A stretch of 33,653 nucleotides of DNA. Origin: Candidatus Zambryskibacteria bacterium RIFCSPHIGHO2_02_FULL_43_14. GTDB lineage: Bacteria > Patescibacteriota > Minisyncoccia > Phycocordibacterales > Zambryskibacteraceae. The translations under genes were made by a program, and so were the position numbers. This document shows, in pieces, positions 1 through 33,653 of the stretch. Below the pieces are notes generated by a model. That model was not told where the DNA came from, ran no database searches, and was given only the letters and a program-made list of their open reading frames with translations. The stretch lies in NCBI GenBank assembly GCA_001825315.1, contig MHVR01000009.1, positions 1 through 33,653 on the forward strand, read 5' to 3'. Numbering within the stretch: position 1 is the first letter of the stretch; the number at the start of each line of letters is the position of its first letter.

Positions 1-2813
1 GTGGTAGTGGAGTTGCCAAGCAAATTTGTATTGCCTTGGACAGTCAGATTACCACCGAGATAAGTGTTGTGAGCGATGATATCATTGCCGATGAAGTTGT
101 GCGTGCCTTCGACTTCGATGTCGTAAACACGTTCAGCAGGTTGTAGTTCAACTGCTACCACTCGCTCCCAGGCCGGATGTTTACCATGAGCCACGGCAAT
201 CATTGCTCCGGCTTTAATCTCACTTGCCACTATCCACTCCCCGCTCTTGACAAAATTTTGACCATCATATAACATGCGGGTATCAAGAAGTGTCCGTGGG
301 CCAACCGAACTCCGACCGCTCGCAAGAGGACTGGTGAGGGAAGTAGCTCTAAGGGCACTTTTTGCTTTCTTGGTAAATGTATAGGCCTTCGCCGAGAGAG
401 TACTTTCACGGAAATTTTTGTGCACTCCATATGCCTCTTGATGCGCCAATGAAAGTTTCCCAACACGACCGAAATGAATCTCTATATTTTCAAACTCGTG
501 TTTGATGACGGATGCAATGTGCTTATTATAACCAGTGTATTCTTCATCTATCACTAATTCGTGTATACGCACGCCATGTTCCACCATGTGTCGTACAAGC
601 GTCTCAATGCCCGCGCTAAAGAGTGCCACAATGAATCGCTTTCTATCATTGCAAGGAAGGGTGTTGCGTAATATATGCTTGAGTTTTTTGTCTATGGTAA
701 TGGAATAAGCATTTTCAGTATTGGCAATGGCAATCACGGAATCTTTGCCAAATTCTTCTATTTTGATCGACTGGTCAACCTCAAAGCGATATAACTTTTG
801 GTTTTTGGTTTTAATCGGTTCAGGATATTTGGTGCGGACAAAATATGGATGATTCTCCGTCGTACGGATGACTCTACCGGAGAGTGTGGTCAAGCGATAG
901 AGTGGTTTGATGCCCATGTTCATCAGAGCTTTGACTCGACTCCAGACGAACTGGCCACTAATCGGGTCCATGGAAGCGATCTCATCCCCTGCTGTGACAT
1001 CCTTAATCATCACTTCGTCGTAGTTGTAATCTTCCTCTTTTTCTCCTTTTCTACCTTTTTTCTTTCCTCGCCCGCCATAGCCTTGGCGACGGCGGGTTCT
1101 TCGTCGCAGTCGAGTATCAGCAGTGACACAATGGGTCGCTACGGCAAAACCAGCCACAGGTGAAGTGGTGGCTACTCCCACGTTGCCGTTCAGGTCAATA
1201 GTGAGAGCCGAGAGAGATGAAGTGGCTGTCCCCGCCACAGTGGTCGTAGCAAAGTACAAGTTTCCTCCCGCATTTCTGAAAGCCCATTGACTAAATCCTG
1301 CTCCACTAGAGAGAGCGAGTTGAGAAGCGGTGGCAGAGGTTGGATTTAATAACCAAGTTGGAGTGGTGGTACCGATGCCGACGTTGCCTGAACTATCAAC
1401 TACCAGGGCATTACCACCTACAGTGAGAAGCGAAGAGAATAGATTTGTTGAACTTGCGGTGGTGGAGAAGAAGTTGGTAGTGGTGGCGGAAGTGCCAGTG
1501 GCGTTGGTGAAGATGATATCGGTAAATCCTAAGGCAGTACCGTAAAGATTGGTGAAAGTCGCAGTGGTGGAGAAAAGGTTGGTGGTAGTGGCAGAAGTGC
1601 CGGTAGCTAGATCGAAAATAAGGTTAGAAAAGCTTCCCGTAGGACCAGAAATAGTAGCTCCGGTGAGAGTGGGGTTAGTAAAAGTGCCACCGTCAGAGAG
1701 TCTCGCGAGTCTGGAGGAATAGTTGTCTACATCACTCGAACTCTGGCGGGTCACGGTTGGGCGAGTATCAGTCAAAAGAACTTCTTCTCTCAAGGCCATC
1801 TGGTTTATAACCGGACCGGATGAATACACCACTACCGGAGAGTTTGTTCCACCAAAGCGAGGTGAAGCAGTATAAATTTGAGCGCGGACGTAGCTCTCCA
1901 GTTCTGTCTTGAGTTCACTTTTCAAAGATTCCAGATTTAAGAATTTTGACGATTCAGTTACTGCTATCGTCTGGGTGATTTGAGGTGGAGTAAAAGTCTC
2001 CGCCATCTTTAGTGGCGCCGAAGCAAAGAATGTTTTCTTTAGAGCAATATCCTTGAGATTGCGAAAACCGATAACAACATCGTCGAAGAATTTATCAATA
2101 TTGCTGAAGATAGAAGTGGCAACCAACTGTTCCCCCTGAACAAGATTAGCGGGGATAGAGGTAAGAAACTTCTTGCCGGCATTTGAGATATTCTCTAAAC
2201 TCTCTCGCACTTCAGTTGCAACCGAAGGGTTGGTGTGCTGAAGGGTAGCAAAGCCGGCACCTATGGAAACTAAAAGCGCCAGAGAGAGCGCTGTGAATTC
2301 TTTAAGTATGCGCGCATTCCAGATAGGTTCTACGTAACGACTCTTTTTTGACAGCTCGGGTAGCCGAGGTTTATCATCTTTTTCGTAAGTAAATACAGGA
2401 TTATTGAAAGATCTCGCCTCGCCCGCCGTAGTCTCTGACGAAGGCTGGGGCAAAGCAATCGGGAGCGAAGCCGGAGAATTTTCGTCGTGCTGAAGTCTGT
2501 CATTCGAATTCTCCAAGGTCTCGCTCCTCAAGGTCGGACCTTGGGAATCAGTATTTAGGGTCTGACTTTTTTCCGCGAGATCTTTGGATTCAGAGATTAA
2601 AGATTTTTTTACTTTTCCAAATTGTCGATTTTTCTTATAATCCAATAAAGATGCAAAATCAACGTACCAAGTTTTACCAATTAATCGTCCGGAAATTTTT
2701 TTTGCACGACAAAGTTGTCCGATGTAGTCACTCGCGTAACCAATTTTTTCTGCTGCTCGGATAGCCGAGATATATTCTTTATCGTCCGAAAAAATAGGCC
2801 TATTCATCAACAT
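1..2813 (-). CDS. Large surface/adhesin-like protein (3' end runs off window): N-terminal small HTH-like domain, one predicted TM segment, Thr/Ser-rich extracellular repeats, interrupted by an intein
   Basis: Manual reverse-strand translation from ATG at 2813 (or in-frame ATG 2807): MLMNRPIFSDDKEYISAIRAAEKIGYASDYIGQLCRAKKISGRLIGKTWYVDF..., TM-like FTALSLALLVSIGAGFATL, repeats such as TNATGTSATTTNFFSTTASSTNLF and GNVGIGTTTP. Checked codons at 2813, 1130 and 77 are all in the same frame. Absent from the ORF track, probably because it has no stop inside the window. Confidence 0.85.
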   Translation of the reverse strand, partial: MLMNRPIFSDDKEYISAIRAAEKIGYASDYIGQLCRAKKISGRLIGKTWYVDFASLLDYKKNRQFGKVKKSLISESKDLAEKSQTLNTDSQGPTLRSETLENSNDRLQHDENSPASLPIALPQPSSETTAGEARSFNNPVFTYEKDDKPRLPELSKKSRYVEPIWNARILKEFTALSLALLVSIGAGFATLQHTNPSVATEVRESLENISNAGKKFLTSIPANLVQGEQLVATSIFSNIDKFFDDVVIGFRNLKDIALKKTFFASAPLKMAETFTPPQITQTIAVTESSKFLNLESLKSELKTELESYVRAQIYTASPRFGGTNSPVVVYSSGPVINQMALREEVLLTDTRPTVTRQSSSDVDNYSSRLARLSDGGTFTNPTLTGATISGPTGSFSNLIFDLATGTSATTTNLFSTTATFTNLYGTALGFTDIIFTNATGTSATTTNFFSTTASSTNLFSSLLTVGGNALVVDSSGNVGIGTTTPTWLLNPTSATASQLALSSGAGFSQWAFRNAGGNLYFATTTVAGTATSSLSALTIDLNGNVGVATTSPVAGFAVATHCVTADTRLRRRTRRRQGYGGRGKKKGRKGEKEEDYNYDEVMIKDVTAGDEIASMDPISGQFVWSRVKALMNMGIKPLYRLTTLSGRVIRTTENHPYFVRTKYPEPIKTKNQKLYRFEVDQSIKIEEFGKDSVIAIANTENAYSITIDKKLKHILRNTLPCNDRKRFIVALFSAGIETLVRHMVEHGVRIHELVIDEEYTGYNKHIASVIKHEFENIEIHFGRVGKLSLAHQEAYGVHKNFRESTLSAKAYTFTKKAKSALRATSLTSPLASGRSSVGPRTLLDTRMLYDGQNFVKSGEWIVASEIKAGAMIAVAHGKHPAWERVVAVELQPAERVYDIEVEGTHNFIGNDIIAHNTYLGGNLTVQGNTNLLGNSTT
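66..1130 (-). other. Intein / Hint protein-splicing element (355 codons), Cys1 to C-terminal His-Asn, +1 extein residue Thr
   Basis: Starts CVTADTRL (block A-like), contains TTENHPYFV (block B-like TxxH), ends VYDIEVEGTHNFIGNDIIAHN followed by T (block F/G-like). Fully open in the host ORF frame; flanking exteins are FAVATH and TYLGGNLTVQGN. Confidence 0.88.
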
Positions 2814-3071
2814 AAATTATAAATCTCGGCTGTGGAAAAACCTATGAATAAACTGTGAAGAACTGGGGACAACTAAAGTTAGTTTATAGCCACTATGGAC
2901 CAGCTGTTAACTTCAATAAATTGAATTCATAATTCAAAGTTAGAAGTCAGTATCCAGAACCTAGTACTTAAAACCCAATAAATTTTCATTCTCATCTAAA
3001 CTTTAATAGATCATATAAATTTACATAAAATTGATTATGAATCATTAGTAAGGTTTATATAAATTTAGTAT

Positions 3072-3161
3072 ATGAAAGAGATATGTTTTTCTATTAAAGA
3101 AGCTGTAGATATATTAGTCGAGCAAATTTCCTACCTTTTCCTACCTAAAGACATCTTATGA
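3072..3161 (+). pseudogene. Truncated relic copy of the downstream HTH gene (3290..3526)
   Basis: MKEICFSIKEAVDILVEQISYLFLPKDIL* versus MKELYFSIKEAADILGVSTLTLRNW...; nucleotide similarity starts upstream (gtttatata...tATGAAAGA) and collapses after about 15 codons. Confidence 0.7.
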
Positions 3162-3289
3162 GTTAATTTGCAAATTGAAAATTGAAAATTAACGAATAAG
3201 TCACTTATCCCCAATAAACATTGTTAAATTATACAAATTAATGCAATAATAATTACAAGTGATTAGCAATGTTTATATAAGATAAGTGT

Positions 3290-3526
3290 ATGAAAGAACT
3301 ATATTTTTCCATTAAAGAAGCCGCTGATATATTAGGAGTATCCACTCTAACTTTGCGTAACTGGGATAAATCCGGTAAGTTCCCTGCTCAAAGGCACCCT
3401 ATGAACAATTATCGAGTTTATAAGCTTTCAGCATTAGAACATATTATCGAAGATATTGAAGGGGGTACTAACAAATCAAACGCCGAAAAACGCATCAAAA
3501 AACTTCTGATCAAACACGAAGAATAA
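3290..3526 (+). CDS. MerR/excisionase-like helix-turn-helix protein
   Basis: ORF MKELYFSIKEAADILGVSTLTLRNWDKSGKFPAQRHPMNNYRVYKLSALEHII, with typical MerR-type HTH spacing and YRVY wing. Confidence 0.8.
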   Translation: MKELYFSIKEAADILGVSTLTLRNWDKSGKFPAQRHPMNNYRVYKLSALEHIIEDIEGGTNKSNAEKRIKKLLIKHEE

Positions 3527-3572
3527 CTAACAACTTATATAATTTATCGCCTCTTGTTCTGTTTTCTCTCCC

Positions 3573-3606
3573 ACATAATAATAATCCTATAGGATTATTA
3601 TTATGT
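3573..3606. repeat. 34-bp perfect palindrome, copy 1 of a local family
   Basis: ACATAATAATAATCCTATAGGATTATTATTATGT equals its own reverse complement; lies between convergent genes. Confidence 0.9.
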
Positions 3607-3644
3607 ACTAAGTGTTCCATTTATTTATGTATCGAGTATTCCAC

Positions 3645-5024
3645 TTATTTCAGCAACTCTTCAAAAATATTTTTTAAAACTTCCGGATTCGCGCGACTAT
3701 TTGATTTTTTCATCGCTTGTCCCACCAGAAACTGAATCGGAGCGTTTTTATTTTCCTCCATTACCTCTTTCACAATTCTTTCTAAAATCTCTCTATCGCT
3801 AATTTGAATCAAATCTTTTTCTTCCGCAATAGTTCTTGGATCCGCATCTTCTTCTTGAATAATTTTTAAAATATCTTTAGCTCCGCGTGATGAAATCTTC
3901 CCCTCGTCAATCATCCTTATTACTTCTGCCATTCTTTCCGCAGAAATTATTTTTCTTAAATCACTCATGATATAATTCGACGCTAGTTTAGAAAGCTCGG
4001 TATCATTTAAGAGTTGCGCCGTTTCTTCAAACAGCATTCCCCACCCCGGCTCTCGAACGTAGATTTCTATATCCTCGTCCTTCAGTCCAAAATCTTTTTT
4101 ATATCTCTCTCTTTTTTGCCAAGGCAGTTCTGGTATTGTCCGACGAAGTACCTCTGGCGCGAAATCGAGAATATCTTTGATAAAAAGTTTCGGTAAGTCA
4201 GGGTCTGGGAAATAACGGTAATCGTGAGACCCTTCTTTAACTCTCTGGGAGAATGTCTCCTCTTTTTCTTCATTCCATCCGCGTGTTTCTTGTTGCACCT
4301 CTCCCCCGCTTTCAAGAAGTCCGACCTGCCTGTCGAATTCATACTTGATGGCTTTTTCTACTGCTTTGAAAGAATTTAAATTTTTAACCTCAACCTTTGT
4401 TCCAAAAGGTCCGTCTTTGGAATCCAAACTTTTAAGATCGGACCTTGATACTGAAACGTTCGCTTCAACACGCATTTCCCCTTTCTCCATATTGGCTTCA
4501 GCAATACCGAGATAATTCAGCAGAAGTTGAAACTCTCGCGCAAATCGACCAGCCGTCTCCGAGTCATGGATAACAGGTTCGGTGACCAACTCAACAAGCG
4601 GCACACCCGCTCTATTGAAATCTAGTAGACTATCTCCGCTTTCGGTATGAATTGATTTGGCTGTGTCTTCTTCAAGATGAATACGGGTTAAGGCAACACC
4701 TAGGAGTGAGCCGCCTCGCACTAAAGGATGTTTGTACTGACTAATCTGATAACCTTTGGGAATATCGGGGTAAAAATAGTTTTTGCGGTCAAATTCAGTA
4801 AAATCAGCAATTTCTCCGCCGACTGCCAATCCTAGCCGGAGCACGCTTTGCACGGCCTCCTTATTTATGACTGGTAGAGTGCCCGGATAACCCATACAGA
4901 CCGGACAAATATTCGCGTTAGGACGTTTCTCGTTCGAATCATTCTTAGAATTGCAGAACATCTTTGTCTTTGTCGCAAGCTCAACATGTATCTCCAGCCC
5001 AATAATCAAAGTATAATCCTTCAT
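3645..5024 (-). CDS. gatB: Aspartyl/glutamyl-tRNA amidotransferase subunit B
   Basis: GLEIHVELATKTKMFC, CPVCMGYPGTLPVINKEAV, DRKNYFYPDIPKGYQISQ, HDYRYFPDPDLP: hallmark GatB motifs; C-terminal Yqey-like tail. Confidence 0.97.
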   Translation of the reverse strand: MKDYTLIIGLEIHVELATKTKMFCNSKNDSNEKRPNANICPVCMGYPGTLPVINKEAVQSVLRLGLAVGGEIADFTEFDRKNYFYPDIPKGYQISQYKHPLVRGGSLLGVALTRIHLEEDTAKSIHTESGDSLLDFNRAGVPLVELVTEPVIHDSETAGRFAREFQLLLNYLGIAEANMEKGEMRVEANVSVSRSDLKSLDSKDGPFGTKVEVKNLNSFKAVEKAIKYEFDRQVGLLESGGEVQQETRGWNEEKEETFSQRVKEGSHDYRYFPDPDLPKLFIKDILDFAPEVLRRTIPELPWQKRERYKKDFGLKDEDIEIYVREPGWGMLFEETAQLLNDTELSKLASNYIMSDLRKIISAERMAEVIRMIDEGKISSRGAKDILKIIQEEDADPRTIAEEKDLIQISDREILERIVKEVMEENKNAPIQFLVGQAMKKSNSRANPEVLKNIFEELLK

Positions 5025-5028
5025 GATT

Positions 5029-6003
5029 TTAATTTTTTGTTAAAACGTCGCCGAACTCTTTAACCAACTTGTCATCTAATATAGAAATTGGAAACACATA
5101 TTTAGTAATTTTTTTCAAGAGTTTAAGTTTTCTTTCTTGTTCTCCTTTGGAAAGAGTGTCTGTTTTCGTCAAGACAATGAATTCCGGCTTTCCCATTATA
5201 TCTTTATTATAGAGCTCAAGCTCGTTTCGAACCACTCTGTAAGCCTTGATTGGGTCATCAATTTCAGAGGAAATACAATGAACAAGCGCTTTGGTACGCT
5301 CGATGTGACGCAAAAATTTATGTCCCAGGCCCCTACCTTCGGCCGCTCCTTCTATTAGTCCGGGAATATCGGCCAAAATAAGTCCATAAAAGTCTCCTAA
5401 GGCCGGCTCAAATGTAGTAAAGGGAAAATCCCCCACCTTAGAATGGGCACTAGTTAGAGAGTTGAGAAGACTTGATTTGCCGGCATTCGGCAAGCCGATG
5501 ATACCAATATCAACGACCAGCAGAAGTTCAATATGGAAGTCAGCTTCTTCTCCCGAGACGCCGGGAGTAGATTCTTGTGGACGGATATTGGTTGAACCCT
5601 TGAAGTGTTCGTTGCCCAGACCGCCTCTGCCACCTCGTAGCAATAGTATTTTCTCACCATCCTTCAACAGTTCGAATGAATGTCCAGTCGTGAGATTGGT
5701 CAAGCGTGAACCGACAGGTAGTTTTATTAACACATCTTTTCCAACTCCGCCCTGTTTGAGATCTTTGGCACCGTCTTCCCCGCGCCCGGCTTCAAACTCT
5801 TTAATATTGCGATAACTAGAAAGAATACCGATATCACGTACTGCCAAAGCATAGACATCTCCGCCTTTGCCACCGTTACCACCCGAAGGACCACCATACT
5901 CTTTACCCTTCTCATGTCGCCAGCGCACCACCCCGTCACCCCCACGGCCGGCTTTCAAATGGAGAGTCAGTTCGTCTATAAACATATGCCACCACTCTAC
6001 CAT
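5029..6003 (-). CDS. obgE: GTPase Obg/CgtA
   Basis: Gly-rich Obg fold (GRGGDGVVRWRHEKGKEYGGPSGGNGGKGGDVY), G1 GLPNAGKSSLLN, G3 ADIPGLIEGA, G4 LTKTD. Start may be the ATG within MFIDELTLHLKAG rather than MVEWWH. Confidence 0.97.
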   Translation of the reverse strand: MVEWWHMFIDELTLHLKAGRGGDGVVRWRHEKGKEYGGPSGGNGGKGGDVYALAVRDIGILSSYRNIKEFEAGRGEDGAKDLKQGGVGKDVLIKLPVGSRLTNLTTGHSFELLKDGEKILLLRGGRGGLGNEHFKGSTNIRPQESTPGVSGEEADFHIELLLVVDIGIIGLPNAGKSSLLNSLTSAHSKVGDFPFTTFEPALGDFYGLILADIPGLIEGAAEGRGLGHKFLRHIERTKALVHCISSEIDDPIKAYRVVRNELELYNKDIMGKPEFIVLTKTDTLSKGEQERKLKLLKKITKYVFPISILDDKLVKEFGDVLTKN

Positions 6004-6013
6004 ATTTTCCCAT

Positions 6014-6047
6014 ACATTATAATTATCCTATAGGATTTTTATGATGT
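6014..6047. repeat. 34-bp imperfect palindrome, copy 2
   Basis: ACATTATAATTATCCTATAGGATTTTTATGATGT; same length and core as copy 1; in the divergent obgE / PaaX-like intergenic region. Confidence 0.85.
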
Positions 6048-6088
6048 ATAATAATAGCGTAAAATTAAACAGAATTAGATATTGATAT

Positions 6089-6655
6089 ATGAGTACCTTA
6101 GAAGAGAAAAATAAAAGTCTGGTCAGACGTACTGAATTGCAAGAAATTATTCTACAGACAGTAGCTACTGCTGGAGTGATTGGTATCGGCCTTATTGCGC
6201 CAAACGTAGTGGTAGCCCTTCATAAACTTGGTCTCATCCCCCATCTTAGAAAAAGAGAGGTCGTTAAATCAACGCTAAGTCGCTTGAGAAAAAAGGGATT
6301 GCTTATCTTTGTAGACGGGCATTATTCTCTAACAGAAACAGGAAAGAAAATCTTAAAACACTGGCAGATGACTGATTATAAGATTAAACAACCAAAAAAG
6401 TGGGATAAAAAATGGCGAGTGGTCATCTTCGACATACCTGAAAAGAAAAGATCGGTTCGCACCGAGATTCGAAGAATTTTTATTAAAGCGGGGTTTTATC
6501 GACTACAAGATAGCGTCTGGGTTTATCCATACAATTGTGAAAATGTAATCGGATTAATGAAAACTGATTTAGGAATCGGCAAAGATCTACTCTACATGAT
6601 CGTGGACCAAATAGAGAATGACCGCCATCTGTGCTTGGCATTCGGTCTTTCTTAA
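6089..6655 (+). CDS. Winged-helix transcriptional regulator with Cas2-like C-terminal domain (PaaX-type)
   Basis: N-terminal wHTH (VKSTLSRLRKKGLLIFVDGHYSLTETGKKIL) then WRVVIFDIPEKKRSVRTEIRRIFIKAGFYRLQDSVWVYPYNCENVI, a Cas2-like ferredoxin-fold pattern as in the PaaX central domain. Confidence 0.8.
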   Translation: MSTLEEKNKSLVRRTELQEIILQTVATAGVIGIGLIAPNVVVALHKLGLIPHLRKREVVKSTLSRLRKKGLLIFVDGHYSLTETGKKILKHWQMTDYKIKQPKKWDKKWRVVIFDIPEKKRSVRTEIRRIFIKAGFYRLQDSVWVYPYNCENVIGLMKTDLGIGKDLLYMIVDQIENDRHLCLAFGLS

Positions 6656-6656
6656 T

Positions 6657-6690
6657 ACACCATAATTATCCTATAGGATTATTGTGATGT
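6657..6690. repeat. 34-bp imperfect palindrome, copy 3
   Basis: ACACCATAATTATCCTATAGGATTATTGTGATGT, starting 1 nt after the stop codon of 6089..6655. Confidence 0.85.
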
Positions 6691-6730
6691 ATATGGAAAA
6701 AATTAAAATATAATATATATCAAGGAAGAA

Positions 6731-6769
6731 TTAGAAATTTGAAGCAATCTCCGCAAGCTTCAAAAGGAG
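6731..6769 (-). repeat. 39-nt tandem duplicate of the 3' end of the adjacent MYG1-like gene
   Basis: ttagaaatttgaagcaatctccgcaagcttcaaaaggag versus ttagaaatttagagcaatttccgcaagttttatagc starting at 6770; reverse translation LKLAEIASNF* versus IKLAEIALNF*. Confidence 0.8.
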
Positions 6770-7666
6770 TTAGAAATTTAGAGCAATTTCCGCAAGTTTT
6801 ATAGCACTTTCTTTGGATTCAGCTGTACACATGAATCCAGAACGGTGGCAGAACAAAGCTCCCGAAACATTGCTAGCTTTTTCGAATTCAATCCCTCTTC
6901 TAGTTCGCCATGCTTCCGGTAACGCCTTGCGAGACTCGAAAGTCGCCATACTCTTTCTGATAGCCAATACTTGCCATGATTGGGTATCTCCGCGAAAAAG
7001 TATTGCGTAAGTCGGTTCAACAAATTTCACAAGAGTGTTCATCACCAGCTCTCGGCCGAAATCATATTCTTCATTAACTATAATAATTTTTTTGTCCACT
7101 GATTCCGTATATGATTTCTCTACTATTTTTGCTCCTTCAAATATATCGGCAGTTATATTAATTTCTCGTTTAATGACTGATTGTGCCAAATGCACCGCTT
7201 CCATAAATCTCTCATCCCAATTCTTTTCTTCTTTCCACGTTGGTCGGAATTGATCTATTATCGAATTTATCGTGAATGGAAATGAGCCCGGAATCTGGGA
7301 AGAGACTATATTTTGTCCATTATCAAGCGCGTCTACATACTGCGCAATTGTATAATCAATTTTCTCTGCAATCTCCACGGAACCTGAAACCTCTTTTCCA
7401 AATTTCTTCCATACTAAACCGAATGATGCATACGGAATACCGTTCTTTCTCTCCCCCGCACCGCCCATCTGATGGTGGTCAAATCTATTTTTTTCTTTAT
7501 CATATACGTTCCCAACATCAACAACGTAATCACCTTGAGCAATTATCGATTCATCACGTGTCCTTAAAATCTTGCAATTCTCTTTTCCTAAAGCAATTAA
7601 CAACGTTGCAACCGCAAAGACATCATCCGTGTGAAATTTCGCATTATGCGTTATTATTTTTATCAT
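6770..7666 (-). CDS. MYG1-family (DHH-like) metal-dependent hydrolase
   Basis: ITHNAKFHTDDVFAVATL, YVVDVGNVYDKEKNRFDHHQMGG, CHRSGFMCTAESKESAIKLAEIAL: recognised UPF0160/MYG1 motifs. Confidence 0.9.
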   Translation of the reverse strand: MIKIITHNAKFHTDDVFAVATLLIALGKENCKILRTRDESIIAQGDYVVDVGNVYDKEKNRFDHHQMGGAGERKNGIPYASFGLVWKKFGKEVSGSVEIAEKIDYTIAQYVDALDNGQNIVSSQIPGSFPFTINSIIDQFRPTWKEEKNWDERFMEAVHLAQSVIKREINITADIFEGAKIVEKSYTESVDKKIIIVNEEYDFGRELVMNTLVKFVEPTYAILFRGDTQSWQVLAIRKSMATFESRKALPEAWRTRRGIEFEKASNVSGALFCHRSGFMCTAESKESAIKLAEIALNF

Positions 7667-8183
7667 ATTGTTTTTTAAACCAAGAAATTATCAGCACGAA
7701 AGCGAAAGAAGTCAGGGACATTGTGGGAATGGTGATGTAGCCGAACTCCTTAACATATACCCTTGAGCAGGCGCCGCCTTCGGCAGTGCACGGCAGAAGA
7801 GAGACACCACCAAGTTCGAAGTATGAGTGATAAAGCGCTACTATAGTTCCCAATATCGCTAACGGTACAATATACTTGAAGACAGCGCTATCATTCTTCC
7901 ACAAAGACACGATTAGAATCACCGGCAGTGGGAATAAGAAAATCCTCTGCCACCAACACAATATGCACGGTTCAAAACCAACGATTTCTGAATAAAAGAG
8001 ACTGCCAAGTACAGCACCAAGAGAAATAATCAAAGCCAAAACTGTCGCCTTTTTTCCAAACCAATTAGTCATATCCCTTCCCCAAGAATTCTTGAAAATT
8101 AAAGTGAAGACAATAAAAATAAAAAGAAAATGAGAGAGAAGAACAGCGTATGGCACTAATGAAGTAATTTTCTCAACCATCAC
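7644..8183 (-). CDS. DsbB-like disulfide bond formation membrane protein
   Basis: Four TM segments, ...EPCILCWWQRIFLFPLP (CxxC) and LLPCTAEGGACSRVYVKEFGYITIPTMSL. Confidence 0.85.
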   Translation of the reverse strand: MMVEKITSLVPYAVLLSHFLFIFIVFTLIFKNSWGRDMTNWFGKKATVLALIISLGAVLGSLFYSEIVGFEPCILCWWQRIFLFPLPVILIVSLWKNDSAVFKYIVPLAILGTIVALYHSYFELGGVSLLPCTAEGGACSRVYVKEFGYITIPTMSLTSFAFVLIISWFKKQYDKNNNA

Positions 8184-8186
8184 TTA

Positions 8187-8573
8187 TTAATTTTCGACCG
8201 GTAACGGACAGTTGGTCAGCTCGCTCAAGCGCGCTAGAGATATTTCCCCACTCTCACGAATCGTCGTAGTACCGGTGATAAAATCCCAAGTGGGATAACC
8301 AGTCACTCCTTGATCTTTACAGATCGGAAGTTGATTCTTGCCATCCGGAGTAGAACACTCCACGTATGGCAAGAGTCTGGCTGAATTACCAAATAAAGCT
8401 TTCTGATTCTGACAATGTGAACACCAGAAAGCCCCGTAGAAAATAGCTCCTTTTTCCGCGAGACATGACGCAAAATCATCTAATTTACCTGGTTTGGTCG
8501 GCGCCATGATAAGCCAGACAATACCGGCAACCAAAAGTGCGCCACCTACTAACCAGACCAATTTATTCTTCAT
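8187..8573 (-). CDS. Membrane-anchored thioredoxin-like protein (CxxC)
   Basis: N-terminal TM then AIFYGAFWCSHCQNQKALFG...GVTGYPTWDF. Confidence 0.85.
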   Translation of the reverse strand: MKNKLVWLVGGALLVAGIVWLIMAPTKPGKLDDFASCLAEKGAIFYGAFWCSHCQNQKALFGNSARLLPYVECSTPDGKNQLPICKDQGVTGYPTWDFITGTTTIRESGEISLARLSELTNCPLPVEN

Positions 8574-8597
8574 ATTGACATTATAGACGAAAAGGCA

Positions 8598-9146
8598 TTA
8601 TTGAACCAGAGTTTCCATTCCAACCCATATAAACGCAAACATTATCATCATTCTGATGGTAAAACCTAAGGCAGTTAAGACGAAATAACGCGTCGGAGAC
8701 ATGCGAAAAATACCCATCGCAATATTGACTGGTAGAGACGGTAAAACCGGTACGGACCGAAGAACAAGAAATATTATTTCATCGTACCAAGCGCCCTTGA
8801 AACGACGATTTGTTTTTTCGATATCATCCCAAGAGAATCGAAGATATCTTTTAAATTTCTCGATAAAAGGTTTGCCACCGAAATAAGCCATGCCATAAGT
8901 GAGAAACGAGCCGATAGCTCCTCCCACTCCGGCTGGGACAGCGACAAAAAAGAAAAACTGGGAAATAATAACATGAAAGGAACTAACTTTGAGAAACAGA
9001 AGTTGACCGGATATTAACGCAACGTAAGGCAAGACAGCCGCTAATTCATTTAGAAGAGAGAGTCCGAAAAGAGCCATGGCGCTCGTGAAGTCCGGCTTGA
9101 GCACCATATCTTGAATGACGTGAAAAAGATTATACGACAGCTCCAT
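8598..9146 (-). CDS. DedA/VTT (SNARE-associated) family membrane protein
   Basis: PAGVGGAIGSFLTYGMAYFGGKPFIEKF, RFKGAWYDEIIFLVLRSVPVLPSLPVNIAMGIFRM. Confidence 0.8.
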   Translation of the reverse strand: MELSYNLFHVIQDMVLKPDFTSAMALFGLSLLNELAAVLPYVALISGQLLFLKVSSFHVIISQFFFFVAVPAGVGGAIGSFLTYGMAYFGGKPFIEKFKRYLRFSWDDIEKTNRRFKGAWYDEIIFLVLRSVPVLPSLPVNIAMGIFRMSPTRYFVLTALGFTIRMMIMFAFIWVGMETLVQ

Positions 9147-9151
9147 ATGGA

Positions 9152-9391
9152 TTAAAATCTATATGTCTTATCATTACGACGATCTATATTAATAATAGAG
9201 ACTTTTGTCTCGTGTTTATAAAAAATGATTCTTATTTTACCTTTTCGCGCCCGAAAAACGTCATGATATCCTTGTAACTTTTTTATATCAAGATCGTGCC
9301 AATTGAGAGAAGCAATCTTTTCAATCAAAACTTCAAGAACGACTTTTTCTTCCCTATTAAACCTTGAGAGTAGTTTTTTAAGAACGGGCAT
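9152..9391 (-). CDS. RelE/ParE-family toxin
   Basis: 79 aa, ...LQGYHDVFRARKGKIRIIFYKHETKVSIINIDRRNDKTYRF, a typical RelE C-terminal pattern; overlaps the upstream antitoxin ORF by 14 nt. Confidence 0.85.
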   Translation of the reverse strand: MPVLKKLLSRFNREEKVVLEVLIEKIASLNWHDLDIKKLQGYHDVFRARKGKIRIIFYKHETKVSIINIDRRNDKTYRF

Positions 9392-9620
9392 TTATTGCGC
9401 GGAGCTCTCTTAAAACTTTTTTTGCATCAACGCCATTCTTATTTATTTTAGTGAAGTCAACGACTGTTTCCCAGAGCTCGTTGACTTCATCGAGAGATGA
9501 TATCTTAAACAAGGGCTTGGATTTCTTTACCACTATAAAAGACTCCCCCTTTTCTGTACGAGAAGCATACTTTTGCATATTTTCTCTCAACTCTTTGAGT
9601 CCTAAAATTTGTGTTTTCAT
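9378..9620 (-). CDS. Phd/YefM-family antitoxin
   Basis: MKTQILGLKELRENMQKYASRTEKGESFIVVKKSKPLFKI, classic Phd/YefM N-terminus; immediately upstream of RelE-like toxin. Confidence 0.85.
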   Translation of the reverse strand: MKTQILGLKELRENMQKYASRTEKGESFIVVKKSKPLFKISSLDEVNELWETVVDFTKINKNGVDAKKVLRELRAINARS

Positions 9621-9628
9621 AACACACT

Positions 9629-9658
9629 AAGTTTATCTCAAGATAAACTTTAAGTCAA
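9629..9658 (-). promoter_or_regulatory. Toxin-antitoxin promoter with palindromic operator
   Basis: Reverse strand TTGACT - 17 nt - TAAACT (plus 9658..9630) overlapping the inverted repeat AAGTTTATCT-CA-AGATAAACTT (9629..9650); antitoxin ATG at 9620. Confidence 0.65.
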
Positions 9659-9665
9659 TAACCTT

Positions 9666-12125
9666 TTATGCTCCATGGCATTTTTTATATTTTTTACCAC
9701 TGCCACAGGGACAGGGGTCATTCCTGCCGACTTCGGCTTTTTTAGAGACAGTGGAACGGGAAGTATCGGACAATGCCTTGGCCTCTATTTCTATCGGAGC
9801 TGCTTTATACGAGATGGCGGCTTCGAGATTAAGCGCTAGGACAAACTCGGCAACTTGTCTGGCGATTGATATTTCCATATCTCTAAAAAACCTCAAACCA
9901 TCTTTCTTATACTCGACCAGAGGGTCGCGCTGGCCATAAGCGCGCAAGTTCACGGAACTGCGCAGATATTCCATCATCTCCAAATGGTCAACCCAGAACA
10001 AGTCTATGGTCTGAAGAACAATTCTGCGCAAGACTTCCAGTACTCCAAGAACATCGAAATTTATCTTTGATATTTTCTCATCCACCTTCTCTTTCATGTC
10101 CGGGTCAAGACGCTCTACCACTTCGGCCAAATATTCTTTGACTTCAGACTGGCCGCCGACCAGAATCTTGCGTCGCCGACCGTAGATTACCCCTCTCTGG
10201 AAGTTAAGCACGTCGTCGAATTCTAGAACATGTTTGCGTGCGTCGAAATTGAAACCCTCTATTTTCTCCTGCGCCTTCTCTAAGGAACTCGTGATAAGTT
10301 TGTTTTCTATTGGCTCGTCTTCGGGAATATTGAAGCGTCCCATCATTTTTTTAATAGCATCAACAGCAAAAATACGCATCAAAGAATCTTCGAGGGAAAC
10401 AAAAAACTGCGTTTCGCCCGGATCTCCCTGTCTGCCGGAACGTCCGCGCAACTGGTTATCTATACGTCGCGCATCATGCCTTTCGGTACCAAGGACAAAG
10501 AGTCCACCAAGAGCTTTAACCTCTTCATAAGTATCTGATGTGCTGGGATTACCACCGAGTTTAATATCCACTCCCCGACCAGCCATGTTGGTGGCAATAG
10601 TGACTGATCCCTTTTTGCCGGCTTGAGCGATAATTTCACCTTCTCGTTCATGATTCTTGGCATTTAGAATTTCATGTTTTATCCCTTCATTCTTGAGATA
10701 TGTCGATAAGAGTTCGTTATGTTCTATGGAGACTGTACCGATCAAAATCGGTTGACCTTTCCTATTCAACTCACCAACCTTTTTGGCTACTGCCTTCATT
10801 TTGCCCGCTTGGGTTTGAAAAATCAGATCACCAAGGTCCTTACGAGCTATCGGCATGTGGGTTGGAATAGCAAAAGTTTCCAAACCATAAACCTTATAAA
10901 ATTCTTCTTTAGAAGTGAGAGCAGTACCAGTCATGCCAGAAAGCTTCTGATACATACGAAAATAATTTTGGAACGTAACAGAGGCAAAGGTGCGGCTTTC
11001 TTCCTTAATGCGCACCCCTTCTTTGGCCTCTATCGCCTGATGCAAACCTTCCGACCAGCGCCTGCCGGGCTGAAGGCGTCCGGTAAAAGCGTCCACGATT
11101 ATTATTTCATTATCTTTGACCACATATTCTTTGTCTTTGTGGTATAGAGCTTTGGCTCTAGCGGCCGTTTCCAAATGATGCACATATTTGACACCTCCTT
11201 CGGTATAAATATTTTCTATACCGAGAAGTTTCTCCGCTTTGCTGATTCCACTGTCTGTCAGAGAAACCGTACGAAGTTTCTCATCAACGACAAAATCCGG
11301 CCCCTCTTCAAGTTCTCGGGCAATTTTGGCAAATTTTTCATAAAGTTCTCCCGCGGCGCCGGTGTTGCCAGAAATAATGAGAGGGGTCCGCGCCTCATCA
11401 ATCAGAATAGAATCAATCTCATCAACAATAGCGTAATGGTATTCTCGTTGAGAAAGATCTTCTTTGTTGTACAGCAAATTATCACGCAGATAATCAAAGC
11501 CGAATTCATTGTTGGTACCGTAAGTAATATCTGCCTGATAAGCTTCTCTTTTTGTAGCTGGCCTTAAGAACTCATGAACAACATGGAAAAAGCCTAATTC
11601 GTCGCGTTCTTTATCCTTGTTGGTGTGCTCTCGGTCATAGATAAAAGATTCGGCATGATTAAGCACTCCGACAGAGAGCCCAAGGTAATCATAAATTTGA
11701 CCCATCCAGACAGCGTCACGACGCGAGAGATAATCGTTGACAGTAACGATATGCACACCCTTACCTTCGAGTGCCTTGATATATGCCGGCAATACGGCCA
11801 CCTGCGTTTTCCCTTCACCAGTCTTCATCTCTGCAATACCTCCTTTATAAAGAGCGATGCCCCCAAGCAACTGAACATCATAGTGTCTCTGACCGAGAGT
11901 GCGCTTAGTTGCTTCTCGCGCAACGGCAAAGGCCTCCGGCAATATATCATCGAGAGTCTCTTTTTTTGTCAGCCGATTCTTAAACTCCAACGTTTTCTCT
12001 TTTAATTCGTCCGGCGAAAGAGCTTGCAGAGAGGATTCAAACGCATTGATACGCTCGACCAGAGGTTGCCAAGAAAGGAGCTCTTTCTTCTCCGGGGAAC
12101 CAAAAAGATTCCTTAAAAAGGCCAT
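9666..12125 (-). CDS. secA: Preprotein translocase ATPase SecA
   Basis: GGIALYKGGIAEMKTGEGKT, DYLSRRDAVWMG, ATNMAGRGVDIKLGG, C-terminal SEC-C motif CPCGSGKKYKKCHG. Confidence 0.98.
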   Translation of the reverse strand: MAFLRNLFGSPEKKELLSWQPLVERINAFESSLQALSPDELKEKTLEFKNRLTKKETLDDILPEAFAVAREATKRTLGQRHYDVQLLGGIALYKGGIAEMKTGEGKTQVAVLPAYIKALEGKGVHIVTVNDYLSRRDAVWMGQIYDYLGLSVGVLNHAESFIYDREHTNKDKERDELGFFHVVHEFLRPATKREAYQADITYGTNNEFGFDYLRDNLLYNKEDLSQREYHYAIVDEIDSILIDEARTPLIISGNTGAAGELYEKFAKIARELEEGPDFVVDEKLRTVSLTDSGISKAEKLLGIENIYTEGGVKYVHHLETAARAKALYHKDKEYVVKDNEIIIVDAFTGRLQPGRRWSEGLHQAIEAKEGVRIKEESRTFASVTFQNYFRMYQKLSGMTGTALTSKEEFYKVYGLETFAIPTHMPIARKDLGDLIFQTQAGKMKAVAKKVGELNRKGQPILIGTVSIEHNELLSTYLKNEGIKHEILNAKNHEREGEIIAQAGKKGSVTIATNMAGRGVDIKLGGNPSTSDTYEEVKALGGLFVLGTERHDARRIDNQLRGRSGRQGDPGETQFFVSLEDSLMRIFAVDAIKKMMGRFNIPEDEPIENKLITSSLEKAQEKIEGFNFDARKHVLEFDDVLNFQRGVIYGRRRKILVGGQSEVKEYLAEVVERLDPDMKEKVDEKISKINFDVLGVLEVLRRIVLQTIDLFWVDHLEMMEYLRSSVNLRAYGQRDPLVEYKKDGLRFFRDMEISIARQVAEFVLALNLEAAISYKAAPIEIEAKALSDTSRSTVSKKAEVGRNDPCPCGSGKKYKKCHGA

Positions 12126-12176
12126 AAGGCGCTTATCTTACCATGTTTGAGACTATCACCCAAGACAAGTAAAAAG

Positions 12177-12204
12177 AAAAAACACTCTTGCGGGAGTGTT
12201 TTTT
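12177..12204. terminator. Bidirectional-looking intrinsic terminator
   Basis: aaaaaacactc-ttgcgg-gagtgtttttt hairpin with A/T tracts both sides, between secA and the upstream minus-strand genes. Confidence 0.75.
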
Positions 12205-12222
12205 CTTTAAGAGCAAAAATAA

Positions 12223-12264
12223 CTATGCTCGCTTCTTCTTTGAAGACTTTTTTTTCTTTGCCAT
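12223..12264 (-). CDS. Tiny Lys-rich ORF MAKKKKSSKKKRA (candidate only)
   Basis: Reverse complement reads ATG GCA AAG AAA AAA AAG TCT TCA AAG AAG AAG CGA GCA TAG directly upstream of the terminator; no convincing Shine-Dalgarno seen. Confidence 0.35.
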   Translation of the reverse strand: MAKKKKSSKKKRA

Positions 12265-12429
12265 TGTGTTGTCCCAACATAATGTCGGGAAATTATTATT
12301 AATGTCTGCGCAGATAATTATTTATCAAAATGATTTGTCTGCGATCATATTAAGTATCGTACTGAAAGTCGATACATACAATAGAGAAAAAGAAAAAAGT
12401 GTGGATAACTTTTTTTTAAAAATTAATTT

Positions 12430-14508
12430 TCAATTTACAATCTGTTCGAGATATTGTCGATAAGTATCAGCATTCGAAGGATCAAGTCTCATGCGACTTA
12501 GAAATAAGTCTCGAACCTTATCTATCCGTCCATTCGAGTGGTAGGCGTTCACAATCCGATCGTCGAAAACTACTTCCCTTTCCGTCAGTTGACTGATCAT
12601 TTTATTTTCAACCACCCTGTCGCCTACATAGATCGCTCCAATCAAATAAATCAATTTGGCTTCCGCATATTCTGGTGCCAATTCATATGCTTCTCTAAAT
12701 ACTTCGAGCGCTTTAATCGGCTCTTTCTGATTTATATAGACGGCGCCAATTTCAAAATATATCTGTTGTTTGCCGGACATCAGTTCTTTAGCACGTTCAA
12801 GGTAAATAAGAGCATCATCAAGAAAACCAAAAGAAGAAAGGAATGATCCAGTTATCAACTTGTAACGAGCGTCTTTTTCCAAATCTTTCGTCTGTTTCAG
12901 TACAGCATCTTTCGCGAAGGAAAAGAACTCATTCTTCTCCTCTGTGGAAACATCTCCTGTCACAACGGTAACCGAGTTAGCGACTATATGTTCTGCCACT
13001 TCCGATCGGCCAAGATGCGAAGTATTGTAAGCCTTTTTAAAATATTGGATAGCGGCAGTGGTTCCTCCAGGCGTATGGACAGATTTGAGAGCTTCGATCA
13101 AAAAAAAGTTTGTCATAATCGGCTTGGTATTGACGAAATAAATAGAGAGGAGTAAGAAAATAGACACGATTGGTATAGCAATTCTTTTTATCTGAATATC
13201 ACTTATCGACCGTTGCCAAAACAGTTCACCGCTAGATCTCGAATGCACGTAAGCAAGCAGTGAGAAAAATAGAACGTAACTTATCAGATGGTCGAAGACG
13301 AAAAAGTTGTGAAAGAAGTATGCCACCACGAGACCGGTAAGAATGGACTTTTCGATGTGAGAGAACTGATCTGACCCGCCATCAAACTGGCGGGCAGGTT
13401 TCCAGATGAGGTAAAGAAGAGCAAGGTAGAGAGCCAGATAAGACAATAGACCGAGGAGACCGCCCGCAACTGCCCAGTCAAGAAAGATGTTGTGCGCACG
13501 GTCAAACCATGGTTCTAGGCGAAACATCTCCGGGCTATAATGTTCTTGAAAAACATAACTGAAATTCTCCTGTCCCCAACCGAGAAGCGGTCGTTCTTTA
13601 ATTCCTTCTAGCGCCATAGGCCAAACGAAATATCTGCCCTGTTTCTTAACCTCATCCATATTCAGAGAAGTAAAACGCGAAAGTACCGGACTGTTTTTTA
13701 TAAATGTCGCATTCTTAAATATAGCGAAACCTCCAACTAAAACTACGAGTCCCACTAAGACGGCGATGCTTATTTTTCTGACAAGATGGTCCTCTTTATT
13801 TCTGATATTGAGCACCGCCAGAATAAACAAGCCCACAAGCAGACCGAGAATAGCTCCGCGAGTAGCTGTGTAATATAGAATAAATATCTGCGCTAAAATA
13901 AGTAACCCATAAACCCATCTTAATGCAACGCTCTTCCGCTCGCGCCAGAGGAAAAGTATGGCAATAAAGATATGGAAAAGCATATAAACAGCGAGATATA
14001 TGGCGTTGCCTAAAGTGCCATCCACTCTCACCCCGCCCTGGTTTATTGTTTTTAATCCAATAATCTGCAAGACACAATATAAAACCATCAAGAATGAAGC
14101 GACAAGTGTTGTGTTCCACCACCTTCTCCAATCAATCTCTTTAAAGACCGAGGAAGTAATTACAAAAAACATTCCCAAATGAAGAAGGGTGACAAAGCCC
14201 TCCATACGCTCGAAGTTCGACCAGAAGCTCTTGATCGGAGCCACGCCGAAAAGATCAGCCAAACCGATGATGACCAAAAAACTTAAGACTGTGTAGAGAA
14301 TTATAGATTTCTTAGGACGATAGTTGGTTTCGAGCAGAGCAAGCAGCACCCAAGCAGCAAAAACTATTTCAACAATAATTCTCCAGGCAAAAGCTTTGGT
14401 GGTAATAAACGGGAAGAAAAGGGAGCTAGATACAAGAAACGGAATAAACGGGACTAGGAAAAGTCCCGTAAAGACAACATTTCGCAGTATTTGTTTATTC
14501 ATCTTCAT
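12430..14508 (-). CDS. O-antigen ligase / Wzy-type polymerase with C-terminal TPR-like region
   Basis: Polytopic; RPLLGWGQENFSYVFQEHYSPE...FDRAHNIFLDWAVAGGLLGLLSYL (Wzy_C signature) then TPR-like LERAKELMSGKQQIYFEIGAVYINQKEPIKALEVFREAYELAPEYAEAK. Confidence 0.9.
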   Translation of the reverse strand: MKMNKQILRNVVFTGLFLVPFIPFLVSSSLFFPFITTKAFAWRIIVEIVFAAWVLLALLETNYRPKKSIILYTVLSFLVIIGLADLFGVAPIKSFWSNFERMEGFVTLLHLGMFFVITSSVFKEIDWRRWWNTTLVASFLMVLYCVLQIIGLKTINQGGVRVDGTLGNAIYLAVYMLFHIFIAILFLWRERKSVALRWVYGLLILAQIFILYYTATRGAILGLLVGLFILAVLNIRNKEDHLVRKISIAVLVGLVVLVGGFAIFKNATFIKNSPVLSRFTSLNMDEVKKQGRYFVWPMALEGIKERPLLGWGQENFSYVFQEHYSPEMFRLEPWFDRAHNIFLDWAVAGGLLGLLSYLALYLALLYLIWKPARQFDGGSDQFSHIEKSILTGLVVAYFFHNFFVFDHLISYVLFFSLLAYVHSRSSGELFWQRSISDIQIKRIAIPIVSIFLLLSIYFVNTKPIMTNFFLIEALKSVHTPGGTTAAIQYFKKAYNTSHLGRSEVAEHIVANSVTVVTGDVSTEEKNEFFSFAKDAVLKQTKDLEKDARYKLITGSFLSSFGFLDDALIYLERAKELMSGKQQIYFEIGAVYINQKEPIKALEVFREAYELAPEYAEAKLIYLIGAIYVGDRVVENKMISQLTEREVVFDDRIVNAYHSNGRIDKVRDLFLSRMRLDPSNADTYRQYLEQIVN

Positions 14509-14530
14509 TATCTTATCATGGTACCAATAT

Positions 14531-15787
14531 ATGTCGGATTTGCGAAATTGGGTTTATACCAAGCTACGCCAAAGCGAGAGCTTTTTCAAGTCTGATATGA
14601 TCTACCTGACTAAGAGTGGCTTTTGGCTTTTTTTAAGTCAAGGTGTTGCAATGCTTTCCGGTTTTCTCCTTTCTATTACTTTCGCAAATTTTTTCCCGAA
14701 AGAATCGTTTGGTACCTACAAATTCGTTCTCTCGATGGTGGCAATCTTGGGAATATTTTCTTTCACTGGACTAAACACCTCGATTGTTCAATCGGTGGCA
14801 CGCGGTTTCGGAGGGTCTCTCCGACAGGGCTTTCGCATTAATTTAAAGTGGGGCATCGGTGTAGTCTTGATAGGGCTAGGTCTCTCTATTTATTATTATA
14901 TAAACGACAATGTACTCTTAGCTTTCTCATTTCTTCTGGCTGCCCTACTATCCCCCTTGACCACAAGTGCCAGTCTCTATGGCGCATATCTTATGGGTAA
15001 GAAGGACTTTAGAAGAAGCACAACCTATAGCATAATAAGAAATGCTGTCCCTGCACTAACTCTCATCATAGCTCTTCTACTGACTAAGAGTCTCGAAATC
15101 ATCATTGCTGTCTATTTCATCGTCGGAGCGCTTGTATCGTTATTTCTCTATCAGAGAACTACACATGCATACCGAAACGACAATAAGAAAGAAGATCCGG
15201 ATATTCTCTCCTATAGTGGACATCTAAGCGTCATGGATACCATCGGAAATATTGCTAACTTTCTTGATAAAATTCTTATCTTCCACTACCTCGGCGCAGC
15301 CCCTCTTGCCATTTACGCATTCGCTATCGCTCCCGTCGAACAACTCCAAGGAGGAAAGAAAATATTAAGCACTTTAATTCTGCCAAAAATAAGTGAGCGA
15401 CCTTTTGAAGAATTACAAAAGTCTGATCCGCGGAAGGCCTTATTACTCACTGCCTATGCTCTCGGACTTGCTTTCTTGTGGGTAATTCTTGCTCCATACT
15501 TTTATAAACTATTCTTTCCACAATATCTGGATTCGGTTTTCTACTCACAGATTTACTCCTTCACCCTACTGGCAATCTCCGGCACAATATTCAATGAAAC
15601 ATTGATAGCTCATAAGAAGCAGAAGGAATTGTATCTGCATCGTACTATTGTTCCTATAGTTCAAATAGCGCTTTACTTTGTACTTCTTCCATCTTTCGGA
15701 CTTATGGGTCTTGTCGTGACACATGTCATTATAAGATCTTTCGCTAGTCTCTTGAGTTATTATTTCGTTAAATATCCCTTAAGTTGA
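14531..15787 (+). CDS. Polysaccharide flippase (Wzx/MATE-like)
   Basis: Start likely ATG 14531 (MSDLRNWVYTKLRQSESF) instead of 14324; GFWLFLSQGVAMLSGFLLSITFANFFPKESFGTYKFVLSMVAILGIFSFTGLNTSIVQSVARG. Confidence 0.85.
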   Translation: MSDLRNWVYTKLRQSESFFKSDMIYLTKSGFWLFLSQGVAMLSGFLLSITFANFFPKESFGTYKFVLSMVAILGIFSFTGLNTSIVQSVARGFGGSLRQGFRINLKWGIGVVLIGLGLSIYYYINDNVLLAFSFLLAALLSPLTTSASLYGAYLMGKKDFRRSTTYSIIRNAVPALTLIIALLLTKSLEIIIAVYFIVGALVSLFLYQRTTHAYRNDNKKEDPDILSYSGHLSVMDTIGNIANFLDKILIFHYLGAAPLAIYAFAIAPVEQLQGGKKILSTLILPKISERPFEELQKSDPRKALLLTAYALGLAFLWVILAPYFYKLFFPQYLDSVFYSQIYSFTLLAISGTIFNETLIAHKKQKELYLHRTIVPIVQIALYFVLLPSFGLMGLVVTHVIIRSFASLLSYYFVKYPLS

Positions 15788-15797
15788 AATAAATAAT

Positions 15798-16448
15798 ATG
15801 TCATATATATATAAGACAGGAAGAATTGAACTGCGAGAACAGATAAAGAAGTATTCTTATTATATAAAGGGAGACGTGCTTGATGTGGGTGCGGGGAATT
15901 ATTCCCGTTACGTTGACTTATTTAATTATGATAAGTACGCTAGAATGAACGTTCGACCTGGGGGGAACACTGACGTCGTAGGACGCGTTGAAAATATCCC
16001 CTGCTCCAACAATTCTTTTGACTCAATAGTGTGCACGCAAGTATTGGGAGATGTCTACGAACTACATAAAGCATTCTCCGAACTTTATCGCGTCCTTAAG
16101 CCCGGCGGAATACTGCTTGTGACAGAGAGCCTCTTTGACCCGCTCCACGACGAGCCGCATGATTTTTGGCGTTTTACCGAACACAGTTTTAAACGTTTGG
16201 CCGAGGATGCCGGACTTAAAGTTCTTGTCATAGAAAAACGCGGTGGATACTTTAGCGTGCTAGCTCAACTCAAGGCAAGATACTGGATAGAGCGTCTTGG
16301 TGCAGGCAAGAAGTGGTTAGACAAACCTCTAAGTTTCACTCTCAAGATATGCGGTATTTGGGCGCGTTTTCTTGACCGCAAAGATAAAAGTCGAGCCAAT
16401 AAATTATTTACTCACGGCTATATTCTCATCGCGCGTAAACATGCTTAA
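15798..16448 (+). CDS. Class I SAM-dependent methyltransferase
   Basis: GDVLDVGAGNYSRYVD, FDSIVCTQVLGDVYELHKAFSELYRVLKPGGILLVTESLFDPLHDEPHDFWRFTEHSFKRL. Confidence 0.85.
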   Translation: MSYIYKTGRIELREQIKKYSYYIKGDVLDVGAGNYSRYVDLFNYDKYARMNVRPGGNTDVVGRVENIPCSNNSFDSIVCTQVLGDVYELHKAFSELYRVLKPGGILLVTESLFDPLHDEPHDFWRFTEHSFKRLAEDAGLKVLVIEKRGGYFSVLAQLKARYWIERLGAGKKWLDKPLSFTLKICGIWARFLDRKDKSRANKLFTHGYILIARKHA

Positions 16449-17139
16449 AGTAACCACCAGTTGGGATGACGGTGATATTTTGGATAAACGACTATCTGAT
16501 TTGTTGTCACGTTACGATGTTAAAGGAACATTCTATATCTCAAAAAACTATCGTCCAAAGCGATTACCTGACTCGGAGATCAAAGAAATTTCTAAGTGGC
16601 ATGAGATTGGTGCCCATACTCTCACTCATCCTGATCTTCGCATAGCAGGGACGGAGGAAATTCTTGGCAGTAAAGAGTGGCTCCAAAATTTACTGAATTC
16701 AGAAATCAAAATGTTTTGCTACCCCAAAGGAGTTTTCGATGATAAGGTTATTCAGACAGTGAAAGACGCAGGATTTCTAGGAGCACGTACTACCATATTA
16801 GGAGCTCTCACTTTTTCTGACTCATTTCTTATACCCACCACAATTCAAGTGTACCCGTTTCCATTTCGACCTAATTTAAGAAAATTTCTTCAACCCTACC
16901 AACAAAGAGCCCCCGCTCTAAAAAAACTTGATGTACCCATACTATCGATGTATTCATGGTTAAGCATGGCAAAAGCCACCTTTGATGTTGCCTTGCAAAA
17001 TGGTGAGGTATTTCACTTATGGGGACACTCTTGGGAAATTGAAAAATACGACATGTGGGAAGAGCTGGAAAAATTTCTTCAGTATATTAGAAATCGGAAA
17101 GATTGTACTTATCTGACAAATAGCGAACTATTGAAATAA
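16441..17139 (+). CDS. Polysaccharide deacetylase-like (NodB) protein
   Basis: Start at ATG 16441: MLKVTTSWDDGDILDKRLSDLLSRYDVKGTFYIS...WHEIGAHTLTHPDL...FCYPKG. Confidence 0.88.
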   Translation: MLKVTTSWDDGDILDKRLSDLLSRYDVKGTFYISKNYRPKRLPDSEIKEISKWHEIGAHTLTHPDLRIAGTEEILGSKEWLQNLLNSEIKMFCYPKGVFDDKVIQTVKDAGFLGARTTILGALTFSDSFLIPTTIQVYPFPFRPNLRKFLQPYQQRAPALKKLDVPILSMYSWLSMAKATFDVALQNGEVFHLWGHSWEIEKYDMWEELEKFLQYIRNRKDCTYLTNSELLK

Positions 17140-18120
17140 TATATTCCATATTCTACTAAATAAGCTCACCTTTTTAGGAACAAAAGCTTTCCCCATTTCT
17201 CTAATCTTAGTCAGCTCTTCTTTTATATTTCCTATATCTAGTCGTCTTTGAGTAATCAGTTGGTGAATATCTTTTTGTTTCCAGGAAGGTTTGGAGGAAA
17301 CTACATCCCAGTTCTCATCATATGGGTACTCTGACAATTTAATAGGATAACCTACAGAACTTTTGTAATATCGATTTATATTGAAGAAAAAACCATCAAC
17401 CATGATGTATTTATGTATAAAATTAAAATATTTCTTGATTACCTCAAAGTTCATCTCCATCATGGATCGAGTGTTGATAAATAGATCTATCTTCAAATCT
17501 TCCACTATCTTATACCAAGGTGGGACGATAATAAAATCATATGCTTCAATATCATCCCTGCTTACAAATTTGCCATTAATTTGATCACAGAGTAAAAATT
17601 TGAGATCTGGGAAATGCTTACTCAAATAATAGCTAGACAACAAGTTGGCTTCAGGAAGGTCGATGAGAATATATTTGCAATTATGTTTTGCACGAATCTT
17701 CTGGGCCAAAGAACCATAACCACCCCCAATCTCACAAATGTAATTTACTTTAGTCTTCGAGAAGACCAAAATTTCCAATTCATGCAACCATTTGATATGA
17801 AAATTCTGTCCACCATCTATAAATAAATTACCAACTTTAAAGAAAGTTTGGGAATTGCCAATATTTTTATCTGTCAGATTCGAGAGAACGTATTCTTCTC
17901 CCAATTCATTTACCAAGTCCTGAAAAATTTCCTTTTGCTCCTTGTCGGAATACTGGTCATCTAAACCTAGAGATAATTTGTTATTTCTGAAATTCTCGAG
18001 ATTCTCCGGACTATATAGATGCTTTCTCTGATCAAACTTCTTCCAGTGTTTGCTTTTCTGGATACTGTCATATTCCCCCATCGACTTTTTAAATGCCTTG
18101 AAGATATCCATAAGTCTCAT
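17128..18120 (-). CDS. Putative sugar O-methyltransferase
   Basis: VNYICEIGGGYGSLAQKIRAKHNCKYILIDLPEANLLSSYYLSKHFP; DFIIVPPWYK; family-like N-terminal architecture. Confidence 0.7.
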   Translation of the reverse strand: MRLMDIFKAFKKSMGEYDSIQKSKHWKKFDQRKHLYSPENLENFRNNKLSLGLDDQYSDKEQKEIFQDLVNELGEEYVLSNLTDKNIGNSQTFFKVGNLFIDGGQNFHIKWLHELEILVFSKTKVNYICEIGGGYGSLAQKIRAKHNCKYILIDLPEANLLSSYYLSKHFPDLKFLLCDQINGKFVSRDDIEAYDFIIVPPWYKIVEDLKIDLFINTRSMMEMNFEVIKKYFNFIHKYIMVDGFFFNINRYYKSSVGYPIKLSEYPYDENWDVVSSKPSWKQKDIHQLITQRRLDIGNIKEELTKIREMGKAFVPKKVSLFSRIWNILFQ

Positions 18121-18128
18121 TATACTAG

Positions 18129-18905
18129 ATGTCTGTGACCATACCCGAAAATCGGCCCAAAATACTAGGCGTCATCCCGGCCCGTTCAGGCTCTACTAGG
18201 ATTAAGCACAAAATGCTCGAGAGTATATTGCCGAACAAAACTCTTGTTCAGCTTACATTTGAACGCAGTAAGAAAGCAAAAATATTGGACGAACTCATCG
18301 TGACCACTGATTCTGATGAGATAGAAAAAAATGTTAGAGATGTTGGCGGTCGAGTGATTCGCTGGCCTCTGCCTCTAGCTTCTAAAAATGGGACCGAGGG
18401 CGTGGCTTTAGCACTAGAGCAGTTTAAAGACTTTACTCCAGATATCGTTGTTAATATCTGGGGAGATGAGCCACTCTATCCCCCCGAAGCTATAGACGAA
18501 TGCGTCAATCTTCTTATAAAAGATCCGGAACTTCAAGTCAGTAGTGTGGCTGATCGTATCACTGATGAAGTAATGGTCGTTGAACCAAGTATCGTCAAAG
18601 TTCTGACAGATCTCAACAACAACGTCCTATCATTCTCCAGAGCCACTGTACCATTCCCCTACAATCCTAAATCTTCTTACGATCATTACCACATCATCGG
18701 TGTTATGGCTATGCGACTTGAATTCCTTCATAAATTTCTCAAACTCCCTCAAACCCCGCTTGAACTACGCGAAGGGATAGAACAATTCCGCATCCTCGAG
18801 CACGGATTCCGCATGGGTATTGTTAAGGGTAATTATCGCAACTTAGGAGTTAACACTCCAGAGGAACTAGAAAAAGTGCGCGCTATAGTAGCTGGCCGAA
18901 CTTAA
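18129..18905 (+). CDS. KdsB-like CMP-3-deoxy-ulosonate cytidylyltransferase
   Basis: ILGVIPARSGSTRIKHKML, VVNIWGDEPLYPPEAI, IVKVLTDLNNNVLSFSRATVPFPYN, PLELREGIEQFRILEHGFRMGI, GVNTPEELEKV: KdsB family motifs in order. Confidence 0.88.
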   Translation: MSVTIPENRPKILGVIPARSGSTRIKHKMLESILPNKTLVQLTFERSKKAKILDELIVTTDSDEIEKNVRDVGGRVIRWPLPLASKNGTEGVALALEQFKDFTPDIVVNIWGDEPLYPPEAIDECVNLLIKDPELQVSSVADRITDEVMVVEPSIVKVLTDLNNNVLSFSRATVPFPYNPKSSYDHYHIIGVMAMRLEFLHKFLKLPQTPLELREGIEQFRILEHGFRMGIVKGNYRNLGVNTPEELEKVRAIVAGRT

Positions 18906-18919
18906 AGAAAGCCGAATAC

Positions 18920-18947
18920 TTGACTTATTTTATATATGTGATAGGAT
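18920..18947 (+). promoter_or_regulatory. Candidate sigma70-type promoter for 18987..19991
   Basis: TTGACT (18920) - 16 nt - TAGGAT (18942..18947); SD-like gaagggagg at 18973..18981. Confidence 0.45.
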
Positions 18948-18986
18948 TAGGTTGAAATTGAACTTATGGTCTGAAGGGAGGCCCAG

Positions 18987-19991
18987 ATGCGAGGTATTGT
19001 GCTTGTTGCTGCGGATTTCGCCCCCAGCACAGCACTGGGGATGGTGGCTGAAGAATTGCGGAGTAGAGGCGAATCCGCCACCTTCATCTCCGGAAAAGGA
19101 GAGATCGTCTTGCCGGAAGACACGACTGTCGTCATAGCCGGCATGGCCCACAGTCCAGAGATGGCTCAAGGAGAGCTTGGGGCTCTGCGACAAGCCGTCC
19201 GCAAGGGAATACCTATTGGACTCTACGCGGACACATTCGACTGCGCAGGCAGAGAGTGGTTCGCGGAAGCGAGGAAGAACACCCAGTTTCTCATCGTCCC
19301 AACTGAAAAGGAGAAGACGAAAGCACTGGAACTCTTCCCTCGTGCTAACATCGTGGCGACTGGGAACCCGCTCTGGGAAGCAAGTGTTTTCCCAGAGTCC
19401 ACCCGAGCAGAGGTACGCAAGAGAATTAGTATGACCGAGGATCAGATTGTCATCTTCTGCCCTCTCCGCAAGGAGAGCCACATCAATCGCGAACATCTCT
19501 GGTTGGTCAGACAGGCTCTCGAGAGGATCGACAACGAAAAGATCCTCGTGGTGGTAACGGGACATCCGGGCGACGAGACCTACAAGGAGAACCCGGACGC
19601 CTATCGCCCACTTTTCCCAGCCAACGCAATTCAGCTTGTCGGCACGACGCTGGTCAAGGAGTTGCTACCCGGGACGGATGTCGTGATCGGCGCCGGCTCT
19701 GGTGCCGGCATCGATGCCATCTACCAGCGAGTGCCTGTCATCGACGTGATGACAGAGTTGGTGCTCAACGAGGTTGAGCGTCTGCATCGCCGGCGTGTCT
19801 GGCAACCAGTCGAGGATGGATCCTCGATCGGCATCAAAAACGTCGAGGAACTCGTTTCAGCTCTTGAGCAAGTAACCTCCGGCGCTGGGAAGGACAGGCT
19901 ACTCGCGGCGCAAGAGAAAGCGTATCCGCGACCGACTCACCCCAAGCAAGCAGTGCACGCAATGGTGGCTGAAATCCAGGAATGGATCTAG
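18987..19991 (+). CDS. GT-B-fold-like protein (glycosyltransferase / epimerase-like), high-GC insert
   Basis: MRGIVLVAADFAPSTALGMVAEELRSRGES...IVATGNPLWEASVFP...VIFCPLRKESHINREHLWLVRQAL...VVVTGHPGDE...LLPGTDVVIGAGSGAGIDAIYQRVPVIDV: two Rossmann-like halves. Clear SD gaagggagg before ATG. Confidence 0.65.
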   Translation: MRGIVLVAADFAPSTALGMVAEELRSRGESATFISGKGEIVLPEDTTVVIAGMAHSPEMAQGELGALRQAVRKGIPIGLYADTFDCAGREWFAEARKNTQFLIVPTEKEKTKALELFPRANIVATGNPLWEASVFPESTRAEVRKRISMTEDQIVIFCPLRKESHINREHLWLVRQALERIDNEKILVVVTGHPGDETYKENPDAYRPLFPANAIQLVGTTLVKELLPGTDVVIGAGSGAGIDAIYQRVPVIDVMTELVLNEVERLHRRRVWQPVEDGSSIGIKNVEELVSALEQVTSGAGKDRLLAAQEKAYPRPTHPKQAVHAMVAEIQEWI

Positions 19992-20000
19992 GCCGCCCGA

Positions 20001-20036
20001 GGGCGCCCCGACCTAACAAGGTCGTGGGCGCCTTCT
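20001..20036 (+). terminator. Intrinsic terminator after 18987..19991
   Basis: ggcgccccgacc-taacaa-ggtcgtgggcgcc (one bulge) followed by ttcttt; adjacent to the stop of the convergent gene at 20037. Confidence 0.8.
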
Positions 20037-20876
20037 TTAATTAAATTTTTTGCCAATTACCTCGGCAATCCCCTTCAACTTAACTATTAAAATTTCTAAA
20101 TCTTCCGGCGAGAGTGCTTGGGAACCATCACAGAGAGCCTGCGCTGGATTGTCATGCACCTCCACGATAATTCCGTCCGCGCCCACAGCACAAGCGGCAA
20201 GCGCCAGCGCCGGTACAATATCACTCTGTCCCGTCGCGTGACTAGGATCAACGATGACCGGCAAATGTGTTAATTTTTTGAGTATCGGTACCGCAGAAAT
20301 ATCAAGTGTGGCTCGAGTAGTGTCTTCAAATGTCCTGATACCTCGCTCACAAAGAATAACGTCTTTATTTCCGCCCTTAAGAATATATTCGGCAGCCCCC
20401 AATAATTCATCGATCTTTGCCCCCACACCTCGTTTTAAAAGCACTGGCTTTCTTATAAGACCAAGTTCCTTGAGTAGGGTAAAATTCTGCATATTCCGCG
20501 CGCCAACCTGAAGAATATCTACGTGCTCTAGCATTTGCGGAATATACCTTACATCCATAATCTCCGAAACTACTGGCATATTTAGTTCTTCTGAAATCTC
20601 TTTCAGATACTTTAATCCTTCTTCTTCTAACCCTTGAAAACTATAAGGCGAAGTTCTGGGCTTATAAGCTCCCCCGCGCAATATTTTTGCTCCTGCCTTA
20701 TGTACTGCTTCTGCAATACTCTTCAGTTGATTTCTGCTCTCGACAGCGCATGGGCCAGCCATGATAGTGAAATTATCACCACCTATTGTCACACCACTTA
20801 CTTTTATCCGAGTAGCTTGGGTCATAGAAGTATGCGCCACAAGTGGATATGGGGTGGTCTTTGTTTCTTTATTCAT
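20037..20876 (-). CDS. aroF: 3-deoxy-7-phosphoheptulonate (DAHP) synthase, AroA-beta/AroF (Bacillus/Thermotoga-like) type
   Basis: MAGPCAVESRNQL, ILRGGAYKPRTSPYSFQGLEEEGLK, LQVGARNMQNFTLLKELG, VILCERGIRTFEDTTRATLDISAVPILKKLTHLPVIVDPSHATG, IIVEVHDNPAQALCDGSQAL: DAHPS rather than KdsA. Confidence 0.93.
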   Translation of the reverse strand: MNKETKTTPYPLVAHTSMTQATRIKVSGVTIGGDNFTIMAGPCAVESRNQLKSIAEAVHKAGAKILRGGAYKPRTSPYSFQGLEEEGLKYLKEISEELNMPVVSEIMDVRYIPQMLEHVDILQVGARNMQNFTLLKELGLIRKPVLLKRGVGAKIDELLGAAEYILKGGNKDVILCERGIRTFEDTTRATLDISAVPILKKLTHLPVIVDPSHATGQSDIVPALALAACAVGADGIIVEVHDNPAQALCDGSQALSPEDLEILIVKLKGIAEVIGKKFN

Positions 20877-20888
20877 GTAATAGAGACA

Positions 20889-22568
20889 TCATAACAACAA
20901 TTCTTCTAACTTATCAACAACCCATTTACTGCCGTTTTTGTACGGGTCGCCGAAATATCGTTCTTGTAAATCCTTAAGAGTATCTACTGATACGGTTCTC
21001 ACACTTTTTATCTTCTGTATAAATTCATCGGGATTCTCGGCGAAGAAAGAGTGCTCCTTATCGTAATCCTTAAGATCGAAATAGTCCCCCCACTTAACAG
21101 TATTAAAGAAAATGGGAACCTTGAGTTTAAAGAGACCCTCGAGAACAACAGTACTGTGAGCGCCGACAACTACATCATTTACCCCAATCGCCTCCTGTAA
21201 TCCACTTTCTACAATTTTTATATCATCCCGTTTCAGGAAGTCGGGTCTATGTTCCAAGAGCCAATCTTTGAATCCATCTCGATACTGACGAAATGTAATA
21301 GAGAGTTTGATATCAGATCGATCAAGTAATGTTTCAAGATAAGGCATCACCTCTCTCGGTAAGGCCGGCTGTTCCGAGACAAAAAGTACTTTAATAGGTT
21401 CTTGGTCATTGATCGTTGGTCGTTGGTCATTGGCAAGTTTTTCCAGCGGTCGCATAGGGCCGGAAACATAGAGCTGTTCTGGACGATAGGCTTTGCCATT
21501 TTTTATGTAATATTCTTTCCACCATTCGCTCCAAACACCATACTTATCAAGCGTTAATGATTTTTCACCGTCAAAACCGGGTAAGAAATCGTAGACATTG
21601 TAATATCGAGAGGCGACCCCGTGGAGAATACCAACTGTCGGTATATTGTTCAGTTTACAACCAAGAACCGCGTGGAAATTACGGTCTAGAGCCGCCGTAA
21701 ATAATCCTGCTCTGACACCGATAGTATGTAAAATCCATTTCATAATCCGTATTGCCCATATATCATCATAAACAGTCTTTAGGTAATGGGTTGCGACAAG
21801 AAATTGAAACTTGCCCTCTGGATCTTGTCGAGAAGCAGAAAAACGAGGTTTGTCCGAAAAGACAGCAAGAAACTTCCCTAAAAAAGCCACAGCTTCAGAG
21901 TAGATTACTGGACGCTTTCGGATAAATACATGTTGCAATACTTTTTTCCAAGACTCCAAACTCCTGATAAATTCAACAAAAGGAATTTTTCTTTGTCGCA
22001 ATTCTTGGTAGACAAACTTCATCCTAGCATCATAGTCCTGTGACTTTTCGAACTTATCGCCAATAAATACCATCATTCGTCGCTTGCGTACCATTAAAAT
22101 AGGTATACAAAGAATGGTAATAAAAATTTGAAGAAGAATACCAAAAGGAAGCGACGCCGAAGTTTTAAATACCGGCTCACGAAGTATATTTATCGTAGAG
22201 CCATACGCTTCAAGATAATAAGAAAAAAGACTTTTAAACGGAGGCTTGTAGAAAGTCACACTATGAAAATTCTTTAGATATGTAAGTAATTTCTTGTATT
22301 GTGCATAAGGCAAACCAAAGTAGGTGAAGAGACTACTGTAGTATAGCCACCATAACTCGAAACCTTCATAGGTAAATGATTTTACCAGACGCGTGCCATC
22401 TTGGAGTCTGGTATGAGAAAGTTTTTCTGTGAAAGCACTGGCTTCATAAATGCTTCCCAATTCTATAAATTTCTGAAGCTCGGCACCAGAAAGGACAGTG
22501 CCATATTGACTTAAGTCCTCTTTCGGCAGTTCGTCGCCAAAAACTACTAGAATTGATCTTTTCCCCAT
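20889..22568 (-). CDS. Putative GT-B glycosyltransferase of the capsule/sialic-KDO-transferase-like kind
   Basis: 559 aa soluble protein; C-terminal VLFVSEQPALPREVMPYLETLLDR...VVVGAHSTVVLEGLFKLKVPIFFNTVKW and VGILHGVASRYYN. Exact family not identified. Confidence 0.6.
   Translation of the reverse strand: MGKRSILVVFGDELPKEDLSQYGTVLSGAELQKFIELGSIYEASAFTEKLSHTRLQDGTRLVKSFTYEGFELWWLYYSSLFTYFGLPYAQYKKLLTYLKNFHSVTFYKPPFKSLFSYYLEAYGSTINILREPVFKTSASLPFGILLQIFITILCIPILMVRKRRMMVFIGDKFEKSQDYDARMKFVYQELRQRKIPFVEFIRSLESWKKVLQHVFIRKRPVIYSEAVAFLGKFLAVFSDKPRFSASRQDPEGKFQFLVATHYLKTVYDDIWAIRIMKWILHTIGVRAGLFTAALDRNFHAVLGCKLNNIPTVGILHGVASRYYNVYDFLPGFDGEKSLTLDKYGVWSEWWKEYYIKNGKAYRPEQLYVSGPMRPLEKLANDQRPTINDQEPIKVLFVSEQPALPREVMPYLETLLDRSDIKLSITFRQYRDGFKDWLLEHRPDFLKRDDIKIVESGLQEAIGVNDVVVGAHSTVVLEGLFKLKVPIFFNTVKWGDYFDLKDYDKEHSFFAENPDEFIQKIKSVRTVSVDTLKDLQERYFGDPYKNGSKWVVDKLEELLL
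21402..21433. repeat. Imperfect heptanucleotide tandem repeat inside 20889..22568
   Basis: TTGGTCA TTGATCG TTGGTCG TTGGTCA TTGG; encodes ANDQRPTINDQE on the minus strand. Confidence 0.8.
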
Positions 22569-22596
22569 TTTGATTGGATCATATTATCACAGACAT

Positions 22597-22641
22597 AAAA
22601 ATTTGACAGATCTCAATAATAATGTACTATCATCTCCCAGA
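22597..22641 (+). pseudogene. Relic fragment of a kdsB-like gene, overlapping a candidate promoter for the kdsC-like gene
   Basis: AAAAATTTGACAGATCTCAATAATAATGTACTATCATCTCCCAGA versus kdsB 18597..18641: 35 of 45 identical without gaps, many differences at third codon positions (AAT/AAC x3, GTA/GTC, TTG/CTG). Contains TTGACA (22603) - 16 nt - TACTAT (22625). Confidence 0.65.
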
Positions 22642-22678
22642 ACATAACACCTTTCCCTGGCCCAAGAAGGAGGCTTTT

Positions 22679-23233
22679 GTGTACCAAAACTTGAACCCCG
22701 AGCGACGAGAGAAGTTGTCAAATATACTGCTCGTGGTGACGGACGTTGATGGCGTCCACACCAATGACACAGTTCTGCTCGGCATAGGTCCCAACGGCGA
22801 GCGATTCGAGATGTACCGATTCATCACGTGCGATGGAATCGTCATCAAGGAGTGCTTGAGGCACAACATCCAAGTCGTTCTCATCAGCGGGCGCAAGGCC
22901 CCTGCAGTGAAGCAACGAGCAGCCGACCTTGGCGCACAGTGTCTACAAGGCATCGAGGACAAGGTCAAGGCCGTCAGAGAAGTTTTAGACAAACTGGGAC
23001 TAGAATGGGAACATGTCCTGTTTGTCGGAAACGATATTCAGGATCTTTCACTCATCCGCAAGGCCGGATTCTCCGCGGCCCCGAGAGATGCGGCGCCGGA
23101 AGTCAGATCAGAGGCTGACTATGTCACCAAGAAGAAGGGTGGCAAGGGCGTTGTGCGGGAGGTGTTGCAGATGCTACTCGAGGCCCAAGGTCATTGGGAA
23201 ACCATCTTGACCAGAGAGAGAACCTTGGGGTAA
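22679..23233 (+). CDS. KdsC-like HAD phosphatase (3-deoxy-ulosonate-phosphate phosphatase family)
   Basis: VVTDVDGVHTND, FITCDGIVIKECLRHNIQVVLISGRKAPAVKQRAADLG, LQGIEDKVKAVREVLDKLG, VLFVGNDIQDLSLIRKAGFSAAPRDA, VRSEADYVTKKKGGKGVVREVLQMLLEAQ. Start reassigned from 22622 to GTG 22679 because aagaaggagg lies just upstream. Confidence 0.88.
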   Translation: MYQNLNPERREKLSNILLVVTDVDGVHTNDTVLLGIGPNGERFEMYRFITCDGIVIKECLRHNIQVVLISGRKAPAVKQRAADLGAQCLQGIEDKVKAVREVLDKLGLEWEHVLFVGNDIQDLSLIRKAGFSAAPRDAAPEVRSEADYVTKKKGGKGVVREVLQMLLEAQGHWETILTRERTLG

Positions 23234-23254
23234 AGGGGTAAAACCAGAGACACA

Positions 23255-23290
23255 TGCGCAAGTTGCCTACGGGCAACTTGCGCAGTTTTT
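23255..23290 (+). terminator. Strong intrinsic terminator: 13-bp perfect stem, TACG loop
   Basis: TGCGCAAGTTGCC-TACG-GGCAACTTGCGCA then GTTTTT; follows the kdsC-like gene and overlaps the 3' end of 23267..24406. Confidence 0.9.
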
Positions 23291-24406
23291 GTAATAAAAT
23301 AAATATTGTTTTACTTTCTCGTCTAAGTTAAATTGAGTTTTTACTCTCTCACGCCCAGCTCTGCCAAATTCCTCCGCTTTGTCAGGATTTTTTAACAAAT
23401 CAATAATTTTCTCCGCAAGCTCGTCTGTTTTGAAAGGATCAATAATATAACCGGTGACTCCATCTTCGATTATTTCCTTAGCACCACCATAAGGAGTCGA
23501 GATTACGGGTCTACCGAGAGCCATCGCTTCAATGACTATTCTGGGAAAAGCATCGAAACAAACCGAAGGGACCAGCACGAGATTTGAGTCGGCATAAGCT
23601 TGTTTCATCTCTTCCCTATTTAACCACTTGCCGCCTGTGCCAGCTGTCCTAAGCTCGGCTTCGGACATTTCTTGCTTAACTATCTCAAAGGATTTCTCTA
23701 CAACCCCTGCTCCCTTCGCATCATTCAACCTTCCAGCGAAGAAAATTGTCTTTTTATTATGCTCTCTAGAAGACAGAGAGTACTCTCGTAAATCAATACC
23801 CGTGTGAATCACTTCGACATTTGTAATACCATTTTGCTCTAATGCTTTCTTTAAAGCATAGCTGACGGCAAATTTTTGATCCACATATCCAAGATAATAC
23901 TTAACGATGAGATTTCTGAAAGGGTTCCATCTTAGCTTGGCTTGTTTTAGATGATCAAGCCATGTCACCTTAGCATCAAGACTTTCGAGATACTTTCTTG
24001 TCATGAGTTTGCCAAAACTAAAACTCATTGCATCTCTAAAAGTGATTACGACTTTGGCATATTTCTTTGCAATCTTCAAAGAACGGTACGAGAGATAATG
24101 ATGAATGTTATTGGCGTGGACTATGTCCGGCTTAACTCTTTTTAATATATCTTCTAACTTCAAAACTACCGGTCTGTTGTACAAACTCACATACGCGCGC
24201 CATCTCGCCGGATAGTCACTGGCAATTTTAAAGATTTTGAGACTGTCATAATTTTGCTCTCCAGCCTCGCTTTCTTTTCGACATGTGGTAATAACAAAAA
24301 CTTCGTGGCCAGCTTTTTTCATTCCGATGGCTAATTCGTAGGTAGAAATTCCCGCTCCCCCAAAACTTGCCGGCGGAAAATCATCTGATAAAAATAAGAT
24401 TTTCAT
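23267..24406 (-). CDS. Glycosyltransferase family 4 protein
   Basis: MKILFLSDDFPPASFGGAGISTYELAIGMKKAGHEVFVIT, FFAGRLNDAKGAGVVEKSFEIV, NLVLVPSVCFDAFPRIVIEAMALGRPVISTPYGGAKEII. Confidence 0.95.
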   Translation of the reverse strand: MKILFLSDDFPPASFGGAGISTYELAIGMKKAGHEVFVITTCRKESEAGEQNYDSLKIFKIASDYPARWRAYVSLYNRPVVLKLEDILKRVKPDIVHANNIHHYLSYRSLKIAKKYAKVVITFRDAMSFSFGKLMTRKYLESLDAKVTWLDHLKQAKLRWNPFRNLIVKYYLGYVDQKFAVSYALKKALEQNGITNVEVIHTGIDLREYSLSSREHNKKTIFFAGRLNDAKGAGVVEKSFEIVKQEMSEAELRTAGTGGKWLNREEMKQAYADSNLVLVPSVCFDAFPRIVIEAMALGRPVISTPYGGAKEIIEDGVTGYIIDPFKTDELAEKIIDLLKNPDKAEEFGRAGRERVKTQFNLDEKVKQYLFYYKNCASCP

Positions 24407-25557
24407 GAAGGGCTATTGAATACCAGCATTTTATTCCCGAAAAAATTACCGAGGAATGTGACTGGAATCGTGAGGAGAAGCGAAACGTTAGCCCAAAGAT
24501 GTGACGTTAGCCCAAAGGGCGGCACGACAAACGTCGTGAGCGCATACGTCATTACACTTCCAACCACTGCCATTGTAGAGGTAATAATAATGAAGCGTAC
24601 GTAAGTCTTGGTAGTACTCGGCCGGCTATCCTTGAACACCCAGTGCTTGTTCAAAAAAAACGCATTAAGGATAGCAAGCGAAAAAGACAGAAGTACAAAA
24701 ATGGCTATCCAAAACCCCTGAACAATTCCGGTTACAAAAAGTAATAGATTGAAGACGCCCAAATTGATAAGAACACAGCTTAACGCCACGACAATATACC
24801 TCAACATTTCGCGATGTAGACCTCCTTCTCGTATATGGAAGACAACGAACATCTGATAGATATTCTTAAATACGTGAGGAATGCGCTTGACGATATTCAC
24901 GCGCGCCTCGCGCGTTTCTTCGATCTTTATGGGAATTTCCCGGATGACTAGCCCCGAGCGTTCTGTGCGAATCACCAGCTCAGAGGCAAGCATATCCTTG
25001 CCCGTGACGCAGTCTCGGACAACGCTCTCGACCTTCACGCGACGCCAGGCCTTGAGGCCGTGGGTATCGGTGCCCTTAAATCCTAACAGAACTCGCAGGA
25101 GCGCATTGACACACCAGGTGGCAAATCGTCGAAACCAAGGGCGCTTATCTGCCCCTGCGGCAAGCGTCTTTGACCCAATAATCATGTCTATGGTCGAGTC
25201 AACCGCAAGAATACCGATTGCCTCGTTGTAAAAATCAAAGTTGCCAATATCTATTTCATCATTGACAATTAATTCGCCTCGTGCGGCAAGCGCGCCCGTT
25301 TTAAGAGCGAGACCGTAATCACCGTGGCCGGGACTACCAACCCGTAAGCCTCGTACCGTTTTGAACTTGCGCTCCAATCCCTGTATTAGTCCCCATGTCT
25401 CGTCCCGACTCCCATTCTCGACAAGTAGGAGTTCGTAATGGAAACCACGTCCATCCAAATAATTAATGATGGCTTGTGCTGCGGAGACAATAATCTCGGC
25501 CTCGTTGTAAACGGGGATGACAACAGAGATATATAGCTGGTTTCTCATGTTGCTCAT
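24403..25557 (-). CDS. GT2 glycosyltransferase (DPM1-like) fused to C-terminal GtrA-like membrane domain
   Basis: ISVVIPVYNEAEIIVSAAQAIINYL...LLVENGSRDETWGLI; C-terminal four-TM region with YIVVALSCVLINLGVFNLLLFVTGIV... and FLNKHWVFKDS. Confidence 0.88.
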   Translation of the reverse strand: MSNMRNQLYISVVIPVYNEAEIIVSAAQAIINYLDGRGFHYELLLVENGSRDETWGLIQGLERKFKTVRGLRVGSPGHGDYGLALKTGALAARGELIVNDEIDIGNFDFYNEAIGILAVDSTIDMIIGSKTLAAGADKRPWFRRFATWCVNALLRVLLGFKGTDTHGLKAWRRVKVESVVRDCVTGKDMLASELVIRTERSGLVIREIPIKIEETREARVNIVKRIPHVFKNIYQMFVVFHIREGGLHREMLRYIVVALSCVLINLGVFNLLLFVTGIVQGFWIAIFVLLSFSLAILNAFFLNKHWVFKDSRPSTTKTYVRFIIITSTMAVVGSVMTYALTTFVVPPFGLTSHLWANVSLLLTIPVTFLGNFFGNKMLVFNSPS

Positions 25558-26879
25558 ATATTGGATATCTTACTGGCGACATCCCGACCCATAATGAGCG
25601 CATCTTCCGTAGAAGAGTAATTCCACACACCCCAGCGTCCAATGGAATGAACCCCATTTTTTGCAAAAGTCTTCAAGATTATGGGAACAGCTTTGGAATG
25701 GTTTTGATCATAGATGACGTACGCGTATTTGATAAATTTTGGCGATACGAACTGAATATCGGCTTTCCCATTTATAAGCCGCATTTCCTTGAGTCCATCT
25801 ATGATTTTGGATAGCATTCTTTTGTTATAGCGGCGGGAAGATAGTTCTACACACAAGGAACTTTTTTCTTTAGGGGCATTCAGGGAGGAAAGGTTGCTAT
25901 AAATAGTGACACGATAAAACGGCACCTTGGGAGACGGCACATAGCACCAATGGTATTTCTGCCGCGCGGGAACATTGAGAGCGATATCGAGATATGGGAG
26001 TGGCCGACATTTAAGGAGTTTGGCATTTTTGGCAAGCGCCAAAGAAGGCTTCCGTACGCTTCTTGCGAGTTCCGGCAAGGGAATCGTGCTCACTAGGTGC
26101 TGATATCGCACGCGTTCACCAGTAGAAAGTGTTGCAATTTTCTTTTCTAGGTCAACGGAACGCAAAGCGACGTCGAATTCGACAGTATGAGGAGGAAGCG
26201 CCGCGTGGATGCGTTCCGCCATCTCTCCGGCACCCCGCGTGGGATAGAAGAAACTAGTGTTGTAACCGAGCTTGCAGTCTGGATTTAGTTTTGCTCCCGC
26301 GAGCACATCCTCCTTCTTTGGTATAGGAACGAATCGTTCGCCCCATTTGGCTGTCATTTGCTTCGGATGGACACCCCAAATCTTTTCGTTATAAGGAATC
26401 ATGAAGTGTTTAGCAAAGCCCTTCCCGAAGTGTTTATAAATGAAATCTTCCGCCGTCCTTACTTTTTTATTTGGAGGATGCTCTAGAACCTTGAGATACT
26501 CTTCGATACATTCACGAGCAACTTCTTCCGGCAAACCGTAGGTATTGGCTTGGAACGGATAACGGGTATAAACACCAAAGGACCAAACACGGCATACGCG
26601 ATCGATAAGCGGCAACTTTCCCTTAAAAAGGTCGTCGACAATCCACTGCTTGATTGAATTATCACGCAGATGAAACACATGTATCACAGAATCGAAACGG
26701 AATCCTCGCTCCTCGCAGGTTTTTGTAAGACCACCAACACGACCCGTTGCTTCGACGAGGCGAATTGTTTTACCTGAATCACGCAGATGCCACGCCGTAG
26801 AAAGGCCGGCAGGACCGGCCCCTACAATCAAGACATCACAACTAGACTCAGAACGTAAGATGCGTTTTACCATTATCAT
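25554..26879 (-). CDS. FAD-dependent oxidoreductase (amine oxidase / UDP-galactopyranose mutase-like)
   Basis: DVLIVGAGPAGLSTAWHLRDSGKTIRLVEATGRVGGLTKTCEERGFRFDSVIHVFHL; FMIPYNEKIWGVHPKQM. Confidence 0.85.
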   Translation of the reverse strand: MIMVKRILRSESSCDVLIVGAGPAGLSTAWHLRDSGKTIRLVEATGRVGGLTKTCEERGFRFDSVIHVFHLRDNSIKQWIVDDLFKGKLPLIDRVCRVWSFGVYTRYPFQANTYGLPEEVARECIEEYLKVLEHPPNKKVRTAEDFIYKHFGKGFAKHFMIPYNEKIWGVHPKQMTAKWGERFVPIPKKEDVLAGAKLNPDCKLGYNTSFFYPTRGAGEMAERIHAALPPHTVEFDVALRSVDLEKKIATLSTGERVRYQHLVSTIPLPELARSVRKPSLALAKNAKLLKCRPLPYLDIALNVPARQKYHWCYVPSPKVPFYRVTIYSNLSSLNAPKEKSSLCVELSSRRYNKRMLSKIIDGLKEMRLINGKADIQFVSPKFIKYAYVIYDQNHSKAVPIILKTFAKNGVHSIGRWGVWNYSSTEDALIMGRDVASKISNI

Positions 26880-26881
26880 AA

Positions 26882-27847
26882 TTATTTGATATGGTAAGTA
26901 GCCAGGCGTCGACGAAAATCGTCTGTGGTAATTTTCAACCCCGTTTGCAAATCCGTATTACAGTCCCAACCCAAAGCTCTCACTTTATCCAAAACAGGCA
27001 TGCGACTATTATGATCGTGCGTGGCACGTGGGGTAAAAATAATCTTACTCTCTGATTTGGTGGATTGTATTATTTCTTTAGCCAGATCGAGCATGCTTAT
27101 CGCTTTGTCACTACCAAGATTATAAGCTTCTCCAACATTACCCTTCTCCATCACCAAACAGAGTCCTTTGATTAGATCATCGACGAAACACATCGTACGC
27201 ATTTGACTTCCTTCCCCATGCACAGTGATAGATTCGCCAGTGAGAGCCTGCATTAAGAAAACAGGTACGACTCGGAAATCATCCAGAGACATCTTCGGCC
27301 CATAGATATTAAACAATCTAACGATAGTGGCCTTCAGTTTGTATTTACGAACCGAATGCATGACAAGTGTTTCAGAGAAGCGTTTGCCTTCTTCATAGTT
27401 GGCCCTCCAGCCAATAGGGTCAACATTGCCTGTATAGTCTTCTCTCTGGACAGGCACTTCTGATTCACCATAGATTTCCGAAGAACTGGTAAAAAGGAAC
27501 CGGGCATCGTGTTCGCGAGCGACATGCAAAATATTTTTTGTACCATTAGAACAGGCCTCTAATATCTCTTCGCCCAAAATTTCTATATTCGGCACGCCAG
27601 TCGGGCAAGCCAGGTGGAAAATTTGATCAAATTTGACCCCCTGGTCAAAACAAAACTTTAGAAAATCTTCTGTTTCGATACCACAGTTAGCGAAGATGAA
27701 ATTCTTATCTTGTCTCAAATTATCAATATTTTCTGGCTTGCCGGTGGAGAAGTCATCGACAGCCCATACTTGGTGGCCGTCTTTGAGCAATTTAGTACTC
27801 AAGTTTGAGCCGATAAATCCTGCCGCACCTGCAATTAAAATTTTCAT
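26882..27847 (-). CDS. NAD-dependent epimerase/dehydratase (extended SDR, UDP-glucuronate decarboxylase-like)
   Basis: MKILIAGAAGFIGSNLSTKLLKDGHQVWAVDDFSTGKPENIDNL, FHLACPTGVPN, TSSSEIYGES, YEEGKRFSETL, RLFNIYGPKM. Confidence 0.9.
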   Translation of the reverse strand: MKILIAGAAGFIGSNLSTKLLKDGHQVWAVDDFSTGKPENIDNLRQDKNFIFANCGIETEDFLKFCFDQGVKFDQIFHLACPTGVPNIEILGEEILEACSNGTKNILHVAREHDARFLFTSSSEIYGESEVPVQREDYTGNVDPIGWRANYEEGKRFSETLVMHSVRKYKLKATIVRLFNIYGPKMSLDDFRVVPVFLMQALTGESITVHGEGSQMRTMCFVDDLIKGLCLVMEKGNVGEAYNLGSDKAISMLDLAKEIIQSTKSESKIIFTPRATHDHNSRMPVLDKVRALGWDCNTDLQTGLKITTDDFRRRLATYHIK

Positions 27848-27866
27848 AATTAATAATTTATCTTCA

Positions 27867-29930
27867 TTAGAGGATACTTCCTTTAATCTTATAAATCCTA
27901 ATAAATTTTTCTCCCTCTCTGACTTGAAAGACGAGGTCTAGCTCATTCTTCTTAATACACATCGCTTCCATACCTTCTCGCCACTCTTCGTCAACATACA
28001 AGTAATGATAATGTAGCTCCCGCAAAATGCCAGCATCGCAGTTCTTGCTGGCTTCGCTGAACAAAGCGAATTTATCTTGCGCAGGCACTCCGGCCACAGT
28101 AGTATTAGTGTCACTTTCAATCTTATAAGTTGGGGCCATTCTGCCAGTATTAAAGATAAAGAGGCAGTTAGGGGCGCCATAGGCTCCACAGTCGGCGTGG
28201 GTGTCTTTAATAATAAGGAAGAGATCGTGTATGGTAGTGTTCTTTTTGATCCAAGCATAGGCAGCCGCTTCTGGAGTGTCAACTTGAGCAAAAAATTTTG
28301 CGTTTGGACTACTCCACGTTAAACCAGGAGGATTGCCAAAGACTGACCACACCGTATGAGTCCAGATACCTTGCGCCATTAGGACAAAAGCGAGGAACAA
28401 AAGAATTCCTTTGAGCAAAGGTTTGTGCGTGCGTAGGTATCGAGTTGCCAAAAACAAGCCAACGGCCAAACCTCCAAACAACGGCACCGGATTAAAGAAC
28501 TTTACCAACTGGACAGCCAAGTCTGGTAAATCCGAGGCGACGAACAAGGGGATAAAGAAAAATAAAAGTAACAAGCCTGTTAGAAATAGAGCCAGCTCTA
28601 AACGCTGTTTGAACAGAAAAATAAGAGCCGGGACGATTACCGCAAGCAGTAATATAAATTCCGCAAGGAATCGAGAGTCGTACACTGGTTTGTCGTCATA
28701 CAGCAACCAAGGTGTGCCGACCTTAAAAGAATGGGTGGAAATACTTGTGGTACTGCTTGTATATAAAATCGAATCGTATGCTCGTTCGTCAGAGGATGGA
28801 TGGAATTGCTGAATAACAGCTGAACGCAAGAGCCCTCCTTGGAAAAAGGCTATAGGCAAAGCTATTGCCAAAATAACGAATGAAGTAACAAAAACTTTTT
28901 TTACATTCACTGAGTCTCCCTTAAAGAAGGAGAAGAACGGGAAAATAAATATGATAATGCACAAAACCACAAAGTATGGTTCCGAAACAATGGCCAGTAA
29001 TGCGAGCAAAAATCCGCCCGCAAGGAAAGCGGCTATGAAGTGACTTTTATTCTCCCTCTGTAATAGGAAAAAGTACAAATACACAATCGCCAACGTCAAA
29101 GCCAAAGCCATCGCGCCCCAATGCATATTAACAACAGAATTTATCACCGGAGTAGTATATTCTCCCACGATGGCATCGGAGACGAACTTAAACGGAGCCT
29201 GGATGTTTTGCCCTAAAATAAACTTTTGATATAACCCCGATATACCGCTAAAAATGTTGAAGAAAACAAGGGACCCCGCGTACATCATTGATATCGAAGA
29301 AAAGAACGCTACAAAAAATTGTCCAGGAAAAAATAACAGAACAAGAAGAAAACCAAAAAGAAAAAGGGCGCCGCTCAAGATCGCCCTTTCAAGAGCGTAG
29401 GCCACATAGAGAGGAACAGTAGTTACTTTATAGGTAGCGGCGGCAAAGAGATCCGGGGCGTAATGATAGCGAAGCGGATCTGTTGGATTGAATATCTCCA
29501 CGGGAGGAAAATTCCCTTCGGCTATGGTTGCCGCCGTAGGCTCGCGAGTAGAGGCCCTATCCATCGGGTGGCGAAAAGAGATGAGGCCGACAGAGAGAGT
29601 CAAAAATAAAGCAAAGAAAAGAAGTACCTTTCTCCACGGGATACTAACACTCCACTCCAAAGGTCTTTGGTCACCAAAAATCTGAAGTCGTCGAGCGAGA
29701 AAGCAAGTGGATGCGAACAAGAGGAAGACGAGTAATACGAGATAAAATACCGTTTGTATGGGTATAAACAAGCCCATTATGTTTATAAAAAACACGTATA
29801 GTCCGATACCAAAAATTCCTGCGAAGGCAATCAAATGCTCGATGCGATGCTCGTTTAAAATAGAGCGACTAAGTTGCCAACCGAAAAAGAAAAGGGTTGA
29901 AAAAAATGCAATGGCTAAAATAATTGTCAT
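27867..29930 (-). CDS. Large polytopic membrane protein, GT-C-like candidate
   Basis: Many TM segments; soluble loop RHPMDRASTREPTAATIAEGNFPPVEIFNPTDPLRYHYAPDLFAA and C-terminal globular domain. Confidence 0.55.
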   Translation of the reverse strand: MTIILAIAFFSTLFFFGWQLSRSILNEHRIEHLIAFAGIFGIGLYVFFINIMGLFIPIQTVFYLVLLVFLLFASTCFLARRLQIFGDQRPLEWSVSIPWRKVLLFFALFLTLSVGLISFRHPMDRASTREPTAATIAEGNFPPVEIFNPTDPLRYHYAPDLFAAATYKVTTVPLYVAYALERAILSGALFLFGFLLVLLFFPGQFFVAFFSSISMMYAGSLVFFNIFSGISGLYQKFILGQNIQAPFKFVSDAIVGEYTTPVINSVVNMHWGAMALALTLAIVYLYFFLLQRENKSHFIAAFLAGGFLLALLAIVSEPYFVVLCIIIFIFPFFSFFKGDSVNVKKVFVTSFVILAIALPIAFFQGGLLRSAVIQQFHPSSDERAYDSILYTSSTTSISTHSFKVGTPWLLYDDKPVYDSRFLAEFILLLAVIVPALIFLFKQRLELALFLTGLLLLFFFIPLFVASDLPDLAVQLVKFFNPVPLFGGLAVGLFLATRYLRTHKPLLKGILLFLAFVLMAQGIWTHTVWSVFGNPPGLTWSSPNAKFFAQVDTPEAAAYAWIKKNTTIHDLFLIIKDTHADCGAYGAPNCLFIFNTGRMAPTYKIESDTNTTVAGVPAQDKFALFSEASKNCDAGILRELHYHYLYVDEEWREGMEAMCIKKNELDLVFQVREGEKFIRIYKIKGSIL

Positions 29931-31669
29931 GGACGAAAAAGATAGATAGCGAGATCGCCGAATTCCGCCATTTTTTCCAGAAACTTATATTGATCTAGAT
30001 TCCATAATGGATCCTGCTTCTTGTCCCAGACCAGATATTCCACTTCGTATCGCGACCATACTCGTTTTAACCATTCTGGCTTCGTAGTCGAGAGTGTTGC
30101 TTTGTAGAGCGCGACGATTTCTTCAATTTTTTCATCGGGAATTGCTTCATATGAGCCAAGAAGTTCTCGATAGTGCATACCGTAGATATTCCAAGAGATG
30201 TAGTCACGTTCTTTAAAAAAGACTTCTCGAGCATCTTTGGTTCCGATTTCGCGCAGTCGATAGAATGTAAAAAGTACTTCAAAAAGCCGCTCTTTCGTGG
30301 CAGATAACGAATAGATAGCCGCTCGATGATAAAAAACATTCAAGGGAGTATAGATAACTGTCAGGTGCGAAGTTTCGTTGTTTCCAAATACTACTGCTTC
30401 TTTTCGAGCATTATTATTTAGCCATTCCATAACTGGCCCATATTTTTGTCTCTCAATGGCAATCTCATCCCCGTCACGCCCATCGTAATAGTAGGAACTA
30501 GCCTGGACAAATACACCAGTGAGAATACTTACCACAATGACAAGAGTCGCCAGTGTTTTCTTATAAAAATCTAACCCACGACGAGTAAGCAGGTGGAAAA
30601 TCACTATGAGAACAAAGACAACAGCAACAGGTTTGTGAAAGAACCAGTGATAATGAGATATTTGGAGGACTTTGCCGGTGAGGAGTTGTTGATTCATGGT
30701 TACAAAAGGAGCTAAGAGCAAGGCTAGACTAAAAAAATATTTACTTCTATCTTCTCTAGGAAATCCTAGAAGAAAGACGATTAGAGCGCCGATAACTACG
30801 AAACCAACAAATAGAGGTAAGTGAGAAGCAACAACGCCAAACCGCGCACTGGCTTCTGTGTAAACAGGATGCAATGTAGCGCTATAGAGATTCCAGCTAT
30901 ATGGGATGGCCACTAATAGTCCGCCAATAAACACACCAGTTACTTTCAAAGCCTCTTGCCACTTTTTTTGGAAGAGAAGAAATAAAACTAAAAGCCCGCC
31001 AAAGGCGTACAAATATGTCCATGAATAAAAATAGTTGTAAAAATTTAAGCCAAGAAAAATTACACTCGCCACCCCATATCGCCAATTCTTTTTCTTATAA
31101 AACAACCAGAAAGCAGTGAGAAAACTGAAGAGGAGAATGTAGACCATAGCGGGATTAACCGGCCGCGCCAGTCGCAAGAAGTTGTCTGGGCTCACGCCAT
31201 GGAGAAGTTGTGTTATGCCAAAGTAACTCAAAGCGGAGTCAGCAAGGAGAAGCAGTGCCGCGCTACATAAAGCAACAAGCCTATCTCTGGATAATAAAAA
31301 AACGAAGGCATATATTAAGAGGAAAACAACAAAAGGAAGAACTATCCTAGACAGCAAGATGGTATTGTTGATGTCGAGAGAAAACATCTTCCCCATGTAA
31401 GCCACTACCATGGAACCGAGCGGTTGAAAAAGATACGGGTTATCTTTACCATCTTTATAATAAATACTTCCAAAGTTCGAATGCCCGTCCTGCATTTCTC
31501 TTGCTCGCGCTGACCACGGAGAATCAGGTAGAAGTTCAATCCCTTGATAAATATCTTTATGGTCAAAGCGAAAATATATTTGAGGGAAAGCGGTAATCAA
31601 AGACAAAAAAACGGCAATAATAATCGCCATTTTATGCTCTCTTAAAATCTGTTTGAGTCTAAGCATCAA
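29927..31669 (-). CDS. Large polytopic membrane protein, GT-C-like candidate
   Basis: Many TM segments with extracytoplasmic loop RFDHKDIYQGIELLPDSPWSARAREMQDGHSNFGSIYYKDGKDNPYLFQPLGSMVVAYMGKMF; overlaps neighbours by 4 and 11 nt. Confidence 0.55.
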   Translation of the reverse strand: MMLRLKQILREHKMAIIIAVFLSLITAFPQIYFRFDHKDIYQGIELLPDSPWSARAREMQDGHSNFGSIYYKDGKDNPYLFQPLGSMVVAYMGKMFSLDINNTILLSRIVLPFVVFLLIYAFVFLLSRDRLVALCSAALLLLADSALSYFGITQLLHGVSPDNFLRLARPVNPAMVYILLFSFLTAFWLFYKKKNWRYGVASVIFLGLNFYNYFYSWTYLYAFGGLLVLFLLFQKKWQEALKVTGVFIGGLLVAIPYSWNLYSATLHPVYTEASARFGVVASHLPLFVGFVVIGALIVFLLGFPREDRSKYFFSLALLLAPFVTMNQQLLTGKVLQISHYHWFFHKPVAVVFVLIVIFHLLTRRGLDFYKKTLATLVIVVSILTGVFVQASSYYYDGRDGDEIAIERQKYGPVMEWLNNNARKEAVVFGNNETSHLTVIYTPLNVFYHRAAIYSLSATKERLFEVLFTFYRLREIGTKDAREVFFKERDYISWNIYGMHYRELLGSYEAIPDEKIEEIVALYKATLSTTKPEWLKRVWSRYEVEYLVWDKKQDPLWNLDQYKFLEKMAEFGDLAIYLFRP

Positions 31670-33182
31670 AAGAAAATTTACGTTTTATAATATAGGCATT
31701 GGCTTCCTCTTTCTTTTCCAAACTGGGTTTGAGCCATCGGCTGGCGATTTCCGGTATAGGAGCGTATTTCGAACTTGGCACGGCGATATAAGCCGCTTTT
31801 ACCCCAATCAATATATCATCCTGCGAGACAGCCCCGCAAATTATATCTGTAATGATCACAATCTGTGGACCGTATTCAATCGTCCTTTCAAACAGAGGAC
31901 CGAAGCCGCTTGAGTAGCTAATCATACGGGGACGCAAGAATTTTTTGACTGCTTTTTGTAAAAACGAGAAGCGGCCAAAGGTAAGCTGCCAGAGTTTGAA
32001 GGCAATAGCTGTCTTGGTTTCAAGCAGAGGCTCTCTTATTTTTTTCATCGCACCAGTCACTCGCAAGCAACCTTTTTTGAAAGACACAGAATTCTCACGA
32101 TCTAAAATGCCAGCTGAACAGTTACCCTTCGATGTTTTAATCTCAAGACCGCTGTCATAATAAACTTTATCGCCAGCGTATAATCTAAAAGAACCGCCCT
32201 TTTTCCCGTTAGCAACTAAAAAGTAGTGTTCGTTTACCACTCGAAGAAGAGAACTTTCTGGGAAATAGTTTTCGCCGAGAGACGGTGTAGTCATTTGTGG
32301 TGTTATTTGCAATCCAGTCTCAATCCAATTATAGAGAATGTAGCAAAGATACCGGTCATCAAGATGAGAGGGCTTGATTGCACACAAATAAGGAAGTGCT
32401 GGAGACGGAATAATATATTCGGTGTTTCGAGACATGTATTCACCGCCGGCGGTATGATCTGGATTAATGAAAAGTCTAACAAAAGATTTTGCCCTCTCAA
32501 TTGGTTCATCAACCTTTTTTGACCCTGTTAGAGCTTTGTATTTAGAAAGATAACTTATGGTTAAAGTAAGATAGCCAATGTCAGGGCCACCATATTCACT
32601 CCACCAACCTTCACTCTCCTGTTTTTCTAAAAATTTACTAAGTAGGAGATCCACATTTTTATTAGCTGAAGCTATAGCAAAAATAGCTCCGGAAACCTGA
32701 TTCAAAACAGTTTCCTCGTCTGTGTTTAATAGAAATAGCACTGCCTTTTCAATAGTATTAGAAATAATATATTCCTCCTCAAACTCAACCCGATTTTCTT
32801 TAAATAACTTATGGGTCTGCGATAGAGCGGCAGTGACAAAAGCTGTGGCGACATAAGAACCTTCATTTATATACCACTCATCAAACGAACCGTTTGACTT
32901 TTGAAGTCCAGCTGTAAATCGAAGTCCTGCTCGAATCCATTCCAATACTTTTTCATCTTGATAATAAATATTACCTTCAAAATTGGAGAAGTAGAGAAGC
33001 GTCAAAGTATAAACTGCTTCTTGATAGCGAGCAGAACTTATATCGTTAGTGCGATAATGCCAGTAAGCGCGGTCAAAAGATCCATAGGAACGAGAGGATT
33101 GATTACGATTAAGTTGCCCGAGAAACCTAGGTATCTCTCCTAGCGCCAACTCGAGGAACTGATTACTTTTTATTTGCGACAT
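31659..33182 (-). CDS. Alpha/alpha-toroid plus beta-sandwich-like protein of unknown function
   Basis: Likely start MSQIKSNQFLELALGEIPRFLGQLNRNQ at 33182. Repeated helical GSFDEWYINEGSYVATAFVTAALS, GWWSEYGGPDIGYLTLTISYLSKYKAL, then beta-rich C-terminal half. Confidence 0.65.
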   Translation of the reverse strand: MSQIKSNQFLELALGEIPRFLGQLNRNQSSRSYGSFDRAYWHYRTNDISSARYQEAVYTLTLLYFSNFEGNIYYQDEKVLEWIRAGLRFTAGLQKSNGSFDEWYINEGSYVATAFVTAALSQTHKLFKENRVEFEEEYIISNTIEKAVLFLLNTDEETVLNQVSGAIFAIASANKNVDLLLSKFLEKQESEGWWSEYGGPDIGYLTLTISYLSKYKALTGSKKVDEPIERAKSFVRLFINPDHTAGGEYMSRNTEYIIPSPALPYLCAIKPSHLDDRYLCYILYNWIETGLQITPQMTTPSLGENYFPESSLLRVVNEHYFLVANGKKGGSFRLYAGDKVYYDSGLEIKTSKGNCSAGILDRENSVSFKKGCLRVTGAMKKIREPLLETKTAIAFKLWQLTFGRFSFLQKAVKKFLRPRMISYSSGFGPLFERTIEYGPQIVIITDIICGAVSQDDILIGVKAAYIAVPSSKYAPIPEIASRWLKPSLEKKEEANAYIIKRKFSFDA

Positions 33183-33653
33183 CGAATTACAGCTACAGAA
33201 CCAAGTACTCCGCAACGACTTAAACCCTGTAAAGATAGTATTTTATCAATACTTGAACTTATAAAATCTTTTCTACGATCGCGGTGGAGATAACTAGATC
33301 CTTCGCTCTTAATATATTGTACGATCATTTGATAAAGTTGTTCAAAGAAACTTGGAAAAGCGAAGTGTCCGTGCCAAGAAATATTATCAAAAGAAGCATT
33401 TCTAGCCAACTTAATTACATGACTAACGCTTATCGGTCGGTACGGGCCAAAAAAGGAATAAATACCAGTTCTTCTAATATCTTCACCGAAAATAAGTCGT
33501 AATGATGTTAGAAATAACGAAAAGAGTGAAATTCTGCGACGAGCAACAATGATTAATTCGCCACCACTCGGAAGAGTTGCATAAGCTTGCTTAAGAAGTC
33601 TTTGTAAAATATTATCCGAAAGTCGTTCAGCTTTGTATATTAAAGTTATAGTT
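33170..33653 (-). CDS. Partial SAM-dependent methyltransferase-like protein (5' end outside window)
   Basis: Reverse strand ...SDNILQRLLKQAYATLPSGGELIIVARRRISLFSLFLTSLRLIFGEDIRRTGIYSFFGPYRPISVSHVIKLARNASFDNISW...GSVAVIRCRK*; C-terminal half pattern only. Confidence 0.55.
   Translation of the reverse strand, partial: TITLIYKAERLSDNILQRLLKQAYATLPSGGELIIVARRRISLFSLFLTSLRLIFGEDIRRTGIYSFFGPYRPISVSHVIKLARNASFDNISWHGHFAFPSFFEQLYQMIVQYIKSEGSSYLHRDRRKDFISSSIDKILSLQGLSRCGVLGSVAVIRCRK

Follow-up and report, generated by a model that had tools for sequence, protein, structure and literature searches.

The window analyzed here, 33,653 nucleotides in length, is an entire contig, and its left end carries an element enclosed in a single open frame of 937 amino acids (2813..3, minus strand) that runs off the contig end. 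The host gene is therefore incomplete, and the absence of the element from the ORF track, noted in the preliminary description, is explained by this frame being open past the contig end. The minus strand of 66–1130 comprises exactly 355 codons, with CVTADTRL at the start and VEGTHNFIGNDIIAHN at the end, and the terminal IIAHN is followed directly by an in-frame Thr. The features of the locus are as follows.

66..1130, minus strand: intein, Cys1 to Asn355, 355 amino acids (translation, Pfam and TIGR profiles, PDB sequence match, fold match)
834..1130, minus strand: N-terminal half of the Hint splicing domain, residues 1–99, with Cys1 at 1128–1130 (profile, PDB match, model)
1044..1106, minus strand: Arg/Lys-rich loop, residues 9–29 (CVTGDTRLRRRR...), of low model confidence and found in most CPR members
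840..863, minus strand: block B, TTENHPYF, residues 90–97, with the catalytic T and H94
324..803, minus strand: passenger domain with a predicted RNase H-like fold, residues 110–269, between block B and block N4 (model, fold matches, invariant residues)
192..236, minus strand: block N4, WIVASEIKAGAMIAV, residues 299–313, located 3′ of the passenger (PDB alignment, motif)
66..239, minus strand: C-terminal half of the Hint domain, residues 298–355, ending in His354-Asn355
63..65, minus strand: Thr+1, the first C-extein residue (translation)
1131..2813, minus strand: host N-extein, 561 amino acids, ending ...GVATTSPVAGFAVATH, with a putative cytoplasmic start, a hydrophobic helix and GIGTTSP-type repeats
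2241..2297, minus strand: putative transmembrane segment of the host, residues 173–191 (hydropathy 1.93)
3..65, minus strand: beginning of the C-extein (TYLGGNLTVQGNTNLLGNSTT...), truncated where the contig stops

The translated element matches the PF14890 Intein_splicing profile over residues 36–355 (E=6.2e-17) and TIGR01443 intein_Cterm (E=7.5e-9), and gives weak matches to the Pfam PT-HINT and Hint profiles. In a sequence search of the PDB the closest entry is the NpuDnaB intein (4o1r, E=4.6e-10), with the SspDnaB intein also near. An AlphaFold model of the intein (mean pLDDT 83) again has 4o1r as its top PDB match (E=1.9e-7), and inteins and hedgehog Hint domains rank first in the fold search. 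The class-1 residue set is present (Cys1, T91-H94, H354-N355 and Thr+1), and block B residues T90, T91, H94, P95 and Y96 are invariant in the family alignment. With profile and structure matches far stronger than chance would give, and with the class-1 catalytic set complete, 66–1130 encodes a real intein, which we predict to splice. The preliminary description had called an intein here from Cys1, block B, the terminal His-Asn and Thr+1, all of which hold to the base; it had proposed a search against Hint and intein profiles and named the lack of a Hint-fold match as grounds for abandoning the call, and both the profile scores and the fold match above bear the call out. It had overlooked the unusual part of the element, a passenger of roughly 200 residues. 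The Arg/Lys-rich loop, just 3′ of block A, is conserved in CPR members and missing from DTLLPI-type members, and is possibly a DNA-binding element.

The host N-extein contains one hydrophobic stretch (residues 173–191) followed by GIGTTSP-type repeats, and its N terminus resembles HTH_17 only weakly, below the cut-off (E=0.24). GIGT[TSAN] motifs are present in the host ORFs of 45 of the 55 complete family members. Related host proteins terminate in a Peptidase_S74 chaperone domain (L039, E=1.1e-16); this domain was not found in the window's own genome, where the host gene is cut off at the contig end. The host is predicted to be a membrane-anchored, surface-exposed repeat protein, which agrees with the preliminary description of an unusual intein host, and may serve as an adhesin or fiber.

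Modeled together with 16 relatives, the passenger (residues 110–269) is a domain of high confidence (pLDDT 92.7, pTM 0.88) with β-β-β-α-β-α-β-α topology; in the model of the full intein, its orientation relative to the Hint domain is uncertain (pTM 0.51). Most of the PDB fold matches listed are RNase H-like (integrase cores, RNase H1 and RNase H2; best E=7.3e-4), and those in BFVD include phage RNase H, terminase RNase H-like domains, RuvC and integrases. The Foldseek scores are modest (best E 5.7e-4, TM-scores 0.4–0.5), so the RNase H-like assignment is a superfamily-level call. The passenger shares its predicted fold and strand-end acidic residues with the retroviral integrase core, RNase HI, RNase H2 and RuvC, but a PDB profile search found no sequence relation to any solved structure, and no Pfam model matches it. 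Residues D119, S121, E125, K151, D195 and Y198 are invariant in all alignment rows that cover them, including those of five free-standing genes, and H230 is kept in 22/23 aligned rows. Acidic residues lie at the ends of strands 1 and 4 of the model, in which a third catalytic carboxylate is not placed. Their invariance among sequences of ∼30–50% identity indicates selection on the passenger active site. On the modeled fold and this conservation, the passenger is probably an active nuclease, and it would represent a nuclease-like family of the RNase H-like superfamily that is missing from Pfam.

The passenger domain is common to 17 inteins. Its free-standing homologs, of 145–160 amino acids, occur in CPR genomes from other families of the class, where they stand alone in varied contexts with no consistent antitoxin partner beside them. 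An uncultured phage protein annotated as “Hint domain containing protein” (BFVD A0A6J5M7D6) is among the fold matches of the passenger and may have the same architecture.

The distance from block B to N4 is about 200 residues in the window intein, compared with about 10 in PabCDC21-1 (6rpp). In the window and in most members with RNase H-like or NYN cargo, N4 (W..v.elk.G..IA) comes after the cargo, immediately 5′ of block F. By motif, the cargo precedes N4 in 14/17 RNase H-like and 15/19 NYN members, and in four further members N4 escaped the motif pattern yet lies after the cargo. In a minority of these (L069, L101 and L104) and in 7/11 members bearing toxin-antitoxin (TA) genes, the cargo follows N4 and occupies the canonical site or its vicinity. 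According to PMC6801210, every HEN domain of an intein sits at one conserved site, C35, and the paper poses the absence of others as a question. In the window intein the insert precedes N4 rather than occupying C35, between N4 and F. The passenger thus occupies an insertion site unreported for intein endonucleases under the published rule (PMC6801210). Profile searches detected no known HEN domain, LAGLIDADG and HNH included, either in the window intein or in 57 relatives (39 + 18 inteins scanned).

The NpuDnaB and SspDnaB mini-inteins (4o1r, 1mi8) have in common with the window intein the Hint fold and blocks A, B, N4, F and G, but they are without a large passenger, whereas the window intein has about 200 residues from B to N4, a Thr at +1 and a repeat-protein host. 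In PI-PfuI (1dq3) and TliVMA (7qss), as in the window, a nuclease-type domain interrupts the Hint domain, but there it is a LAGLIDADG domain at the C35 site (PMC6801210), in contrast to the RNase H-like domain before N4 seen here. Natural Hint domains of this kind can accept large inserts at a second site, and the window intein is a counter-example to the single-site rule that makes the rule testable.

Matches to the intein query occur in 34 of the 397 genomes of the order, and these include ordinary DnaE, DnaB, UvrD and SMC inteins, identified from their exteins. A profile-guided scan of named genomes yielded 458 related stretches, of which the best 78 are mostly from CPR MAGs, with others from Omnitrophota, Chlamydiae, Elusimicrobia, Nitrospinota and further groups, assignments that MAG binning can mislead. 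The typical insertion context is ...GIGTTSPxxxLHVxG[Q/H]|C...HN|TYxxGN.... Thr occupies +1 in 53 of the 55 complete members; the exceptions are the SMC intein L107, with Ser, and one member with Asn. The −1 residue is Q, H, L, K or E at 55/55 occupied sites; the contrast with empty sites draws on eight hand-picked ones and on related sequences, and its p-value is not used. L107 lies inside the SMC P-loop (GPNGSGK|C...HN|S). In an otherwise intact NYN intein (L010:1501-2760, the same as L082), Asn replaces Thr at +1; splicing of this member is doubtful, and C-terminal cleavage would be possible. In L083 the intein end GNDIVAHNTY recurs just downstream, resembling a partial duplication of the intein end.

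Repeats of the same type without an intein are found in other genomes and represent empty sites; one of these, in L138, reads FAVAGN|TYLGGNLT, against FAVATH|intein|TYLGGNLT in the window. The preliminary description had suggested a check for empty-allele homologs, and these uninterrupted repeats provide part of the answer, although an empty allele of the exact orthologous host gene was not found in the genus. A genus-mate (G028) has two paralogous host genes, each with an intein at the window's site. Compared with the window, the exteins of G028 are 78–90% identical in DNA and the Hint halves only 57–67%, and its intein cargo is NYN rather than RNase H-like. Since the exteins are far closer than the Hint halves and the cargo class differs, the inteins at this site were not simply inherited with the host. 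A search of 50,697 phage records for a phage origin gave no match. On its sequence relationships, the window intein is a mobile-type intein and not an adhesin-specific maturation module, because empty repeat sites exist, a member occupies the SMC P-loop and relatives are found in dozens of MAGs from CPR, Omnitrophota and other groups.

Other members carry different cargo in place of the RNase H-like domain. NYN domains were detected by profile in 18/39 other members. Several members have pairs of short genes antisense to the intein, whose own frame stays open throughout, and at least ten relatives probably carry toxin-antitoxin pairs antisense within a still-open intein frame. Pfam confirms both DUF433 and DUF5615, which we take to be a VapBC-like toxin-antitoxin pair, in L089, L108, L122, L123 and L133, and DUF5615 in L136. 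The pair of L131 consists of HicA and a weak HicB-like partner, L083, L118 and L120 encode a ParE toxin with an unnamed partner, and L126, L127 and L128 contain similar antisense pairs without profile support. NCBIfam provided no names for ten TA-like ORFs. Adjacent genes of type II toxin-antitoxin families thus occur in the cargo of relatives but not in that of the window, where a search for antisense TA genes found none. The window has a 121-amino-acid ORF at 798–1163 (plus strand) that is the antisense of its Hint region, and similar ORFs recur in relatives. In L089, which also holds a DUF433/DUF5615 pair, an extra insertion lies inside block G between THNFVA and GGIIAHN; this intein is possibly broken and was left out of the intact-intein count because its C-terminal block is additionally interrupted. 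In L084, an antisense DUF433-like gene and two DUF5615-like genes adjoin the intein N-half.

On a tree built from the Hint domains alone, there are at least 18 changes of cargo class, against a minimum of 4 and a mean of 32 for shuffled classes; this tree is weakly resolved, with 9/55 inner branches starred. With this modest support, cargo classes appear clustered on the Hint tree yet repeatedly changed. The clearest examples of exchange come from inteins that share a MAG. Two inteins of one Peregrinibacteria MAG (L108 and L111) are 91–94% identical in Hint DNA, and one has a TA pair where the other has none. Two others, again from one MAG (L062 and L069), are 88% identical in their N-halves, with cargo similarity no greater than that of unrelated DNA and with the cargo at different positions. 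The cargo position of the family may thus act as a swap slot that takes an RNase H-like domain, an NYN domain or, in antisense, toxin-antitoxin genes.

Considered together, these data make it very probable that the window holds a cis-splicing class-1 intein of a CPR-centered family, with an RNase H-like passenger between blocks B and N4 instead of a homing endonuclease and with a swappable cargo slot. Class-1 inteins splice by an N-S acyl shift, transesterification, Asn cyclization and extein ligation. In the window, the N-S acyl shift would take place at Cys1, transesterification would be to Thr+1 and Asn355 would cyclize with the aid of His354; ligation of the exteins would then restore the continuous repeat ...FAVATH-TYLGGN... 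and release a 355-amino-acid intein with its nuclease-like passenger. The passenger may be an active, metal-dependent nuclease that was acquired from a short CPR gene standing on its own and was retained for helping the intein persist or spread.

The preliminary description favored a different role, that of a Hint/BIL-type maturation module cleaving or ligating the exposed protein within adhesin biology. BIL domains share with the window intein the Hint fold and an association with secreted-type proteins, and the surface type of the host, the weak PT-HINT and Hint matches and the non-nucleophilic Asn at +1 of L010 fit such a module. However, BIL domains lack a +1 nucleophile and have variable flanks, whereas the window family has both a +1 nucleophile (Thr in 53/55) and a conserved insertion context, and the reading was dropped on these grounds. 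Uninterrupted repeats, family members outside repeat proteins, among them the one in the SMC P-loop, and the non-orthologous inteins of G028 also speak against it. So does the ranking of PF14890 above all other profiles in the window intein and, apart from the NYN-bearing L107, in all A4/A5 members scanned; we give the module reading very little probability. A further reading makes the region a permanent part of the mature host, an outcome that the preliminary description held fatal to its call. This agrees with the region being in frame with the host, but the probability is practically nil given the complete intein catalytic set, and the empty repeats and the occurrence in unrelated hosts rule it out.

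The passenger could itself spread the intein from one repeat site to another, as a homing endonuclease or resolvase-type enzyme of an unorthodox kind; its nuclease-like fold, the conserved insertion context, the non-orthologous inteins at one site in genus-mates and an Arg/Lys-rich loop that could bind DNA would allow this. We think this unlikely: RNase H-like enzymes are seldom site-specific double-strand nucleases, the target sites are many degenerate repeats, the free-standing homologs are isolated in unrelated contexts and other members have TA pairs or no cargo. Decidedly unlikely is a degenerate intein, its splicing perhaps lost, in which an inert passenger merely stabilizes the Hint fold. 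A stabilizing role is described for degenerate HENs (PMC6801210), and the element lacks a homing endonuclease and has a host that looks dispensable, but every splicing residue is intact and the acidic residues of the passenger are invariant across sequences of ∼30–50% identity. As a working hypothesis, we prefer a general aid to the intein's persistence or spread over homing in the classical sense, for two reasons: other members have toxin-antitoxin pairs in the same slot, and the hosts look dispensable, so that the usual protection of an essential host site would be lacking. In a tentative extension of this hypothesis, RNase-type or antisense TA cargo would make loss of the intein costly, a form of addiction that could allow inteins without homing endonucleases to persist in dispensable repeat proteins from which ordinary inteins would disappear, with the window intein as the RNase H-like branch.

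The persistence of inteins is usually put down to homing endonucleases and to residence at indispensable sites of essential proteins. The family described here lies mostly in surface-type repeats, has cargo that is nuclease-like or toxin-antitoxin, and shows no known homing endonuclease among the scanned members. Within the open-licence literature, we found no report of inteins whose cargo is an NYN domain, an RNase H-like domain or a toxin-antitoxin pair and no paper joining an intein with an NYN domain or with DUF433, and searches for inteins with Parcubacteria, Patescibacteria or CPR yielded passing mentions only.

Several relatives depart from the contiguous arrangement of the window intein. 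Split inteins with genes between the halves were reportedly described by Dassa et al. in 2009 as “fractured genes”, and one relative (L039:3078-10199, G017) resembles these, whereas the window intein is contiguous. Its halves lie in two ORFs separated by three genes, which encode a Bro-N protein, a PD-(D/E)XK-like protein with a zinc ribbon and a weakly 23S rRNA IVP-like four-helix protein. In L018 and L096, the intein N-half follows the S74-like chaperone region of the host and is itself followed by a large insert with a zinc ribbon and a PD-(D/E)XK nuclease domain. The cargo of two Microgenomates inteins (L094 and L125) forms yet another class, akin to the large polyvalent protein-associated domain 3 (LPD3).
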